From positions 9,714-71,946 of the forward strand of contig NZ_KE384370.1 in the NCBI RefSeq assembly GCF_000425405.1: a stretch of DNA of 62,233 bases, read 5' to 3'. Made by a program: the position numbers and the translations under genes. The notes below the pieces were generated by a model. The model ran no database searches and was not told where the DNA came from. It saw only the letters and a list, made by a program, of their open reading frames with translations. This DNA is from Ferrimonas kyonanensis DSM 18153. Lineage in GTDB: Bacteria > Pseudomonadota > Gammaproteobacteria > Enterobacterales > Shewanellaceae. This document shows positions 1 through 62,233 of this stretch, one piece after another (the first letter of the stretch is position 1; each line of letters opens with the position of its first letter).

Positions 1-199
1 CCCATTAGCACCGTCGCCCTTGCGCACGCGAGGGCCCAGCGGCTTGGGTTTTGACCCTGGGAAAGGCGCGGGATTCTCGCCTGCGCAACAACGACGATAT
101 TCAGGCCTGCGTTTCCGCTATTTTTGAGGTGTTAGGCTACCCAAGGTCTATGCTTTGATATTCCATTGCAGGCGGCCGCAGGGGTTGTGAGGAGCAGAT
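1..199. other. Window edge, no assigned gene
   Basis: No complete gene is visible. A plus-strand frame is open from 9 to a TGA at 156-158 and ends in a protein-like stretch (NNDDIQACVSAIFEVLGY), but an in-frame TAG at 6-8 and the lack of a good start make it unclear whether this is the tail of an upstream gene. The sequence just before 200 supplies the GAGGAG ribosome binding site of the next gene. Confidence 0.3.
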
Positions 200-928
200 G
201 TGTCGTTGACCCGGGTAATAGCACGTAACCTGACCAATTATGAAAATCGTGATTGCTTTGGGGCCAGACTCCGATTAAAGCGCCTGCAGCCACTGATGAC
301 GTTGATTGAGCAACTGTCACGGCGACACGATGAGGTGAGGATTCTGGATGTCGGTGGCATGGAGGAGTACTGGCAGGTGCTGCCCGACGAATTTCTTGAG
401 CGGAATCGGGTCTGCCTGACCTTGTCCAATCTGCCTCAGCAGGATAAGCCTGAGAATCATGATCGGTTTCGGTTCGTCGTGGCGGACGGCTGCGATCTGC
501 ACCAATTCGAGCGCAATAGTTTCCATGTGGTGCATTCCAACTCGGTGGTGGAGCATGTCGGGGACTGGGCCAACATGGTCCGTTTTGCCCGGGAGGTGAC
601 TCGAGTCGGTGAGCGTTATTTCGTGCAGACCCCCAACTACTGGTTTCCCGTCGAACCCCACTGTGTCACACCATTTTTTCATTGGCTGCCGAAGCCGGCT
701 CGTATCGCGTTGGTACAGCAATTTGCTTTGGGTAACTGGCCTCGGGCCGAGACTGTGGCCGAGGCGGTACAAACGGTGGAAAGTGCCCGTTTGCTCAACC
801 GGAAAATGTTGCAGACGCTGTTCCCAGAGGCGGAGCTGCAGGTGGAGCGTTTCTGTGGCCTGAATAAGTCGATGGTGGCCATGGGGCCACGAAACAGAAT
901 TAACCAAGATCGCAGCGCGGATTCTTGA
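200..928 (+). CDS. Class I SAM-dependent methyltransferase
   Basis: The 242-residue protein has the Rossmann-type methyltransferase layout: a glycine-rich motif I (ILDVGGMEEYW, near residue 48), an acidic/VADGCDL segment that would contact the adenosine, and FHVVHSNSVVEHVGDW, which matches the post-motif strand of the Methyltransf_11/23 families. The start is GTG at 200, with GAGGAG five bases upstream; the overlapping ATG at 198 leads to an immediate stop. The substrate cannot be read from the sequence. The NYWFPVEPHC segment resembles small-molecule or sugar-associated methyltransferases, but this is only an impression. It stands alone ahead of the FKBP gene. Confidence 0.75.
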   Translation: MSLTRVIARNLTNYENRDCFGARLRLKRLQPLMTLIEQLSRRHDEVRILDVGGMEEYWQVLPDEFLERNRVCLTLSNLPQQDKPENHDRFRFVVADGCDLHQFERNSFHVVHSNSVVEHVGDWANMVRFAREVTRVGERYFVQTPNYWFPVEPHCVTPFFHWLPKPARIALVQQFALGNWPRAETVAEAVQTVESARLLNRKMLQTLFPEAELQVERFCGLNKSMVAMGPRNRINQDRSADS

Positions 929-985
929 GCTGGGGGATCGATGCTTGCTACCATTCAGACAACTTTCTGAAAACGGGGATATTCC

Positions 986-1459
986 GTGTCTAAAATTCTG
1001 ATCATTGCCATGGTTGTGCTGTTGGTGGGTTACTTTGTCTTTAAGAACATGAATAACGCCAAGGTGGCGCCGGAGAACATTCGACTGGGTGATGAGTTTC
1101 TGGCGCAGAATGCCTCAGAGGAAGGGGTGCAAACTACCGCTTCCGGACTGCAATATAAGGTGTTGCAGCCCGGAACCGGCACCGAGCACCCCAGCGCCAG
1201 CAGTAAGGTAAGGGTCCACTATCACGGTACCTTGCTGGACGGCACCGTGTTTGACAGTTCAGTGGAGCGAGGGGAGCCGATCGAGTTTAAACTGACGCAG
1301 GTGATTCCGGGCTGGACTGAGGGCCTGCAATACATGGTGGTCGGTGAAAAGACTCGTTTGTACATTCCGGCCAAGCTTGGTTATGGCAATCGCAGTGCCG
1401 GTGCCATTCAGCCGGGTTCGCTGCTGATCTTCGATGTGGAGTTGCTGGCGATAAAATAA
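986..1459 (+). CDS. Membrane-anchored FKBP-type peptidyl-prolyl cis-trans isomerase
   Basis: This 157-residue protein catalyses proline isomerisation, probably in the periplasm. Residues 4-19 form one hydrophobic N-terminal anchor (ILIIAMVVLLVGYFVF). A linker follows, and then a single FKBP domain from about residue 50 to the end, with the family hallmarks VRVHYHGTLLDGTVFDSS, VIPGWTEGLQ, IPAKLGYG and LLIFDVELL. It lacks the dimerisation domain of FkpA and FklB. The start is GTG at 986 after GGGGAT. It is followed at once by a clear terminator, so it is probably the last gene of its transcript. Confidence 0.88.
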   Translation: MSKILIIAMVVLLVGYFVFKNMNNAKVAPENIRLGDEFLAQNASEEGVQTTASGLQYKVLQPGTGTEHPSASSKVRVHYHGTLLDGTVFDSSVERGEPIEFKLTQVIPGWTEGLQYMVVGEKTRLYIPAKLGYGNRSAGAIQPGSLLIFDVELLAIK

Positions 1460-1480
1460 CCACGCACCCAGTCTGCAACA

Positions 1481-1504
1481 GGGCGCCTCACGGCGCCTTT
1501 TTTG
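1481..1504 (+). terminator. Rho-independent terminator after the FKBP gene
   Basis: GGCGCC-TCAC-GGCGCC hairpin followed by seven T, 20 bases after the FKBP stop codon. Confidence 0.85.
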
Positions 1505-1561
1505 TGTCTGCTGGACCAGAGCTAGATCGACTAATGGGCGGGAGCTTTAAGGCTGAAGAGA

Positions 1562-1591
1562 CAAAAAGGGCACCGGTCGTTGCCGGTGCCC
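1562..1591 (-). terminator. Rho-independent terminator of the octaheme cytochrome gene
   Basis: Read on the minus strand, a GGGCACCGG/CCGGTGCCC stem with a six-base loop is followed by TTTTTGT. It lies 36 bases past the stop of the cytochrome gene and faces the FKBP terminator, so the two units are insulated from each other. Confidence 0.85.
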
Positions 1592-1626
1592 TGGATTACC
1601 CTGTCAATTAGGCAGGTGTCTAGGTG

Positions 1627-3543
1627 TTACTTCTGCTGATCCAGGAAGCGCTGATAGCGCTCTGTGCCTTCAATCAGCTTGGCACGTTCAGTGTCGTCAA
1701 ATACTCCAGGCTTAGGGTATTCGTCGTCGTGACAGTTGCTGCAGGCATTGGGCAGAACATCGAAGAAATCACACACCTGGCTTACGCGATAGATCCCGTC
1801 GCTGTAACAAGGTCCATTGGCGCCGCCCATGGCTTGAATGTAACCCCACCACTTGGTCATCATCGGATCGGAGCCTTTGCCGCGTGAGTAGGGCGCCAGG
1901 GCGTCGAAGTTGGCCAGAGACTCTGCCGGGCTGATGGCATCGAAGCTGTGGTTGTCGTTGCTCCAGCGGGTGGCAACCGATTCGGTGGCGACGAAGTGAC
2001 AGTCGACGCAGGAGACCCCGACCATGTCGTGGATTGGCAGGGTGTGGTTGGCGCCACGATCCTGGTGGCATTGAGTGCACAGGGCATCCCCCTGTTTCTG
2101 CATGCCCATGGCGTGAGGGTCATGACAGGTCACACAGTCGATCTGCATCTCGAAGTGCTTGGAGGTCATGTAGGTGGCCACCTGATTCTTCTGCCCCTTG
2201 GGGTAGTCGGTGCCAAGGAACACGCCTTGAGTATCCACCTCGGTGAACAGGCTCAGGTCATCGCCAGTCCGGTAGTGCTTTCCGGGGTTGGTGGTGATGT
2301 TTCCGTCTTCATCGAACTCAGGCAGGTAGGGCTGAGAGTAGTGGTAGATATCTGGATGCTTGGCCATCTGGTGACACTGCGCACACGAATCTACCGATTG
2401 CTGGAAACTCATTTTTGCGGGGTTGGTGATGTCGTCGCCACTCATGCTGGTGGCGTGAAGGGAGCCCTCGTTGTGGCAGCGTTCGCAGCTGATGCCATCT
2501 TCTACCGCATCGGAGTCCTTAGAGTTGGTGTGGGCAGCCAGCATGGTGTACTTTTCGCTGACGTCCCATTTCTCAATCTTGCCGCCGGTGGTGTGACAGG
2601 TGAAGCACTGGTTGTCCCAGCTCATCTTTTTGAGTTCTTCACGCTGTTCGATGGGGCCGACAAAGGCCGAGTTAACAATATCCCCCTCTTTAACCAAGCT
2701 GCCATCCTGATGCCAGTAGGAGCTGGTAGTGTAAAAGGAGGTGAACCGGGCGACGTTGCCGTCGTTAAACCAGGCAAAGGGCATCATCCGGCCATAACTG
2801 CTTTCCACGTTGGGATCGTCGTCGGAGGGAAAGTCGTAGCTGACGAATTGCTTGGAGGTGGTGCTGGATATGCCGTCAATACGGTACACCACAGACTCGT
2901 CGGTGTTGATGGCATCGTGAAGCTCGGCGTAGTACTTACCGTCCGCCCCTTTATAGGTGGAGAAGCGATAGTTGGGTTTGCCATACATGGTGTGGTGCTT
3001 TGGATCCGCTTCGGTGCCCCAGTCCAGTTCCGGGATGATCGCCTCGATGGTTTTGTTTTCCTGGGTATAGAGGCGACGGTAATCCTGGGCGTGTTTGGTA
3101 GGCTGCCAATCGTTATAGTGACTGGAGTGGCAGCTCTTACAGGTCTTGGCGGTCACGAAGGTCGCTTCAGTGGGTTCAGTTTGGCCACTTTCTATGGTGA
3201 TGTAGACGGTCCCCGTTGCCTGCAGCTCTCCGTCGGAAATGGTGTAACTGAAGCTGGACTCACCCAGCGGCGCGTCGGCTGCGGCACTGAAGCTCAACTT
3301 GCCATCGTCGGTGATGGACAGGTCACTGGACACCAGACTCAGGGTGTCGCCGTTGGAGTCGGAGTCGTTGGCCAGGGCGTCGATGATAACGGTATCGCCG
3401 CGATTGACTGAGACATAATCGGGCTGGGCGATAGGAGCGCGGTTGTCGGGAAGCGGTATCAGTGTGTTGTCATCATCACTGCCGCAACCAACCAGGCCCA
3501 CTGATAGTGCCAGCATGAGAGGTGTAGTTCGTTTCATCATCAT
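1627..3543 (-). CDS. Octaheme c-type cytochrome lipoprotein with a cadherin/Ig-like domain
   Basis: A secreted lipoprotein of about 638 residues that should carry eight covalently bound haems. The start chosen is ATG at 3543 (MMMKRTTPLML), with AGGA upstream; the longer frame adds only six residues. The signal peptide ends in the lipobox LVGC. Residues 30-115 form an Ig/cadherin-like beta domain (DYVSVNRGDTVIIDALAND, FSYTISDGELQATG). The rest holds eight CXXCH sites: CKSCH, CFTCH, CERCH, CAQCH, CVTCH, CTQCH, CVDCH and CSNCH. The spacing recalls the cytochrome c-554-like multihaem families. It is probably an outer-membrane or periplasmic electron carrier; acceptor and donor are unknown. It shares an upstream palindrome with the two cytochrome units further along. 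Confidence 0.85.
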   Translation of the reverse strand: MMMKRTTPLMLALSVGLVGCGSDDDNTLIPLPDNRAPIAQPDYVSVNRGDTVIIDALANDSDSNGDTLSLVSSDLSITDDGKLSFSAAADAPLGESSFSYTISDGELQATGTVYITIESGQTEPTEATFVTAKTCKSCHSSHYNDWQPTKHAQDYRRLYTQENKTIEAIIPELDWGTEADPKHHTMYGKPNYRFSTYKGADGKYYAELHDAINTDESVVYRIDGISSTTSKQFVSYDFPSDDDPNVESSYGRMMPFAWFNDGNVARFTSFYTTSSYWHQDGSLVKEGDIVNSAFVGPIEQREELKKMSWDNQCFTCHTTGGKIEKWDVSEKYTMLAAHTNSKDSDAVEDGISCERCHNEGSLHATSMSGDDITNPAKMSFQQSVDSCAQCHQMAKHPDIYHYSQPYLPEFDEDGNITTNPGKHYRTGDDLSLFTEVDTQGVFLGTDYPKGQKNQVATYMTSKHFEMQIDCVTCHDPHAMGMQKQGDALCTQCHQDRGANHTLPIHDMVGVSCVDCHFVATESVATRWSNDNHSFDAISPAESLANFDALAPYSRGKGSDPMMTKWWGYIQAMGGANGPCYSDGIYRVSQVCDFFDVLPNACSNCHDDEYPKPGVFDDTERAKLIEGTERYQRFLDQQK

Positions 3544-3871
3544 TTTGTTGTCCTTTGTCATTATTTTTTCAATGAGATCGTACGATGGAAGCTGGATTGG
3601 GTTGAGTGAGCGGGCTGACAGAGATCAGAAGGGTCATTAAAGGTTGGGGTGGAGATGTGACATTTCGTTCACATACACCCGGAGGCGACGAAAACACTTC
3701 ACCGTTATGCGCATAATGATGGATGCTCGTCACGATTTTCTGACGGTTAGTCGGTGAGTGAAGTGAAAAAGTGGAGAAGCTCTCCATCTAATTACACCGT
3801 GTCTCTGTCGCGGACTATGGAGCAGAATCGTTGGCTTGGACCGATCACTGTCACGATGGTCGGTCTGAAAA
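3544..3871. other. Intergenic promoter region of the octaheme cytochrome
   Basis: No gene is seen. The region holds the shared operator palindrome at 3772-3786 and a separate inverted repeat ATGTGA-N8-TCACAT at 3655-3674. The latter resembles a CRP site but has eight rather than six central bases, so CRP binding is doubtful. The promoter itself cannot be placed with confidence. Confidence 0.5.
3772..3786. promoter_or_regulatory. Shared operator palindrome, copy 1
   Basis: Perfect inverted repeat TGGAGA-AGC-TCTCCA, 229 bases upstream of the chosen start of the octaheme cytochrome. The same arms with the same 3-base centre occur at 6929 and 9701. Read on the minus strand all three share ATGGAGA-N3-TCTCCACTT. 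Confidence 0.65.
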
Positions 3872-3900
3872 GAAAAAACCACCTGCATATGAGGTGGTTT
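3872..3900 (-). terminator. Rho-independent terminator of the first tetraheme cytochrome gene
   Basis: Minus-strand hairpin AAACCACCT/AGGTGGTTT with a six-base loop followed by TTTTTTCTTTT, just after the stop at 3909. Confidence 0.85.
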
Positions 3901-3908
3901 GTATTGGG

Positions 3909-5966
3909 TTACTGCTTGGCCTGGTGACAGGTCATGCAGGAGTAAGTACCAGGGAAACTCTTACTTAGGCTGTAAGCATTGTTGTGGGGTACCCATAACG
4001 GGCCAAATAACTCAATTTCGCCATCGAGCGCCGTCGGAGCGCGAGGCACGTAGTGTTGTCCAGTCTCGTAATGGGGCTCCCCCATATAGTAGGAAACGGT
4101 GTCGTGGTTACTGCGGTTGTCATCGGGCTGCAACAGGAACTGGGCACTGGCTTCGCCATGATTAGGCATCACCGGAGCATAGTCCTGGCTGGAGTCATTT
4201 TTGGCGTTGTGGCAGAAGCTGCATCGGGTTTCCTGATCGTGACGAGGAGTCGCGCCATTGCTGCCATGGCAGGTAGCACAGTAGTGCGGCTGTTGCACAT
4301 CAAAACCATCGGCTGCATTCACCGGCCAGGAGGCGCCGCCGTGGCCATTTGGATCGCGTTGCTCGTTGTGGCACTGGGTACAATCAGCAATTTTCCAGCC
4401 AAAGTGGGTTGAATCTAGCACTGGGGCTTTGCCCACCGGGTTGGAGTCTGTTGCTGGAATTAGGGTTCGAAGTACCGCAGTATCGCACTTTCCACCTTTG
4501 CACGAGTTGATATCGTAGTTACCAAAATCGCTGCGCAGCAACTTGTCTTTGTCGACAAACACCTGCAATTGCTTATCGGCATCCAGTTCGTTGCCGATGA
4601 TCTGCTGGAAGCCCAGAAACAGGAAATCGACGCCGTAGTTGTTTACGGTAGTGTAGTGGTCGGTATTAGTCATATAACCGCCGCTGCCGTTGTGCTGGTT
4701 GAACCAACGATCGCATTCAGCCTGACCTTGGGTCCACATCCCGGTTCCGCCAATGGCGGCAGATGGCCCACCTTGGTCGTTCATGTGCATGCAGTTGGGG
4801 TTGGTGCTGAAGTCTCCCATCATGCTGCCCGGGTTTTGAATGAGGCGCCCAAACCAGTTACCGAAACCGCCACCCTGGCCCAGCGGGCCTTTAGACAAAA
4901 CAAAGCTATTGAAAGGAACGCCTGTGCTTAAGGTTGGCCAAAAGCTGAATCCAAGATCAATATTGTAGTCAGCAGCGGCGCTGAGGAAGTAATCCATGCC
5001 AGTGATCACCCCAGGCTGAAATACGTCACTGCGCAAGTTGAATGGGCGCACTTCGATTTGAGTGGCGATGATGCCACTGTCGCCCGGAGCGGCGTCCGGG
5101 TGATCGTCGACTATCAGGCGCAGTGCATCGGCAATGACTTTACCGCCATTTTGGGCCTTTTTGTCGATTTCGTGTTTCCATGCCAGGGTGCGACGTCCTT
5201 TCATCGCTTCTGAGGTCGGCAGGAAGCGAACTACGTCACCGGTTTTAAGCCAATATTCATCCATGCGGCTGTACATGTGGAAGGTAAGTCCACCGACGTA
5301 ATCTTTGTTGTCGCCATTGGAAGCCATCAGTTGGAAGTGCCACAGATCGCTGTTTGAATGTACGCCGTCATTGGTGAAGTCACCGTCGCCATTTTCATCC
5401 CAGGAGAGGGTGAATTCGTGAGTCTTATAGTCAGACTCTTCTGGCTTAATGACGTTGTCAAAGCGCAGATCGCTGCGGGTGGCGACGAAATAGCGCAGCA
5501 GATCGAAGACGGAGTAGTGCCCCTCTACGAAAATATCGGGACGAGCCGTACCGGCTCCAAGACCATCGGGGTTGGTCTTTAACACGCGGTCAATTTCACT
5601 GCCCAAGGTACTGACCTCAAGCCCAAGCTCCACTCGAGCGCCTGCGGCAGAGGAATCCCAACGGTTAATCCAGCCATCGCCGTTCAGGTCATAACTCATG
5701 TCGCCCTGTTGGGCGAGTGCCGATCCTTCGTTAATGTACTGGATGACTTTTTCTTCACTTTCTCCAAAGAAAACGTCGAATTTCCCAGCCAGCTTTGGTG
5801 AGTTAAAGTCTTCGGAGGGCGGAGTTTCGATGTAGTTCCAAGCCTCATTGACCGGTTTATCGACTGGGGGTTCTGGCACGTTGGGAGTGGAGGAGTCATC
5901 CGAACCACAGCCTGCTAGGCCAACACATAGCAAGGCTGGTAATAAACTATACCGGCTTCTCATCAT
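3909..5966 (-). CDS. Tetraheme c-type cytochrome lipoprotein with dockerin-like calcium loops (paralogue A)
   Basis: About 685 residues. The start is ATG at 5966 (MMRSRYSLL), after AGGAAAAG. The signal peptide ends in the lipobox LAGC. A dockerin/EF-hand-like loop DLNGDGWINRWD lies near residue 95, and a second possible loop, DENGDGDFTNDG, lies further in. The middle (NPDGLGAGTARPDIF, SVFDLLRYFVATR) belongs to no family I can name. Four haem sites sit near the C-terminus: CTQCH, CATCH, CSFCH and CMTCH. It is 45 kDa of non-haem domain with a haem tail, which suggests an extracellular or outer-membrane redox or binding protein. It is probably cotranscribed with the LuxR gene 151 bases upstream. 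It is clearly paralogous to the gene at 7142-9181. Confidence 0.85.
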   Translation of the reverse strand: MMRSRYSLLPALLCVGLAGCGSDDSSTPNVPEPPVDKPVNEAWNYIETPPSEDFNSPKLAGKFDVFFGESEEKVIQYINEGSALAQQGDMSYDLNGDGWINRWDSSAAGARVELGLEVSTLGSEIDRVLKTNPDGLGAGTARPDIFVEGHYSVFDLLRYFVATRSDLRFDNVIKPEESDYKTHEFTLSWDENGDGDFTNDGVHSNSDLWHFQLMASNGDNKDYVGGLTFHMYSRMDEYWLKTGDVVRFLPTSEAMKGRRTLAWKHEIDKKAQNGGKVIADALRLIVDDHPDAAPGDSGIIATQIEVRPFNLRSDVFQPGVITGMDYFLSAAADYNIDLGFSFWPTLSTGVPFNSFVLSKGPLGQGGGFGNWFGRLIQNPGSMMGDFSTNPNCMHMNDQGGPSAAIGGTGMWTQGQAECDRWFNQHNGSGGYMTNTDHYTTVNNYGVDFLFLGFQQIIGNELDADKQLQVFVDKDKLLRSDFGNYDINSCKGGKCDTAVLRTLIPATDSNPVGKAPVLDSTHFGWKIADCTQCHNEQRDPNGHGGASWPVNAADGFDVQQPHYCATCHGSNGATPRHDQETRCSFCHNAKNDSSQDYAPVMPNHGEASAQFLLQPDDNRSNHDTVSYYMGEPHYETGQHYVPRAPTALDGEIELFGPLWVPHNNAYSLSKSFPGTYSCMTCHQAKQ

Positions 5967-6117
5967 TTGCTTTTCCTGTTGCATTACTCATTAAGATTCA
6001 GAGCCTGAGTGGCTCTTTTTATGGATTTGATCAAGGTGACAAAATGGTTGCGGCTGTTGCCTTGGTGTTCGTCAATGAACGTGTCACCTAACTTACTGGG
6101 AAGTTTCTCTGGCAGGG

Positions 6118-6702
6118 TTAGACCCAGCCAAGATTTCTGGCCTCGAAGATTAGGTTGGGCTTGTTTATGGCGCCAATTTTTTGCTTGGCCAGAGACAGGT
6201 GATAATCGACACCTCGATTGGTTAGATGCAATACATCGGCGATCTCACTGGCATTCAGGCCTAGCGCGGTCATTTTCACGACTTGAAGCGTTTTCAGTTT
6301 TAACTCGCTGGAATCGCCCTCTGGGCGGCTGCTTTTAAGGATGGTGTTACGCAGCAGGCGTAATGCCGAGAGAGTCGAAAACTGTTCAAGTTTTTGGCAT
6401 TGATTCTTGTTCGAGATGATGACAATGAACCCGACCGGCATGGACGACTCAGACGAAAAAACAGAGTAGGATTTAACCGGTGATGTGTGTCCGCCTATGG
6501 TGATTCGATCGGATCCTTTCAGGCAGTCTTTAAGCCCAAGGATAATTCCGGCACCGGCTTTTCTCAGCTTATGGTCGGACACCGAAATGGCGGTCACTCG
6601 TGATTGTTCTATCTCATTTAATTGAATCTCTATTACCCGCGCCGGGCTGGAGAGATGCTCATTACCTGTACTGAAAAATACCCAGCCCAATTCTGATTGC
6701 AT
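6118..6702 (-). CDS. LuxR-type transcriptional regulator
   Basis: This is a 194-residue DNA-binding protein. The C-terminal 65 residues form a LuxR/FixJ-type helix-turn-helix (MTALGLNASEIADVLHLT, then NRGVDYHLSLAKQKIGA), closest in feel to the LuxR solo/quorum-sensing branch. The N-terminal 120 residues are a sensory domain of uncertain fold, shorter than a full autoinducer-binding domain and without a receiver Asp. It sits between two paralogous cytochrome genes and is probably cotranscribed with the downstream one. Its first 31 codons and its upstream DNA are duplicated at 9379-9715. It is the obvious candidate to bind the shared palindrome, but that is inference. Confidence 0.8.
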   Translation of the reverse strand: MQSELGWVFFSTGNEHLSSPARVIEIQLNEIEQSRVTAISVSDHKLRKAGAGIILGLKDCLKGSDRITIGGHTSPVKSYSVFSSESSMPVGFIVIISNKNQCQKLEQFSTLSALRLLRNTILKSSRPEGDSSELKLKTLQVVKMTALGLNASEIADVLHLTNRGVDYHLSLAKQKIGAINKPNLIFEARNLGWV

Positions 6703-6875
6703 GACTGTCCTCCGTTAGCGGTATGCGATGGTTGCCATTGTAGGAAAAGCATAAAATCGATTTCGGAGGGCCATTCGCAAAACTCATTGAGTCGATAACA
6801 GAGCCTTTTGAGTGTGATCGTCGTCTTGCTTTTGGGTTGTGTGTGGTGCGATTTTTACCTGGCGATGGGGTGTGG

Positions 6876-6891
6876 CGTGATTGTGATCACT
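6876..6891. promoter_or_regulatory. CRP-like site upstream of luxR
   Basis: CGTGA-TTGTGA-TCACT has the CRP core GTGA-N6-TCAC, with one mismatch in each outer base of the consensus. The corresponding place in the duplicated copy (9648-9663) reads CGTGA-CAAAGG-TCGCT, one more mismatch, so the site may have decayed there. Confidence 0.45.
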
Positions 6892-6928
6892 GAATGTGTG
6901 TTGTCACAGTCGGAATCTTTCTTTTAAG

Positions 6929-6943
6929 TGGAGAGCCTCTCCA
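6929..6943. promoter_or_regulatory. Shared operator palindrome, copy 2
   Basis: Perfect inverted repeat TGGAGA-GCC-TCTCCA, 227 bases upstream of the luxR start codon. It lies at the same distance as copy 3 from the luxR remnant. Confidence 0.65.
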
Positions 6944-7093
6944 TCTTTTGATTGCTGAGTCGGAACAGACAACTTAATGGAAGCCATGACTTCATCATTG
7001 CGCCTGCGCAAGCATTGCCGTACCGGCAAAAATTACAATCGCGACGTTCGGTTAGACCGGAGAGAGCGGCAGTGAGTTGAATCATCCTTTGCT

Positions 7094-7118
7094 AAAAAAG
7101 CCCCGGGTAAGGGGCTTT
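7094..7118 (-). terminator. Rho-independent terminator of the second tetraheme cytochrome gene
   Basis: Minus-strand hairpin AAAGCCCC/GGGGCTTT with loop TTACCC followed by a T run, 24 bases past the stop at 7142. It separates the cytochrome transcript from the luxR promoter region downstream. Confidence 0.85.
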
Positions 7119-7141
7119 ATTACCGTGCTATCTGGCGTTAA

Positions 7142-9181
7142 TTACTGCTTATCCTGGTGGCAGGTACCACAGGAGAATGGGTCTGGGAATTTCTTGGTGA
7201 AATCATAATCATTGTTTGAAGATACCCAGCGATCACCGTAGCCTTTTTCGTCTCCTTCCAGGACTTCACTATGGTTGTCGGAGAATCCATACATATTGTT
7301 GTCATCTCCTGCTTTGCGACGCGTGGTAACTGTATTAATCCAGTTATCTTCATGCTTCAGCAGTTTGCGAGTGCTGGCTGGACCATGATTTTTGGGTAAC
7401 ATGTCTTCCGAGTGGCACCAGAAGCAGCGGGCTTCTCGCCCGTGGGCCTCTGGAGCCCCATTGTTGCCGTGGCAAGTGGAACAGTAGTAGGGCTGGATTT
7501 CATCGAATCCGTCGGCCGCATTCACAGGCCAGGAGTAGCCTCCATGCCCCTGAGGCGCTGCCTCTTCGTTATGGCATAGGGTGCAGTCAGCCACTTTCCA
7601 GCCAAAGTGGTTTTCGTTCAACAGTGGAGCCTTGCCATGCTGGCTTTCTTCAGTTGCCGGAGTTAGGGTGCGCAAGGTGACAATGTCAGAGTCAATGAAG
7701 CCTGTCTTAACGCCTTTTTCCACCAGCGCATTATGACGCCAGTTGTAATCCCACTGGATGGTTTCGTTTTTCGAAAAGCTATCGATCTTGGTTCCGAGGC
7801 TATGGTATCCGGCATTATTTAGATCTTGTTTCGACAACACTACATTTTCGGCACCAAAAGGCATCAGCCACAGATCGTTGTTGATGTTTCCGAAATAGCC
7901 GCCGATGCCAAATGCACTCCAGAAATCTCGCACGCAATCTGTCATTGGCACTGGGGTGTTGATGGTATCGGAGCGACCCGTAACCGCATCAAAGTTGCAG
8001 ACTCCAGGCATACGGTCTGAGAAGAAGATGTCATTGCCGAACTCGTTCAGGACAGTAGTTGTAGTGACGAAGGAACGCAGGCCGACGGTCTTACCCAAAA
8101 CCGGGGCTCGGGATAAGGCGAAGGAATTAACAATAGCGCCAGTCTCCAGGGTTGGCCACCAGGTGAGCCTGAAGTCGTGTCCCCTATCAGCCAGGGTTAA
8201 AAACACGTCCATGTTGGTAATCACGCCCTCTTGGAACACGTCATTCCTAAGGTTGTGTGCCTTGACTTCAAAATTGGTGGCAATGGGGTTTTCTGGATCG
8301 TCGCTCCAGCCAATGCTGTCTACAATGACTTTGCCATTGTTCGAGGCCAGCCGGTCAGCTTCGCTCTTCCAAAGGTGTTTCAGCCGGGCCTTGAAGGATG
8401 AAGAGGCGTCAATGAAGCGAATGCGCTGCTCCTCTTTTATCAGGAACATATCCATTCGATTGAACGGAATTTCTCCACTGTGGTCTCGGTACAACCCGGC
8501 CTTGCCCATGCTTTGAGTGAATCTAAAGTGCCAGTTACTCGATTCCTCTCCCTCATCGCTAAAGCTGCCATTTCCGTTTCGGTCATAGGCTAAGGTAAAT
8601 TCATGCGTATTGTACTCAGAGTCGTCAGGTGTGGTGATCTCACCGATGAACTTCAGGTCGTCACGAGTGGCGACCATATAGCGTAGTAGGTCAAAAACAG
8701 AGTAGCTTCCCTCTTTGAAGATGTCTGGTCTTGCGGTACCGGCGCCTAAACCATCAGGGTTCGTTGACAATACTCGGTGGATCTCTTCAGCCGAGACTCG
8801 AGATATGTCTGTCTGTTGATTAACGATGCCCGCAAGGTTTGCATCGAGCGCATTGACAAATCCGTCGCCATTGACATCGGTGTTGCACGGCTGAGTTACA
8901 TTATCTGGCAAGGTCAAGCAGAAATTGTCAGAATCCTTAGTAATGCCTCGGATCCACTTCCAGACCTGCTCGTTCATGTAGTCAAAAGTCACATTGATAT
9001 GGCCTTTTAATCCATTGGTATTGAGCTCCATTTTACCGCTCTCAACATATTCCCAAGCCGGGTTATCCGGAGTTGGGCCCGGCCCTGGGTCAGGTGTGGC
9101 AGGTGTAGAGTTATCAGAGCCACAACCGGCAAGTATTAATGCGAATAGGCCAGGCAGTGCCTTTCTTTTTTTGATCATCAT
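7142..9181 (-). CDS. Tetraheme c-type cytochrome lipoprotein with dockerin-like calcium loops (paralogue B)
   Basis: About 679 residues, related to the gene at 3909-5966 along its whole length. The start is ATG at 9181 (MMIKKRKALPG), with GGAG five bases upstream; the longer upstream frame has no such site. Lipobox LAGC. The calcium-loop-like segments are DVNGDGFVNALD and DRNGNGSFSDEG. Shared core motifs are NPDGLGAGTARPDIF, SVFDLLRYMVATR, HFGWKVADCTLCH and GGYSWPVNAADGFD. The four haem sites are CTLCH, CSTCH, CFWCH and CGTCH, all in the last quarter. It is preceded by a decayed luxR copy, so its regulation probably depends on the intact LuxR protein made from 6118-6702. Confidence 0.85.
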   Translation of the reverse strand: MMIKKRKALPGLFALILAGCGSDNSTPATPDPGPGPTPDNPAWEYVESGKMELNTNGLKGHINVTFDYMNEQVWKWIRGITKDSDNFCLTLPDNVTQPCNTDVNGDGFVNALDANLAGIVNQQTDISRVSAEEIHRVLSTNPDGLGAGTARPDIFKEGSYSVFDLLRYMVATRDDLKFIGEITTPDDSEYNTHEFTLAYDRNGNGSFSDEGEESSNWHFRFTQSMGKAGLYRDHSGEIPFNRMDMFLIKEEQRIRFIDASSSFKARLKHLWKSEADRLASNNGKVIVDSIGWSDDPENPIATNFEVKAHNLRNDVFQEGVITNMDVFLTLADRGHDFRLTWWPTLETGAIVNSFALSRAPVLGKTVGLRSFVTTTTVLNEFGNDIFFSDRMPGVCNFDAVTGRSDTINTPVPMTDCVRDFWSAFGIGGYFGNINNDLWLMPFGAENVVLSKQDLNNAGYHSLGTKIDSFSKNETIQWDYNWRHNALVEKGVKTGFIDSDIVTLRTLTPATEESQHGKAPLLNENHFGWKVADCTLCHNEEAAPQGHGGYSWPVNAADGFDEIQPYYCSTCHGNNGAPEAHGREARCFWCHSEDMLPKNHGPASTRKLLKHEDNWINTVTTRRKAGDDNNMYGFSDNHSEVLEGDEKGYGDRWVSSNNDYDFTKKFPDPFSCGTCHQDKQ

Positions 9182-9378
9182 CGACGCTCCATTGTTGCCA
9201 AAATGGTTTTTGGCATTGTTGTAATAGTTGTAGTTATCAGTGGCCAACAGGTTTGAACTTGAATATTCATCCTTGGTTGGAAGTTGCCCAATTTAACTTC
9301 ATGGAAGCTAAGCGTGTTGTTTTTTTTAAATTATGAGCTTAGTTTTTGTTTTGTATTGACATTATTCGTTAACGGTTG

Positions 9379-9474
9379 TTATATCTCGATATATTGAGCC
9401 ATCGCCAATAGCATCGGGATAGAGAGGTGGTCATGATGTGTACTAAAACAGATCCAGTCTAATTCTGATTGCAT
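9379..9474 (-). pseudogene. 5' remnant of a second luxR-type gene
   Basis: The frame starting at 9474 gives MQSELDWICFSTHHDHLSIP, against MQSELGWVFFSTGNEHLSSP in the intact regulator. The frame stays in register through Q27, E30 and I31. Then codon 32 is TAA where the intact gene has GAA, and the Gln after it is still conserved. Only about 200 bases remain before the cytochrome start, so the sensory and DNA-binding domains are gone. This is a decayed duplicate of 6118-6702. It could still be translated as a 31-residue peptide, though nothing suggests a role for one. Confidence 0.8.
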
Positions 9475-9700
9475 CACTTTCCTCCTCTAACGGTATTGGA
9501 TGGTTGCCATTGTAGGGAAAATGTAAAGATGATTTAGGAGTGGCATTCGCAAAACTCATTAAGGTGATAACAGTGCCACGCTGATGTGATGAGAGTCGCA
9601 ATTGCATCGGCTCAACTGATGGATTCTTTCAGGGCCGGGGCACACAGCGTGACAAAGGTCGCTAACTGTGGTTTGACACAGACGCTGCATTGTTTCGAAG

Positions 9701-9715
9701 TGGAGAGTTTCTCCA
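9701..9715. promoter_or_regulatory. Shared operator palindrome, copy 3
   Basis: Perfect inverted repeat TGGAGA-GTT-TCTCCA, 227 bases upstream of the luxR remnant start. The arms are intact although the neighbouring luxR frame is broken, which fits continued use to control the cytochrome at 7142-9181. Confidence 0.65.
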
Positions 9716-9930
9716 TTTTTAGAGGCGACATACGCTTGGCTTGGAAATAGCAATAAAACCTTTAAGAACATTCACTTAGGATGTTGCTTGGGGTTTTTAA
9801 ATTAGGGGCGGGTGGAGTTTTGACCATTATGGGCCCAGTTAGCGGTAGCCAAGTTCAGTGTTATAGTGAAGCCATGCGAATGACGGGGCGGTGCTCCGAA
9901 CGGTATTAGAACGCAACACTGGACGTTAAT

Positions 9931-10623
9931 ATGTTTAATAAAGCTCAGATAAGAAAGGTCAAGATTGCCAAAGCCGCCATGAGACTGATCAGAGAACAGG
10001 GCTATTTGCAGTTCTCGATGAATGAGCTTGCTAAAGAGGTGGAGGTAACCGCAGGTACCCTATATCGTACCTTCGCATCTAAAGATGATTTGCTGGTTTA
10101 TTTGTTCAGTTCGGTAATAGAAACACTCGCCGAATCCATGTATAAATTTAGCAGGATGGAACTGTCGGCAAAAGAGAAGATTGTTTGTTTTCATTGCTAC
10201 CAATTCTACTTGAGGCAGTTCTACCCAGACAGTGCATCACTGGATCTTATCGGGACCAATAAGGCAATGTTTGATCAGGCTAGGCCGGAGACTAGGGAAA
10301 AATTCCAGCATATTTTTGACATGTCGTCGGTAAAAATAAGGAAGCAATTTTCGGATCTGGTTGAGAACGGCAAGGTCAAAGCCGACGAAGATCTGCTTTA
10401 TCAAGTGCTGAGACAGATGACCATCATTGGTCGGGGCGGCATGGTGATCTCCAATCATGTATTTATTCCCCAAGAGGTATTTAAAATCGAAGACCTAGTC
10501 AGTCTGTGTTGTCATACGCTGGATCAACTGGATTGGCAGGGCGAAGAGGGCAGGGCAGATAAGAGACTCATATTGTTGGCATTGCGCTCCGAAGTCGAGC
10601 AGTCCGTTTCAGAACTTTGGTAA
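9931..10623 (+). CDS. TetR/AcrR-family transcriptional regulator
   Basis: 230 residues. The N-terminal helix-turn-helix is typical: AKAAMRLIREQGYLQFSMNELAKEV, then TAGTLYRTFASKDDLLVYLF (about residues 10-58). The C-terminal ligand domain is unassigned. The start is ATG at 9931 with no strong Shine-Dalgarno sequence. It lies 243 bases ahead of a fatty-acid-type operon on the same strand and could control that operon by sensing an acyl-CoA, but it could equally act on the cytochrome genes on its other side. Neither is shown by the sequence. Confidence 0.85.
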   Translation: MFNKAQIRKVKIAKAAMRLIREQGYLQFSMNELAKEVEVTAGTLYRTFASKDDLLVYLFSSVIETLAESMYKFSRMELSAKEKIVCFHCYQFYLRQFYPDSASLDLIGTNKAMFDQARPETREKFQHIFDMSSVKIRKQFSDLVENGKVKADEDLLYQVLRQMTIIGRGGMVISNHVFIPQEVFKIEDLVSLCCHTLDQLDWQGEEGRADKRLILLALRSEVEQSVSELW

Positions 10624-10866
10624 TCACCGCTATTCGGTGACAACGGGAACTGGTTGTTGGAGTGGGGTGGGCGTACCGGTCGCTGTTTTTCGTCTCTTTC
10701 GTTGCCAGAAAATCACTACCCGGGTCATTTAACGTTGACCTGCTTTCTTGCAAGCGCCAGTTGCGCCGCTGCCGATTTTTGTCACTGCTGTTGACCGAAA
10801 TGGTCATTCATCCCCCAGGTGTTTTTTCATAGAGTGGTGAGACTTCCGTTATTGCAAGGATTGCTC

Positions 10867-12075
10867 ATGACTCAAGACGCCTACCTGTTCGATGCCATAC
10901 GTACCCCAAGGGGACGGGGCAAAGCCAATGGCAGCCTGCACGAAATTAAGCCCATCTCGCTGCTGGTGGGATTGCTGCATGAGTTGCAGCGTCGCCACGG
11001 CTTTCAGACTCAGGACGTGGACGACATCGTTCTGGGCTGCGTCACCGCCGTGGGCGATCAGGGCGCCGACATTGCCAAGACCGCGGCGCTGGCTGCGGGC
11101 TGGGACGATGATATTGGTGGCGTCACCCTGAATCGATTCTGTGCCTCCGGCCTGGAGGCGGTCAACATGGCGGCCATGAAGGTGCGCTCTGGTTGGGAGC
11201 AACTGGTGATTGCCGGTGGTGTCGAGTCCATGTCCAGAGTGCCGATGGCGTCCGACGGCGGTGCCTGGGCCAACGATCCGCACACCAATCTGAAGACCGG
11301 GTTTATGCCTCAGGGCATTGGCGCCGATCTGATTGCCACCTTGGAAGGTTTCAGCCGTGAGCAGGTGGATGCCTTTGCGGTGCGGTCGCATCAGCGGGCG
11401 GCAGCGGCCTGGCAGCGGGGTGCCTTTAATCGCTCGGTGGTGCCGGTGATGGACCAAAATGGCTTTACCGTGCTGGCGCAGGACGAGTTTATTCGGCCGG
11501 ATTGCAGTCTCGAGACCCTGGCGGGATTAACGCCGTCGTTCCAGGCGGTGGGTGAGATGGGCTTTGATGCGGTGGTACGGGAGAAATACCCTCAGGTGGA
11601 GCGAATTCACCACCTGCATACTGCGGCTAATTCCTCCGGCATTGTCGACGGCGCCGCCCTGGTGCTGATCGGCAGCGACGCCATGGGTAAGCGTTACCAA
11701 CTGACCCCCAGGGCCCGCATTGTCGCCACTGCCGTGGTCGGCACCGACGCCACCATCATGTTGACCGGGCCGGCCCCTGCGGCCCAAAAGGCGTTGTCGC
11801 TGGCCAATCTCAATGTTGAGGACATCGACCTGTTTGAGGTTAACGAAGCGTTTGCCTCGGTGGTGATGCGGTTCCAGCGGGAGATGAACATTGGCGATGA
11901 CAAGGTCAACGTCAATGGCGGTGCCATCGCCATGGGCCACCCGTTGGGGGCCACTGGCGCCATGATCTTGGGTACCTTACTGGATGAGCTGGAAGCCCGC
12001 GACCTGAAACGCGGCCTGGCCACACTTTGTGTCGGCGGCGGCATGGGCATTGCCACCATCATCGAACGGGTTTAA
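10867..12075 (+). CDS. Acetyl-CoA acyltransferase (thiolase)
   Basis: 402 residues, the usual size for the thiolase family, which cleaves 3-ketoacyl-CoA to acetyl-CoA and a shortened acyl-CoA or runs in reverse. The catalytic features are all present: nucleophile Cys92 in [11 protein letters not shown], the NEAFA motif, His in GHPLGATGA and the second Cys in CVGGGMG. The start is ATG at 10867 ([16 protein letters not shown]) with AAGGA upstream, rather than the longer frame. It is the first gene of a four-gene operon with a hydratase/dehydrogenase, an acyl-CoA dehydrogenase and a CoA transferase, so it is most likely degradative. Confidence 0.92.
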
Positions 12076-12087
12076 GGGAGCCAAACC

Positions 12088-14220
12088 ATGAACAGCTTAC
12101 GTATTGAGCAAGACCACAATGGCATTGCCCACTTGATTCTGGATCGCCAGGGGGCTTCGGCCAATTTGATGGATGAGCAGTTTGCCGCCGATCTGGCCCA
12201 GGCGGTGGTTCAACTGCAACAGATGACCTATTGCGGAATCATTGTCCGCTCGGCCAAATCGACGTTTTTTGCCGGTGGCGACCTGGGCAAGATTGCCGAG
12301 GTTACCGCTGAGACCAGCCAGCCGTTTTTTGCCATGGTCGAGTCCATCAAGGCCAGCTTGCGAGCGCTGGAAACCGGCGGAAAACCCGTGGTGGCCTGCA
12401 TCAACGGCGCCGCATTGGGCGGCGGCTGGGAGGTGGCACTGGCCTGTCACCATCGCATCGCCCTCAGGCATAAGTCGGTGAAGCTGGGGTTGCCCGAGGT
12501 GACTCTGGGGCTGTTGCCCGGTGGCGGTGGCATTGCCCGTACCGTGCGCCTGTTTGGTTTGCAGGCGGCGATGCCATTGCTCACCGAAGGCAAACAGTTT
12601 GGCGCCGAAAAAGCGCTTAAAGCGGGATTGTTGCACGAACTGGCCGATGGTGAGCAGGCGATGCTGGCACAGGCTAGCGCCTTTATTCAAGCCAATGAGC
12701 AGAGTTGCCAGCCCTGGGACGTCAAGGGCTACCGCCTTCCGGGAGGTCACCCCAATTCACCCAAGTTGGCTCAGATGCTGGCGGTGGCTCCGGCCATGCT
12801 CAAGCTAAAGACCAAGGGGGTGTTGCCGGCGCCGGAAGCAATACTGTCCGCCATGGTAGAAGGCGCTCAGGTGGATTTTGACACCGCCTGTCGCATCGAA
12901 TCCCGTTATTTTGTGTCGCTGGTGACCAGCCAGGTGGCCAAGAATCTCATCAACACCTTCTGGTTTCAGCTTAACGACATCAAGGCCGGAGCCAGCCGTC
13001 CCGACGGCATTGAGGCCGCAACGGTCAGTAAGCTGGGGGTGCTGGGCGCCGGCATGATGGGGGCCGGCATCGCCTATGCGGCTGCCAGTCGCGGCATCGA
13101 GGTGGTGCTCAAGGACGTGAGCCTGGCCAATGCCCACAAAGGCAAAGCCTATTCAGAGGCCCTGTTGGCCAAGCAACTACAGCGAGGCCGCATTACCGCA
13201 GAGCAGCAAGCCCAGACACTGGCGCGTATTCACCCCAGCGAGCAGGCGGCGGATCTCGGGGGGTGTGAACTGGTGATTGAGGCGGTGTTTGAGCAGCGAC
13301 AGCTCAAGGCTCGCGTCACCCAGGAAGCGGAGCGGCATCTGCCTCAGGAGGCGGTATTTGCCTCCAACACCTCGACCCTACCCATCACCGGCCTGGCTGA
13401 GGCGTCAGAGCGACCGGGGCAGTTTATCGGCCTGCATTTCTTCTCCCCGGTGGACAAGATGCCGCTGGTGGAGATCATTTGCGGTGAGCAAACGGACTCG
13501 GCGACGTTGGCCAAGGCCTACGATTTTGTGTTGCAACTGGGGAAAATCCCCATCGTGGTCAATGACAGTCGAGGCTTTTTCACCTCTCGAGTGTTTGGCA
13601 CCTTCACTAACGAAGGCATCGCCATGCTGGGAGAAGGGGTGTCGGCGGCGGCCGTTGAGAACGCGGCTTTCCTGTGTGGCTTTCCGGTGGGGCCGCTGGC
13701 GGTCTCCGATGAGGTCAGCCTGACCTTGATGGAGAAAATTCGTAACCAGACCATAGCCGATCTGGCCGATGAGGGCATCACTCAGTTGCCAAAGGCCGGT
13801 GACGCCACCATCGACCGAATGATCGAGCTGGAGCGGCCCGGCAAGCTGGCGGGTCAGGGGTTCTACGATTATCCGCCCGAGGGCAAAAAACGGTTGTGGT
13901 CAGGGCTCAAGGCGCAGTTTTATCGTCCCCAGGCGCAATTACCACTGCAGGAGATCAAAGATCGGCTGTTGTTCATCATGGCCATAGAAACCGCCCGCTG
14001 TTACGAGGAGCAGGTGCTGACCAGCAGTGGGGACGCCAACATCGGCTCGATTTTTGGTATTGGTTATCCGGCCTGGACCGGCGGTGCGCTGCAGTTTATC
14101 AATCAATATGGCCTTGGTCGTTTCGTTGCCAGGGCCGATGAACTGGCCGAGTGTTACGGTGACCGGTTCCTGGTGCCGGACTCGCTCAGAGCGCGTGCCG
14201 ATGCCAATCAACAATACTGA
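12088..14220 (+). CDS. Bifunctional enoyl-CoA hydratase / 3-hydroxyacyl-CoA dehydrogenase
   Basis: 710 residues, FadJ/FadB-like. Residues 1-280 are a crotonase domain with the oxyanion-hole segments FFAGGDLG and NGAALGGGWEVALAC and the catalytic-region LPEVTLGLLPGGGG. From about 308 comes an NAD-binding fold, KLGVLGAGMMGAGIAYAAA. The dehydrogenase motif GLHFFSPVDKMPLVEI with its catalytic His follows, and then the C-terminal 3HCDH domain. It would hydrate 2-enoyl-CoA and oxidise the product to 3-ketoacyl-CoA, the substrate for the thiolase 12 bases upstream. It has GGGAG upstream of its ATG. Chain-length preference cannot be judged. Confidence 0.92.
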   Translation: MNSLRIEQDHNGIAHLILDRQGASANLMDEQFAADLAQAVVQLQQMTYCGIIVRSAKSTFFAGGDLGKIAEVTAETSQPFFAMVESIKASLRALETGGKPVVACINGAALGGGWEVALACHHRIALRHKSVKLGLPEVTLGLLPGGGGIARTVRLFGLQAAMPLLTEGKQFGAEKALKAGLLHELADGEQAMLAQASAFIQANEQSCQPWDVKGYRLPGGHPNSPKLAQMLAVAPAMLKLKTKGVLPAPEAILSAMVEGAQVDFDTACRIESRYFVSLVTSQVAKNLINTFWFQLNDIKAGASRPDGIEAATVSKLGVLGAGMMGAGIAYAAASRGIEVVLKDVSLANAHKGKAYSEALLAKQLQRGRITAEQQAQTLARIHPSEQAADLGGCELVIEAVFEQRQLKARVTQEAERHLPQEAVFASNTSTLPITGLAEASERPGQFIGLHFFSPVDKMPLVEIICGEQTDSATLAKAYDFVLQLGKIPIVVNDSRGFFTSRVFGTFTNEGIAMLGEGVSAAAVENAAFLCGFPVGPLAVSDEVSLTLMEKIRNQTIADLADEGITQLPKAGDATIDRMIELERPGKLAGQGFYDYPPEGKKRLWSGLKAQFYRPQAQLPLQEIKDRLLFIMAIETARCYEEQVLTSSGDANIGSIFGIGYPAWTGGALQFINQYGLGRFVARADELAECYGDRFLVPDSLRARADANQQY

Positions 14221-14236
14221 TATCAAGGAGTGATGC

Positions 14237-15385
14237 ATGTTTCCAAGAACCCTGTTTGACAGTGATCAAGAGCTGTTTCGCGATAGCGTACGCCGCTTTA
14301 TTGAGACCGAGATTACCCCCTTCCATGCCCAGTGGGAGAAGGACGGCTGCGTCGACCGAGCCTTGTGGAATAAGGCCGGTGAGCAGGGCTTCCTGTGCCC
14401 GACGCTGCCGGAGGCCTATGGCGGCGTCGAAGTCGATTTTCGCTACAACGTCATCATCAACGAGGAGATCGCCCGCGCCGGCGCTTCCGGCATCGGCTGG
14501 GGACTGCACTCCGACATTGCCGTGCCCTACATTCTCAACTACGGAACCGAAGAGCAGAAACAACGGTATCTGCCCGGCTGCATCAGTGGCGAGCTGGTGA
14601 CCGCCATCGCCATGACCGAGCCGGGAACCGGCTCGGATCTTCAGGGGGTGAAGACCACCGCGGTCCGCGACGGCGATGACTGGATCATCAATGGTTCCAA
14701 GACCTTCATTACCAATGGTCAACATGCGGATCTGGTGATCGTGGTGGCCAAGACCGACAAGAGTGCCGGCGCCCGGGGCATCAGCCTGTTTTTGGTGGAA
14801 GCCAGTCGTGATGGCTACAGTCGAGGCTCAAACCTGGAAAAGGTCGGCATGAAAGCCCAGGATACCTCCGAGCTGTTCTTTGAGGATGTGCGGGTGCCGG
14901 CTCAAAACCTGCTGGGCGCCGAGGGGCAGGGGTTTGTGTACCTGATGCAGGAGTTGCCGCAGGAGCGCTTGTCCGTGGCCACCAACGCCATCAGTAACAC
15001 CGAATCGATTCTGGAACAAACGGTACAGTATGTGTCGGATCGCAAGGCCTTCGGCAAACCCATCGCCGCGTTTCAAAATACCCAGTTCAAACTGGCGGAG
15101 TGCAAAACCCGGGTCGATGCCACTCGAGTGTTTGTGGACCGCTGCGTCGAATTGCACCTTGAGGGTAAGCTGGATGCAGCCATGGCCGCCGAAGCCAAGT
15201 TGCTTACCACCGAGTTGCAAGGTCAGGTGATCGACGAGTGCCTGCAGTTGCACGGAGGCTACGGCTACATGTGGGAATACCCGGTGGCTCGCGCCTGGGC
15301 CGATGCCCGGGTTCAGCGGATCTACGCCGGTACCAGCGAGGTGATGAAGCTGATCATCGCCCGCCAGATGCTGGAGCAAGGGTAA
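14237..15385 (+). CDS. Acyl-CoA dehydrogenase
   Basis: 382 residues, full length for the flavin-dependent family that introduces the 2,3 double bond of acyl-CoA. Visible hallmarks are AIAMTEPGTGSDLQGVKTTA (FAD/substrate signature 1), the WIINGSKTFITNG strand, QDTSELFFEDVRVP, QERLSVA and the C-terminal signature LQLHGGYGYMWEYPVARAW with RIYAGTSEVMK. It follows the hydratase gene by 16 bases with AAGGAG and overlaps the CoA transferase start. In the operon it supplies the enoyl-CoA substrate. The electron acceptor (ETF) is not encoded here. Confidence 0.93.
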   Translation: MFPRTLFDSDQELFRDSVRRFIETEITPFHAQWEKDGCVDRALWNKAGEQGFLCPTLPEAYGGVEVDFRYNVIINEEIARAGASGIGWGLHSDIAVPYILNYGTEEQKQRYLPGCISGELVTAIAMTEPGTGSDLQGVKTTAVRDGDDWIINGSKTFITNGQHADLVIVVAKTDKSAGARGISLFLVEASRDGYSRGSNLEKVGMKAQDTSELFFEDVRVPAQNLLGAEGQGFVYLMQELPQERLSVATNAISNTESILEQTVQYVSDRKAFGKPIAAFQNTQFKLAECKTRVDATRVFVDRCVELHLEGKLDAAMAAEAKLLTTELQGQVIDECLQLHGGYGYMWEYPVARAWADARVQRIYAGTSEVMKLIIARQMLEQG

Positions 15386-16566
15386 TGAAAGGGCCGCTGA
15401 CCGGGATACGAGTGCTGGATTTCTCTACCCTGTTGCCCGGCCCGTTTGCCACCATGATGCTGGCGGATATGGGGGCGCAGGTGACCCGAATTGAGTCACC
15501 GACTCGTCCGGACCTGCTGCGCAGCATGGCGCCGATGGTGGCCGGGCGATCGGCGGCCCACCTGACGATGAATCGTAACAAGCACAGCGTGGCTCTGGAT
15601 TTGAAATCGCCCGAGGCCATCGAAGCGGTGCATACCCTGGTGGGGCAATACGATGTGGTGGTGGAGCAGTTTCGCCCCGGTGTCATGGAGCGGTTGGGGT
15701 TGGGGTATGAGCGCCTGAAGGCGATCAATCCGCAGCTGATCTACTGCTCCATCACCGGCTATGGCCAACATGGGCCGATGCAGGCGAAGGCCGGTCACGA
15801 CATCAACTACCTGGCTTTGTCTGGGCTGGCCAGTTACAGCGGCCGCCTGGACACCGGCCCGGTGTTGTCAGGCACCCAGGTAGCGGACCTGGCCGGGGGA
15901 TCTCAGCAGGCGGTGGTCGCCATTCTGGCGGCGCTGCTGGGCCGGGGTGTCAGTGGTGAAGGCCAACACCTGGATGTGGCCATGGCCGATGGTGCCCTGG
16001 CGATGAACGCCCTCTATGGCGCCGGTGCGTTGGCCAGTGGCGAGGCCCCCGGGCCGGGACAGGAGATGCTTAATGGTGGCGGTTTTTACGATTATTACCG
16101 CACCGCCGATGACCGCTATTTTGCGGTGGGTGGGTTGGAGCCGCAATTTGCCAAAGAGTTCTTTCATGCCTTAGGGCGGCCGCAGTGGCTCACCAGGGCG
16201 GCGGCGCCTCCTGGCCAGCAGCAGGCGCTGAAGCAGGACATCGCCGCCTGTTTTGCCGAGCACAGTTTCGATCATTGGCGCCGGGTGTTTGCCGACGTCG
16301 ATTGCTGCTGTGAGCCGGTGCTGACCGTTAGCGAGGCGGCGGCGCATCCCCAGTATCAGGCGCGGAACATGCTAACACCGGTGGCCGTGGCTGGGCAGGA
16401 GTTGCTGCAGGTGGCGATGCCGGTTAAGTTCCGACAAAGCCAAGGCCAGCCGCAGGCCGGGGCGGTGCTGGGTCAACACACCAAGGCGGTGTTACTGGAG
16501 GCCGGGTTGACCCCGGAAGCGGTTCAGGCCCTGCTGGCATCTGGGGTGGCCCTGCAGAGTGACTGA
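15385..16566 (+). CDS. CaiB/BaiF-type (class III) CoA transferase
   Basis: 393 residues when started at the ATG at 15385, which overlaps the TAA of the preceding gene (TAATG). A longer frame from 15238 would lie inside that gene. Family features are the opening GIRVLDFSTLLPGPFATMMLAD, ADMGAQVTRIE and the catalytic-Asp region AGHDINYLALSG. Such enzymes move CoA between carboxylic acids or act as racemases (alpha-methylacyl-CoA racemase is in the same family). The position at the end of a beta-oxidation operon suggests activation or racemisation of a branched or unusual acid, though the substrate is unknown. It ends just before the convergent NUDIX gene. Confidence 0.88.
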   Translation: MKGPLTGIRVLDFSTLLPGPFATMMLADMGAQVTRIESPTRPDLLRSMAPMVAGRSAAHLTMNRNKHSVALDLKSPEAIEAVHTLVGQYDVVVEQFRPGVMERLGLGYERLKAINPQLIYCSITGYGQHGPMQAKAGHDINYLALSGLASYSGRLDTGPVLSGTQVADLAGGSQQAVVAILAALLGRGVSGEGQHLDVAMADGALAMNALYGAGALASGEAPGPGQEMLNGGGFYDYYRTADDRYFAVGGLEPQFAKEFFHALGRPQWLTRAAAPPGQQQALKQDIAACFAEHSFDHWRRVFADVDCCCEPVLTVSEAAAHPQYQARNMLTPVAVAGQELLQVAMPVKFRQSQGQPQAGAVLGQHTKAVLLEAGLTPEAVQALLASGVALQSD

Positions 16567-16572
16567 GGCCGG

Positions 16573-17100
16573 TCAGGCAACTCGGTGGTCCAGGTTGCCG
16601 GCGGCGATGTATTCCAGCAACCAGGTTTCCCGGGCGATGGACATCCCTTGTTTGTCGCTACTGGCCATGACCCGGTGGTTATGGGCGATGGCGTCGTTCA
16701 GCTTGACCCACACCGGCCTCATGCCATTGGCTTGCTCGTAGTGCTCCAGCCGGGTGGGGCCCAACTGCCGGTCGGCGCTGCACTCAAAGCAGTGGGACAG
16801 CATGCGCATGTTGTCGTAGTCCTTCTTGTACCAGGGGCGCAGCTCCTCAAAGGTACCGATGCTGCCGAGAATGGCGATATTGGTGGCGCCGGTTTCCTCC
16901 TCCACCTCCCGAATCAGGGCAATATCCAGGGCTTCGCCGTCATCGACACCGCCGCCAGGCAGGCTGTAGTCGTCGTAGCGTTCGGTGTACAGCAGCAGAA
17001 TTTCGTCCTGTTGGCGAATGATCGCCCGCACCGCGGTGCGCAGGAATTCGCTGCCGTTTTCGACGGCATCGGGGTGAAGGGTGCGCTGGAGAAGTTGCAT
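16573..17100 (-). CDS. NUDIX hydrolase
   Basis: 175 residues. The complete NUDIX box GX5EX7REUXEEXGU is present as GVDDGEALDIALIREVEEETG, near residues 51-72, preceded by the YSLPGGGVDDGE strand. It would hydrolyse a nucleoside diphosphate linked to some other moiety, using Mg2+ held by the glutamates. The substrate is not predictable. It stands alone between the CoA-transferase gene (convergent, 6 bases apart) and the end of flhA. Confidence 0.88.
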   Translation of the reverse strand: MQLLQRTLHPDAVENGSEFLRTAVRAIIRQQDEILLLYTERYDDYSLPGGGVDDGEALDIALIREVEEETGATNIAILGSIGTFEELRPWYKKDYDNMRMLSHCFECSADRQLGPTRLEHYEQANGMRPVWVKLNDAIAHNHRVMASSDKQGMSIARETWLLEYIAAGNLDHRVA

Positions 17101-17199
17101 GGGGTATCCGGGTCCTGAAACGAGAGCGGCGATTGTACGGAATCTGCGGGCGGGTTGCCAGAGGGTCGGCGCCCGCAGGCGCTAACCCAAGGTAAGTGG

Positions 17200-19287
17200 T
17201 TACTGACCGGCGAGCTGGGCGGCGATCTCCAGCTCACGGTTTTCCGGAATCTCATTGTAGGAGAGCACCGTCAGGCCCCGGGCAAAGGCCAGGGCATAGC
17301 GACCCAGCAGCGGTCGCAGTTGAGGTGCCACCAACAGCAGCGGTGGCTGACCGTTGTGGCGGGCCGCCGCCAGATGTTCGGGCATCGCCTGTTGCAGCTT
17401 GGCCAGCACCTGCGGATCCACCGGGAAGCTGTCCAGCGATACCTGGCCGGCTTGCTGGGCCTGGTTGAGGGCGCCCAGCAGTACCTGCTCCAACTCAGGT
17501 GCCAGGGTAATGACGTTGAGGCGGGTGGCATCGCCGGCGATCTGGTGCACCAGGTTGTGCTTGATGGCACAGCGAACATCGGCGGCCAGCAAGACCGGAT
17601 CCTTGGTGGCATCGCTGCTCTCGAGCAGGGTGGTGCCAATGGTGCGGATGTCCTTGAGCGACACCTGTTCCCTCAATAGCAGTCGGAAGGTTTTCAGCTG
17701 CTGCACCGGGGTCAGGGCGGTGGACAGGGACTCGGCCAGTTTCGGTGCCTGGCTGGCCAGACGCTCATTCAAGTGAGTGATGTCGTCGTGCTGCAGCATC
17801 TCCGGCAGCGCCTCACGAATGATCTTGCTGGCATGAGTGGCGATGATGGTGGCGTGGTCCACCACCGAGTAGCCCAGGTTGAGGGCTCGGGCCTTGTCAT
17901 TGGGTTCAATCCAGGTGGCGTCCATCTGATAGGCGGGATCTTTGGTGATCACCCCTTCGATGCTGCCGTACACCGGCCCGCTCTGAATCGCCAACAGCCG
18001 CTCTGGCTGCAGCTCTGACTGGGCCTGAGGGGTACCGAGAATGCTGATCTGGTAGCCGTTGGGTGGCAACGACAGGTTGTCGCGAACCCGCACTTCTGGC
18101 AGCAGGAATCCCGCCTGTTCCGACAGGGTGCGGCGAATTCCGGTCAGTCGCTTAATAAGCTCGGCGCCTTTGCTGCGATCCACCAGATGCACCAACCGGT
18201 AGCCGACGCTGAGTTCGATGACGTCGGTGTAAGGCAGCGCCTCCCAGCTGGGTTGGCTGGGCTCGTTGATCACCTGATCCGCTTTCTCTTTGACCTCATC
18301 CAGTGGCGCGGCCGGAGCCAGTTGGGTCTGGCGGAACGCCACAAAGCCGATGACCGCGGCAAAGCAAAGGAACACCAGGGTGGGCATGCCGGGCACCAGG
18401 CCCAATATGGTCATCACTCCGGCGGCAGTCGCCAGTACCCGTGGCTGTGCCAACAACTGTCGGGACAGCTGCTTGGGCATCTCTTCGGCGTCGGAGACCC
18501 GGGTGACAATGATGGCGGCGGCGGTGGCCAGCAGCAGTGACGGGATCTGGGCCACCAGACCATCACCGATGGTCAACAGGGCATAGGTTTTAAAGGCCTC
18601 GGCGGCACTGAGATCGTACATGAAGATGCCGATGCAGATACCGCCGATGATGTTGATGGCCAGGATCAGGATGCCGGCGATGGCATCGCCACGGACAAAC
18701 TTCGAGGCTCCGTCCATGGCGCCATAGAAATCGGCTTCTCTGGCGACCTCCTGCCGACGCTTGCGGGCCTGATCCTGAGTCAGGGTTCCGGCATTGAGAT
18801 CGGCGTCGATGGCCATCTGCTTGCCGGGCAGGGCGTCCAAGGTAAAGCGGGCAGACACCTCCGAGATCCGCTCTCCCCCCTTGGTGATCACCACGAAGTT
18901 GATGATCATCAGAATCAGGAACACCACCGCGCCGACCACGTAGTTACCGCCGATGACCACTTCACCAAAGGCCTGAATCACCTTACCGGCGGCGTCACCG
19001 CCCTGGTGGCCTTCAATCAACACCACCCGGGTAGAGGCGACGTTGAGGGTCAGCCTCATCAGGGTGGCCAGCAGCAGCAGGGTCGGGAACACCGAAAATT
19101 CCAGCGGCCGTCGAATCGACACCGACACCAACAACACCAGGATGGCGAGAATGATGTTGAAGGTGAACATGATGTCCAGCAGCCAGGGTGGCAGCGGCAA
19201 GATCACCATTGCCAAAATGGCGAGCAGCATCAGCGGAATGCCGATAAAGCTCTGATTGTCTTTGAATGCCTGTAACAGCCGGTTCAT
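17200..19287 (-). CDS. flhA: Flagellar type III export protein FlhA (lateral system)
   Basis: 695 residues. The start is ATG at 19287 (MNRLLQAFKD) after GAGGA. The N-terminal half is an inner-membrane domain with several helices and the FHIPEP-family segments RPLEFSVFPTLLLLATLMRL, GKQMAIDADLNAG and EADFYGAMDGASKF. The C-terminal half is the cytoplasmic ring that docks export substrates. It powers and gates secretion of axial components together with FlhB, FliP, FliQ and FliR, whose genes lie just upstream. It is the last gene of the seven-gene minus-strand operon, with no strong terminator after it. Confidence 0.95.
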   Translation of the reverse strand: MNRLLQAFKDNQSFIGIPLMLLAILAMVILPLPPWLLDIMFTFNIILAILVLLVSVSIRRPLEFSVFPTLLLLATLMRLTLNVASTRVVLIEGHQGGDAAGKVIQAFGEVVIGGNYVVGAVVFLILMIINFVVITKGGERISEVSARFTLDALPGKQMAIDADLNAGTLTQDQARKRRQEVAREADFYGAMDGASKFVRGDAIAGILILAINIIGGICIGIFMYDLSAAEAFKTYALLTIGDGLVAQIPSLLLATAAAIIVTRVSDAEEMPKQLSRQLLAQPRVLATAAGVMTILGLVPGMPTLVFLCFAAVIGFVAFRQTQLAPAAPLDEVKEKADQVINEPSQPSWEALPYTDVIELSVGYRLVHLVDRSKGAELIKRLTGIRRTLSEQAGFLLPEVRVRDNLSLPPNGYQISILGTPQAQSELQPERLLAIQSGPVYGSIEGVITKDPAYQMDATWIEPNDKARALNLGYSVVDHATIIATHASKIIREALPEMLQHDDITHLNERLASQAPKLAESLSTALTPVQQLKTFRLLLREQVSLKDIRTIGTTLLESSDATKDPVLLAADVRCAIKHNLVHQIAGDATRLNVITLAPELEQVLLGALNQAQQAGQVSLDSFPVDPQVLAKLQQAMPEHLAAARHNGQPPLLLVAPQLRPLLGRYALAFARGLTVLSYNEIPENRELEIAAQLAGQ

Positions 19288-19297
19288 CAATGGATCC

Positions 19298-20431
19298 TCA
19301 ATCGTGACGCAGATGGTCGGGGATATGGAAATGGGGCAAGGGTGCCGGCTTGGCCTGGGCACCTTTGCGGAATGCTTTCAGTTGCAGCACGTAGCTCAGT
19401 ACGTGGGCGATGGCCTGATACAAGGGGGCCGGAATCTGCTGCTCAATCTGGGTGGAGTAGTAGATGGCCCGGGTCAGCGGTGGCAGTGACACCACCTCCA
19501 GATCGTATTTCGGCGCCAGCGAGCGCATGTACAGCGCCACCTCATCCACTCCCTTGGCCAGCACATAGGGGGCGTCGGCCTTGTCCGGCTCGTACTTGAG
19601 CGCCACCGCGTAGTGGCTGGGGTTGATCAGCAGGACATCGGCCTTGGGCAGGGCCACTTCCGCCCGGCCTCGGGCCATCTTTTGCTGCAGTTGACGGATG
19701 CGCGCCTTGACCTCGGGCTTGCCGTCTTGTTGCTTGTGTTCATCTTTGACCTCCTGCTTGCTCATCTTCAGCTTGCGACGATGGCTCCAGGCCTGGTACG
19801 GCAGGTCGATGGCACCGACAATGGCCACGGCGCCGCCGAGCCAGTACAGGCCGGAAATCAGCGTCTGAGCCCCCCGTTCCAGTGCCAGGGGCAATGGCTG
19901 GCGCGCCAGCAGCGGCAGGGTCTCCCACACCTGGTTGAGGTACACCAGCATGGTGGTGACCACCAGAGTCACCTTGAGGATCGACTTGCCCAGTTCGGCC
20001 AGGGAGTTGACCGAGAACAGCCGACCAAATCCGGCGATCAGGCTGATGCGGCTGAGCTTGAAACCGGCATTACCCAGATTCAGTAGTGGTCCTTCCGGCA
20101 TGGCCGCGGCCACGGCGGTCAGCAGATAGATGCCTGCCAGCACCGGAATCAGCATCTGCAGCAGCAATACCACCGCCAGTCCAAGGTGTTGCAGCATCAT
20201 GCCTGGTTGCCTGAGGTCGGCGCCGGAGAGGGCAAAATTATTGCTGGCGATGCTCAGCATATGCTGGGCCAGATGATCGCTGCTGGCGTCGAGAATGGCC
20301 GCCGACACCACCAGCAAAATGGCGCTGGCAAAATCTTTGGAGCGGGCCACCTGGCCCTGTTCGCGGGCCTTTTTAAGTCGGTTGGCCGTGGGTTGTTCGG
20401 TCTTGTCACCGGCGCCCTGCTGATCGCTCAT
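19298..20431 (-). CDS. flhB: Flagellar export switch protein FlhB (lateral system)
   Basis: 377 residues. It has the usual N-terminus (GDKTEQPTANRLKKAREQGQ), four membrane helices and a cytoplasmic domain whose self-cleavage switches export from rod/hook to filament substrates. The cleavage motif is NPSH (INPSHYAVAL) rather than the usual NPTH. I checked the AAC-CCC-AGC-CAC codons at about 19612-19623 on the minus strand. Its ATG overlaps the fliR stop. It should work with the FliK protein at 45467-46594, which sets hook length. Confidence 0.94.
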   Translation of the reverse strand: MSDQQGAGDKTEQPTANRLKKAREQGQVARSKDFASAILLVVSAAILDASSDHLAQHMLSIASNNFALSGADLRQPGMMLQHLGLAVVLLLQMLIPVLAGIYLLTAVAAAMPEGPLLNLGNAGFKLSRISLIAGFGRLFSVNSLAELGKSILKVTLVVTTMLVYLNQVWETLPLLARQPLPLALERGAQTLISGLYWLGGAVAIVGAIDLPYQAWSHRRKLKMSKQEVKDEHKQQDGKPEVKARIRQLQQKMARGRAEVALPKADVLLINPSHYAVALKYEPDKADAPYVLAKGVDEVALYMRSLAPKYDLEVVSLPPLTRAIYYSTQIEQQIPAPLYQAIAHVLSYVLQLKAFRKGAQAKPAPLPHFHIPDHLRHD

Positions 20432-21207
20432 GGGGTGCCTCCGACAAAGGTCAGCATCGCCTTAAGCGCGTCGGTGGCCAGGGCGCTGTACAACTCCGGC
20501 AGGCCACTGAATACCAGCAGCATGCACACCAGCCCCATCATCATCGACATCGGGAAACCCAGGGCAAATACGTTCAGGCTGGGGGCGGCGCGGCTGAGTA
20601 CGCCAAAGGTCAGGTTGACCAGCAACATGGCACAGACCGCCGGCAGCGCCAGCGCCAATGCCGAGGCGAACATCCAGGCGAACCGCAGCGACAGTTCCTG
20701 CAGCGGCAGGGTGAAAATGCCGCTGCCCACCGGCCATAACCGAAAGCTGTCCACCAGTATGCCCAAAGCCACCAGATGCCCCTCGAGGGACAGAAACATC
20801 AGGATCGCATACAGCAGCAACCATTGGCTGATGATCGCCTGGCTGGTGCCGTTGACCGGGTCATTCATGATGGCCATGGACAGGCCCATCTGCATCGAGA
20901 CGATGCCCCCTAAGGTGGTCAGAACATGCAGCAGCAGCAACAGTGGAAACGCCATCAGCATGCCGGTCAGCACCTGCTCGGCGGCCACTAACACCGCCGT
21001 GACCGACAGGGCGTCCAGCGCCGGCGGGGTGGGCACCATGGGCGCCATGACCACCGACAGCAACAGCGCAAACAGAATCTTGGTGCGGGCATTGATGTGG
21101 GCACTGGAGAACATAGGGAGCATCAGGAACGCGCCCATGATGCGGCAGAACGGCCACCAGATGTGGCCCAGCAGGCTGCCCAGTTCGGCGCTGGTAAGGC
21201 TCAGCAC
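20428..21207 (-). CDS. fliR: Flagellar export gate protein FliR (lateral system)
   Basis: 259 residues, almost entirely hydrophobic helices, as expected for this export-gate subunit. It starts MLSLTSAELGSLLGHIWWPF from a GTG at 21207 with AGG upstream. The gene lies in the fixed order fliP-fliQ-fliR-flhB and overlaps flhB by four bases. Confidence 0.92.
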   Translation of the reverse strand: MLSLTSAELGSLLGHIWWPFCRIMGAFLMLPMFSSAHINARTKILFALLLSVVMAPMVPTPPALDALSVTAVLVAAEQVLTGMLMAFPLLLLLHVLTTLGGIVSMQMGLSMAIMNDPVNGTSQAIISQWLLLYAILMFLSLEGHLVALGILVDSFRLWPVGSGIFTLPLQELSLRFAWMFASALALALPAVCAMLLVNLTFGVLSRAAPSLNVFALGFPMSMMMGLVCMLLVFSGLPELYSALATDALKAMLTFVGGTP

Positions 21208-21209
21208 GT

Positions 21210-21479
21210 CTAACCTATCAGGTAGGGGATGTCATTGAACAAACGCTGAAACAGATCCGTTATCTGCTGCAGCAGCCAGTGTCCGGCATACAATACCATC
21301 AGCAGGGTCATGATCAGTTTGGGCAAAAAGCTCAGGGTTTGTTCATTAACCTGGGTGGCGGCCTGAAATACGGCGATGAGCACGCCCAGCCCTAAACCGG
21401 GCAGAATTAGCACGGCGACCATGTTGACCACTAGGGCGATGGAGTCGGCGAAAAGGGTACTGAGAACCTGAGTATCCAT
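21210..21479 (-). CDS. fliQ: Flagellar export gate protein FliQ (lateral system)
   Basis: 89 residues with two hydrophobic helices and the family segment AVFQAATQVNEQTLSFLPKL, which names it as FliQ. It forms the export gate with FliP and FliR. It is tightly packed between fliP (3-base gap) and fliR (2-base gap). Confidence 0.93.
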   Translation of the reverse strand: MDTQVLSTLFADSIALVVNMVAVLILPGLGLGVLIAVFQAATQVNEQTLSFLPKLIMTLLMVLYAGHWLLQQITDLFQRLFNDIPYLIG

Positions 21480-21482
21480 GGG

Positions 21483-22223
21483 CTATCCGAAACTGGCGGC
21501 CAGGGTGGATACGGTCATGGCCCAGCCATCCACCATAACAAACACCATCAATTTAAAGGGCAGAGAGATGATCAGTGGTGACAGCATCATCATCCCCATG
21601 GACATCAGCACGCTGGCGACCACCAAGTCGATCACCAGAAACGGCAGGAACAGCAGAAAACCGATCTGAAACGCGGTCTTGAGTTCACTGAGTACAAAGG
21701 CCGGCATCAACACCAGAAACGGCACTTGATCCGCGCTGAGGTCCAGCGATTCGCCGGAAATTCTCAGCATCTGTTCCAGGTCGGTTTCCCGAGTCTGACT
21801 CAGCATAAAGCCGCGCAGTGGCACTTCGGCCCGTTGGGCCGCTTCCACCAAGGTGATGGCGCCACTGTCGTAGGGCTGAACCGCCTCGGCGTAGATGGTC
21901 TCTCCCACGGGGCGCATGATGAACAGCGTCAGTATCAGGGCGATGCCCAGTAACACCTTGTTGGGCGGACTCTGCTGCAGCCCCAATGCCTGGCGGAGTA
22001 CCGCCAGGACGATGATGATGCGGGTAAAACTGGTGGCCATCAGCAGCAGCGCCGGCAGCAGACTGATGGCGGTCATCAGAGCCAGAATTTCCAGCTTGAT
22101 GTTGATTGCCTGGCTCTGGCTGCCGTCGTCCAGTGTCAGCAGTGTCAGGCCTTCGGTATGGCCGACCACTGGCCACAACAGCAGCGCCAGCAGCGGCAGC
22201 CAACGGGTCATCTTAGCCGTCAT
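21483..22223 (-). CDS. fliP: Flagellar export gate protein FliP (lateral system)
   Basis: 246 residues with a cleavable signal sequence (LLALLLWPVVGHTEG) and the FliP signatures LLMATSFTRIIIVLAVLRQALGLQ and, near the end, PFLVIDLVVASVLMSMGM. The start ATG at 22223 overlaps fliN; an ATG four codons later is also possible. No fliO lies between fliN and fliP, where polar-type clusters usually have it. Confidence 0.94.
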   Translation of the reverse strand: MTAKMTRWLPLLALLLWPVVGHTEGLTLLTLDDGSQSQAINIKLEILALMTAISLLPALLLMATSFTRIIIVLAVLRQALGLQQSPPNKVLLGIALILTLFIMRPVGETIYAEAVQPYDSGAITLVEAAQRAEVPLRGFMLSQTRETDLEQMLRISGESLDLSADQVPFLVLMPAFVLSELKTAFQIGFLLFLPFLVIDLVVASVLMSMGMMMLSPLIISLPFKLMVFVMVDGWAMTVSTLAASFG

Positions 22224-22569
22224 GACTTCCTGCTAATTGGGTGTTTTCTACGTCCAGTAATCGCACACCGTAGCGTCCGTTTACCTCAACCACTTCACCG
22301 CGGCCAAGCAGGGCACCGTTAACCCGCAGATCCAGAGGCTCACCGACCATCCGATCCAGGGTAATCACGTCGCCTTCGCCCAGGGTGGTGAGTTCCCCCA
22401 GCGACATCTCGGCACTGGCCAGCTCCAGGGTGACCTGAACCGGCAGTTGCTGGAAAAAGCCCATGTCGCGCTTTGGCCGCGGCTGGGACTCCGGGGTCAT
22501 CGGTTGCGGGCTGTCGTCCAGCAGATCGTCCAACAGCAAATCTTCATCGAGCAGGGTGTCTTCAACCAC
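22213..22569 (-). CDS. fliN: Flagellar C-ring protein FliN (lateral system)
   Basis: 118 residues. An acidic N-terminus is followed by a SpoA domain: QLPVQVTLELASAEMSLGEL, then GEPLDLRVNGALLGRGEVV and GRYGVRLLDV. It forms the base of the C-ring and docks the FliH-FliI complex. The start is GTG at 22569, with AGGAG eight bases upstream inside the end of fliM. Confidence 0.92.
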   Translation of the reverse strand: MVEDTLLDEDLLLDDLLDDSPQPMTPESQPRPKRDMGFFQQLPVQVTLELASAEMSLGELTTLGEGDVITLDRMVGEPLDLRVNGALLGRGEVVEVNGRYGVRLLDVENTQLAGSHDG

Positions 22570-22570
22570 G

Positions 22571-23440
22571 TTAATACTCCTCTGGTTTGTGGGCGTCCTG
22601 GTTTAGCTTGGCTACCAACTTGCCTTCGTGGGCATGGACACTGGCGTAAAATTGGGGACGGCCACCAATGGTGACCGGACAGCGGGCGTGCATGTGAATC
22701 GGCAGGATGTCCCCCTGAGACAGGGCGTTGAGCACACTGACCGGCACCGCTTGCCGGGCTAATTCAACTCGGGCCTTGACCGGTATCTGGGTCAGTCGCT
22801 GCTGAACCCGCTGCTTGAGATCTTCTGGAACCTGGTGTTCGGACGGCTTCTCCGCCAGGGAGCCGAGCAGGGCGTCGGACACGTACAGCCGAATCGGCTC
22901 AAACGGGTGACTGGATGGCCAACCGAACTGCCAGCATACCGGTGCCTGCAATCCACTCAGGGTAGGAATGGTTTCCAGCTCCACCTGATTCAGATTGAGT
23001 TTGGTCTTAGGTAGGGTTTCCAGCGCTGCGGTGACGATGCGGTGCGCCAACCTCAGTTCCGAGTGACTGATGGCCCGCATCGGGCTGACCAGCCTCTGAC
23101 TGGAGCCACCGTAGTAGCTGCTGGCCAGTTGATCCAGGGTGCAGCGGTCGATGGCCAACCAGGCCAGAGGGGTTCGGCCCAGCGACAGCACAAAATAGCC
23201 GGTGCCGGTGGCCGGATCCTCGGGACTTTGCTCCAGACTGATGTTGCTGGGCGTCGCTTGCCCCTGGCGCATCAGGGGTTTGAAAATCTGCAATATGGCA
23301 TCCAGCATCTGGCTGTGCCCCTGCTCGAGCTGACGCAAAAGGCGACTGCGAGCGAGTTTTTCCTGCACTAAAACAACGGGCCTGACCGACTGTTTTGAGG
23401 AAACAGGAAGAAGTTTTGCTTTAGCGGTTGTTTTCATCAT
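22571..23440 (-). CDS. fliM: Flagellar C-ring protein FliM, without CheY-binding peptide (lateral system)
   Basis: 289 residues, against about 330-360 in typical FliM. The middle domain (YFVLSLGRTPLAWLAIDRC, LASSYYGGSSQRLVSP) and the C-terminal SpoA domain (GRPQFYASVHAHEGKLVAKL) are present. The N-terminus runs straight from a basic stretch into the middle domain. It lacks the LSQxEIDALL peptide that binds phospho-CheY, and the open frame upstream of the ATG does not supply one. The start (MMKTTAKAK) has only a weak Shine-Dalgarno sequence. It is the first gene of the fliM-flhA operon. Confidence 0.87.
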   Translation of the reverse strand: MMKTTAKAKLLPVSSKQSVRPVVLVQEKLARSRLLRQLEQGHSQMLDAILQIFKPLMRQGQATPSNISLEQSPEDPATGTGYFVLSLGRTPLAWLAIDRCTLDQLASSYYGGSSQRLVSPMRAISHSELRLAHRIVTAALETLPKTKLNLNQVELETIPTLSGLQAPVCWQFGWPSSHPFEPIRLYVSDALLGSLAEKPSEHQVPEDLKQRVQQRLTQIPVKARVELARQAVPVSVLNALSQGDILPIHMHARCPVTIGGRPQFYASVHAHEGKLVAKLNQDAHKPEEY

Positions 23441-23829
23441 TTCGCGTCTATTTTTTGAACTCGAATTCGTTTTATAAGCTGGATAAAATAGTTTTTGCTA
23501 TTGATGGTCCGGACATCTTGTTGTCCAAAATCTCTCCGGTTCATCTTTGTGCATCGGCAGTACATTTATTTGCCAGAATTTTTTACTTCGTATTTTGACA
23601 GTGTTTCTTTTCCGTCAATAAATCGACAATTGTCAATATTCCGTGTCTATAAATGCCATTCAAATCAGCTTGGGGGCTAACCGTATCAGCACTTGTGGCT
23701 GGATTCAATGGTGGAGGGTTAATATTGTGCCAAATTCAAAATTGGCCGATAAATTGAATTTTGCTTGTTGATTTTTGCCCGGAATAAATACTAATCTTCA
23801 AGCCTAAAAATAAATGCCAAGTGTGTATC
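23441..23829. other. Divergent intergenic region between fliM and motY
   Basis: These roughly 390 bases are markedly AT-rich compared with the genes on either side and hold no credible gene. They should contain the fliM and motY promoters. A weak sigma-54-like element (23496-23511, minus) and a perfect sigma-28-type -10 octamer GCCGATAA (23745-23752, plus) are the only motifs I can point to. Confidence 0.5.
23496..23511 (-). promoter_or_regulatory. Possible sigma-54 promoter of fliM
   Basis: On the minus strand CGGACCATCAATAGCA has GG-N10-GC spacing and a -12 element (TAGCA) identical to that before fliD. The -24 element is poor. It would start transcription about 45 bases before the fliM ATG. 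Confidence 0.3.
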
Positions 23830-24771
23830 ATGCCTGCTTTTTTAAATAGTTTATTTTTGACGGTAGTCGTTTTTCCGTCACTCGCATTTGCCTCGGTGAT
23901 TAAATATCAGACCGAGCTTGAGCGAGCCAGTTGGAATTTTGACGGTGACAAATTTCAGTGTCGTTTAATTCATGATGTCAGTGATTTTGGTCAATTCATT
24001 CTGTCTCAAAATGCCGGCGGACCGCTGACGTTGCAGTTGAAAGCAGATTGGTTGCCCGCCGCGGGCATCGACGCCAGTTTTCGTTTACTGCAGCCTCAGT
24101 GGCAAAGTGTCGACAGTCAGGCCGAGCGACGCTTTGGCGCTCGTTGGCAGTCCGGTCAGGCCACCATGGTTCAGACCGCAGAAGGATTTTTACAGTCACT
24201 GGAGATGGGCTGGAACTGGCAGGCCCAACTGAGCGACAGCAAGGGCCAGCAGTGGTGGGTCAACAGTGCCAACGTCAATGGCCAGCCCGCTAGCCTGGCG
24301 ATGCGCCGCTGCCGGAATCAGTTGTTGCCCATGTCTTATGAGCAGGTACGCCGATTGCAACTGAGTTACCCCAGCGGCAGTGTGGAAGCAGACACCAAAA
24401 TGGCCAGATACATCGATGCGGCGGCTCAGTACACCTTGGCCGACCCCCGCATTACCAAGGTGCTGGTGGATGGGCACACAGATGACCAGGGCGACAGCCT
24501 TTCCAATCTGGTGTTAAGCCGCACTCGGGCCGATGAGATTGCCGCCCGACTGGTGGCCGCCGGCGTGCCTGCAGACAAGCTGGAGATTCGAGGCCACGGT
24601 GAACGCTTTCCCTTGGCGACCAACGGTTCCCGCAAAGGCCGGGCCACCAATCGTCGGGTCACTATCCGCCTGGTGATGAACAACGACGACACCCCCATTT
24701 CAACGGATGATGAGCTGGATCTGAATGCCACGCTGCCAAAATCCCTCAACGGTCAGGTAACAGTAAAATGA
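23830..24771 (+). CDS. motY: MotY-like sodium-type stator ring protein (lateral system)
   Basis: 313 residues from the ATG at 23830; a GTG nine bases earlier is also possible. A signal peptide ([21 protein letters not shown]) is followed by the MotY N-terminal domain with its [21 protein letters not shown] segment. An OmpA-type peptidoglycan-binding domain comes next ([44 protein letters not shown]). It is a periplasmic ring component that helps stators assemble around the motor. The gene sits directly before lafK as in lateral clusters and overlaps it by ATGA. Confidence 0.85.
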
Positions 24772-26072
24772 GTGACTATTCCATTCGCGTCGTCGGTTGC
24801 GAGCTCGGCAGCCGTGATAAGAAGCAATTGGATCTGCAAGGGTTTTCATTGCTGTCGGCGGACTGTACTCAGCCGGCCTGGTTGACGTTGGTGGGGCTGA
24901 CCGAGTGTGCTCCCGAACAGGTGGCCGAGCGCCTGGGGGCCGTCAAGGGAGAGTTGAAGGTAGCCCTGGTCGAGCCGGAGCAAAGTGAGCTGGCCAGTGC
25001 CGCTCTCAGTGCCGGTGCCCAGGACTACCTGTTGTTGCCTCTGGATGTGGAGCAGCTGCACCGGTTGATCACCCGCTTGATCAGCATTGAGTCCAGCCGC
25101 CAGGAGTTGGTGGCCGTTTCGGCGGCCAGTCGGCAACTGTTGATGCTGGCCCACCGAGCGTCGGCCACCGAGGCCAGTGTATTGCTCAGTGGTGAGAGCG
25201 GAACCGGCAAGGAACAGTTGGCGCGCTACATCCATCGCCACTCCAGCCGGGCCGAGAAGCCGTTCATTGCCGTCAACTGCGCCGCCATTCCGGAATCGAT
25301 GCTGGAGTCGGTGCTGTTCGGACACAGCAAGGGCGCCTTTACCGGTGCCCATGCCGATAAGGCCGGTAAGTTTGAGCTGGCCAACGGTGGCACCTTGCTG
25401 CTGGATGAGATTGGCGAGATGCCGCTGATGCTGCAGGCCAAGCTGTTGCGGGTGCTGCAGGAGCGCGAAGTCGAGCGCCTGGGTTGTCACCGCAGTGTGG
25501 CACTGGACATCCGCATCATCGCCGCCAGTAACAAGGATCTGCGCAAGGCCGTCAGCGAAGGTCAGTTCCGCGAAGATCTGTTCTACCGCCTGGATGTGCT
25601 GCCGCTGACGTTGCCGCCGCTGCGAGAGCGCAAAGACGACATTTTGCCACTGGCAGAGCATCTGCTGCTGCGACACCAGAATCTGGCCGGTAACGATCGT
25701 TGCTACTTCAGTGAATCGGCGCGAGCGGCACTGGTGGCTCACGACTGGCCCGGCAACGTGCGCGAACTGGATAACTGTGTGCAGCGGGCCTTGGTGATGC
25801 GCCGCGGCTGTGCGCTGCAAGCCCTGGAGCTGGGTTTGCCTCAACAGGCGCTGACGACGGTTGCCAGTGCCGGTACCGGCCTGAAAGCCTCCAAGCAGCA
25901 GGCGGAGTTTCAATTCATTATTGATACCCTCAAACGTTTTGGCGGCCATCGCAGCCGCAGTGCCGAAACATTAGGGATGACCACCCGGGCACTGCGCTAC
26001 AAGATGGCGCAGATGCGCGAGGCGGGGATCGATGTGGACGCCATTCTAAAAAGCGCTGATTGCGCTGCCTAA
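24768..26072 (+). CDS. LafK-like sigma-54-dependent flagellar regulator
   Basis: 434 residues. The first 120 are receiver-like in shape ([20 protein letters not shown]) but have no obvious phospho-acceptor Asp. A full AAA+ activator domain follows, with Walker A GESGTGKE near residue 142, the sigma-54 contact loop GAFTGA, Walker [12 protein letters not shown] and the arginine-finger region. The C-terminus is a Fis-type helix-turn-helix ([19 protein letters not shown]). It should activate the sigma-54 promoters of this cluster, two of which are visible before flgB and fliD. Name given by position and domain order. Confidence 0.88.
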
Positions 26073-26089
26073 CCAGAGAGTCAGTAAAG

Positions 26090-26413
26090 ATGATGACCAT
26101 TACAGAGCAATCGATGCTGTCGACCATGGCGGCGGCCAAGGAGCGGGCGGCCGGTGAGATTCGGCCCAACCCGGATCAGGGCCCGCACCGGGCCGGCAGT
26201 TTTTCTGAATTGATGTCGGAAAAAGTGGAAGCGGTCAACGCGGCCCAGAACATCGCCTCGGCGCGCACGGCGGCGGTGGAATCCGGCGCATCCGACGATC
26301 TGGTCGGTGCCATGGTGGCCTCCCAAAAGGCCAGTCTGTCGTTCAGTGCCATGGTTCAGGTGAGAAATCGCCTGGTTCAGGCGCTGGATGAAATCATGAA
26401 GATGCCGATGTAG
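26090..26413 (+). CDS. fliE: Flagellar hook-basal body protein FliE (lateral system)
   Basis: 107 residues from the ATG at 26090 (MMTITEQSMLS). The C-terminal helical segment SDDLVGAMVASQKASLSFSAMVQVRNRLVQA is the FliE hallmark. It joins the MS ring to the proximal rod. It opens the fliE-J stretch and lies 17 bases after the regulator gene. Confidence 0.9.
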   Translation: MMTITEQSMLSTMAAAKERAAGEIRPNPDQGPHRAGSFSELMSEKVEAVNAAQNIASARTAAVESGASDDLVGAMVASQKASLSFSAMVQVRNRLVQALDEIMKMPM

Positions 26414-26422
26414 GGATAACAG

Positions 26423-28069
26423 ATGTCAACGGTAATTACTCAAAATCCCGATGCGTCGGTAGCCTCCCCCTGGGATGGCATTAAAGGTGGCTGGAATAAG
26501 CTGAGCCAGTCCAGCGGTGGGGAAAAGCAAGTCATTGTGGTCTCCATACTGGCGGTGGTGGCGGCGATGGTGATCGTCATGGTGCTGTGGAGTTCCAGCA
26601 CCAGTTATCGGCCGCTGTACGGCAACCAGGAAGGCTTCGACAGCGCCCAAATCATTGAGGTTCTGGAAACCGAAGGCCTTAACTACCAGATTTCACCGAC
26701 CACCGGACAGATTCTGGTGGAGTCGAGCCGGGTCGGTGCGGTGCGGATGTTGCTGGCCGCCAAAGGCATCAAGGCCCAGTTGCCTTCTGGCCTGGATGAC
26801 ATCAACAGTGACATCACCAGCAGCCAGTTTATGGAGCAGGCTCGCTATCGCCATGGCCTGGAGGGAGAGCTGTCCCGTACCATCATGGCGCTGGATGCGG
26901 TTCGAGTCGCCCGGGTGCACCTGGCTATTCCTAAGCGGACGCTGTTTATTCGAAAACAGGACACCCAAGCTTCGGCTTCGGTGATGATCGATCTGGAGCC
27001 TGGGCAGAACCTGACCTCTGCCCAGGTAACTGCGGTGGTCAACCTGGTGGCCGGCAGCGTGGCGGGGCTGGATGCCACCAAAGTGCAGTTGGTGAATCAG
27101 TATGGTGAGCTGCTCAGTGGCAATGATGCCGCAGGCAATGGCATCAATGGTCTGAGCGATCTGCAGGTGCAATACACCCAAAGCCTGGAGCAACAGCTGA
27201 TTGCTCGCGCCGAAGCGATGCTGCTGCCGGTGCTGGGGCCATCCCAGTTTCGGGTCCAGGTCGCCGCCAAGGTTAACTTCGACCAGGTGGAGGAGACCGA
27301 GGAGAGTGTCGATCCCACCTCGGTGATTCGCGAAGAGAAGACCAGCAGCATGCAAAACAGCGGCTCCATGGCGTTGGGTATTCCCGGAGCCCTGTCCAAT
27401 CAGCCGCCACAGCCGGACGGACAGGAGAAGCAAAATGTCTCCACCAACCTCACCGAGGAGGCCAGCCGCAGCTTTGATGTCGGTCGTTCGGTACGCCACA
27501 CCAAGTATCAGCAGGCGCAGCTGCAGCAGCTGTCGGTGTCGGTACTGGTGAACGAAGAGGTGGCCAACGGCAGTCAGTGGCAACAGGCGCAACTGCAACA
27601 GATGGGACAGATGGTGAAAGACGCCATCGGCTTCGACCAGGTCCGTGGTGACAGCTTTTCGTTGACGGTGTTCCCGTTTGCCGTGGTAACGGCGACGCCG
27701 GTGGAGCCGCTGCCTTGGTGGCAGATGCCTGAGTACCAGCAGTACCTGCGTTACCTTCTGGGTGCCCTGGTCGCGCTGTGCCTGATCTTCTTCGTACTGC
27801 GGCCGCTGGTCGGCCACCTGATTAAGGTGGAGAAGTTACCGGCCTATGTGCCACCGGTGGCGGATGAACCCCTGCCTGAGCTGGAACCCCCAGTGGAGCA
27901 GAAAGAGGATTCGAAGGGGCTGGCCAGTGCCATCGTGGCGCTGGGACTGCCTGAGCCCGGCTCACCGCTGACGGTGCAGCTGGAACACCTGGGCCTGTTG
28001 GCTAATGAAGAACCGGCCCGAGTGGCGGAAGTGATCGGCAAGTGGATCGGAGCAGACAAACGTGACTAA
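26423..28069 (+). CDS. fliF: Flagellar MS-ring protein FliF (lateral system)
   Basis: 548 residues. One membrane helix near the N-terminus (VIVVSILAVVAAMVIVMVLW) is followed by the periplasmic ring-building domains (LYGNQEGFDSAQIIEVLE, ARVHLAIPKRTLFIR). A second helix (YLLGALVALCLIFFVL) leads to a short cytoplasmic tail that binds FliG. The length is typical. The stop overlaps the fliG start by eight bases. Confidence 0.95.
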   Translation: MSTVITQNPDASVASPWDGIKGGWNKLSQSSGGEKQVIVVSILAVVAAMVIVMVLWSSSTSYRPLYGNQEGFDSAQIIEVLETEGLNYQISPTTGQILVESSRVGAVRMLLAAKGIKAQLPSGLDDINSDITSSQFMEQARYRHGLEGELSRTIMALDAVRVARVHLAIPKRTLFIRKQDTQASASVMIDLEPGQNLTSAQVTAVVNLVAGSVAGLDATKVQLVNQYGELLSGNDAAGNGINGLSDLQVQYTQSLEQQLIARAEAMLLPVLGPSQFRVQVAAKVNFDQVEETEESVDPTSVIREEKTSSMQNSGSMALGIPGALSNQPPQPDGQEKQNVSTNLTEEASRSFDVGRSVRHTKYQQAQLQQLSVSVLVNEEVANGSQWQQAQLQQMGQMVKDAIGFDQVRGDSFSLTVFPFAVVTATPVEPLPWWQMPEYQQYLRYLLGALVALCLIFFVLRPLVGHLIKVEKLPAYVPPVADEPLPELEPPVEQKEDSKGLASAIVALGLPEPGSPLTVQLEHLGLLANEEPARVAEVIGKWIGADKRD

Positions 28070-29075
28070 AGCCTCGAATCAAAACCAGATGGAGAGCATT
28101 GAGCAGGCGGCGATGCTGCTGCTGAGCATGGGCGAGGAGGGCGCCGCCAAGGTGCTGGCGCACCTGGACCGGGCCGATGTGCAGCGTCTGAGCCACAAGA
28201 TGGCACGGCTGAGCAACATCTCCCAGGATCAGGCCGGTGGCGTGTTGAGCCGCTTCTTCGATGAGTACCGTGGTCAGTCCGGCATTGCCCGGGCTTCCAG
28301 GGGGTACCTGCAACGAACGCTGGACATTGCCCTGGGCGATCGGGTTGCCAAGGGCTTGATCGACAACATCTACGGTGACGAAATCCAGACCCTGGTTCGC
28401 CGGCTGGAGTGGGTCGACGCCAAATTGCTGGCCCACGAAATCACCCATGAGCACAGCCAGTTGCAGGCGGTTTTGTTGGGGCTGTTGCCGGCGGAGAATG
28501 CGTCGCTGGTGCTGCAGCACCTGCCCAGCCACTGCCATGACGAAGTGTTGCTGCGCATCGCTGCGCTTGGCGAGCTGGATCGGGATGTGGTGGAAGAGTT
28601 GCGGCAACTGGTGGAGCGCTGCGTGGCCATTGCCATGGAGAAGAGCCACACCCAGGTTGCCGGCGTTAAGCAGGTGGCCGACATCCTCAACCGCTATGAA
28701 GGCGATCGCGAACAGCTGATGTCGGTACTGCGTCTGCACGACAACCGTCTTGCGACTCAGGTGGAAGACAACATGTTTGATTACATCATTCTGGGTCGCC
28801 AGAAGGATGAAACCCTGCAGAAACTGTTGGCAGAAGTGGCACCAGAAACCCTGGCGTTGTCTCTGAAAGGGGTCGATGGCAACTTGAAGAAGGCGATTCT
28901 CAAGGCGCTGCCTAAGCGGATGTCCTCCTCCATTGAGGTTCAAGTCGAGGCCATCGGGCCGGTGGCATTGAGCCGGGCCGATCAGGCCAGAATGGAGGTG
29001 ATGGAGAAAGCCAAGGCGATGATGGAAGCCAAAGAGCTTGAGTTGCAACTGTTTGAAGAACCGGTGGTGGAATAA
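28062..29075 (+). CDS. fliG: Flagellar rotor protein FliG (lateral system)
   Basis: 337 residues from a GTG. It has the three armadillo-like domains of FliG: an N-terminal FliF-binding part (AAMLLLSMGEEGAAKVLAHL), a middle part (EHSQLQAVLLGLLPAENA) and a C-terminal torque helix region (MFDYIILGRQKDETLQKLL, SLKGVDGNLKKAILKALP). It faces the stator encoded at 47807-49638 and carries torque. The gene ends in an overlap with fliH. Confidence 0.95.
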   Translation: MTKASNQNQMESIEQAAMLLLSMGEEGAAKVLAHLDRADVQRLSHKMARLSNISQDQAGGVLSRFFDEYRGQSGIARASRGYLQRTLDIALGDRVAKGLIDNIYGDEIQTLVRRLEWVDAKLLAHEITHEHSQLQAVLLGLLPAENASLVLQHLPSHCHDEVLLRIAALGELDRDVVEELRQLVERCVAIAMEKSHTQVAGVKQVADILNRYEGDREQLMSVLRLHDNRLATQVEDNMFDYIILGRQKDETLQKLLAEVAPETLALSLKGVDGNLKKAILKALPKRMSSSIEVQVEAIGPVALSRADQARMEVMEKAKAMMEAKELELQLFEEPVVE

Positions 29076-29782
29076 TGAGTCAGAATCGCTGGAGTATGAA
29101 TCCGTCCCGGGCGCGACTGTTTCACTTTCCGCCGTTAGCCGCGCAAGCCGCCAGTCACGGTGAGGAAGAAAGCCAGTACGGCAGCTTTCAACAGGCGATG
29201 GATCAAGGCTATCAGGAGGGCCTGGAACAGGGCCGCCAAAGCGGTTACCAGGAAGGGCTGGAGCAGGGGCGTCAGGCCGGTGAAAAAGCCGGTTTCGCTC
29301 AGGGTGAGCACAATGGCCTGGCCGCCGCCCGCCAATCCATGGACGCGCAATTGAATCAGTTGCTGACGCCGATGACCGCGCTGCAGGAGCTGCTAAGAGA
29401 AGGTCACGAACAGCAACTAAACAGTCAGCAGGAGTTGATTCTCGAGTTGGTGAAACGGGTGGCCGAGCAGGTGGTTCGCTGCGAACTGACCCTGCATCCT
29501 CAGCAGATTCTCAGCCTGATTGAAGAGACTCTGGATGCGCTGCCCGATGGTCGTGAAGATCCGACCATCGTGTTGGAGCCGTCGGTGGTGGCGACCCTGA
29601 ATGAGCTGGCCGCCGATAAGGTCGCCAACTGGAAGCTGCAGTCGGATGCGACGCTGGCGGTGGGTGACGTCAAAGTGATCACCGAACAGTGTGAAGCGGA
29701 TGCCTCCACTCAAAGCCGCCTGGATGCCTGCATGGAGCAGGTGGGCAAGCATCTGGTGGATGATCATGGCGCGGGTGCTTAA
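29075..29782 (+). CDS. fliH: Flagellar export regulator FliH (lateral system)
   Basis: 235 residues. The GxxxG-rich helix of FliH is plain near residues 45-75 (GYQEGLEQGRQSGYQEG). The C-terminal part (VKRVAEQVVRCELTLHPQQI) binds the FliI ATPase. It tethers FliI to the C-ring. The ATG at 29075 overlaps the fliG stop and the gene overlaps fliI. Confidence 0.9.
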   Translation: MSQNRWSMNPSRARLFHFPPLAAQAASHGEEESQYGSFQQAMDQGYQEGLEQGRQSGYQEGLEQGRQAGEKAGFAQGEHNGLAAARQSMDAQLNQLLTPMTALQELLREGHEQQLNSQQELILELVKRVAEQVVRCELTLHPQQILSLIEETLDALPDGREDPTIVLEPSVVATLNELAADKVANWKLQSDATLAVGDVKVITEQCEADASTQSRLDACMEQVGKHLVDDHGAGA

Positions 29783-31088
29783 TTTCAGCATCCACCCCAA
29801 GGTGCCGGTAGCCACCATTTATGGCCGCCTGGTTCGAGTTAACGGGTTGATGCTGGAAGCGGTCGGTTGCCAACTGGGCACCGGTGACCGCTGCCTGCTG
29901 TCCTGCCGTGATGGCAGCGAGGTGGAAGCGGAGGTGGTGGGGTTTGAAGGCGCCACCCTGTTGCTGATGCCGATTCATGCCACTCGAGGCCTGATGCCCG
30001 GCGCTCGGGTTCGGCCCATCCCCTCTGCGGCGCAGATTCCTGTCGGTGCCGGCCTGCTTGGCCGGGTGCTGGATGGCAATGGCCGCCCCATCGACAATCA
30101 GGGGCCGCTGACCGCCTGCCATTGGCAGGCGGCCCACCTGAATGTACCCAACCCATTGCTGAGAAAACCCATCGACGGCCAATTGGATGTGGGGGTGCGA
30201 GCCCTCAATACCCTGTTGCCCATTGGCAAAGGCCAGCGGCTGGGGCTGTTTGCCGGCTCCGGTGTCGGTAAGAGCGTGTTGCTTGGCATGATGACCAAGT
30301 ACACCCGTGCCGATGTGGTGGTGGTGGGGTTGATCGGGGAGCGGGGCCGTGAGGTACGCGAGTTCCTCGATCACGCCCTCGGCGAGGAGGGGCGTCGTCG
30401 TGCCATCGTGATTGCGGCGCCGGCAGACACCACTCCGCTGATGCGCCTCAGGGCGGCTCGGTTGTGCCATCAGATCGCCACCGGTTTTCGGGATCAGGGC
30501 CAAGACGTGTTGCTGCTGATGGACTCGTTGACCCGCTATGCCCAGGCGCAGCGGGAGATCGGTCTCAGCCTTGGCGAGCCGCCGGCAACCCGGGGTTATC
30601 CGCCATCGGCGTTCTCGACGCTGCCGTCTCTGGTTGAGATGGCGGGTAACAGCGACCACCCTCAAGGCAGCCTCAGTGCCCTGTACACGGTATTGGCCGA
30701 AGGAGACGATCAGCAAGACCCCATTGCCGATGCGGCCCGGGCCATCCTCGATGGCCACATCGTGCTCAGCCGTACTCTGGCGGAGCAGGGGCACTTTCCT
30801 GCCATCGACATCAATGCCTCGGCCAGCCGAGTCGCCGATCAACTGCACAGCCAGGAACAACTGCAGCGAGCCCAGCGCATTCGACGCTTGCTGGGTCGTT
30901 ATCAGGAGGTGCGGGAGTTGCTGCCTCTGGGAGGTTATCAGCCAGGCCAGGATGCCGAATTGGACATGGCGGTGCGTCATTATCCGCAACTGTCACAGTA
31001 CCTGCAGCAGGATCGGTCTCAGCCGGTCGATCTGCACCAATCAGAGAGCCAGTTGATGGCGTTGTTATCGGAGATCGAACATGGTTGA
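29766..31088 (+). CDS. fliI: Flagellar export ATPase FliI (lateral system)
   Basis: 440 residues from the ATG at 29766 (MARVLNFSIHP), with GGTGG six bases upstream. An ATG six bases earlier is possible, while the longer frame runs inside fliH. Walker A is GLFAGSGVGKSVLLG, Walker B VLLLMDSLTRYAQAQRE, and the F1-type signature GEPPATRGYPPSAF is also present. It is the hexameric ATPase that readies export substrates. Confidence 0.94.
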   Translation: MARVLNFSIHPKVPVATIYGRLVRVNGLMLEAVGCQLGTGDRCLLSCRDGSEVEAEVVGFEGATLLLMPIHATRGLMPGARVRPIPSAAQIPVGAGLLGRVLDGNGRPIDNQGPLTACHWQAAHLNVPNPLLRKPIDGQLDVGVRALNTLLPIGKGQRLGLFAGSGVGKSVLLGMMTKYTRADVVVVGLIGERGREVREFLDHALGEEGRRRAIVIAAPADTTPLMRLRAARLCHQIATGFRDQGQDVLLLMDSLTRYAQAQREIGLSLGEPPATRGYPPSAFSTLPSLVEMAGNSDHPQGSLSALYTVLAEGDDQQDPIADAARAILDGHIVLSRTLAEQGHFPAIDINASASRVADQLHSQEQLQRAQRIRRLLGRYQEVRELLPLGGYQPGQDAELDMAVRHYPQLSQYLQQDRSQPVDLHQSESQLMALLSEIEHG

Positions 31089-31533
31089 TGCCAAAATCAA
31101 GCGGCTGAAAGAGCGACATGAACAGCAGATGGCACAGCTGGGGCAACAGCGTCAGCGTAACCAGCATCGACTGGAGCAACTGCAGCGGCGTCAACACTCC
31201 CTCAGTCAGGCTCTGGAGCGAGCTCAGTCCGAGTCTGCCGGCATCAATCCCATGAGCTGGCAGAATCGGTCTCACTGGCAGGGACAGTTGATTCCGGCCC
31301 AGGGAAAGGTGCTGCGGGAGCAGCAATTGGCACAACAAGAGCTTAATCGGGTCGGAAAGTTGTGGCAGAACGCCTTGTCAAAACGGCAGGGACTGGCCTG
31401 GTTAGAGCAACACAGGTTGCAACAGCACCAGGCGGGGCAGCGACGTGCCGAACAACGGCAGCAGGATGAGAGCGGCCTTAGGGCCGCGGGGCGCCATAGT
31501 CGTTCTGGCGAGCGGCCTCGGCGTCAGGATTGA
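31081..31533 (+). CDS. fliJ: Flagellar export chaperone FliJ (lateral system)
   Basis: 150 residues, almost wholly alpha-helical coiled coil rich in Gln and Arg, as in FliJ, the stalk of the export ATPase. Sequence alone is weak evidence; the position directly after fliI, overlapping by eight bases, makes the call. Its last 56 bases overlap the end of the convergent flgN gene. The tail (GRHSRSGERPRRQD) is probably shaped by that overlap. Confidence 0.82.
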   Translation: MVDAKIKRLKERHEQQMAQLGQQRQRNQHRLEQLQRRQHSLSQALERAQSESAGINPMSWQNRSHWQGQLIPAQGKVLREQQLAQQELNRVGKLWQNALSKRQGLAWLEQHRLQQHQAGQRRAEQRQQDESGLRAAGRHSRSGERPRRQD

Positions 31534-31924
31534 CCAACCGGTTGAGGGTGCGCTGCTGACCACTCAACAGGCGCCCGTTGGCGTCGTTTTCGGCCTTGCA
31601 ATGCACCACCAGTTGTTGCAGTTGTTGCCACATCAGCGACACTTTCTTACCGGAATCACCGGGAATCGCCGCCAACAGCCGATTCATGCCTTTGTCGTCT
31701 TCGGGTAACCCCAACGACTGTAGAATGGTGCTTCGAGTGCGGGCGTTGGCCGTGAGCGACTGACACAGCTTATCCTGGCGGGGATTGTGCTGTTGCAGTC
31801 CGTCGATGTCACGGCGTTGCATCAATTCACGCTGAAACTTCAGTAAGCTTTTCAACTGCTGGTAGCCTTTCACATCCAGTTGAATGCCTTTTACGAGTTG
31901 TCGGACCTGGTCAGCTTTATTCAC
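31478..31924 (-). CDS. flgN: Flagellar hook-filament chaperone FlgN (lateral system)
   Basis: 148 residues, helical, with the FlgN-type layout (LLKFQRELMQRRDIDGLQQ, LLSGQQRTLNRL). It is the export chaperone for FlgK and FlgL. The start is GTG at 31924, overlapping the flgM stop (GTGA). It is the last gene of the flgA-flgM-flgN operon and converges on fliJ. Confidence 0.85.
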   Translation of the reverse strand: MNKADQVRQLVKGIQLDVKGYQQLKSLLKFQRELMQRRDIDGLQQHNPRQDKLCQSLTANARTRSTILQSLGLPEDDKGMNRLLAAIPGDSGKKVSLMWQQLQQLVVHCKAENDANGRLLSGQQRTLNRLVNPDAEAARQNDYGAPRP

Positions 31925-32202
31925 AGTTTAGGTCCATGCTCTTCCAGCATTGCTTCGGCAATCCGGTCCAGATCGATGGGATAACCTTCCGTCGCCAATT
32001 CCGCTTGCAACTGGGCGACCTTGTTGTAATCGACGCTGTCCATCTCATCCAACTCTTTGCTGGCCTGGTTCAGCTGCTGCCACTCCTGACTCACGGTCTG
32101 GGATTGGTTCTCGGTCTGGTGCTTACTGACAGGCGCCTCATTCGGCTTAGTGTCTGACGGTTGCACCGCGGTTAATTGGGGAGTTAATGGGCTGATTTCC
32201 AT
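31921..32202 (-). CDS. flgM: Anti-sigma-28 factor FlgM (lateral system)
   Basis: 93 residues from the ATG at 32202 (MEISPLTPQL). It has a disordered polar N-terminus and then a C-terminal sigma-binding part with VDYNKVAQLQAELATEGYPI and DLDRIAEAMLEEH. It would hold the sigma-28 factor at 47082-47810 inactive until hook completion lets it be exported. A dedicated FlgM within the lateral cluster means the late genes are controlled separately from any polar system. Confidence 0.88.
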   Translation of the reverse strand: MEISPLTPQLTAVQPSDTKPNEAPVSKHQTENQSQTVSQEWQQLNQASKELDEMDSVDYNKVAQLQAELATEGYPIDLDRIAEAMLEEHGPKL

Positions 32203-32261
32203 GGGACTCTCTCGTTCAATGGGCCTTATGCTTGTTAATAGCGACACCAAATTAGCGAAAC

Positions 32262-33008
32262 TTAAAAATTTGTTTTCACCCTACCGGGCGCCACCACGTA
32301 AGCGGACACTTGCTTACCTGAGCTGAGGTTGCGTACTCGAATGGCCTCTCCCTGGCTGCCCGCGGCCAGGGCCACGCCTTTGGTGCTGGCCACAAAGCTG
32401 CCGTCGCTGGCTTCGATGATCACCTCCTGACCTTTCTCTACCCACAGCGGCGATTGCAGCTGACCGGCCCTGATGGGATCGCCGGCGCGAATGCTGCGTT
32501 TGGGGCGCAGGCCGTCGATGGCATCCGGGGTCATCAGGGTGGCCCGATCCCGCTGTCGGAATTGGTGTTGCTGCCAGGTCAGTTGCTCGGCGCTGATGGG
32601 CTGGTCGGCCACCAGTTTTTGCCGCGCCACGGGAATGGTGGCGGTCATTACGACTTTGGCCCTGACAAACAGCGACCAGGCCGGGGTTGGGCAGCTGACC
32701 TGCCGTTGCTGTTGGCCGCCGGGAAAGCCATTGGCGTTGCCGTCGACTGACAGCGGCGCCTCACAGGGTGACAACCTTTCAACGCCCCGGGGCAGCACCA
32801 CAGTGATCGAGGTGGGCTGCCAACGGCCGGGTTGGTCGTGTTGCCATTGCTGAACCTGCCGTTGCAGCTGCTGTTCCACAGCGGCGCCAATCTGTTCGCC
32901 AGCTTTCGCCGGCGAAGCCAGGGCAGGAACGGATCCGGCAAGCGGAAGTGCCGCCATTATCAGGGGGAGGAACAGGGAAATTCCGCTTCCGTTTCTGGCC
33001 GTCTGCAA
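32262..33008 (-). CDS. flgA: Flagellar P-ring assembly chaperone FlgA (lateral system)
   Basis: 248 residues including a signal peptide (about residues 1-32). The C-terminal SAF-type domain is clear: ATIPVARQKLVADQPISAEQ, LRPKRSIRAGDPIRAGQLQ, then GEAIRVRNLSSGKQVSAYV. It is the periplasmic chaperone for the P-ring protein FlgI. The start appears to be TTG at 33008 with AAGG seven bases upstream. It is divergent from flgB. Confidence 0.9.
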   Translation of the reverse strand: MQTARNGSGISLFLPLIMAALPLAGSVPALASPAKAGEQIGAAVEQQLQRQVQQWQHDQPGRWQPTSITVVLPRGVERLSPCEAPLSVDGNANGFPGGQQQRQVSCPTPAWSLFVRAKVVMTATIPVARQKLVADQPISAEQLTWQQHQFRQRDRATLMTPDAIDGLRPKRSIRAGDPIRAGQLQSPLWVEKGQEVIIEASDGSFVASTKGVALAAGSQGEAIRVRNLSSGKQVSAYVVAPGRVKTNF

Positions 33009-33043
33009 TGTCTAACCTTATGTATTTTATGGATTAAAAATTG

Positions 33044-33059
33044 TGGCATGACTTTTGTA
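33044..33059 (+). promoter_or_regulatory. Sigma-54 promoter of the flgB operon
   Basis: TGGCATGACTTTTGTA matches the -24/-12 consensus (GG-N10-GT, TGGCA and TTTG parts). It lies 45 bases before the flgB ATG in the short divergent gap and is a likely target of the LafK-like activator. Confidence 0.7.
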
Positions 33060-33103
33060 AGGTGTCTGCCATCGGTTGTACACACACGTTACTAGGAGTT
33101 GCC

Positions 33104-33454
33104 ATGGCTATCAACCTTGAATCAGCACTTGGCCTGCATGCCCAGGGGCTGGACTTAAGGGTGGAGCGCACCAAGATTTTGGCCGCCAATCTGGCCAATG
33201 CCGAGACCCCGGGCTATCAGGCCGTGGACATCGACTTTGCCGCCGCCATGCAGCGCTACCAGAGCAGCGGTGAAGTTCAGCGCAATTACCAGATGGGCTA
33301 TCGAGTGCCGCACCAGATGTCTGCCGACGGCAACACCGTGGAGCTGGATCAGGAGCAGGCGCGGTTTGCCGCCAATAGTATGGATTTCCAGACCAGCCTG
33401 ACGTTTCTGAATATGAAGATAAATGGCATCCGTACTGCCATTGAGGGTCAGTAA
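33104..33454 (+). CDS. flgB: Flagellar rod protein FlgB (lateral system)
   Basis: 116 residues from the ATG at 33104 (MAINLESALG) after AGGAG. It has the rod-family segment VERTKILAANLANAETPGYQ and the C-terminal SMDFQTSLTFLNMKING. It is the proximal rod subunit and the first gene of a twelve-gene operon. Confidence 0.93.
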   Translation: MAINLESALGLHAQGLDLRVERTKILAANLANAETPGYQAVDIDFAAAMQRYQSSGEVQRNYQMGYRVPHQMSADGNTVELDQEQARFAANSMDFQTSLTFLNMKINGIRTAIEGQ

Positions 33455-33456
33455 CC

Positions 33457-33879
33457 ATGTCGTTTAATCAAATCTATGACATTGCCGGCAGCTCCTTGGC
33501 CGCGCAAAGCCTGCGATTGAATACCGTGGCCAGTAACCTGGCCAATGCCGATTCTGCCGCCGCATCGGCGGATCAGGCTTACCGTGCCGTAAAACCGGTG
33601 TTTCGCGCGGTGTATGAGCAGATGAACCAGGTCGGCCAGGTTCCCAGTGCCAGCGTCGAAGTGGCGGCGGTGGTTAACACCGACGCGCCGGTGGAGATGC
33701 GTTATGAGCCGAATCATCCCTATGCCGATGAGAAGGGCTTTGTGGCCTATTCCAATGTTAACCCCGTGGCTGAGATGGCGGACATGATGGCCGCCACACA
33801 GAGCTTCGAAGCCAGTGTCAATGTGATGAACCGGGCCCGTTCCATGCAGCAGGGCCTGCTTCAACTTGGGAGTAAATGA
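33457..33879 (+). CDS. flgC: Flagellar rod protein FlgC (lateral system)
   Basis: 140 residues. N-terminal LRLNTVASNLANADS and C-terminal EMADMMAATQSFEASVNVMN are the FlgC rod motifs. The gene lies two bases after flgB and overlaps flgD by ATGA. Confidence 0.94.
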   Translation: MSFNQIYDIAGSSLAAQSLRLNTVASNLANADSAAASADQAYRAVKPVFRAVYEQMNQVGQVPSASVEVAAVVNTDAPVEMRYEPNHPYADEKGFVAYSNVNPVAEMADMMAATQSFEASVNVMNRARSMQQGLLQLGSK

Positions 33880-34568
33880 TGAGCGTTAATGCGGTATCCG
33901 GTGCCAACGGCACCAGCGGCAACAACCAGGTTGCCCCCCAGGGTAACTCCGGGGCGGATCTCAAAAATGAGTTCATGACCCTGATGATTGCCCAGATCGA
34001 GAACCAGGACCCGACCGACCCCCTGGATGCCAACGAGTACGTAGCTCAATTGGCTCAGTTCTCCCAGGTAGAAAGCCTGGAGTACATCCGTGAGAACCAG
34101 TCCACCCAGATGACCATGATGGAGAATTCGGCCATCGTACAGTCGGCCTCATTGCTGGGCAAAGACGCCATGGTTAAGGCATCGGATTTTACCCTGGGCA
34201 GTGAGCCCATCGACGGTAAGGTCTATCTGGAGAACAACGCCGATAACCTGCAGGTTGAGGTTCTGGATGAGCGGGGTCAGGTAGTGGCGACGGTGGAGCT
34301 GGGGGCTCAGGGCAAAGGCGATGTGGGCTTTAGCATCGATCCTGAGGCGTTAGGCCTGGCTCCGGGGGAATACAGCCTCAACACCAAGGCCACCGCCGGC
34401 GACGCCAACCTGAGCGTCAATACTTTCTTATCGGCTCCCATTGAAAAGATCCATTTTGCCAGTGCGTCAGGAATGATGATGGCGGAGATGGGCAACGGCC
34501 TGGGTACGGTTTCCGTACTTGAAATCAGCGAAGTAAGCGCTAACGACACTCTGTCCGCGCAACAATAA
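33876..34568 (+). CDS. flgD: Hook cap protein FlgD (lateral system)
   Basis: 230 residues. The N-terminal signature FMTLMIAQIENQDPTDPLDA and YVAQLAQFSQVESLEY are typical. A FlgD Ig-like/tudor part follows (VEVLDERGQVVATVELGAQG). It is a scaffold for hook polymerisation, removed on completion. It starts in tandem ATGs. Confidence 0.94.
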   Translation: MMSVNAVSGANGTSGNNQVAPQGNSGADLKNEFMTLMIAQIENQDPTDPLDANEYVAQLAQFSQVESLEYIRENQSTQMTMMENSAIVQSASLLGKDAMVKASDFTLGSEPIDGKVYLENNADNLQVEVLDERGQVVATVELGAQGKGDVGFSIDPEALGLAPGEYSLNTKATAGDANLSVNTFLSAPIEKIHFASASGMMMAEMGNGLGTVSVLEISEVSANDTLSAQQ

Positions 34569-34581
34569 TCCTGAGGAAATT

Positions 34582-35784
34582 ATGTCATATAACATCGCCA
34601 TGAGCGGCCTGCGTTCCACCAACCAGGAGCTCTCCACCATCAGTAACAACATCGCCAACGCCTCCACGGCCGGATTCCGTGGCGCGCGGGCCGAGTTTGC
34701 CGCCGTTTACAACGGCGGCCAGGCCGGCGGTGTCGCCATGACCGGTGCCAGCCAGAACTTTTCCCTTGGCGGGTCTATGACCTACACCGGGCGCGAGCTG
34801 GACCTGGGGATTCAGGGCAATGGCTTCTTCATGGTGAATGGCAGCGACGGTTCCACCCTGTACAGCCGTGCCGGCATGTTTAATCAGGATGCCGAAGGCT
34901 ATGTGGTCGACCCTTATGGCAACAAGCTGCAGGGTTACCCGGTCGGTCCTACCGGTGACGTGATGACCGGTAACGTCGGCGACATCCAGGTTCAGGCCGG
35001 CTCCATTCCGGCCCAGGCGACCACCAACATCAATATGACCGCCAACCTGGACGCCCGAGTGACCGCCATTGACCCGGTGGCCAAGCCTTTTGATTCCACC
35101 GACGTCAGCACCTACCACTCTTCCAACACCGTGTCGGTGTACGACTCTCAGGGCAACGAACACGCGCTGACCCAGTATTACGTCAAAACCGCCGATAACA
35201 CCTGGAACGTGCACTACTCCGTCGATGGCACCACCCTGACCGACGTCAACAACGTCAGCTTCGATACCGACGGCAACATGACCGGCGGCGCCATCGACAA
35301 CCTGACCATTACCGGTGCCACACTGGGTACCGGCGCCAGCGACATGACCCTGGCCCTGGAGTGGAAGAACACCACCCAGTACGGCTCTGACTACAACACC
35401 TCCAGCATCGACCAGAATGGCAACACCTCCGGTGAGCTGGTCGGGGTCCGGGTGGACGAAGATGGCTTCCTGTACGGCACCTACACCAATGGTGAAGAGA
35501 AGCTGCAGGGGCAGGTGGTGCTGGCGAGCTTTACCAACCCCAATGGCCTGGAAGCGGTCAATAACACCTCATGGGCCGCCAACCAGGCCGCTGGGGCTCC
35601 CGCAGTTGGTGCCCCGGGCAGCGGCACCCTGGGCAGTGTTTCCTCCGGTTACATCGAGGGCTCCAACGTCGATCTGACCGCCGAGATGGTGAATCTGATG
35701 ACCGCCCAGCGAAACTACCAGTCCAACGCCAAGGTACTGACGGCGGCGGATACCATGAACCAGTCTCTGCTTAACGCCATCTAG
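34582..35784 (+). CDS. flgE: Flagellar hook protein FlgE (lateral system)
   Basis: 400 residues. N-terminal SYNIAMSGLRSTNQELSTIS with NNIANASTAGFRGAR, central LDLGIQGNGFFMV, and C-terminal SNVDLTAEMVNLMTAQRNYQ with SNAKVLTAADTMNQSLLN are the hook-family motifs. It builds the hook. FlgG in this cluster is shorter and has a different start, which settles which is which. Confidence 0.95.
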   Translation: MSYNIAMSGLRSTNQELSTISNNIANASTAGFRGARAEFAAVYNGGQAGGVAMTGASQNFSLGGSMTYTGRELDLGIQGNGFFMVNGSDGSTLYSRAGMFNQDAEGYVVDPYGNKLQGYPVGPTGDVMTGNVGDIQVQAGSIPAQATTNINMTANLDARVTAIDPVAKPFDSTDVSTYHSSNTVSVYDSQGNEHALTQYYVKTADNTWNVHYSVDGTTLTDVNNVSFDTDGNMTGGAIDNLTITGATLGTGASDMTLALEWKNTTQYGSDYNTSSIDQNGNTSGELVGVRVDEDGFLYGTYTNGEEKLQGQVVLASFTNPNGLEAVNNTSWAANQAAGAPAVGAPGSGTLGSVSSGYIEGSNVDLTAEMVNLMTAQRNYQSNAKVLTAADTMNQSLLNAI

Positions 35785-35791
35785 GTGACCC

Positions 35792-36508
35792 ATGGATAAG
35801 TTGCTCTATACCGCTGCCAGCGGCGCCGATCGAGTCATGGCAGCTCAGGCCCTGAGGGCCAATAACCTGTCTAATGTGGATACCGCCGGTTTCCGCGCCG
35901 ACCTGGAACGGGTTCAGGCGCTGACGGTCTCCGAGACCCGGGTGATGTCGCAGCTGGGCAGTGCCGGCATCAGTGAGAAGGGCGGCAAACTGGCCCCGAC
36001 CGGACGCACCCTGGATCTGGCCGTGGTGGAGAGTGGCTTGTTTGTGGTGCAGACCGCCGACGGTGAAGCCTATACCCGAGCCGGCCATATGGTGCTGGAT
36101 GATAACGGCCAGATGATGCTCGAAGGCCGGGTGGTGGCGGGCGTGGATGGCCCCATTGTGGTGCCGGAATACAAAGAACTGTTTGTCGGTGATGACGGCA
36201 TGGTCAGCATCACCCCCGCCGAAGGTGGACTGATTGAAGAGATCGGTCAGTTGAAACTGGTGGACGCGCCATTGGCCGACATGGTCAAAGGCCTGGATGG
36301 GCTGCTGCGCCCCGCCGATGGCGTCCCTCTGCCCGCCGACGGTCAGGTGCGACTGGTGAGTGGTTTCCTGGAAGGCAGCAACGTCGACGCGGTTCGCGAA
36401 TTGGTGGCGTCGATGGATCTCAGCCGCCAGTTTGAAGTTCAGATTAAGTTAATGAAAAGCGCAGAGACCCTGGCCAAGTCCGGGAATCGTCTGCTAGCTA
36501 ACGTATAA
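35792..36508 (+). CDS. flgF: Flagellar rod protein FlgF (lateral system)
   Basis: 238 residues. MDKLLYTAASGADRVMAAQA is the typical FlgF opening. RTLDLAVVESGLFVVQTADG and SNVDAVRELVASMDLSRQFE follow. It is a proximal rod subunit between hook and distal rod genes. Confidence 0.94.
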   Translation: MDKLLYTAASGADRVMAAQALRANNLSNVDTAGFRADLERVQALTVSETRVMSQLGSAGISEKGGKLAPTGRTLDLAVVESGLFVVQTADGEAYTRAGHMVLDDNGQMMLEGRVVAGVDGPIVVPEYKELFVGDDGMVSITPAEGGLIEEIGQLKLVDAPLADMVKGLDGLLRPADGVPLPADGQVRLVSGFLEGSNVDAVRELVASMDLSRQFEVQIKLMKSAETLAKSGNRLLANV

Positions 36509-36518
36509 GGGAGATACC

Positions 36519-37304
36519 ATGAGCTCTGCTTTGTGGATCAGTAAAACCGGCCTGACGGCCCAAGACACCAAGATGACGGCCATTGCCAACAACCTGGCCA
36601 ACGTCAACACCACCGGCTTTAAGCGTGACCGGGTGGCATTCAACGATCTGTTCTACCAGGTGCAGCGACAGCCCGGTGGCCAGATTGATGAACTCAACGA
36701 CCTGCCTTCCGGCCTGCAACTGGGTACCGGTGTGCGGGTGGCGGGCACCCAGAAGGTGTTCACCACCGGTGCCATGGTCACCACCGAACAGCAGTTGGAC
36801 ATGGCCATCGAAGGCCAGGGCTTTTTCCAGGTGGAGTTACCCACCGGCGATCTGGCTTACACCCGTGACGGCCAGTTTTATCGCAATGCCGACGGCATGA
36901 TGGTGACCGCCGGCGGACTGCCGATGGTGCCGCAGATCACCATTCCCGAAGAAGCGCTGACGGTGACCATCGGTACCGATGGCCGGGTTACGGCGCAAAT
37001 TGCCGGCCAGGCGGAAGGCGAGGAGTTGGGGCAGATTACGCTGGTGAACTTCATCAATGCCGCCGGTCTGGAAGCCATGGGCGACAACCTCTATAGCGAG
37101 ACCGGAGCCTCCGGTGTGGCGGTAGAAGGGGTGGCCGGTGAGCAAGGCATGGGCACCCTACGCCAGGGGGCGCTGGAAGGGGCCAACGTTAATGTGGTGG
37201 AAGAGATGGTAGAGATGATCTCGACTCAGCGGGCGTACGAAATGAACGCCAAGGTGCTGACCGCTTCCGATGAAATGATGCAGTTCCTGAATCAGACCGT
37301 ATAA
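36519..37304 (+). CDS. flgG: Flagellar distal rod protein FlgG (lateral system)
   Basis: 261 residues, the standard FlgG size. It opens MSSALWISKTGLTAQDTKMT, then IANNLANVNTTGFKRDRVAF, and ends ANVNVVEEMVEMISTQRAYE. It builds the distal rod to a set length through the periplasm. Confidence 0.95.
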   Translation: MSSALWISKTGLTAQDTKMTAIANNLANVNTTGFKRDRVAFNDLFYQVQRQPGGQIDELNDLPSGLQLGTGVRVAGTQKVFTTGAMVTTEQQLDMAIEGQGFFQVELPTGDLAYTRDGQFYRNADGMMVTAGGLPMVPQITIPEEALTVTIGTDGRVTAQIAGQAEGEELGQITLVNFINAAGLEAMGDNLYSETGASGVAVEGVAGEQGMGTLRQGALEGANVNVVEEMVEMISTQRAYEMNAKVLTASDEMMQFLNQTV

Positions 37305-37314
37305 GGAGTTGGCC

Positions 37315-37983
37315 GTGAGAGTTTGGATTGCCGTGTTGTTGCTGACCCTGCTTGGGGGCTGTGCGTCTCACTTTCCTGAGGCCGAGCCTCAGCCGAATGC
37401 CAAGGAGTGGGCGCCGCCGACCATCGACTACAGCCTGCCGAACGCCGAAAACGGCAGCCTGTACCGCCCGGGCTACATGCTGACCCTGTTCAAAGACAAG
37501 CGTGCTTACCGCGAGGGTGACATCCTGACCGTCAACCTGGATGAGCGCACTCAGGCCAGCAAAAAGGCCGACACCTCCACCAGCAAAAGCACCAACCTCA
37601 AGGCCAATGGCGAGGCGGCCTTTGGCAGTGGCGACAGCTACTCCGGCAGTGGCGCCATGGGGACCGGTCACGAATACAGCGGCAATGGCAGCTCCAGCCA
37701 GCAAAACCAGCTGACCGGATCCATCACCGTGACGGTGGCTAAGGTGATGCCCAATGGGGTGCTGTTGATTCGGGGGGAGAAGTGGCTGCGTCTAAACCAG
37801 GGCGATGAGTACCTGCGTCTGGTAGGACTGATTCGAACCGACGACATCGACACCCAAAACAACCTGTCATCGCAGCGCATTGCCGATGCCCGCATCATCT
37901 ACGGCGGCAAGGGTGCCATCGCAGACAGCAACGCCATGGGCTGGGCGGCGCGTTACTTCAATAGCCCCTGGTTTCCAATGTAG
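37315..37983 (+). CDS. flgH: Flagellar L-ring lipoprotein FlgH (lateral system)
   Basis: 222 residues from the GTG at 37315, which has AAGGAG six bases upstream and is better placed than a TTG two codons earlier. Lipobox LGGC after [13 protein letters not shown]. The FlgH motifs [40 protein letters not shown] and [20 protein letters not shown] are all present. It forms the bushing in the outer membrane. Confidence 0.94.
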
Positions 37984-37991
37984 GACCCGCT

Positions 37992-39092
37992 ATGCGAATC
38001 TTTTTGACCCTGATAATGATGCTGGCGCTGCCGGTGTCGGCTGAGCTGCAAACCCGACAGATGATGGACCTGGTGGATGTCCAGGGGATTCGGGACAACC
38101 AATTGGTGGGGTATGGCCTGGTGGTGGGCTTAACCGGCACCGGCGATAAGAGCCAGGTGAAGTTCACCAGTCAGTCGGTGGTTAACATGCTCAAGCAGTT
38201 CGGGGTTCAGCTGGACAGCAATTCCAATCCCAAGCTGAAAAACGTGGCGGCGGTGGCGATTCATGCCACGGTACCGCCCCTGGCCAGCCCGGGTCAGCAG
38301 TTGGACGTTACCGTGTCCTCCATCGGCGACGCCAAGAGCCTGCGTGGCGGCACGCTGTTGCTGACGCCGCTGCGAGGTGTGGATGGCGAAGTGTACGCGG
38401 TTGCCCAGGGCAACCTGGTGGTGGGCGGCATCTCTGCCGAGGGTCGCAACGGCACTTCGGTCACGGTGAACGTGCCCACCGTGGGCACCATTCCCAGCGG
38501 CGCCCTGCTGGAGCAATCGATTCCCAGCACCTTTGGCGCCAACAGCGACATTGTCCTGAATCTAAAACGGCAGAGTTTCAAGACCGCCCGCAACGTCGAG
38601 CGGGCCATCAACGATACCTTTGGCCCGGATGTGGCCAGAGCCCAAAGCAATGCCAAGGTGTTGGTGCACGCCCCCAAGGACCTGCGCCAGCGCGTGACCT
38701 TTATGTCGATGCTGGAGGAGCTGGAGGTTCAGCCTGGACGGCGCCCTGCCCGAGTGGTGTTTAACAGCCGCACCGGAACCGTGGTGATGGGGGCCGATGT
38801 CAAGGTACATAAGGCTGCTGTCAGCCATGGTCATCTGACGGTGGCCATTACCGAGCAACCCGTGGTCAGCCAGCCCGGCGCCTTCGCCGGTGGCCAGACT
38901 ACGGTAACCAACAACAGCAGCATCGACATCAGCCAGGGGCAGAAGCCGATGTTTGTCTGGCCGGAAGGCACCTCTCTGGAGACCATCGTCAAGGCGGTCA
39001 ATTCTCTCGGTGCCGCACCGGCGGATCTGATGGCCATATTGCAAGCGCTGGATGAAGCCGGGGCCCTGGACGCTGAACTGGTGGTGATGTGA
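37992..39092 (+). CDS. flgI: Flagellar P-ring protein FlgI (lateral system)
   Basis: 366 residues with a signal peptide ([17 protein letters not shown]). It has the FlgI signatures [39 protein letters not shown] and [20 protein letters not shown]. It is the peptidoglycan-layer ring, folded with help from FlgA. Confidence 0.95.
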
Positions 39093-39496
39093 TGGAAGTG
39101 ATGGCAAATCAAGGTTACCTGGGACGGCTGGATGCCAGCCAGATTGTGGCCCAGCATGGTCAGCAGGGCGCGATTCGTGCCGTCAGTGAGCAGTTTGAAG
39201 CCCAGTTCCTGCAGACGGTGCTCAAGCACATGCGGGCGGCTTCGGACGTTCTGGCTGACGAAGACAGCCCGCTGTCGTCGCAGAACGACGGGGTGTACCG
39301 GGATCTGTATGACGGTGAGCTGGCGTTGTCTCTGAGCGGTAAGGCCAACACCGGGTTGGTGGAGGCACTGACCCGGCAATTAGGCGGCCAATTAAAGTCG
39401 CAGCCTGATGGGGTCGCTGTATCACAGCAGCAACCCACAACCGCTGCCATGCAGCAAGCGGTGATACTCCCTTTTGTGGCTAAGGAACCCCGATGA
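39092..39496 (+). CDS. flgJ: Short FlgJ rod-cap protein without muramidase domain (lateral system)
   Basis: 134 residues. It has only the N-terminal rod-binding domain (EQFEAQFLQTVLKHMRAASD, SQNDGVYRDLYDGELALSLS). The glucosaminidase domain of two-domain FlgJ proteins of about 310 residues is absent. There is room for nothing else, since flgK starts inside the stop codon (ATGA). A separate peptidoglycan hydrolase, not seen here, would have to open the wall for this rod. Confidence 0.9.
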   Translation: MEVMANQGYLGRLDASQIVAQHGQQGAIRAVSEQFEAQFLQTVLKHMRAASDVLADEDSPLSSQNDGVYRDLYDGELALSLSGKANTGLVEALTRQLGGQLKSQPDGVAVSQQQPTTAAMQQAVILPFVAKEPR

Positions 39497-40863
39497 GTAA
39501 CATGATCAATATAGGCTTGTCCGGCCTGCTGGCCAGTCAGTCCGCCTTGTCGGTCACCTCCAACAACATTGCTAATGCCAACGTGGCCGGGTATTCACGT
39601 CAGCAGGCGATGCTGGCCACCGTCTCAGGCGGCGCCTATGGCAACGGGGTGGCGGTAACCGGTGTGCGGCGCATCGCCGATCAGTACCTGGTGGACCAGG
39701 TGTGGTCTAACGCCAGTAACTCCGAGTTTCATGCGGTGCAGAAAAGCTATTTCGGTCAGGTGGAGCAGATCTTTGGTTCCGAAGGGTCAGACATCTCTGC
39801 CGGCCTGGACCAGTTGTACGCGGCTCTGAATGCGAACCTGCTGGCGCCCGATGACATCGCCACCCGCCAGTCCGCTTTGAATGAAGCAGAAGGCTTAGCA
39901 CTGAGGTTCAATGCCGTCAACGATGGTGTTCAGAGCCAGTTTGACCAGATTGAGAGCCAGTTGGGCGCCTCGGTGGTTGAGGCCAATGTGCATTTGGGGC
40001 AGATCGCCCGCCTCAACAGCGAAGTGAAATCTCACGGTGGGGTGGAAACCGCGCCGCCGGAGTTGCTGGATGAGCGTGATAACGTCATCGCCGAGCTGTC
40101 GAAGTTGATGGACGTGAGCGTGTCTGAAAACAAAGACGGTACCCTGAATGTGGCGCTGTCTCAGGGACAGCCGCTGGTGGTGGGGTCGACGGCGGCCGAG
40201 CTGTCGTTGGCACCGGATCCGGCCAACCCGGAGTTCGGCCTGTTGTCGCTCAGTTTTGGCGACAACCAGTTTTCCCTGGATGAGGGCATCGAAGGCAGCA
40301 TGGGATCACTGCTGGATTACCGCGACAACAGCCTCAAAGACTCCAAGGCGTTTATCGATGAACTGGCCCAGCAGATTGCCGATGAGATGAATACCGTATT
40401 GATGGCTGGCACCGATCTTGACGGCAACCCGCCGACCCAGGATCTGTTCAGTTATGATCCGGTTAATCCCGCCGGTACCCTGAAGGTCACCGACGGGTTT
40501 ACGGCGGACAAACTCGCTTTTGCCAAGGATGGCACGCCCGGCGATAACAGCAATCTTAAGGACCTGATCGATTTGGCCAATAAGCCGCTGACCTTTGTCT
40601 CCCTGGGACTGGAAAGTACCATGGGCGACGCCTTTGCCTCCAAGATGGGGCAGCTGGGATCGTCCAGCCAGCAGGCTAAATTGAATGCCGATTCTTCGGA
40701 GCAGTCGCTGATTCGAGCCCAGAGTGACTGGGCCGGCGTCAGCGGTGTCAATACCGATGAAGAGGGGGCTAACCTGATTTTGTATCAGCAGGCGTATCAG
40801 TCGAATGCCAAGGTGATCTCCACCGCCGATCAACTGTTCCAAACCGTACTGCAAGCATTTTAA
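39493..40863 (+). CDS. flgK: Hook-filament junction protein FlgK (lateral system)
   Basis: 456 residues, on the short side of the family. The N-terminal motifs INIGLSGLLASQSALSVTSN and NIANANVAGYSRQQ and the C-terminal EEGANLILYQQAYQSNAKVI settle it. It is the first hook-filament junction protein, chaperoned by FlgN. It overlaps flgJ. Confidence 0.95.
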   Translation: MSNMINIGLSGLLASQSALSVTSNNIANANVAGYSRQQAMLATVSGGAYGNGVAVTGVRRIADQYLVDQVWSNASNSEFHAVQKSYFGQVEQIFGSEGSDISAGLDQLYAALNANLLAPDDIATRQSALNEAEGLALRFNAVNDGVQSQFDQIESQLGASVVEANVHLGQIARLNSEVKSHGGVETAPPELLDERDNVIAELSKLMDVSVSENKDGTLNVALSQGQPLVVGSTAAELSLAPDPANPEFGLLSLSFGDNQFSLDEGIEGSMGSLLDYRDNSLKDSKAFIDELAQQIADEMNTVLMAGTDLDGNPPTQDLFSYDPVNPAGTLKVTDGFTADKLAFAKDGTPGDNSNLKDLIDLANKPLTFVSLGLESTMGDAFASKMGQLGSSSQQAKLNADSSEQSLIRAQSDWAGVSGVNTDEEGANLILYQQAYQSNAKVISTADQLFQTVLQAF

Positions 40864-40872
40864 GGAGAGGGG

Positions 40873-41790
40873 ATGCGAGTCTCTAACCAACAGCTGTATC
40901 TGAATAACATGTACAGCATGCAAAATAACTCCAATAACTTGGGCGAGCTGTTGCAGAAAATGGCCTATGGCAAGAGCATTCTCAAGCCATCGGATGATCC
41001 CATCGGTGCGGTGCAAGTGATGACGGTGGCGCGGGATCAGGCGGCCACCAGCCAGTACGTGGACAACATCGGCGCCCTGTCCGACAGCCTGGATCGCAGT
41101 GAAAGCTACTTGACCAGCATGATCGACATTCAGAATCGAATGCGGGAGATCATCACCTCCACCGGCAACGGCTCGTTGTCCACCGAGGACCGTCAGGCCT
41201 ACGCCGATGAGTTGACCGAGTTGCAGGAAGCCATGGTGGACATGGCCAATGCCAAGGATGACAAAGGCAACTACATCTTCTCCGGCAACGAGACCGATAC
41301 GGCACCGGTGACCAAGGATGCCTCTGGCAAGTATGTCTACAGTGGTGACAGCAATACTCGAGAGGTGCAGGTCTCTGACTCCACCTGGATCACGGCCAAC
41401 AGTGGCGGTGATGAACTGTTCTTCAATAACGCCAGTGATGACATCTTCAATGGCCTGAGTGATTACATTGCGGCTTTGGAGGACCCGACATTGGGGCCGG
41501 GTGATCCCACTTTCGATGGCCAACACGCCGGAATGCTGTCTACCCTGGATGACACCCTTACCAGCATCAGTGGTGTGGTGACCAGCATTGGTGGCCGCCA
41601 GAACAGCCTGGAGCTGATTGAGTCCTCCCACGCCGACATGATGCTGTTCAACGAACAGCTGATGGGAGAGGTGTCCGGCCTGGATTATGCCGAGGCCCAG
41701 ACTGAATATGAAAACTCACTGGTGGCAATGAAAATTGCCCAGCAGAGTTACGTGAAGATTGCTCAGTTGTCTCTGTTTAACGAGATGTAA
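40873..41790 (+). CDS. flgL: Hook-filament junction protein FlgL (lateral system)
   Basis: 305 residues. The opening MRVSNQQLYLNNMYSMQNNS, KPSDDPIGAVQVMTVARDQA and the C-terminal YAEAQTEYENSLVAMKIAQQ are FlgL motifs. It is flagellin-related but ends in the FlgL pattern and lacks the flagellin C-terminus, so it should not be taken for the missing flagellin. Confidence 0.93.
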   Translation: MRVSNQQLYLNNMYSMQNNSNNLGELLQKMAYGKSILKPSDDPIGAVQVMTVARDQAATSQYVDNIGALSDSLDRSESYLTSMIDIQNRMREIITSTGNGSLSTEDRQAYADELTELQEAMVDMANAKDDKGNYIFSGNETDTAPVTKDASGKYVYSGDSNTREVQVSDSTWITANSGGDELFFNNASDDIFNGLSDYIAALEDPTLGPGDPTFDGQHAGMLSTLDDTLTSISGVVTSIGGRQNSLELIESSHADMMLFNEQLMGEVSGLDYAEAQTEYENSLVAMKIAQQSYVKIAQLSLFNEM

Positions 41791-41798
41791 GGTAGACC

Positions 41799-42818
41799 AT
41801 GCTTACCCGGGTTTCAGACTCTCTACTTACCCCAGTCGGTCCTCAGCAGCGGCCGGGACCGGCTTCGACGGTGGCCAGCAAGACCGAGGGCGACCGCCGC
41901 CGGCCGACGCCGGCTACGCCGCTGTCCCGGCACCGGCTGCGTTGTTACCAGCAGTGGGAGCGGGTGACCCGGGAGCATCAGCAGGTGGTGTACGCTCAGG
42001 TGGCGGAAGCCACCCTGAGCCGAGTCTGGCGCCTGGCTTGCCAATTGCAAAAGTTGGTGGAGCAGGGAATCGCACATCAGCAACTGTCCCAAAGCGCCAA
42101 GATGCAGGCCCTGGCCGAGCGGCTGGCTCAGATTCCGGGCCAGTACCGGGGCCGGCCACTGTTGGACGTTCGAATGACGCTGATTCCGCTCAATGGAGAG
42201 CCGGCACCGCGGCTGTGCCAGTTGAAGTCGGTGCCATTGCTGGCTTCCCGCCCTCGGGACGAGCTGGTGGAGATGAAGCTGGGTGAGCAATGGCTACAGA
42301 TGAGGTTGCCCGCCAATGCTTCGTCGGCAGAACTAGAAGCCGTGGTGCGCCAGGCGTTAATGCCTGTTGGCATCGAGCTCAGCGTTGAACAGGGCGTCGC
42401 TCGGTTCAGCGTGCCATCGGCGCTGTGGACGTCGTTGCAGGGCCAGGTGGCCATGCGCGGTCAGGGCCAACGTCTGCCTGCGGGCGAGCTGCGGCCGATA
42501 CGCCTGTTGGAGCGATTTCACTGGCAGGACCCTCGAGGTTGGCGCTTTACCTCTGTCGATGAGATGAAGCAGAGCTTACCGAAAATTCAGGGTGTCGTGG
42601 CCAAGTTGGCCCGCCAGTTGACGATGACCCAGGGCGTTCAAGCGCAGATGCAGCAGACGTTGAACTCTGCGGATGGAGGCTTGATGGAGCATGAGGTGGA
42701 CTCGCAGCTGCAACGGTTGCAGGTTCTGTTGAATCCCGGTGGGTTTCATCAGCGGATGAAGAGTTTGATGGCCCAGGCGAACGCCAGCCGCAATCAGACT
42801 CAATCACTGCTTTACTGA
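41799..42818 (+). CDS. Uncharacterised protein in the lafW position
   Basis: 339 residues, Gln/Arg/Leu-rich and mostly helical, with no signal peptide or membrane helix. I recognise no domain. It follows flgL by eight bases on the same transcript, which is where lateral and Flag-2 clusters carry lafW, a putative hook-associated gene. The C-terminal third is predicted coiled coil (LARQLTMTQGVQAQMQQTLN), compatible with an axial, chaperone or export-related role. Function unknown. Confidence 0.7.
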   Translation: MLTRVSDSLLTPVGPQQRPGPASTVASKTEGDRRRPTPATPLSRHRLRCYQQWERVTREHQQVVYAQVAEATLSRVWRLACQLQKLVEQGIAHQQLSQSAKMQALAERLAQIPGQYRGRPLLDVRMTLIPLNGEPAPRLCQLKSVPLLASRPRDELVEMKLGEQWLQMRLPANASSAELEAVVRQALMPVGIELSVEQGVARFSVPSALWTSLQGQVAMRGQGQRLPAGELRPIRLLERFHWQDPRGWRFTSVDEMKQSLPKIQGVVAKLARQLTMTQGVQAQMQQTLNSADGGLMEHEVDSQLQRLQVLLNPGGFHQRMKSLMAQANASRNQTQSLLY

Positions 42819-43009
42819 AACAGGCGCTTTAGTTCACCACACTCCTGCTCATCCACCACTCCCTGTTGCTGCATCTGTTCCAGGTGATCCAGAAAGCCGG
42901 ACAAGTCTCTCGGTGCCGCTCTCGCCTCAGTGGGGCGAGGGCCGTTGGTAAATGCAAAAGCCAGACCCGCAATCAGGGCGCCAATACCCAGCAACTCAAT
43001 CAGTGCCAT
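42812..43009 (-). CDS. Small membrane protein with a SHOCT-like tail
   Basis: 65 residues. One N-terminal membrane helix (LIELLGIGALIAGLAFAF), a proline-rich linker, then a short helical-hairpin tail (FLDHLEQMQQQGVVDEQECG) that resembles the SHOCT domain of oligomerising small proteins. It reads against all its neighbours and overlaps the end of the previous gene by seven bases. Its composition and domain logic argue that it is real; conservation would decide it. Confidence 0.5.
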   Translation of the reverse strand: MALIELLGIGALIAGLAFAFTNGPRPTEARAAPRDLSGFLDHLEQMQQQGVVDEQECGELKRLFQ

Positions 43010-43107
43010 GAAGCTATCCCGGTGATGAAATTTCCATCATTGTCGCAAGTGCATGGTGACTTTTCAAGATAAAAACTTGTTTATTTTCATGGGGTAAGCC
43101 TTTGTTT

Positions 43108-43147
43108 GGCGATCGTTTGCGATCGCCAATTTGATCCCGATGGGATC
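43108..43147. repeat. Two adjacent hairpins
   Basis: GGCGATCG-TTTG-CGATCGCC at 43108-43127 and GATCCC-GAT-GGGATC at 43133-43147. Neither is followed by a T run on either strand, so terminators are unlikely. They may be protein-binding or RNA-structure elements. Confidence 0.45.
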
Positions 43148-43399
43148 CGGGGCGGTAGCACCATAACGGAGTAAAGATGACCGTGGCGAGTTGACCCTCG
43201 GCAGCATTGGTCGCGGTTTCAGCGCTTAGCGCAGTCGGTTTAAGTTTCTGTTCCGTCAGGTCGCTCTGTGGCTGTAGGGCCAAAGGAAGGAAAGCAGGCG
43301 GAAGTGCGATTTCCCCGACGTCGGAAACGACAGCGTCAGGCGCCACTCAGCTTCCTCCCTTTGATACATAACTTGTTGATTAAAAGTGAAAATAATTGA

Positions 43400-43415
43400 T
43401 GGCACGATTCTAGCA
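43400..43415 (+). promoter_or_regulatory. Sigma-54 promoter of the fliD operon
   Basis: TGGCACGATTCTAGCA keeps GG-N10-GC and a perfect TGGCACG -24 element. It lies 29 bases upstream of the fliD ATG, giving a short leader. It is the best sigma-54 match in the window. Confidence 0.75.
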
Positions 43416-43443
43416 AGAGTCCTGTGTTCAATGAGGAGAAACC

Positions 43444-44799
43444 ATGATTTCAGGAATGTCAGCAGTGCAATGGGCGGAACAGCTAACTGCCGTTGAACGT
43501 GCGGGAAAGGATCAGCTCTATTCGACGCGGCAGACTCAGTACGACAGCCAACTGGACGCTTACAAATTGCTGGAATCCTCTCTAGATAAGATGACCGCCG
43601 ATCTGGAAGCGCTGGGCGACGATGCCTTTAACGCCAAGTCCGGCAGTATCAGCGATGAGTCGGTCGCCAAGGTCACGGTCGGTCCGGATGCCCCTGCCGG
43701 TAATTACAACCTGGAGGTGTCCCAATTGGCTCAAGCTAGCCAGGTTACCGCCAGTTTCGCCAGTGAAGATGCGCTATTGCCCACGTCTGGCGTGTTTGAG
43801 ATTGACGTCAATGGCGACAAGCTGACCATCGATTTTGCCACCATGAACCCCGGCGGTACCGCCACGGTGGAAGGGTTGCGTGACTACATCAACAAGAACG
43901 CCGTCGATATGGGCGTGCAAGCGTCATTGATGCGTAAGGGCGATGGCAGTGTGGAGTTGTTGCTGACCTCGACCGAGACCGGCGTCGCTAATCAAATCTC
44001 CGTGACCCAGGACGACAACGCCTTTGGCTTTACCGATCTGGTGGTGGGTCAGGACGCCAAATTCAAGCTCAATGGCATCGACATCAGCAGCAGCACCAAC
44101 TACGTGGAAGACGTCATCGATGGCGTTTCACTGGAGTTGATGGAGACCCATGAAGCCGGCAAATCGAGCACCATTACCGTCGACAATGACACCGAATCCA
44201 CCATGGACGCGGTGAAAGACTTTGTTAACTCCTACAACAAGTTAATGAGTGAGATTGCCGGGTTGACTCAGAGCCTTGGCGCCACGGTGGAAGCGGAGTC
44301 TGACATCGGTAAAGACGATGAGGACGAAGACAGCGAGGACGCCAAGCAGATTGAAGAGGATCAGCTGGGTGTCCTCAAGGGCGATTCCAGCATTCGAATG
44401 CTGAAAGGATCTCTGCAAAATGTGCTGTTCACAGCGTCAGACAACGGCATGCGCCTGGGTGACGTGGGCATCGAGTTGGATCGCAATGGCAAGTTAACCA
44501 TCGATGAAGACAAGCTGGAAAAAGCGCTGAAGAGCGATTCAGCGTCGGTGGAGAAGATGTTTACTTCAGACAACGGCTATTTGAACCGGTTGGATAAGGT
44601 GATGGATCCCTTCACCAAGCGCGATGGCTTTATCGACATGAAAAAAGACAACATCGATTCTCGAATCGAACGTCTTGAAGACGACATCGCCAGTCATGAC
44701 TATCGCATGAAACAAACCTATGACCGCTATCTCGCTCAGTTCACTGCCATGGAGGGCTACATCAGCTCCATGAACAGTTCTGCCGGATTGTTTTACTAA
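43444..44799 (+). CDS. fliD: Filament cap protein FliD (LafB type)
   Basis: 451 residues. The FliD N-terminal domain (MISGMSAVQWAEQLTAVERA) is followed by beta-rich central domains and the C-terminal SRIERLEDDIASHDYRMKQT with QFTAMEGYISSMNS. It caps the filament and lets flagellin polymerise. A cap and a flagellin chaperone without a neighbouring flagellin is unusual. Confidence 0.93.
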   Translation: MISGMSAVQWAEQLTAVERAGKDQLYSTRQTQYDSQLDAYKLLESSLDKMTADLEALGDDAFNAKSGSISDESVAKVTVGPDAPAGNYNLEVSQLAQASQVTASFASEDALLPTSGVFEIDVNGDKLTIDFATMNPGGTATVEGLRDYINKNAVDMGVQASLMRKGDGSVELLLTSTETGVANQISVTQDDNAFGFTDLVVGQDAKFKLNGIDISSSTNYVEDVIDGVSLELMETHEAGKSSTITVDNDTESTMDAVKDFVNSYNKLMSEIAGLTQSLGATVEAESDIGKDDEDEDSEDAKQIEEDQLGVLKGDSSIRMLKGSLQNVLFTASDNGMRLGDVGIELDRNGKLTIDEDKLEKALKSDSASVEKMFTSDNGYLNRLDKVMDPFTKRDGFIDMKKDNIDSRIERLEDDIASHDYRMKQTYDRYLAQFTAMEGYISSMNSSAGLFY

Positions 44800-44810
44800 C
44801 GGATAAACCA

Positions 44811-45191
44811 ATGTTACACGACCAAGACCCCTTTAATGCCTATAAGCAAACCTCGCTGAATGCGAGGGCCGCCGCCGCCAATCAGCATGAAATGGTGCGG
44901 ATGTTATTGGATGGCCTGATGGATGAGCTTGCTCGCTCTCAGGGCCACATTGAAGCCAAGCAGCATGAAAAAAAGGGCAACAGCATTCAGCGCTGTATCA
45001 ACATCGTTCATGGCCTGGACAGCATGCTGGATCTGGAGAATGGCGGTGAAGTGGCGCAGAACCTGCACCAGCTTTACGACTATTGTAGCCGACAACTGAT
45101 GTCGACCAGTATGAAGAATGACAGCCAGATGTTAGTCCCAGTAGTAAAGGTAATCTCCGATGTCCGAGAAGGTTGGCAAAATCTCAATTGA
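44811..45191 (+). CDS. fliS: Flagellin export chaperone FliS (LafC type)
   Basis: 126 residues, the usual FliS size. The family segment AYKQTSLNARAAAANQHEMV and ARSQGHIEAKQHEKKGNSIQ fit. It binds flagellin and keeps it unfolded for export. Its last 32 bases overlap the next gene. Confidence 0.92.
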   Translation: MLHDQDPFNAYKQTSLNARAAAANQHEMVRMLLDGLMDELARSQGHIEAKQHEKKGNSIQRCINIVHGLDSMLDLENGGEVAQNLHQLYDYCSRQLMSTSMKNDSQMLVPVVKVISDVREGWQNLN

Positions 45192-45486
45192 GCAGTGGGC
45201 TCGGTTTGGCAGGGCGCTGCAACAGTTCGCTGCTAAGCAGGACTGGGCCAGAGTGGCTCAGATTGACACTAAGTTGCAGGCGTTGCTGATTCAGGAAGGC
45301 AAGCCCCAGAACGAAGAGCAACTGGCGGCCCGTAAGGCGCTGGCGAAGGTTCACCGGGAAGTGTTGTCCCAATTGATCGGTGCGCGAGATCAGCTGGTCG
45401 ATGAAATGGGGCAATTTCAATTACAGCGGGAAGGCTCAATGGCCTACCGACACACGGAGCTCAGCGGTGAACGCATTTCCAATTAA
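45160..45486 (+). CDS. FliT/LafD-like flagellar chaperone
   Basis: 108 residues, helical, charged. Sequence similarity to FliT is not obvious by eye; the call rests on size, helical content and the position between fliS and fliK, where lateral clusters have lafD/fliT. FliT proteins chaperone the cap protein FliD. It overlaps both neighbours, which argues for translational coupling. Confidence 0.65.
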   Translation: MSEKVGKISIEQWARFGRALQQFAAKQDWARVAQIDTKLQALLIQEGKPQNEEQLAARKALAKVHREVLSQLIGARDQLVDEMGQFQLQREGSMAYRHTELSGERISN

Positions 45487-46594
45487 CCTGCCGGGAGCGG
45501 CAACGGTGGACACTGAGGCCGGCATTAGTGCCAATCCTCAGGGGCAGCCGGCGGCCATTGCGGTGTCCTCGTCGCCATACTCGGCGGTGGCCCAAGAACT
45601 GACTGCTGCGATGACCGCGGAGTTGGAGACTGAGGCGGCAAGCACAGAACCGGGTGACAGTGAGTCGCTGCTGGTTGAGGGTGCGCTCGAGATGCTGCCA
45701 CCACTTGCCGTCATCGACGTCGAGGTTCAACCGGACCCGGCAGGGCAGGAATCGATGCCACTGGCTATCGGTGCCGAGTTGACTGCGGCCACCGTGGTGT
45801 CACCGGCTCCGGTACCAGAGACGCCGGTGGCGCCAGCGGCATTGTCGGTTTCCATGGATGCGGTGGAGGCGATGCCGATATCTCGCCCGCTCACCACCTC
45901 GATGGTAACCGGTGCCGAACCCGCACCGGCCGCGACTGCGGCATCGGTGGTGCCGGTCACACCGCCGAATCCGCCAGTGAAGACGAACACCACGGTAGCG
46001 GCGGCAGCGGCGACTGTCACTGCGGCGGTTTCGGTCGCGCCCGTTGCGGTGATGCCGGAGCAACTGGAGGCTCGAATTCAGCTGGCGGCCGCTCGCAGTA
46101 AAGCTCTGCCGGTGGCGGCGGTCGACACCGCTGTCGCCAATGGCGGAGCCTCACAGGCCCTGGTGAGTGTTTGGGGGCCGATGACGGTCACCAAGAGTGG
46201 GGATCAGGCATTGTTGGCGAGGGAGATGCTGGCGCCATTAGGTGACCAGATCCGTTTCAACCTGGAGCAGGGCATAAAGCGGGCCGAAGTGCGATTGGAT
46301 CCACCGGATTTGGGGCGAATCGAGTTGACCATCCGTCAGGAGGGAGACCGGATTTCGGTGCAGCTGCACGCCGCCAATCCTCAGGTTCGGGATGCGCTGG
46401 CTCATGGGGCGGAGCGCTTGCGTCAGGAGATGATGCAGCAGTTTGATGGTCAGGTGGATGTGGACGTTGGTCAGCAGCAACCCGGACAACAGCAACACCC
46501 CTCCCAAAGCTGGGATGAGCGCATACTGGCCGCGGAGCATCATGAGATGAGCCGGCCAGAGGATGAACACGACATCATCGATATGTTGGCATAG
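45467..46594 (+). CDS. fliK: Hook-length control protein FliK (LafE type)
   Basis: 375 residues from the GTG at 45467, with GGAG about eight bases upstream. The longer frame reads back through the FliT gene. A long Ala/Pro/Val/Thr-rich N-terminal ruler region is followed by the C-terminal Flg_hook domain (GIKRAEVRLDPPDLGRIELT, RISVQLHAANPQVRDAL). It measures the hook and triggers the FlhB switch. Confidence 0.88.
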   Translation: MNAFPINLPGAATVDTEAGISANPQGQPAAIAVSSSPYSAVAQELTAAMTAELETEAASTEPGDSESLLVEGALEMLPPLAVIDVEVQPDPAGQESMPLAIGAELTAATVVSPAPVPETPVAPAALSVSMDAVEAMPISRPLTTSMVTGAEPAPAATAASVVPVTPPNPPVKTNTTVAAAAATVTAAVSVAPVAVMPEQLEARIQLAAARSKALPVAAVDTAVANGGASQALVSVWGPMTVTKSGDQALLAREMLAPLGDQIRFNLEQGIKRAEVRLDPPDLGRIELTIRQEGDRISVQLHAANPQVRDALAHGAERLRQEMMQQFDGQVDVDVGQQQPGQQQHPSQSWDERILAAEHHEMSRPEDEHDIIDMLA

Positions 46595-46611
46595 AGAGAA
46601 GGGCACAGAAA

Positions 46612-47073
46612 ATGGCAATGTCGACAGGAATCAAACGACTACTTCAGCTCAGCGTGCTGGTGGTGTGGTCCGGTGCCATGGTGATCTTCGGGGTCATCGG
46701 CATCGGTAACCCGGAAGACTTGGATCTGCCGTTTGGCCTCAGTGAAAAGGCCGCGGAGCCGGATAAGTTCTACCCGATGGACAAACTGGTGATTTCCCTG
46801 CCAGGAGAGCGTTATCCCCGCTACCTGTTGCTGGAGATGGCGCTGCAGTCCCCCTCGGAAGGGATTGAATCCATCTTGCTGCAGAGTGACCCCTTGCTGA
46901 GAAACACCATGATCAAGTTAATGGGCAGCAAGTCGGTAGAGGAGCTCAATGGCACCCATAACATGGAACAGTTGCAGCAGGAGGCCAAACAGGCGCTGCA
47001 AACCGTGTTAACCGAGCATGGCTTTGGCGTTCAGTTGGACGCCGTGTTGTTTACCCGCCTGGTGGTTCAGTAG
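46612..47073 (+). CDS. fliL: Flagellar basal body-associated protein FliL (LafF type)
   Basis: 153 residues. One N-terminal membrane helix (LQLSVLVVWSGAMVIFGVIG) is followed by a periplasmic FliL domain (DKLVISLPGERYPRYLLLEM, with LFTRLVVQ at the end). It forms a ring around stator units and helps them under load, fitting the swarming use of lateral flagella. Confidence 0.85.
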   Translation: MAMSTGIKRLLQLSVLVVWSGAMVIFGVIGIGNPEDLDLPFGLSEKAAEPDKFYPMDKLVISLPGERYPRYLLLEMALQSPSEGIESILLQSDPLLRNTMIKLMGSKSVEELNGTHNMEQLQQEAKQALQTVLTEHGFGVQLDAVLFTRLVVQ

Positions 47074-47081
47074 GAGGTTCG

Positions 47082-47810
47082 ATGTTAGCTCAGGCTTGCA
47101 GTTACGAGAGTGAGAGTCGCAGCGGCTCGGAATCGGAACAACTGAGTCAGTTTCTGCCTCTGGTGAAAAAGGCCGTCAATCAGTTGCGTAGCCATTGCGG
47201 CACCATGTTGGAAGTGCAGGATATGGAGCAGATCGGCATGATGGCCTTGCTCGATTCCCTGCGCCGCTACCCGGGCGAACTGGACGGCGGTTTCATCAAC
47301 TTTGCCAGCAAGCGGATTCGAGGCGCGATTCTCGATGAACTCAGGCGCCTGGACTGGCGACCACGGCCGGTACGCCAGCAGGCTCATGAGTTTAACGACA
47401 TCGTTCGCAAGCTCTCCAGAGAGCTGGGGCGACCGCCCCGGGACAGCGAAGTGGCCGAGGCGATGGCGCTGACGCCGGAACAGCTCAGAGAGAGGCTGTA
47501 CGCCAGCCAGGCTGAATCGATGCAGAGCCTGGATGAGCTGTTTCAGAACGGCGTGGAACCGGATGCGGGTCAGGACGGCCAGAACCGTTTTATCGACAAA
47601 CGCACGCTGGTTAAGGCACTGGGCCAGTTGAAGCAGAGAGAACAACTGGTGCTTGGCCTCTATTACCAACATGAGCTGAACCTGAAAGAGATTGCCCTGA
47701 CCCTGGGGCTGACGGAATCGAGGGTGTGTCAGCTGCATAAGCTGGCTGTCAGTCAGCTGCAACAGATTCTGCAGCAGTGGCAAACCCCCGAGAAGAGACG
47801 ACACGTATGA
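47082..47810 (+). CDS. fliA: Flagellar sigma-28 factor FliA (LafS type)
   Basis: 242 residues. Sigma region 2 is clear (DMEQIGMMALLDSLRRYPGE, INFASKRIRGAILDELRRLD), as is region 4 (LGQLKQREQLVLGLYYQHEL, TESRVCQLHKLAVSQL). It would transcribe late lateral genes, including flagellin and stator genes, and is held by the FlgM at 31921-32202. The stop overlaps the motA start. Confidence 0.94.
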   Translation: MLAQACSYESESRSGSESEQLSQFLPLVKKAVNQLRSHCGTMLEVQDMEQIGMMALLDSLRRYPGELDGGFINFASKRIRGAILDELRRLDWRPRPVRQQAHEFNDIVRKLSRELGRPPRDSEVAEAMALTPEQLRERLYASQAESMQSLDELFQNGVEPDAGQDGQNRFIDKRTLVKALGQLKQREQLVLGLYYQHELNLKEIALTLGLTESRVCQLHKLAVSQLQQILQQWQTPEKRRHV

Positions 47811-48664
47811 AAAAAATGTTAGGTTTTATTGGTTTGCTGTTGGCGGTCTTCGGGGGTTACGCGTCCCACGGCGGCTACCTGTCCAACCTGTGGCAGCCGG
47901 CGGAGATGGTGATTATTTTTGGCGCCGGTATTGGTGCGCTGTTCATCGCCAACCCCATCGACGTCATCAAGGATATGTGGCATCAGCTGAAAGATCTGTG
48001 GGCCAATGAGTCCGAGGATCCCGAGTTATACCCACAGGTGTTTGGCTTGATGCATGTGCTGTTGAGTCAACTGCAGTCTCAGGGGATGAAGGTGCTGGAT
48101 GAGCACATCGAAAATCCCAATGAGAGTTCGATGTTTCTGATGTATCCGGCGGTACTCAAGCAGGAGGAACTGCTGCAGTTCATCGTCGATAACCTGCGGA
48201 TGCAATCCATGGCCAAGGTGGCACCTCACGACCTGGAAACACTTCTCGAAGAGGAGATCGAACGGATTCACGAGGATCATCTTCGGCCGTCCGAGGCGCT
48301 GTCAAAAGTCGCCGAGGCGATGCCGGGCTTCGGCATCCTGGCGGCGGTGATGGGGATCATCATTACCATGGGCAGCATCGATGGACCGTTGACCATGATT
48401 GGGGTCAAGGTCGCAGCCGCCTTGGTCGGGACCTTCATCGGCATCTTCGCTTGTTATTGTATGTTCGACCCGCTGGCCACCGCCCTGGAGCATCTGGTGG
48501 ACCGGCACACCGCTCGACTCAGGTGCATGGCCGCCATTCTGGTGATGCACGCCAAAGGCAAGCCACCTCTGTTGGCCATTGATGCCGGGCGGCGTCAGAT
48601 TCAGCATGAGAATCGACCCAGCTTTATCGAGGTTGAACGTTGGCTTGAGGCACAACAACTTTGA
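47807..48664 (+). CDS. motA: Flagellar motor stator protein MotA (LafT type)
   Basis: 285 residues from the ATG at 47807, in an ATGA overlap with the sigma gene. Four membrane helices, a long cytoplasmic loop with charged residues (DLETLLEEEIERIHEDH) that contacts FliG, and the Pro-containing channel helix (AMPGFGILAAVMGIIITMG). Length and loop match the MotA of proton-driven motors such as E. coli more than PomA, so protons are the likely driving ion. Confidence 0.93.
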   Translation: MKKMLGFIGLLLAVFGGYASHGGYLSNLWQPAEMVIIFGAGIGALFIANPIDVIKDMWHQLKDLWANESEDPELYPQVFGLMHVLLSQLQSQGMKVLDEHIENPNESSMFLMYPAVLKQEELLQFIVDNLRMQSMAKVAPHDLETLLEEEIERIHEDHLRPSEALSKVAEAMPGFGILAAVMGIIITMGSIDGPLTMIGVKVAAALVGTFIGIFACYCMFDPLATALEHLVDRHTARLRCMAAILVMHAKGKPPLLAIDAGRRQIQHENRPSFIEVERWLEAQQL

Positions 48665-49638
48665 TGCAGCAAGGAAAGTCGCCAGTGATCATTAAAAAGG
48701 GTAAGAAAAGGAAACACGGGGGCAGCCATGGTGGCGCCTGGAAAGTCGCGTTCGCCGATTTTACCCTGGCGATGATGTGTTTCTTCATGGTGATGTGGCT
48801 GATGCAGATCGCCGATCAGCAGGAACGTCAGGCCATTGTGCAGCAGCTCAACGGGCCACCGATTGAACAGGGCGCCAACCCACTGGCGACCAGTGTCAAT
48901 AGCTCCATCATCGACTTTGAGGGCAGACCGAGCCTGGACAAAGCGGCCATACCGGCGACCGGTACCGGCCCGGAACAGGCGGGGGTGGCGATGTTTAATA
49001 ACATCCCCGAAGGTGAGGTGGACTCGTTGGCCGGTAAGGGCGATGAACTCAATGCCATGGTACCGGGCAGCAGTGATACCCAGATCCAGTTGCAGACCCT
49101 GGCTCAGCAAGTGCACGACGTCACTCAGAACAGTGAAATTGCCAAGCATGTGGATTTTGAAATGACGCCTCAGGGGCTGCGCATCGTGATTCAGGACTCG
49201 TCGGATCAATTTATGTTCAAGCGTGGCCGCAATCAGATGGAGCCCTATTTTGAAGATCTGATGCTGTCGCTGGCGGAGATTCTGGCACCGGTGAAAAACC
49301 GCTTTATTGTCAGTGGTCATACCGACTCGGCGCCCTTTGCCGGCAATCGCAAGACCAACTGGGAGTTGTCATCGATGCGGGCACTGGAGGCTCGGCGGGC
49401 ACTGGTGATTGGCGGTGTCGATGCCAGCCGGGTACTGCAGGTGGCTGGTTATGCCGACCAGATGTTGCTGAATGACGCGGATCCGATGGCGGCGCAGAAT
49501 CGGCGCATCGAGCTGTTTATTCTCAGTGACGAGGGGGAGCAGACCCTGTTTGACCAGCATGGTTTGAGTGGCGCCCAGATGCAGCAAGCCCGCTCTCGAG
49601 CCGAGTCCAACAGCCCTAGGTTGAGATACAATGACTAA
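48664..49638 (+). CDS. motB: Flagellar motor stator protein MotB (LafU type)
   Basis: 324 residues from the ATG at 48664, overlapping motA. The single helix AFADFTLAMMCFFMVMWLM has the ion-carrying Asp near residue 30. A linker and then a peptidoglycan-binding OmpA domain follow (RFIVSGHTDSAPFAGNRKTN, LQVAGYADQMLLND, NRRIELFIL). It anchors the stator to the wall. Confidence 0.94.
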   Translation: MQQGKSPVIIKKGKKRKHGGSHGGAWKVAFADFTLAMMCFFMVMWLMQIADQQERQAIVQQLNGPPIEQGANPLATSVNSSIIDFEGRPSLDKAAIPATGTGPEQAGVAMFNNIPEGEVDSLAGKGDELNAMVPGSSDTQIQLQTLAQQVHDVTQNSEIAKHVDFEMTPQGLRIVIQDSSDQFMFKRGRNQMEPYFEDLMLSLAEILAPVKNRFIVSGHTDSAPFAGNRKTNWELSSMRALEARRALVIGGVDASRVLQVAGYADQMLLNDADPMAAQNRRIELFILSDEGEQTLFDQHGLSGAQMQQARSRAESNSPRLRYND

Positions 49639-49960
49639 CGCCCCTAATACCCAAAAAAGCAAAGCTAATCAGGAGGATCCGGCCTTTGTTCGCAATGGCC
49701 CGGATCGGCTGCAGAAGGTGTTCCTGTACCTGATCCTGGTGAACTGGCTGGTGGCCGGCTTGCTGATGATGAAGATCGACAGTTTGAGCTTCCTGGCCGG
49801 TACTCTGGCCGGTGGCGGCATCATTATGCTGCAGTTTTTCCTGTTGAAGTTGACCTTGATGCGGGCCCGGCGCGCCGGGGATGGCTACCTGCTGTACCCG
49901 GTCACCGCCAGCACTCTGCTGATTGTGTTGTTATTGATTGGCTTTTTCTTTTTTTACTGA
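49631..49960 (+). CDS. Small three-helix membrane protein after motB, unknown
   Basis: 109 residues. A polar N-terminus of about 28 residues is followed by three hydrophobic segments (VFLYLILVNWLVAGLLMM, LAGGGIIMLQFFLLKL, ASTLLIVLLLIGFFFF) with a positively charged loop MRARRAGDG. It overlaps motB by eight bases and precedes the terminator, so it is on the flagellar transcript. The last gene of a lateral operon is usually motB, so this is an addition. I recognise no family. It may act with the stator, but that is a guess from position. Confidence 0.75.
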   Translation: MTNAPNTQKSKANQEDPAFVRNGPDRLQKVFLYLILVNWLVAGLLMMKIDSLSFLAGTLAGGGIIMLQFFLLKLTLMRARRAGDGYLLYPVTASTLLIVLLLIGFFFFY

Positions 49961-49969
49961 TGCCTTCAG

Positions 49970-50000
49970 GTAGTCGGCCTGGCGCCGGCTACTCTTTTCC
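49970..50000 (+). terminator. Terminator of the fliD-motB operon
   Basis: GTAGTCGGC-CTGGC-GCCGGCTAC hairpin with one T-G pair, followed by TCTTTTCC, ten bases after the last stop. Confidence 0.7.
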
Positions 50001-50530
50001 CTGCCAGTTACGGCGAGCTCCGCGCTGATCTCAATTTCACTCCTGCCAGGGGCGCTGCTGACGCGTCCGCTTTTTTGTTGGTGTCCGGGTTAGGGCTCGA
50101 TGGGCGGCGATGCCGGGGCGGAGCGTGGTTAATGCCCATAGCCTCTCAATGGCACTGCGAATCTTTTTCTCGAGGCCGGGAGCAGGGTGAGGTCAGGATC
50201 CCAGTTGGATTCGAAATAGACGTTTTCGGGGTGGGTTTCGGAATATGGGAAACGCTTTTCCCGGCAATTTAATATTCGGAATCAGGTAACAGTTTTAATA
50301 TTTGAATATCCATGTGTGTGATTACTGTCACGGTTGACGTCGATGGCGGGGCGCCACAATACAGTGGAATTATTTGATGAGTAATTCGAACTTGCTTAAT
50401 AACTTCAAATAACCTGTCGGGTTAAATGTGCTCGAAGGTAATTTGATGATGGAAATGCCACTGTAATTATTGCTCGAGAATCGAAGTTTAAATGTCATTT
50501 AAAATTTCGATGTCGCGCAATACCAAGGAA
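50001..50530. other. Intergenic region before the eleven-haem cytochrome
   Basis: 530 bases with no credible gene. The last 250 bases are strikingly AT-rich. The only clear element is the CRP-like site at 50317-50332. Short frames here have no coding signal that I can see. Confidence 0.5.
50317..50332. promoter_or_regulatory. CRP-like site upstream of the eleven-haem cytochrome
   Basis: TGTGA-TTACTG-TCACG differs from the consensus TGTGA-N6-TCACA in one base. It lies about 200 bases before the start of the gene. CRP controls many anaerobic cytochrome genes in Shewanella, so the site is plausible in context. Confidence 0.6.
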
Positions 50531-51889
50531 ATGATGATGAAAACTACCAATCCACTGGTCTGTCTGACTGTGGTTGCGGCCCTGTTTAGTGCCAGTTCAC
50601 TGGCCCAGGACAGTTGTCTCAATTGCCATAAGAACGCCAAACTACTGCAGAAAATGATCGAGAAGAAACAGCTTGCCACCGGTGAGTTAAGCGCCGAACA
50701 ACGGGCTGCCCAGCTTCAGGTGAGTCTTGATGCCATGGCCAGCCACGGGGAACTTGATTGCAGCGACTGCCACCAGGCCGATGCCAGCAAGGCCAAATCC
50801 TGGCACCCGGCCATTCAGAGCGACCCGACTGCCGACGGTGGTTCGGTGTGCAGTGACTGTCATGGCGAGGAGATGGTTACCAACTTCCGTCACTCACTGC
50901 ACTACACCGTCAACGGCATTGCCAAGGGGCTGGTGGAGCGCTTGGCGCAAACCCCTAATGCCCAGGAGCTGTATGATGAGATGCACCATGCCGAAGTGGA
51001 GGGGTGTAACAGTTGTCACGCCACCTGTGGCCAGTGCCACATCAGCCAACCGGATTACGTCGGCGGAGGGTTGTTGAATAAGCACGCGTTCGTGAAAAAT
51101 GCCGATCCGGAGCAAACCTGTGAAACCTGTCACTATGAAAATGCCGAGACTCATAAAGAGTTAGACGCCCACGTGACGAAACACAACATGAGCTGTACCG
51201 ATTGTCACAGCGCTCAACAAGAGTTTCATGGTCGAGATATTAACGAGATTCCAGAAGGTAATTTATATTCTGGCGGGCCGGATAATATAACCAAGGGGCA
51301 TTTTGAACAGACTCAAAAAAAGGACATTATTCAAGTTAAGTGTGAAGACTGTCATCAGGATAAGATTGACGATCACACCGAATTGCTGACCGGTAAGGCG
51401 GCGTTAATTAATCACAATGAAAAATTGAAATGCACCGCTTGTCATACTCAGCCCTACACCAACTGTTTTGGTTGCCATGAAGACTCGCCTGAATCCGTCG
51501 GTACCTGGGAAACCCTTAAGCGGGTCGTTAAAGGCGCCGTCGGCGAAGTAGGGGATGAGAACATTAAACTGGGCCTGAGTGTTGCCAACGATCCTCACAG
51601 CAAACTGGTGCCCCTGAGTCACTCTGGTGGTGTCAGCAAAGACAGTAAGGCGGTAGTGAATCTGAAGGATCCGGCCACCAAGTCTTATTGGGTTCCCTTT
51701 GCCGCCCACTTTGTCAGCAAGAACCCGCTGGCCACGGCGGAAGCCCGCACCAGTAAGCGGATGTGTGAGAACTGCCATAACACCGACAACGACATCTTCC
51801 TAAAACACAGCGACGTTCAGCTTGGCATTACCGATCCGGTGTCGGAAACCCAGTGGATTGTCCCTGCCAACCGTTTGCCTAAGCACTAA
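50531..51889 (+). CDS. Periplasmic c-type cytochrome with eleven CXXCH haem sites
   Basis: 452 residues from the first of three tandem ATGs; the third, at 50537, is best spaced from AAGGAA. A cleavable Sec signal (MKTTNPLVCLTVVAALFSASSLA) and no lipobox suggest a soluble periplasmic protein. The CXXCH sites in order are CLNCH, CSDCH, CSDCH, CNSCH, CGQCH, CETCH, CTDCH, CEDCH, CTACH, CFGCH and CENCH. CNSCHATCGQCH packs two haems three residues apart. Only CX2CH sites are seen, so there is no SirA-type CX15CH site. It could be an electron shuttle or a terminal reductase; none is named here. It is followed 21 bases later by a barrel protein. Confidence 0.88.
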   Translation: MMMKTTNPLVCLTVVAALFSASSLAQDSCLNCHKNAKLLQKMIEKKQLATGELSAEQRAAQLQVSLDAMASHGELDCSDCHQADASKAKSWHPAIQSDPTADGGSVCSDCHGEEMVTNFRHSLHYTVNGIAKGLVERLAQTPNAQELYDEMHHAEVEGCNSCHATCGQCHISQPDYVGGGLLNKHAFVKNADPEQTCETCHYENAETHKELDAHVTKHNMSCTDCHSAQQEFHGRDINEIPEGNLYSGGPDNITKGHFEQTQKKDIIQVKCEDCHQDKIDDHTELLTGKAALINHNEKLKCTACHTQPYTNCFGCHEDSPESVGTWETLKRVVKGAVGEVGDENIKLGLSVANDPHSKLVPLSHSGGVSKDSKAVVNLKDPATKSYWVPFAAHFVSKNPLATAEARTSKRMCENCHNTDNDIFLKHSDVQLGITDPVSETQWIVPANRLPKH

Positions 51890-51910
51890 GTCACTATCAG
51901 GAGTATTACT

Positions 51911-52573
51911 ATGAAATCCATTACCATTGCTGCTTTGGCACTGTTGAGTACTCAGGCATTGGCGGCACAGGCGCCGGTGTCGGCATCAGGCTATATGATG
52001 GGGCTGAGCAACTATCTGTGGCGCGGTCAGAGCATCAGCCTGGACAATCCCTCGCTGCAGTCCGACTTCATGCTGGAGCATGACATCGGCCTTTACGGTG
52101 GCGTCTCCTATGAGACCTATCGGTATGAGGATGGCGCCGATGAGGTCAAGGACTACGAGATCGATTACTACGGTGGTTACTACCACATGTTTAACGACGA
52201 TCTGGGTATGGGCCTCAGCGCCATGAAATACACCTTTGGTGACGGCGATGACACTCTGGAGTACACGGTGTCGGTGGACTACCGCAACCTGAGCGCCACC
52301 GTCAATTACGACGAGGATGTGAAAGCCTGGTACAGCGAGCTGAATTACTCGGTGGCCCTGTTTGCGGACAGCACCCTGGTGGTGCACGGCGGGTGGTTTA
52401 CCGATGCCGAAAACTACGGTTACGGTGATGAAGCCAACCCGGCGGATGAGTTCTATGATGTGGCACTGCGTTACGATTATCCGTTCTGGGATACATTCAG
52501 CCTGTTGTTGGAAGCCAGTTACCACGAGTATGACGACGACCACTACATGATCGGTGTGGCCTACTGGCTGTAA
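51911..52573 (+). CDS. TorF-family putative outer membrane porin
   Basis: 220 residues. The signal peptide ends ALLSTQALA. The mature protein is a small beta-barrel rich in Tyr, Gly and Asp with alternating strands, ending in a Trp-Leu C-terminus typical of outer membrane barrels. The YMMGLSNYLWRGQSISLDNPS opening matches the TorF (TIGR02001) family I know from proteobacteria. It is cotranscribed with the eleven-haem cytochrome. An outer-membrane partner or substrate channel for it is possible, not shown. Confidence 0.75.
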   Translation: MKSITIAALALLSTQALAAQAPVSASGYMMGLSNYLWRGQSISLDNPSLQSDFMLEHDIGLYGGVSYETYRYEDGADEVKDYEIDYYGGYYHMFNDDLGMGLSAMKYTFGDGDDTLEYTVSVDYRNLSATVNYDEDVKAWYSELNYSVALFADSTLVVHGGWFTDAENYGYGDEANPADEFYDVALRYDYPFWDTFSLLLEASYHEYDDDHYMIGVAYWL

Positions 52574-52610
52574 GCACAAGTTACGATTCAGTCTGTCCCT
52601 CAGCTGAGTC

Positions 52611-52640
52611 AAAGCCCCGGGTTTGGCCGGGGCTTTTTTC
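52611..52640 (+). terminator. Rho-independent terminator of the cytochrome/porin operon
   Basis: AAAGCCCCGG/CCGGGGCTTT stem with loop GTTTGG followed by a T run. It also ends in front of the convergent symporter gene and may serve both. Confidence 0.85.
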
Positions 52641-52650
52641 TGTCTGCGAG

Positions 52651-54006
52651 TTACGACGCACTGGTCTGAGCGTCGGCCGAGGCCGGTGGCTGTGGCGACA
52701 GCCGGTGGCCGAGCCAACGCTCCATGATCAGGCAGGCGGTCAGATCACCGCTGACGTTGATGGCGGTGCGGCACATATCCAGCAGGCGGTCGACCCCAAT
52801 CAACAGGGCGATGCCCTGGGCGGGGACGCCGATACCATGGAGAATGGTGGCGAGAATGACGATGCCCACCCCCGGGGTACTGGGGGAACCGATGGACGCG
52901 CCGACGGTGGTAATGGTCAGCATCAATATCTGCCCCTGGCTCAGTTCTATGCCGTAAACCTGGGTCAAAAACAGCGCGGCAACCACCTGGTAAAGAGCCG
53001 TGCCATCCATGTTGACCGTGGCGCCCAGTGGAACCACGAAACGGGCGATGCCCGGCGACACCTGTAATGAATCCTGGGCGGTTTTCATCGACAGCGGCAT
53101 GACGGCGGCGGAGCTGGAGGTGGAGAACGCCAGCAACTGTACCTGGCGAACCTGGCGCAGAAACCACTGGGGTGAGCGATGGGCCAGCACCGCCACCATC
53201 AGTAAGTACACACTCAGCAGCAACAGCAAGCCCAGTAGCACCACACCGACATAGGCCGACATGCCGAGTATGGCGTCGGGGCCAAGGCGAATCGCCAGCT
53301 CAGCCAGCAGACCAAACACCGCGTACGGCGCCAGCATCATCGCCCAGCCAACCACTTTGAGTGACACCTCTTGTACGCTTTGCAGCAAGGCCGTCAGCGG
53401 TGCGGTCATTGTCAGGGGCAGGGCGGTAATGGCCACCCCCAATATGATGGCGTAGATGACGATCTGCAGCATGTCTTTGGTGACCATGGCCTGATTAATG
53501 TTGGTGGGGATCAATTGGGCGATGCGCTCGGGCAATGACAGGCTCGGCATCAATTGCGGATCGGACATTCGGCTGGCCGCGGCACTGGCATGCTGAACCA
53601 GACTGGCATCGATGTGGTCGCCGGGGCGCAGAGTCAGGGTTAACACAATGCCGATACTGACGGCGATGGTGGTGGTGGTCACAAAGTAGGGCAGAATCCT
53701 CATTCCGACTTGCTTCAGGTAACCGGAATCGCCACTGGAACACAATCCCAGCACGATGGAGGAGAGCACCAGCGGAATCACCATCATCTGAATCAGGTTG
53801 AGGAATACCGCTCCGGGCAGGGCCAGCCAATCGGCGGCCAGGGCGCTGGTGTTGTCGGTGAGCAGAGCGGCCCCATGGGGAGACAGCAGCAGCCCGGTGC
53901 TCAGACCCAGCACCATGGCAAGCAGAATTTGTGCCCACAGGTGGGTGCGGATAAGCAGGGTAATGGAGCCGATGTCCATCGTGTTGGTTGAGGCGGGAGC
54001 TGGCAT
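52651..54006 (-). CDS. Dicarboxylate/amino acid:cation symporter (DAACS family)
   Basis: 451 residues from the ATG at 54006, with GGAGGAC upstream; the longer frame runs into the leader RNA. Eight or more membrane helices. Family motifs include AFSTSSSAAVMPLSMKTAQD, the Ser-rich re-entrant loop, GATVNMDGTALYQVVAALF and TVGASIGSPSTPGVGIVILA. It imports glutamate, aspartate, C4-dicarboxylates or related substrates with Na+ or H+. Which of these is not readable. It has a structured RNA region upstream. Confidence 0.92.
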   Translation of the reverse strand: MPAPASTNTMDIGSITLLIRTHLWAQILLAMVLGLSTGLLLSPHGAALLTDNTSALAADWLALPGAVFLNLIQMMVIPLVLSSIVLGLCSSGDSGYLKQVGMRILPYFVTTTTIAVSIGIVLTLTLRPGDHIDASLVQHASAAASRMSDPQLMPSLSLPERIAQLIPTNINQAMVTKDMLQIVIYAIILGVAITALPLTMTAPLTALLQSVQEVSLKVVGWAMMLAPYAVFGLLAELAIRLGPDAILGMSAYVGVVLLGLLLLLSVYLLMVAVLAHRSPQWFLRQVRQVQLLAFSTSSSAAVMPLSMKTAQDSLQVSPGIARFVVPLGATVNMDGTALYQVVAALFLTQVYGIELSQGQILMLTITTVGASIGSPSTPGVGIVILATILHGIGVPAQGIALLIGVDRLLDMCRTAINVSGDLTACLIMERWLGHRLSPQPPASADAQTSAS

Positions 54007-54113
54007 GAACTGTCCTCCGTGGCGGTTCAGGGCGACGGATTGTTGCTGACCATCGCTAGCGTGTATGAGGATACCCCTGTGGTCAGGATGCTGCAATGGC
54101 TTGAATGACAGGC

Positions 54114-54142
54114 AAAAAAAAGCCCGCTGAAGTTCAGCGGGC
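54114..54142 (-). terminator. Strong intrinsic terminator upstream of the symporter gene
   Basis: Near-perfect hairpin GCCCGCTGAA/TTCAGCGGGC followed by eight T on the minus strand, 107 bases before the symporter ATG. No protein gene ends here, so it either ends a small RNA or acts as an attenuator. Confidence 0.9.
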
Positions 54143-54263
54143 AGAATAGCAATCAACAAAAAAGAAGGAAGTTAAGCAAAAGAACCTTATTCCCGGGTTG
54201 ACCTTGCTTAGGTGTCACCCCGGTAGGAAATCGTTGACTCGGAGAGTCGTTATCTCCTCAATG
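54114..54263 (-). ncRNA. Candidate small RNA or 5' leader/attenuator of the symporter gene
   Basis: From a start near 54263 to the terminator is an RNA of about 150 bases. It has a small hairpin GACTC-TCC-GAGTC (54236-54248), a longer one CCGGGGTGAC/GTCAACCCGG (54193-54223) with one mismatch, a pyrimidine-rich single-stranded part (CUUCCUUCUUUUUU), then the terminator. No leader peptide with a good start is seen. I do not recognise it as a known riboswitch or sRNA. Independent sRNA and cis leader are both open. Confidence 0.5.
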
Positions 54264-54552
54264 ACCGCTATTCTATGGCAACCCTTTCCCTTGGGACAAC
54301 CAAGAAAAATTGCTTTTTTGCATTAGTTTTTCTCATTTAACTTTGATTCAATTTCGGTCGTAGGGAGTGCTGGATTCAAACCTGAATGGCCGGTTGATAA
54401 GGGTTGCGGGCACAGTTTGTGGCAAAGTGGGCGCTGAGTCACACTGGCTTATGTGTGTAAGCAAAAATAATATTGAAAACGATCGCTCTTGGCTGAAATC
54501 CCATGGCTGGTTATAGTGAGCCGGTCTACAAAATCATAATAAAGGAATAACA

Positions 54553-56685
54553 ATGCGCATTTTGGCATTTTCTATGCTGGCCGCGTCCCTGCTGAGCGGG
54601 TGCCAGTCGATGGATAAGGAGCAGCACAGTGCTGTACCCGAAACCGCCCGCAGTACAGTGGTTGACAGCCTGCATGGGACTCAGGTGGCTGACCCCTATC
54701 GCTGGCTGGAAGACCTGGACAGCGCCGAGACGGCAGATTGGGTAAAACGTCAACAGAGCTATGGCGATCGTTATCTGGCTCAGATCCCAAATCGCACTGT
54801 GATTGAGGATCGCATCACGCAACTGTGGAACTACGAGAAACTGAGCCCGCCGGAGGTCAAAGGTGAGAATCAGTTTTTCTATCGCAACGACGGCCTTCAG
54901 AGCCAGTCGGTGTTGTACCGTGCCGATAAGCAGGGCAAGCATGACAAGGTGTTGCTGGACCCCAACGGCTTTTCCAGCGATGGCACCATCGCCCTGTCCG
55001 GAGTCAGCATCAGCGAGCAGGGACAGTGGTTGGCCTACGGGACCTCTCAATCGGGCTCCGACTGGCAGCAGTGGCAGTTCGTCAATATCGCCACCGGCGA
55101 GGCCCTGACCGACAAGCTGGAGTGGATTAAATTCTCCTCCGCCACCTGGGACAAGCAGGGTGAGGGGGTCTGGTATTCCCGTTATGATGCCCCGGCGGCC
55201 GGCGATAACAAGATGGAGCAGGCCAACTACTTCCAGAAGGTGTATTACCACAAGTTGGGCACCCCTCAGTCTGAGGACACCTTGGTGTACCACCGTCCGG
55301 ATCAGAAAGACTGGGGTTTTGGCACCGAGTTGTCTGACGACGGTAAGTACTTGCTTATCACCGTGTCCCAGGGCACCGATCCCCGCAACCGGTTCTTCTA
55401 TCAAGAACTGGCGACCGGCAACACCGTTGAGTTGATGTCGGAACTGGAAGCGGAGTATCTGTTTCTGGGCAACGACGGCGATACCTTTTACTTCAAGACC
55501 GATTACCAGGCTCCTAAGGGCCGCATCATTGCGGTTGATCTGACTAAGCCGCAGAAAGCCCATTGGCGCGAACTGGTGGCTGAGACCGACAACACCATCT
55601 ACAACGCCTCGATCATCAATAACCGCTTTGTGGTCAGCTATCTGAAAGACGTGCTGGCCGAAGTTCAGGTGTACGGCCTTAAGGGCGAGCTGCAGCAGAC
55701 CCTGGCATTGCCCGGAGCCGGCCGGGTGGTCGGCATCAGCGGTGGTCGCGATGATCAGCAGATGTACTTCCTGTTCAACTCCTACATCCATCCGACCGGA
55801 GTGTATCGCTACGACTTCAACGGCAGCGAAGTCAGCGCTTACAACATCCCGGACGTGGCCTTCAGCCCGGCAGATTACGTGTCTGAACAGGTGTTTTACA
55901 CCAGTAAGGACGGCACCCGGGTGCCGATGATCATCTCCTACAAGAAGGGGATGAAGAAGGACGGCAACAACCCGACGCTGCTGTATGCCTATGGCGGTTT
56001 CAATATCTCGCTGACCCCTCGTTTCTCTCCGGCCACCATTGCCTGGCTGGATATGGGCGGTGTCTACGCGGTGCCTAACTTGCGCGGCGGTGCGGAGTAC
56101 GGCGAAGCCTGGCACCAGGGGGGCATGAAGGAGAAGAAGCAGAATGTGTTTGATGATTACTACGCGGCGGCGGAGTATCTGATTGCCCAGAACTACACCA
56201 ACAGCAGCAAGCTGGGGGCGTACGGACGCAGTAACGGCGGCCTGCTGATGGGCGCGGCGCTGACTCAGCGTCCGGACCTGTTTGCGGCGGTATTGCCCGC
56301 GGTCGGCGTGCTGGACATGTTGCGTTTCCAGAAGTTCACCATTGGCTGGGCCTGGACCTCGGAATACGGCAGTGCCGACAATGCCGAGGACTTTGGTTAC
56401 CTGCGGGCGTATTCGCCACTGCACAATGTGGTGAAGCAGGCCTACCCGGCCACCATGGTGATGACCGCCGATCACGACGATCGGGTGGTGCCGTCTCACA
56501 GCTTTAAGTTTACCGCCGAGTTGCAGCATCAGCAGCAGGGGGATGCACCGGTCATTGCTCGGATCGAAACCAAGGCGGGTCACGGTGCGGGTAAACCGAC
56601 TGCCATGAAGATTGCCGAGTTCCGCGACATCTACGCCTTCTTGTGGCACAACTTCGGCCTGACGTTGCCGGAGCGAATCCAGTAA
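54553..56685 (+). CDS. Prolyl oligopeptidase family (S9A) lipoprotein
   Basis: 710 residues. The opening MRILAFSMLAASLLSGC is a lipoprotein signal. A seven-bladed propeller domain (about residues 80-430) is flanked by the N-terminal strand (DPYRWLEDLDSAETADWVKR) and the catalytic alpha/beta-hydrolase domain. Ser560 in YGRSNGGLLMG, Asp in ADHDDRVVPSHS (642 or 643) and His677 in KAGHGAGKP make up the triad. It cuts short proline-containing peptides, here probably at the cell envelope. It is transcribed alone with its own terminator. Confidence 0.93.
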   Translation: MRILAFSMLAASLLSGCQSMDKEQHSAVPETARSTVVDSLHGTQVADPYRWLEDLDSAETADWVKRQQSYGDRYLAQIPNRTVIEDRITQLWNYEKLSPPEVKGENQFFYRNDGLQSQSVLYRADKQGKHDKVLLDPNGFSSDGTIALSGVSISEQGQWLAYGTSQSGSDWQQWQFVNIATGEALTDKLEWIKFSSATWDKQGEGVWYSRYDAPAAGDNKMEQANYFQKVYYHKLGTPQSEDTLVYHRPDQKDWGFGTELSDDGKYLLITVSQGTDPRNRFFYQELATGNTVELMSELEAEYLFLGNDGDTFYFKTDYQAPKGRIIAVDLTKPQKAHWRELVAETDNTIYNASIINNRFVVSYLKDVLAEVQVYGLKGELQQTLALPGAGRVVGISGGRDDQQMYFLFNSYIHPTGVYRYDFNGSEVSAYNIPDVAFSPADYVSEQVFYTSKDGTRVPMIISYKKGMKKDGNNPTLLYAYGGFNISLTPRFSPATIAWLDMGGVYAVPNLRGGAEYGEAWHQGGMKEKKQNVFDDYYAAAEYLIAQNYTNSSKLGAYGRSNGGLLMGAALTQRPDLFAAVLPAVGVLDMLRFQKFTIGWAWTSEYGSADNAEDFGYLRAYSPLHNVVKQAYPATMVMTADHDDRVVPSHSFKFTAELQHQQQGDAPVIARIETKAGHGAGKPTAMKIAEFRDIYAFLWHNFGLTLPERIQ

Positions 56686-56710
56686 CCGCTGTTCAGTAAC
56701 TGTGCGATCG

Positions 56711-56733
56711 GGGAGGCTTAGCCTCCCTTTTTT
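56711..56733 (+). terminator. Rho-independent terminator after the prolyl oligopeptidase gene
   Basis: GGGAGGC-TTA-GCCTCCC hairpin followed by TTTTTT. Confidence 0.9.
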
Positions 56734-56849
56734 GTTAACTGACGCAATTTGAAACTCAAACTTAGCATTTCTGGACTGCCATCACTTTGGGTCATGGGGT
56801 ATAGTAGCCAGTCATTCCAACAGGTTTTAGACAGTGAACAGGAAGGGAA

Positions 56850-57251
56850 ATGGCGTTTCGTTGGCCCATCAGAGTGTACTATTCGGATACTGATGCAGGC
56901 GGGGTGGTCTACCACGCCAATTACCTGAACTTCTTCGAGCACGCCCGGTCAGAGATGTTACGTCAGCATGGCTTTGAGCAGGATCAGCTGATGGCTGAAG
57001 ACGTGCTGTTTGTGGTGCGTAACATGAACATCGATTTTGTTCGTCCGGCCCGGTTTAACCAACATCTGACTGTCGAGACCGAGATCACCAAGATGGGGGG
57101 CGCCAGCATGGTGTTCAGTCAGTCTTTGGTGGATGACGAAGGTCAGCGATACTGCCAGGCCGACGTCAAAGTGGTTTGCATTAATGCCAGCGGTTTTACG
57201 CCGGTGGCGATCCCTTCGCATATTAAACAGGAGTTAACGGGTGTCAGCTGA
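56850..57251 (+). CDS. ybgC: Acyl-CoA thioesterase YbgC
   Basis: 133 residues, single hot-dog fold. YYSDTDAGGVVYHANYLNFF with the catalytic Asp, then EHARSEMLRQHGF, are the YbgC signature. It hydrolyses short acyl-CoA. As in E. coli it is the first gene of the tol-pal cluster. Its end overlaps the tolQ start. Confidence 0.93.
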   Translation: MAFRWPIRVYYSDTDAGGVVYHANYLNFFEHARSEMLRQHGFEQDQLMAEDVLFVVRNMNIDFVRPARFNQHLTVETEITKMGGASMVFSQSLVDDEGQRYCQADVKVVCINASGFTPVAIPSHIKQELTGVS

Positions 57252-57927
57252 AATTTCCTTTATCAATCTTTTTCTGGAAGCCAGCTTACTGGTAAAGCTG
57301 GTGATGCTGATGCTGTTGCTGTTGTCCATTACCGGCTGGGCCGTGATCATTCAGCGCCGTAACGTGTTGAACAGTGCCACCGTCAATGCCAAGAAATTTG
57401 AAGACCGTTTCTGGTCCGGTGTCGATCTGAGCCGCCTGTACCAGGAGCTGTCCTCCCGAGGAGACCGCAACACCGGCATGGAGTTGCTGTTTACCGCTGG
57501 CTTTAAGGAATACATGCGCCTGAATCAGACCGCCACCAGCGGCGGCGCCATCATGGATGGCTCTCAGCGTGCCATGCGGGTTGCTCTGTCTCGGGAAGTC
57601 GACAAGCTGGAGTCCAACCTGTCACTGCTGGCTACCATTGGTTCCACCAGTCCCTACATCGGTCTGTTTGGTACAGTCTGGGGCATCATGAACGCCTTTA
57701 TTGCCCTGGGAGCGGTACAAAACGCCACCCTCAACATGGTGGCTCCTGGTATTGCCGAAGCCTTGATTGCAACCGCCATGGGCCTGTTTGCGGCGATTCC
57801 GGCGGTGATCTTCTTTAACCGTTACTCCACCAAGGTGGAAAAGCTGGAAAACAGCTACATCAACTTTATCGAGGAGTTCTCCAGCATTCTGCATCGCCAG
57901 GCCTTCAGTGATAAGGAAGGCCGTTGA
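57241..57927 (+). CDS. tolQ: Tol-Pal system motor protein TolQ
   Basis: 228 residues from a GTG. Three membrane helices with the TolQ/ExbB motifs LATIGSTSPYIGLFGTVWGI and PGIAEALIATAMGLFAAIPA. It forms the proton-driven motor with TolR, which works on TolA to constrict the envelope at division. It overlaps both neighbours. Confidence 0.95.
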   Translation: MSAEISFINLFLEASLLVKLVMLMLLLLSITGWAVIIQRRNVLNSATVNAKKFEDRFWSGVDLSRLYQELSSRGDRNTGMELLFTAGFKEYMRLNQTATSGGAIMDGSQRAMRVALSREVDKLESNLSLLATIGSTSPYIGLFGTVWGIMNAFIALGAVQNATLNMVAPGIAEALIATAMGLFAAIPAVIFFNRYSTKVEKLENSYINFIEEFSSILHRQAFSDKEGR

Positions 57928-58358
57928 TGCAAGGCTTCCAGCGCAAGCGGCGGCGTAAGGTCGCCGAAATCAATGTGGTGCCCTACATCGACGTGATGCT
58001 GGTGCTGCTGATCATCTTTATGGCCACCGCCCCCATTATCTCTCAGGGGGTCAAAGTGGATCTGCCCCAGGGAGAGGCGGAGCCGTTGAAACGGGATTCC
58101 AAGCCGCCGCTGGTGGCATCGGTAACCGCCGAAGCGCAGTATTTCCTTGATAATGGCAGCGTACAGGACGATCGCCCGCTGATGCTCGATGAGCTGGCGG
58201 CATTGGTGGCGGCGGAGCTGCAGCTCGACCCTCAGCGGCCGGTGGTGGTGAAAGGGGATCGCCAGGTTTCTTACGATGAAGTGATTCAACTGATGGTGAG
58301 CCTGCAGAAAGCCGGTGTGCCGTCGGTGGGACTGATGACCGAGAGTGCGGAGCAGTAA
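57927..58358 (+). CDS. tolR: Tol-Pal system protein TolR
   Basis: 143 residues from the ATG at 57927, which overlaps the tolQ TGA. The helix INVVPYIDVMLVLLIIFMAT carries the essential Asp (YIDVML), and the periplasmic part ends LMVSLQKAGVPSVGLMTE. It works with TolQ. Confidence 0.95.
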   Translation: MQGFQRKRRRKVAEINVVPYIDVMLVLLIIFMATAPIISQGVKVDLPQGEAEPLKRDSKPPLVASVTAEAQYFLDNGSVQDDRPLMLDELAALVAAELQLDPQRPVVVKGDRQVSYDEVIQLMVSLQKAGVPSVGLMTESAEQ

Positions 58359-59276
58359 ATGCAACAGAAACTGACCCTGCCGTTCATTCTCTCTTTGCTG
58401 GCCCATGTGGGCCTGTTTGCCTTGCTGGCACTGAGTGTGAATTTTCAATCTAAGCCCAAACCCCAGCCCCAGGCCAGCGCGCCGGTGGTGCAGGCCGTGG
58501 TCGTCGACCAGGCCCAGGTGCAAAAGCAGGTTGAGCGAATCAAAAAAGCCAAGGCCGATGCGGCGGCGGCAGAGCGTCAGCGCCAGAATGAACTGGAGCG
58601 CAAGCGCAAGGCCGAGCAGGAAAAGCTGCGTAAGCTGGAGCGGGATCGTAAAAACAAAGAGCTGGAAATCAAAAAGGCCAATGAAGCGGCCAAGCAAGCC
58701 AAGCTGAAGCAGAAGAAAGAGCAGGAGCAAGCCAAAAAACTGGCGGATCAACGCAAGCGCGAAGAAGCGGCGAAGCAGAAAGCTGAGCGGGATCGCAAGG
58801 CGGCGGAAGACGCCGCCAAGAAAGCCGAAGCAGAACGAAAACGCAAAGCCGAACAGGCGGAGGCCGAGCGTAAGCGCAAAGAGCAGGAGCGCAAGCGCAA
58901 AGAGGCCGAAGAAGCCGCTCGACGTGCCCGTGAGAAGGAGCTGGCGGATCAATTGGCGGCCGAGCAGGCGCAGTTGTCGGCGGCCCGCAACCAACAGGTG
59001 TTGTCGGAAGTGCAGCGGTACGAGGTACTGATTCGCCAGACCATCCAGCGTAACCTGCGCACCAACACCAGCATGCGTGGTAAAGAGTGTCGAGTAAACA
59101 TTAAACTGGCACCGGACGGTTTTGTGATTTCCAGTAAGACCCTGGATGGTGACACCAGTGTCTGCCGGGCGACTCAGGCGGCCATCAATGCCGCCGGTAA
59201 GTTGCCGGTGTCGCCGGAGGCCGACGTCTACGCCAAATTGAAAGATATCAACTTAACGGTACAACCCGAGCAATAG
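58359..59276 (+). CDS. tolA: Tol-Pal system protein TolA
   Basis: 305 residues. An N-terminal helix ([20 protein letters not shown]) is followed by a long charged Lys/Glu/Ala-rich helix (about residues 60-205). The C-terminal globular domain has two Cys ([30 protein letters not shown]). It spans the periplasm from TolQR to TolB/Pal. It is shorter than the 421-residue E. coli protein, mostly in the repeat helix. Confidence 0.94.
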
Positions 59277-59287
59277 TGAAAGGCCAG

Positions 59288-60643
59288 ATGAGATTAAAAC
59301 AACGAGTAATGATGGCGTGTTTGGCGCTGTTCACCCTGGTGGCAATGCCGGCCCGGGCCACATTGGAAATCGTGATAACCGAAGGCATCGATGCAGCCCG
59401 CCCGGTTGCCGTGGTGCCTTTTGTCTGGGAAGGCCAGGGCGCCATGCCTGAGCAGATCGCCGATGTGGTCTCTTCCGACCTGCGTCGTTCCGGGACCTTT
59501 AACCCCATCGCCCAGGGGCTGATGCCCAGTCGGGTCGGATCGGCCGCCGAGCTGAACCTCAAAGCCTGGATCGAGACCGGCGCCGAAGCGGTAGTGGTGG
59601 GCAAGGTCAGTGAGTTTGGTCCAGACCAGTACCAGGTCAGTTTTGAGTTGGTGGACCTGGTTCGGGCGCAGATGACCGGCGGTGACAGTCGCGGACTGCA
59701 GAACGGCAAGTTGGTGCAGACTCAGGATCACATCCTTGAGGGGCGTGACACGGTGATCCGTGGCAGCCAGTTCCGCCAGTACGGCCACCGCATCTCCGAT
59801 CTGGTCTATGAAGCCCTGACCGGCATCAAGGGGGCGTTCTTGACTCGCATCAGCTACGTGACCGTGGATGATGCCGATGCATTCAAGTTTCAGCTTCGAG
59901 TAGCCGACTATGATGGCTATAACGAAAAGGTGTTGTTGCGTTCTAAAGAGCCGCTGATGTCGCCATCGTGGTCGCCCGACGGCCGCAAACTGGCGTACGT
60001 GTCGTTCGAGAAGAACCGTTCCGAGATCTACATTCAGGATCTGTACACCCAGCAGCGCCAACGGCTGACCAGCTTTGAAGGCATCAATGGCTCGCCGGCG
60101 TGGTCGCCGGACGGCAAGCAGATGGCGATGAGCCTGTCAAAAGACGGCAACTCTGAGATCTACGTCATGGATTTGGCCAGTAAAGCGTTGCGACGCATTA
60201 CCAACCATTATGCCATTGACACCGAACCCAGCTGGCACCCGGATGGTAAATCGTTGATTTTCACGTCTGAACGGGGTGGTCGGCCGCAGATTTATCGCGT
60301 ATATTTGGATACCGGAAGGATCCAGCGTTTGACCTTCCAGGGGGAGTGGAACCTCGGTGGTTCTATTACACCGGATGGTCGTTACTTGGTGATGGTGAAC
60401 CGGACCAACGGACGTTACCACATTGCTCGCATGGAGCTGACTACCGGCTTTATGGATGTGTTGACCGAAACCTATCTGGATGAATCCCCAAGTGTTGCCC
60501 CGAATGGCACCATGATCATTTATGGGACGAGTCACAATGGCCGCCAGGTTCTGGCTGCCGTGTCGGTGGACGGCCGATTTAAGGCGCGAATTCCGACTCA
60601 GGTAGGCAGTGTGAAAGCGCCTTCTTGGTCGCCTTATCTTTGA
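59288..60643 (+). CDS. tolB: Tol-Pal system beta-propeller protein TolB
   Basis: 451 residues from the ATG at 59288 with AAAGG upstream; a GTG at 59276 overlapping the tolA stop is nearly as good. A signal peptide ends in MPARA. An N-terminal alpha/beta domain ([20 protein letters not shown]) is followed by a six-bladed propeller with repeated [21 protein letters not shown] blades. It is periplasmic and binds Pal. Confidence 0.95.
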
Positions 60644-60675
60644 TTGGAAAGAAATTATTTAAAAGGAAAACTCAG

Positions 60676-61209
60676 ATGAAACTGAATAGCCTACTCAAAG
60701 GTATGCTGATTGCTGTACCGGCTCTGGCGCTGACAGCGTGTTCCAGTACCTCTGATAGCGACAGCCAGTCCCAGACTGGTAACACTACCAATGAGCAAGC
60801 CGTAGACAGCGGTGTACAGACTGGCGCCATTGAGCCAGTACTGACTCCTGCTGAGCAACAGCGCCTGAAGTACCAGGAACTGCGTAAAGAGCACATCCTG
60901 TACTTCGACTTCGATCGCAGCGACATCCAGGCTGAGTTCGGCGAATTGCTGGAAGCTCACGCTAACTACCTGATTGAAAACCCAGGTGTTAAAGTTCTGA
61001 TTGAAGGCCATGCTGATGAGCGTGGTACCCCTGAGTACAACATCGCCCTGGGCGAGCGTCGTGCTAAAGCGGTATCCCGTTACCTGCAGGGTCTGGGCGT
61101 ACTGTCCTCTCAAATCTCCATCGTATCTTACGGTGAAGAGAAGCCTCTGGACGGTTCCGCTACCGAAGCCGCTCACGCTAAGAACCGTCGCGCGGTACTG
61201 GTTTACTAA
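60676..61209 (+). CDS. pal: Peptidoglycan-associated lipoprotein Pal
   Basis: 177 residues from the ATG at 60676, with AAGGAAAA upstream; the earlier frame start lies in tolB. Lipobox LTAC. After a disordered linker comes an OmpA-type domain ([49 protein letters not shown]). It anchors the outer membrane to peptidoglycan. Codon use is visibly more biased (many GCT, CTG, CGT) than in tolA or tolB, as expected of an abundant protein. Confidence 0.96.
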
Positions 61210-61225
61210 TCGATACGGTTAACTT

Positions 61226-61999
61226 ATGAAGAAAGCTGTTATTGCAACAGCTCTTCTATTCATGGGGGCGCAGCTTCAGGCTGCGCCCGCTCCCGTTATA
61301 GAAGCAGCTGAAAACACCTCCCCGTCTCTTTCCGGCACCGACCTGAATTCTCGCGTTAGCCGCCTTGAGCGCCTAATGAAAGCGCGCAACCAGGCTCAAC
61401 TGCAGATGCAACAGATGTTTGATCAGCTTCAGGCGGAAGTGTCTGAATTGCGTGGTCAAATTGAAAGCCAGCAGTACCAGGTTCAACAGATGGTCGAGCG
61501 CCAGCGTCAGTTGTATCAGGAATTGAGTCGCATCGAGACCCAGCTGAAAAGCGGGGCTTCCTTACCCAGCGCGGGCATCCCCGCCAGTGGCGGCAGTGCA
61601 GCGGTGGCGACGCCTAACCTGTCCCTGTCTGAAGCCGAGGCTTATCAGCAAGCGGTGGATCTGGTGCTGAAACAGCGTCGTTACGACGATGCCATTCCGG
61701 CGTTTCGGCAGTTTATCGAAAACTACCCTCAGTCTTCCTATACTGCTAACTCCCACTATTGGTTGGGGCAGTTGCTGTTCAACAAGGGCGAACTGACTGA
61801 AGCTAAGACGGCCTTTAATACCGTTGTTTCTCAGTATCCGGATTCCGCTAAACGCGCCGATTCGTTGTTGAAGCTGGGACTGATCGCCGCCGAGAGCGGA
61901 GATAAGGCCGGTGCTACGCAATATTTCAATCGCGTGGTGAAGGAATATGGCAACTCCAATGCCGCCAAATTGGCGAAAAAAGAGCTGTCAAAAGGCTAA
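61226..61999 (+). CDS. cpoB: Cell division coordinator CpoB (YbgF)
   Basis: 257 residues. A signal peptide (MKKAVIATALLFMGAQLQA), a trimerising coiled coil (about residues 45-110), a linker, then TPR repeats (AYQQAVDLVLKQRRYDDAIP, SHYWLGQLLFNKGELTEAKT). It links PBP1B activity with Tol during division. It lies 16 bases after pal, closing the cluster. Confidence 0.93.
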   Translation: MKKAVIATALLFMGAQLQAAPAPVIEAAENTSPSLSGTDLNSRVSRLERLMKARNQAQLQMQQMFDQLQAEVSELRGQIESQQYQVQQMVERQRQLYQELSRIETQLKSGASLPSAGIPASGGSAAVATPNLSLSEAEAYQQAVDLVLKQRRYDDAIPAFRQFIENYPQSSYTANSHYWLGQLLFNKGELTEAKTAFNTVVSQYPDSAKRADSLLKLGLIAAESGDKAGATQYFNRVVKEYGNSNAAKLAKKELSKG

Positions 62000-62002
62000 G
62001 TT

Positions 62003-62036
62003 AGAGAATTTCACTGGCTGCAGAATCTCTTTTTTG
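62003..62036 (+). terminator. Possible terminator after cpoB
   Basis: A short AGAGA/TCTCT stem with an imperfect inner part is followed by TTTTTT. Weak, but placed right. Confidence 0.4.
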
Positions 62037-62086
62037 ACCGCTTAGTTGTTTTTGTGCGCAAAAGGCCAAAAAAGACAGATTTCCAG

Positions 62087-62114
62087 TTGCACGCCAAAGC
62101 GAAATTGGTATTAT
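62087..62114 (+). promoter_or_regulatory. tRNA-Lys promoter
   Basis: TTGCAC (62087-62092), a 16-base spacer and TATTAT (62109-62114) are followed by a GC-rich discriminator (GCCGCCCG), typical of stringently controlled tRNA promoters. Confidence 0.65.
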
Positions 62115-62154
62115 AGCCGCCCGTCGGATGAGGCATCTCAGACGACAATCGAGT

Positions 62155-62230
62155 GGGTCGTTAGCTCAGCTGGTAGAGCAGTTGGCTTTTAACCAATTGG
62201 TCGAAGGTTCGAATCCTTCACGACCCACCA
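62155..62230 (+). tRNA. tRNA-Lys (anticodon UUU)
   Basis: 76 bases with encoded CCA. The acceptor arms GGGTCGT/ACGACCC pair, the D arm (GCTC/GAGC), anticodon arm (GTTGG-CTTTTAA-CCAAT) and T arm (GAAGG-TTCGAAT-CCTTC) are all intact. The anticodon TTT is at 62188-62190. It lies downstream of the tol-pal cluster, as in many gammaproteobacteria. Confidence 0.97.
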
Positions 62231-62233
62231 CTT

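Follow-up and report, generated by a model that had tools for sequence, protein, structure and literature searches.

In a window of 62,233 nucleotides from Ferrimonas kyonanensis DSM 18153, the whole stretch of DNA that we analysed, minus-strand units encode multiheme cytochromes and small LuxR-type regulators. The first is an octaheme cytochrome with an N-terminal Ig/cadherin-like domain (1627–3561, start codon probably 3543). The second begins with a LuxR-type (GerE) regulator of 194 amino acids (6118–6702) and continues downstream with a tetraheme cytochrome that has four CxxCH motifs and a lipoprotein-like start (3909–5984). The third pairs a luxR remnant that meets a stop after 31 codons (9379–9474) with a downstream tetraheme cytochrome (7142–9247), whose start codon we place at probably ~9181, judging by the portion that relatives conserve. 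A TetR-family regulator of 230 amino acids lies on the plus strand (9931–10623; Pfam TetR_N 1.6e-14). Structure prediction gave a mean pLDDT of 27 for the cytochrome and 54 for TetR, the latter model being usable only in the helix-turn-helix, and a search for solved structures related to the tetraheme protein returned none at E ≤ 0.01.

The exact palindrome TGGAGA-N3-TCTCCA starts at 3772, 6929 and 9701, and all three copies have the identical arms and positions given in a preliminary description of this DNA. Read on the minus strand, copy 1 (3772–3786), a predicted TetR-type operator, lies 228 bp before the octaheme start codon, copy 2 (6929–6943) lies 226 bp before that of luxR, and copy 3 (9701–9715) lies between the plus-strand tetR gene and the minus-strand unit of broken luxR and cytochrome. 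Distances of 229, 227 and 227 bases had been proposed; the spacing is indeed fixed when counted from palindrome edge to ATG in the octaheme and luxR units, but the third value runs to the start codon of the luxR remnant, and copy 3 is ~519 bp from the likely cytochrome ATG.

At 15 bp (6-N3-6) the palindrome is a short, dimer-sized dyad as long as tetO. Within the window no further 6-N3-6 palindrome arm is present three times, and 100 first-order simulations of the window yielded a maximum of two occurrences for any such arm. The 4.93 Mb genome contains five exact copies against ~0.26 expected (i.i.d.), and 25 places with at most one mismatch against 4 for a reversed control pattern. This excess of near matches is largely coding sequence: 19 of 20 one-mismatch palindromes lie inside ORFs of at least 100 aa, the remaining one is in a 79-aa ORF, and the fifth exact copy (C9) is also inside an ORF of at least 100 aa. 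Because the non-exact sites and the C9 copy fall in ORFs, all four exact intergenic copies in the genome precede cytochrome units, the fourth lying on another contig 224 bp before a second luxR–cytochrome unit. The octaheme leader has only ~20 bases around the palindrome in common with those of copies 2 and 3, and the duplication therefore does not account for copy 1, in agreement with the earlier argument. Genome counts, simulations and this leader comparison led us to reject chance or repeat as the origin of the palindrome. The extended form previously written as ATGGAGA-N3- keeps its core and loses its leading A, which is G in the fourth copy; the form common to the copies is TGGAGA-N3-TCTCCACTT.

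Among 117 genomes, this exact extended form occurs at nine sites in four genomes, every one Ferrimonas, and all nine sites lie upstream of octaheme, luxR or luxR-remnant units. Outside Ferrimonas the motif is at chance level: 103 genomes gave 18 sites at no more than one mismatch, whereas the control gave 24. The ten Ferrimonas members that have no exact site contain 12 one-mismatch sites against 1 control; the eight one-mismatch sites examined, from seven members of this kind together with one in genome G002, all fall inside ORFs that are 80 aa or longer. The distance from palindrome to start codon is 215–232 bp in most related units and 291–302 bp in three. It measures 224–228 bp before luxR in six units, 215 bp before luxR in two further ones (G001; G005 C29) and 226–232 bp before the octaheme gene in three genomes; two divergent cytochrome units (G005, G008) have the palindrome at 302 bp and show no CRP register of the kind described below. 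The fourth copy, the position kept in relatives and the chance level outside Ferrimonas support the initial proposal that the palindrome is the operator of a small cytochrome regulon.

Across 44 gene clusters, the palindrome is present in 9 of 14 with a TetR gene and in none of 30 without one (hypergeometric ~3e-6, by hand), and all nine palindrome clusters carry a TetR gene (the C19 cluster was completed separately). This count draws on 40 stretches covering most hits, with for example G008:C12, G005:C26, G002:C3 and several of G001 left out; one row was corrected by hand, several clusters are orthologues, and the TetR cut-off of E 1e-8 was chosen after the hits were seen. Two clusters scored as lacking TetR, L124 and L157, do have a TetR neighbour at lower significance (E 2e-5 and 5e-6), and the palindrome is absent from both. 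The operator also varies with the TetR protein beside it: the variants TGGAGA, TGGGGA and TGGACG follow TetR residues 31 and 47 (window numbering), N31 going with TGG[A/G]GA and R31 with TGGACG, and T/S47 going with TGGAGA, Y47 with TGGGGA and L/E47 with TGGACG. Operator types form no clades in the TetR tree and are spread over separate branches, and about seven independent TetR types underlie the covariation; for one TetR with N31 and D47 (G001 417k) we recognised no site. What the computation itself shows is the conserved sites and how they are spaced, the association with TetR and the residue–operator covariation. From an alignment to the TetR sequence, we take residues 31 and 47 to be Arg28 and His44 of TetR. 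Arg28 and His44 are reported to matter for tetO, which is 15 bp long (PMC7102968). The present system resembles TetR–tetO and TetR-family operators in its 15-bp dyad, in a regulator gene beside its target and, under this presumed mapping, in helix-turn-helix residues at tetO-contact positions that vary with the operator.

Leaders compared across seven types of unit are unalignable, at 22–34% ungapped identity. Counting positions (+) from the palindrome in six unalignable leaders, a set that excludes orthologues, the duplicate unit, the two divergent cytochrome units, the G005 C29 luxR and the G008 C4 cytochrome, we found a CRP-like box (TGTGA-N6-TCACA) at +52 in all six, with 6 to 8 of 10 bases matching and a mean score of 7.2 of 10 that none of 10,000 circular shifts reached. 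A second CRP-like box at +113 to +116 scores at least 7 in five of the six; the C4 unit, at 2 of 10, lacks it. Four leaders have a -10-like hexamer at +201 to +204, and the -10-like peak at +200 to +203 has p = 0.002 over the six leaders (0.015 without G003); in the luxR leaders of G001 and G008 C4 the best -10-like hexamer falls outside this register. Boxes of the excluded G005 C29 luxR (near +41/+104) and G008 C4 cytochrome (+40/+104) sit about one helical turn closer.

In the window, the luxR unit has box 1, AGTGATCACAATCACG, at 6876–6891 (+52), box 2, CAAGACGACGATCACA, with a weak left half, at 6813–6828 (+115), and TACAAT at 6737–6742 (+201), all on the minus strand. Also on that strand, the third unit has AGCGACCTTTGTCACG at 9648–9663 (+52), TGCGACTCTCATCACA at 9585–9600 (+115) and TACAAT at 9509–9514 (+201), and the octaheme unit has a weak box 1, CGTGACGAGCATCCAT, at 3719–3734 (+52, 6 of 10 consensus bases), a box 2 of the form TGTGA-N8-TCACA, with a spacer of 8 rather than 6, at 3656–3673, and TACGAT at 3577–3582 (+204). 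The genome encodes CRP (399 bits against a curated cut-off of 266). On the plus strand, a -10-like TATAGT of tetR at 9862–9867 is 161 bases from the palindrome start; predicted -10-like sites thus stand at ~+201 on the cytochrome side and +161 to +171 on the tetR side, and neither overlaps the palindrome. This palindrome-anchored register of CRP-like boxes and -10-like hexamers in unalignable leaders is a new observation. Because boxes and hexamer keep register, the palindrome probably lies ~200 bp upstream of the promoter, as a distal element for TetR in phase with CRP.

We propose, with a probability of roughly 0.68, that the palindrome is a TetR operator serving as the distal element of a composite CRP promoter, whether activating or repressing. 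The TetR-family dimer encoded at 9931–10623, and its relatives in other clusters, would bind the 15-bp palindrome; a CRP box would start 52 bp on, a second would follow 63 bp further, the -10 would lie ~86 bp past the second box and the start codon ~40 bp past the -10. A ligand would release or engage TetR, which would thereby gate CRP-driven transcription of the octaheme, luxR and tetraheme cytochrome genes. In this scheme we infer TetR binding, CRP binding and the positions of transcription starts from sequence comparison. TetR-family proteins, to which HapR belongs, are usually local repressors with operators overlapping the promoter, and a bound TetR could likewise repress here, by looping or by blocking CRP, until a ligand lifts repression. 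Within the proposed reading we regard this as slightly less likely than activation. Repression is the usual mode of the family. In Vibrio cholerae, HapR is reported to bind with CRP and to block CRP activation (PMC10328515), a joint action with CRP like that envisaged here. However, HapR and CRP share sites in that account, whereas operator and box are 52 bp apart here and the boxes are separate, at fixed steps of 52 and 63 bp, and no conserved promoter was seen near the palindrome in aligned leaders. In contrast to tetO, the predicted operator is ~160–200 bp from the -10-like sites and does not overlap them, which speaks against a TetR operator of the usual kind, and its predicted regulon consists of multiheme cytochromes. 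At little better than even odds, we prefer TetR as a distal co-activator over repression at a distance. OpaR, LuxR and HapR of Vibrio are comparable TetR-type quorum regulators that activate from far upstream; OpaR footprints, for instance, fall within the stretch 125–204 bp ahead of qrr2-4 (PMC3323551). The qrr genes differ in depending on LuxO and sigma-54 as well. A further parallel is the Shewanella Crp regulon, which is directed to anaerobic respiration, but the part of that source available describes no TetR partner for Crp (PMC3223726).

The preliminary description had instead named the LuxR protein (6118–6702) as binder, which would make the palindrome its autoregulatory operator. The palindrome does stand at a fixed distance before several luxR genes, and a full-length LuxR orthologue (58–100% identical) occurs in all four genomes with an exact extended site. 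MalT and UhpA are GerE-type activators that combine a LuxR-type protein with CRP at one promoter, as would be the case here; unlike in those systems, the palindrome does not follow LuxR. It is found in 8 of 38 clusters with LuxR and 1 of 6 without (p = 1), and LuxR–cytochrome pairs that have no TetR have no palindrome either (0 of 30 clusters without TetR). In G003, an octaheme–TetR pair keeps a variant palindrome, TGGACGGATGCTCCA, in register at 228 bp although nothing in G003 matches LuxR at E ≤ 1e-8, and we consequently dropped the idea that loss of LuxR always goes with loss of the palindrome. Small LuxR proteins have almost identical recognition helices (RGVDYH) whether or not their pair carries the palindrome. 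LuxR binding is thus unlikely, the TetR-family neighbour fits the palindrome better, and luxR is a predicted operator target.

The palindrome could also be the site of an unlinked regulator, with TetR a passenger of the clusters, a reading favoured by the five of 14 TetR-bearing clusters that have no palindrome. Searched for sites of their own, these gave candidates only: in front of a G001 luxR, an FNR-like dyad TTGAT-N4-ATCAA at -239, and in front of the G002 C10 luxR, ACGGGTGTTCCA, which is half-conserved. Variant operators where TetR contact residues differ, and a motif at chance level outside Ferrimonas, make this quite improbable. A short terminator or RNA hairpin, the earlier weak alternative, is very improbable: copies 1 (minus strand) and 2 (plus strand) pass a loose terminator scan and copies 1 (minus strand, z -3.1) and 3 (plus strand, z -4.0) fold more favourably than shuffled sequences, but the scan does not list copy 3, the stem has six pairs and a T-run whose strand is inconsistent, where an intrinsic terminator has a GC-rich stem and then a T-run on the transcribed strand, the region has 12 terminator-like sites against 7.4 (sd 3.3) in shuffles, and arm sequence rather than pairing alone is conserved at a fixed distance to the start.

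We found no literature on the regulation of Ferrimonas cytochromes at the level of listings, and a TetR operator within a composite CRP promoter would supply these genes with a regulator that can be named and a promoter architecture open to test. The related TetR–operator pairs, in which sites vary and a few contact residues differ, could be used to test how TetR specificity evolves and whether TetR can act at 200 bp together with CRP. More tentatively, Ferrimonas may carry duplicated TetR–CRP–cytochrome modules in which a TetR dimer is a distal co-activator ~200 bp upstream, in helical phase with a pair of CRP dimers. Operator and recognition residues would have changed in concert in these modules under a constant promoter geometry; if so, the modules would form a naturally occurring series from which TetR specificity could be read.

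Exact matching confirmed that the palindrome TGGAGA-N3-TCTCCA is identical at its three window positions upstream of cytochrome units (3772, 6929 and 9701), as the preliminary description had claimed. The 4.93 Mb, 40-contig source genome (G000) holds five exact copies: these three, one within a 303-aa ORF on contig C9, and one on contig C4 (TGGAGAACTTCTCCACTT) that lies 224 bp ahead of a luxR paralogue with 32% identity to the window LuxR and followed by a tetraheme cytochrome gene and tetR. Twenty further places carry one mismatch, 19 inside ORFs of at least 100 aa and one in a 79-aa ORF. At each end, the C4 luxR-cytochrome-tetR cluster is bordered by a copy of one strong inverted repeat around GTCAGCGTGGCTGAC (L118:5330 and L118:9017 on its fetched stretch), as if the cluster had been inserted as a block. 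Among 117 genomes, the extended form TGGAGA-N3-TCTCCACTT occurs exactly at nine sites in four (G000, four; G002, one; G005, two; G008, two), and the relaxed form TGGRGA-N3-TCYCCAYTT matches in the identical set, 4 of the 14 members of the genus. In the other ten, which have no exact site, 12 sites with at most one mismatch compare with one match to the reversed control pattern, and all seven sites inspected fall within ORFs; across 103 genomes outside the genus such sites show no excess (18 versus 24 for the control). LuxR orthologues are found on contigs of Ferrimonas sediminum and F. futtsuensis.

Four-heme cytochromes paired with a LuxR-type regulator are numerous in Ferrimonas, and the window LuxR (6118-6702, minus strand) had been the first suspect as binder of the palindrome. 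We examined 40 stretches around most, not all, LuxR, tetraheme and octaheme matches, yielding 44 clusters by a selection blind to TetR. Relatives of the window TetR (9931-10623, plus strand), defined by E < 1e-8, a threshold chosen after the matches were seen, were detected by script in 13 clusters, and in 14 with the C19 cluster, whose stretch ended before its tetR. The palindrome score was passed by 9 of the 14 TetR-bearing clusters versus 0 of the 30 others, two of which (L124 and L157) have a weaker TetR neighbor. The palindrome showed no association with LuxR (8 of 38 clusters with LuxR versus 1 of 6 without), and LuxR as binder is not supported. In genome G003, where the LuxR search gave no match at E ≤ 1e-8, a tetR gene follows the octaheme gene.

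The window TetR carries N31 and T47 in its helix-turn-helix, positions that we take, by alignment to the TetR sequence, to be Arg28 and His44 of TetR. A structure prediction, useful for the helix-turn-helix alone, places them in the second and third helices. According to PMC7102968, the TetR side chains that form hydrogen bonds with bases of tetO are those of Arg28 and Gln38, and mutation of His44 to alanine reduces repression. N31 with T/S47 (TetR1 of four genomes and TetR2 of two, together with the proteins of G000 C4 and G001 997k) accompanies the predicted operator TGGAGA, with one mismatch at G001 997k (TGGAGA..TCGCCA); N31 with Y47 (G008 C4) accompanies TGGGGA, in two copies within the cluster, the second TGGGGA..TCGCCA; and R31 with L or E47 (G003, G005 C29 and G002 C10) accompanies TGGACG, of which G002 C10 retains the right part alone (TATACGGGTGTTCCA). 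The G001 417k TetR (N31, D47) has no recognised site. This covariation draws on few independent TetR types, and on the tree the operator classes are not united, TGGAGA requiring four changes, a number equalled by 132 of 500 shuffles.

Measured from its near edge to start codons refined by alignment, the palindrome lies 226, 226, 226, 228, 224 and 224 bp upstream of six luxR genes, 215 bp upstream of a G001 luxR gene and of the G005 C29 luxR gene, and 228, 226 and 232 bp upstream of three octaheme genes, the third of which begins with GTG. The G003 octaheme gene has a variant palindrome, TGGACGGATGCTCCA, at 228 bp, and in three divergent cytochrome units the distance is 302, 302 and 291 bp. Leaders of seven unit types are 22–34% identical in ungapped comparison, and the palindrome is therefore a conserved island. 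On stretch L135, a perfect FNR-like dyad (AAATTGATCCAAATCAATTT) stands 239 bp ahead of a G001 luxR, at the position of the TGGAGA palindrome in other clusters.

Six unalignable leaders share a CRP-like box at +52 from the palindrome toward the start codon, which matches the consensus at 6–8 of 10 bases (the mean of 7.2 is reached by 0 of 10,000 circular shifts); when all 14 units are taken, orthologues among them, the peak at +52 exceeds all 5,000 shifts. A second CRP-like box at +113 to +116 scores at least 7 in five of six leaders; the C4 unit lacks it, and that of the octaheme unit has a spacer of 8. A −10-like score is highest between +200 and +203 (p = 0.002 with six leaders, 0.015 with five); four of the six leaders have a good hexamer in register, and the G001 luxR and G008 C4 luxR leaders do not. 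Outside the six-leader set, the boxes lie about one helical turn nearer in G005 C29 luxR (near +41 and +104) and the G008 C4 cytochrome unit (+40 and +104), and the CRP-like register is absent from the divergent G005 and G008 cytochrome units. Arithmetically, the 52- and 63-bp steps approximate five and six helical turns. Both boxes are kept in G003, where no LuxR match was obtained, and this argues against their being LuxR sites. The genome encodes CRP, and the Crp regulon serves anaerobic respiration in Shewanella, according to PMC3223726.

Window tetR is transcribed away from the palindrome and its own −10-like hexamer is 161 bases distant, so neither predicted promoter overlaps the palindrome. 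The C4, G001 and G003 clusters have tetR downstream within the cytochrome unit, with no tetR across the palindrome. Together these arrangements favor a TetR that acts on the cytochrome promoter from a distance. OpaR is a TetR-type activator that binds 125–204 bp upstream at qrr2-4 (PMC3323551), and HapR makes contact with CRP (PMC10328515). We therefore prefer a TetR that would serve as distal co-activator of the cytochrome promoter, although distant repression of that promoter by TetR is almost equally likely. Every link drawn here to binding, a ligand or start sites is inferred.

Downstream of window tetR, ORFs at 10819-16566 (plus strand) read like a fatty-acid beta-oxidation gene set, with no exact palindrome ahead of it within the window; similar ORFs lie downstream of tetR1 in G005, G008 and G002. 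Ahead of the cytochrome gene at 7142-9247 is a luxR remnant of 31 codons and a stop (9379-9474, minus strand), and the orthologous cytochrome gene in G005 and G008 stands after an intact luxR. In the N-terminal halves of the window tetraheme proteins (3909-9247), EF-hand-like DxNGDG stretches can be read from the sequence, and the window tetraheme cytochrome matched no related solved structure at E ≤ 0.01. G000 carries at least 16 four-heme cytochrome paralogues (L118–L127), nearly all adjoining a LuxR-type gene, and the regulator-cytochrome pairs of Ferrimonas are a large lineage-specific set.
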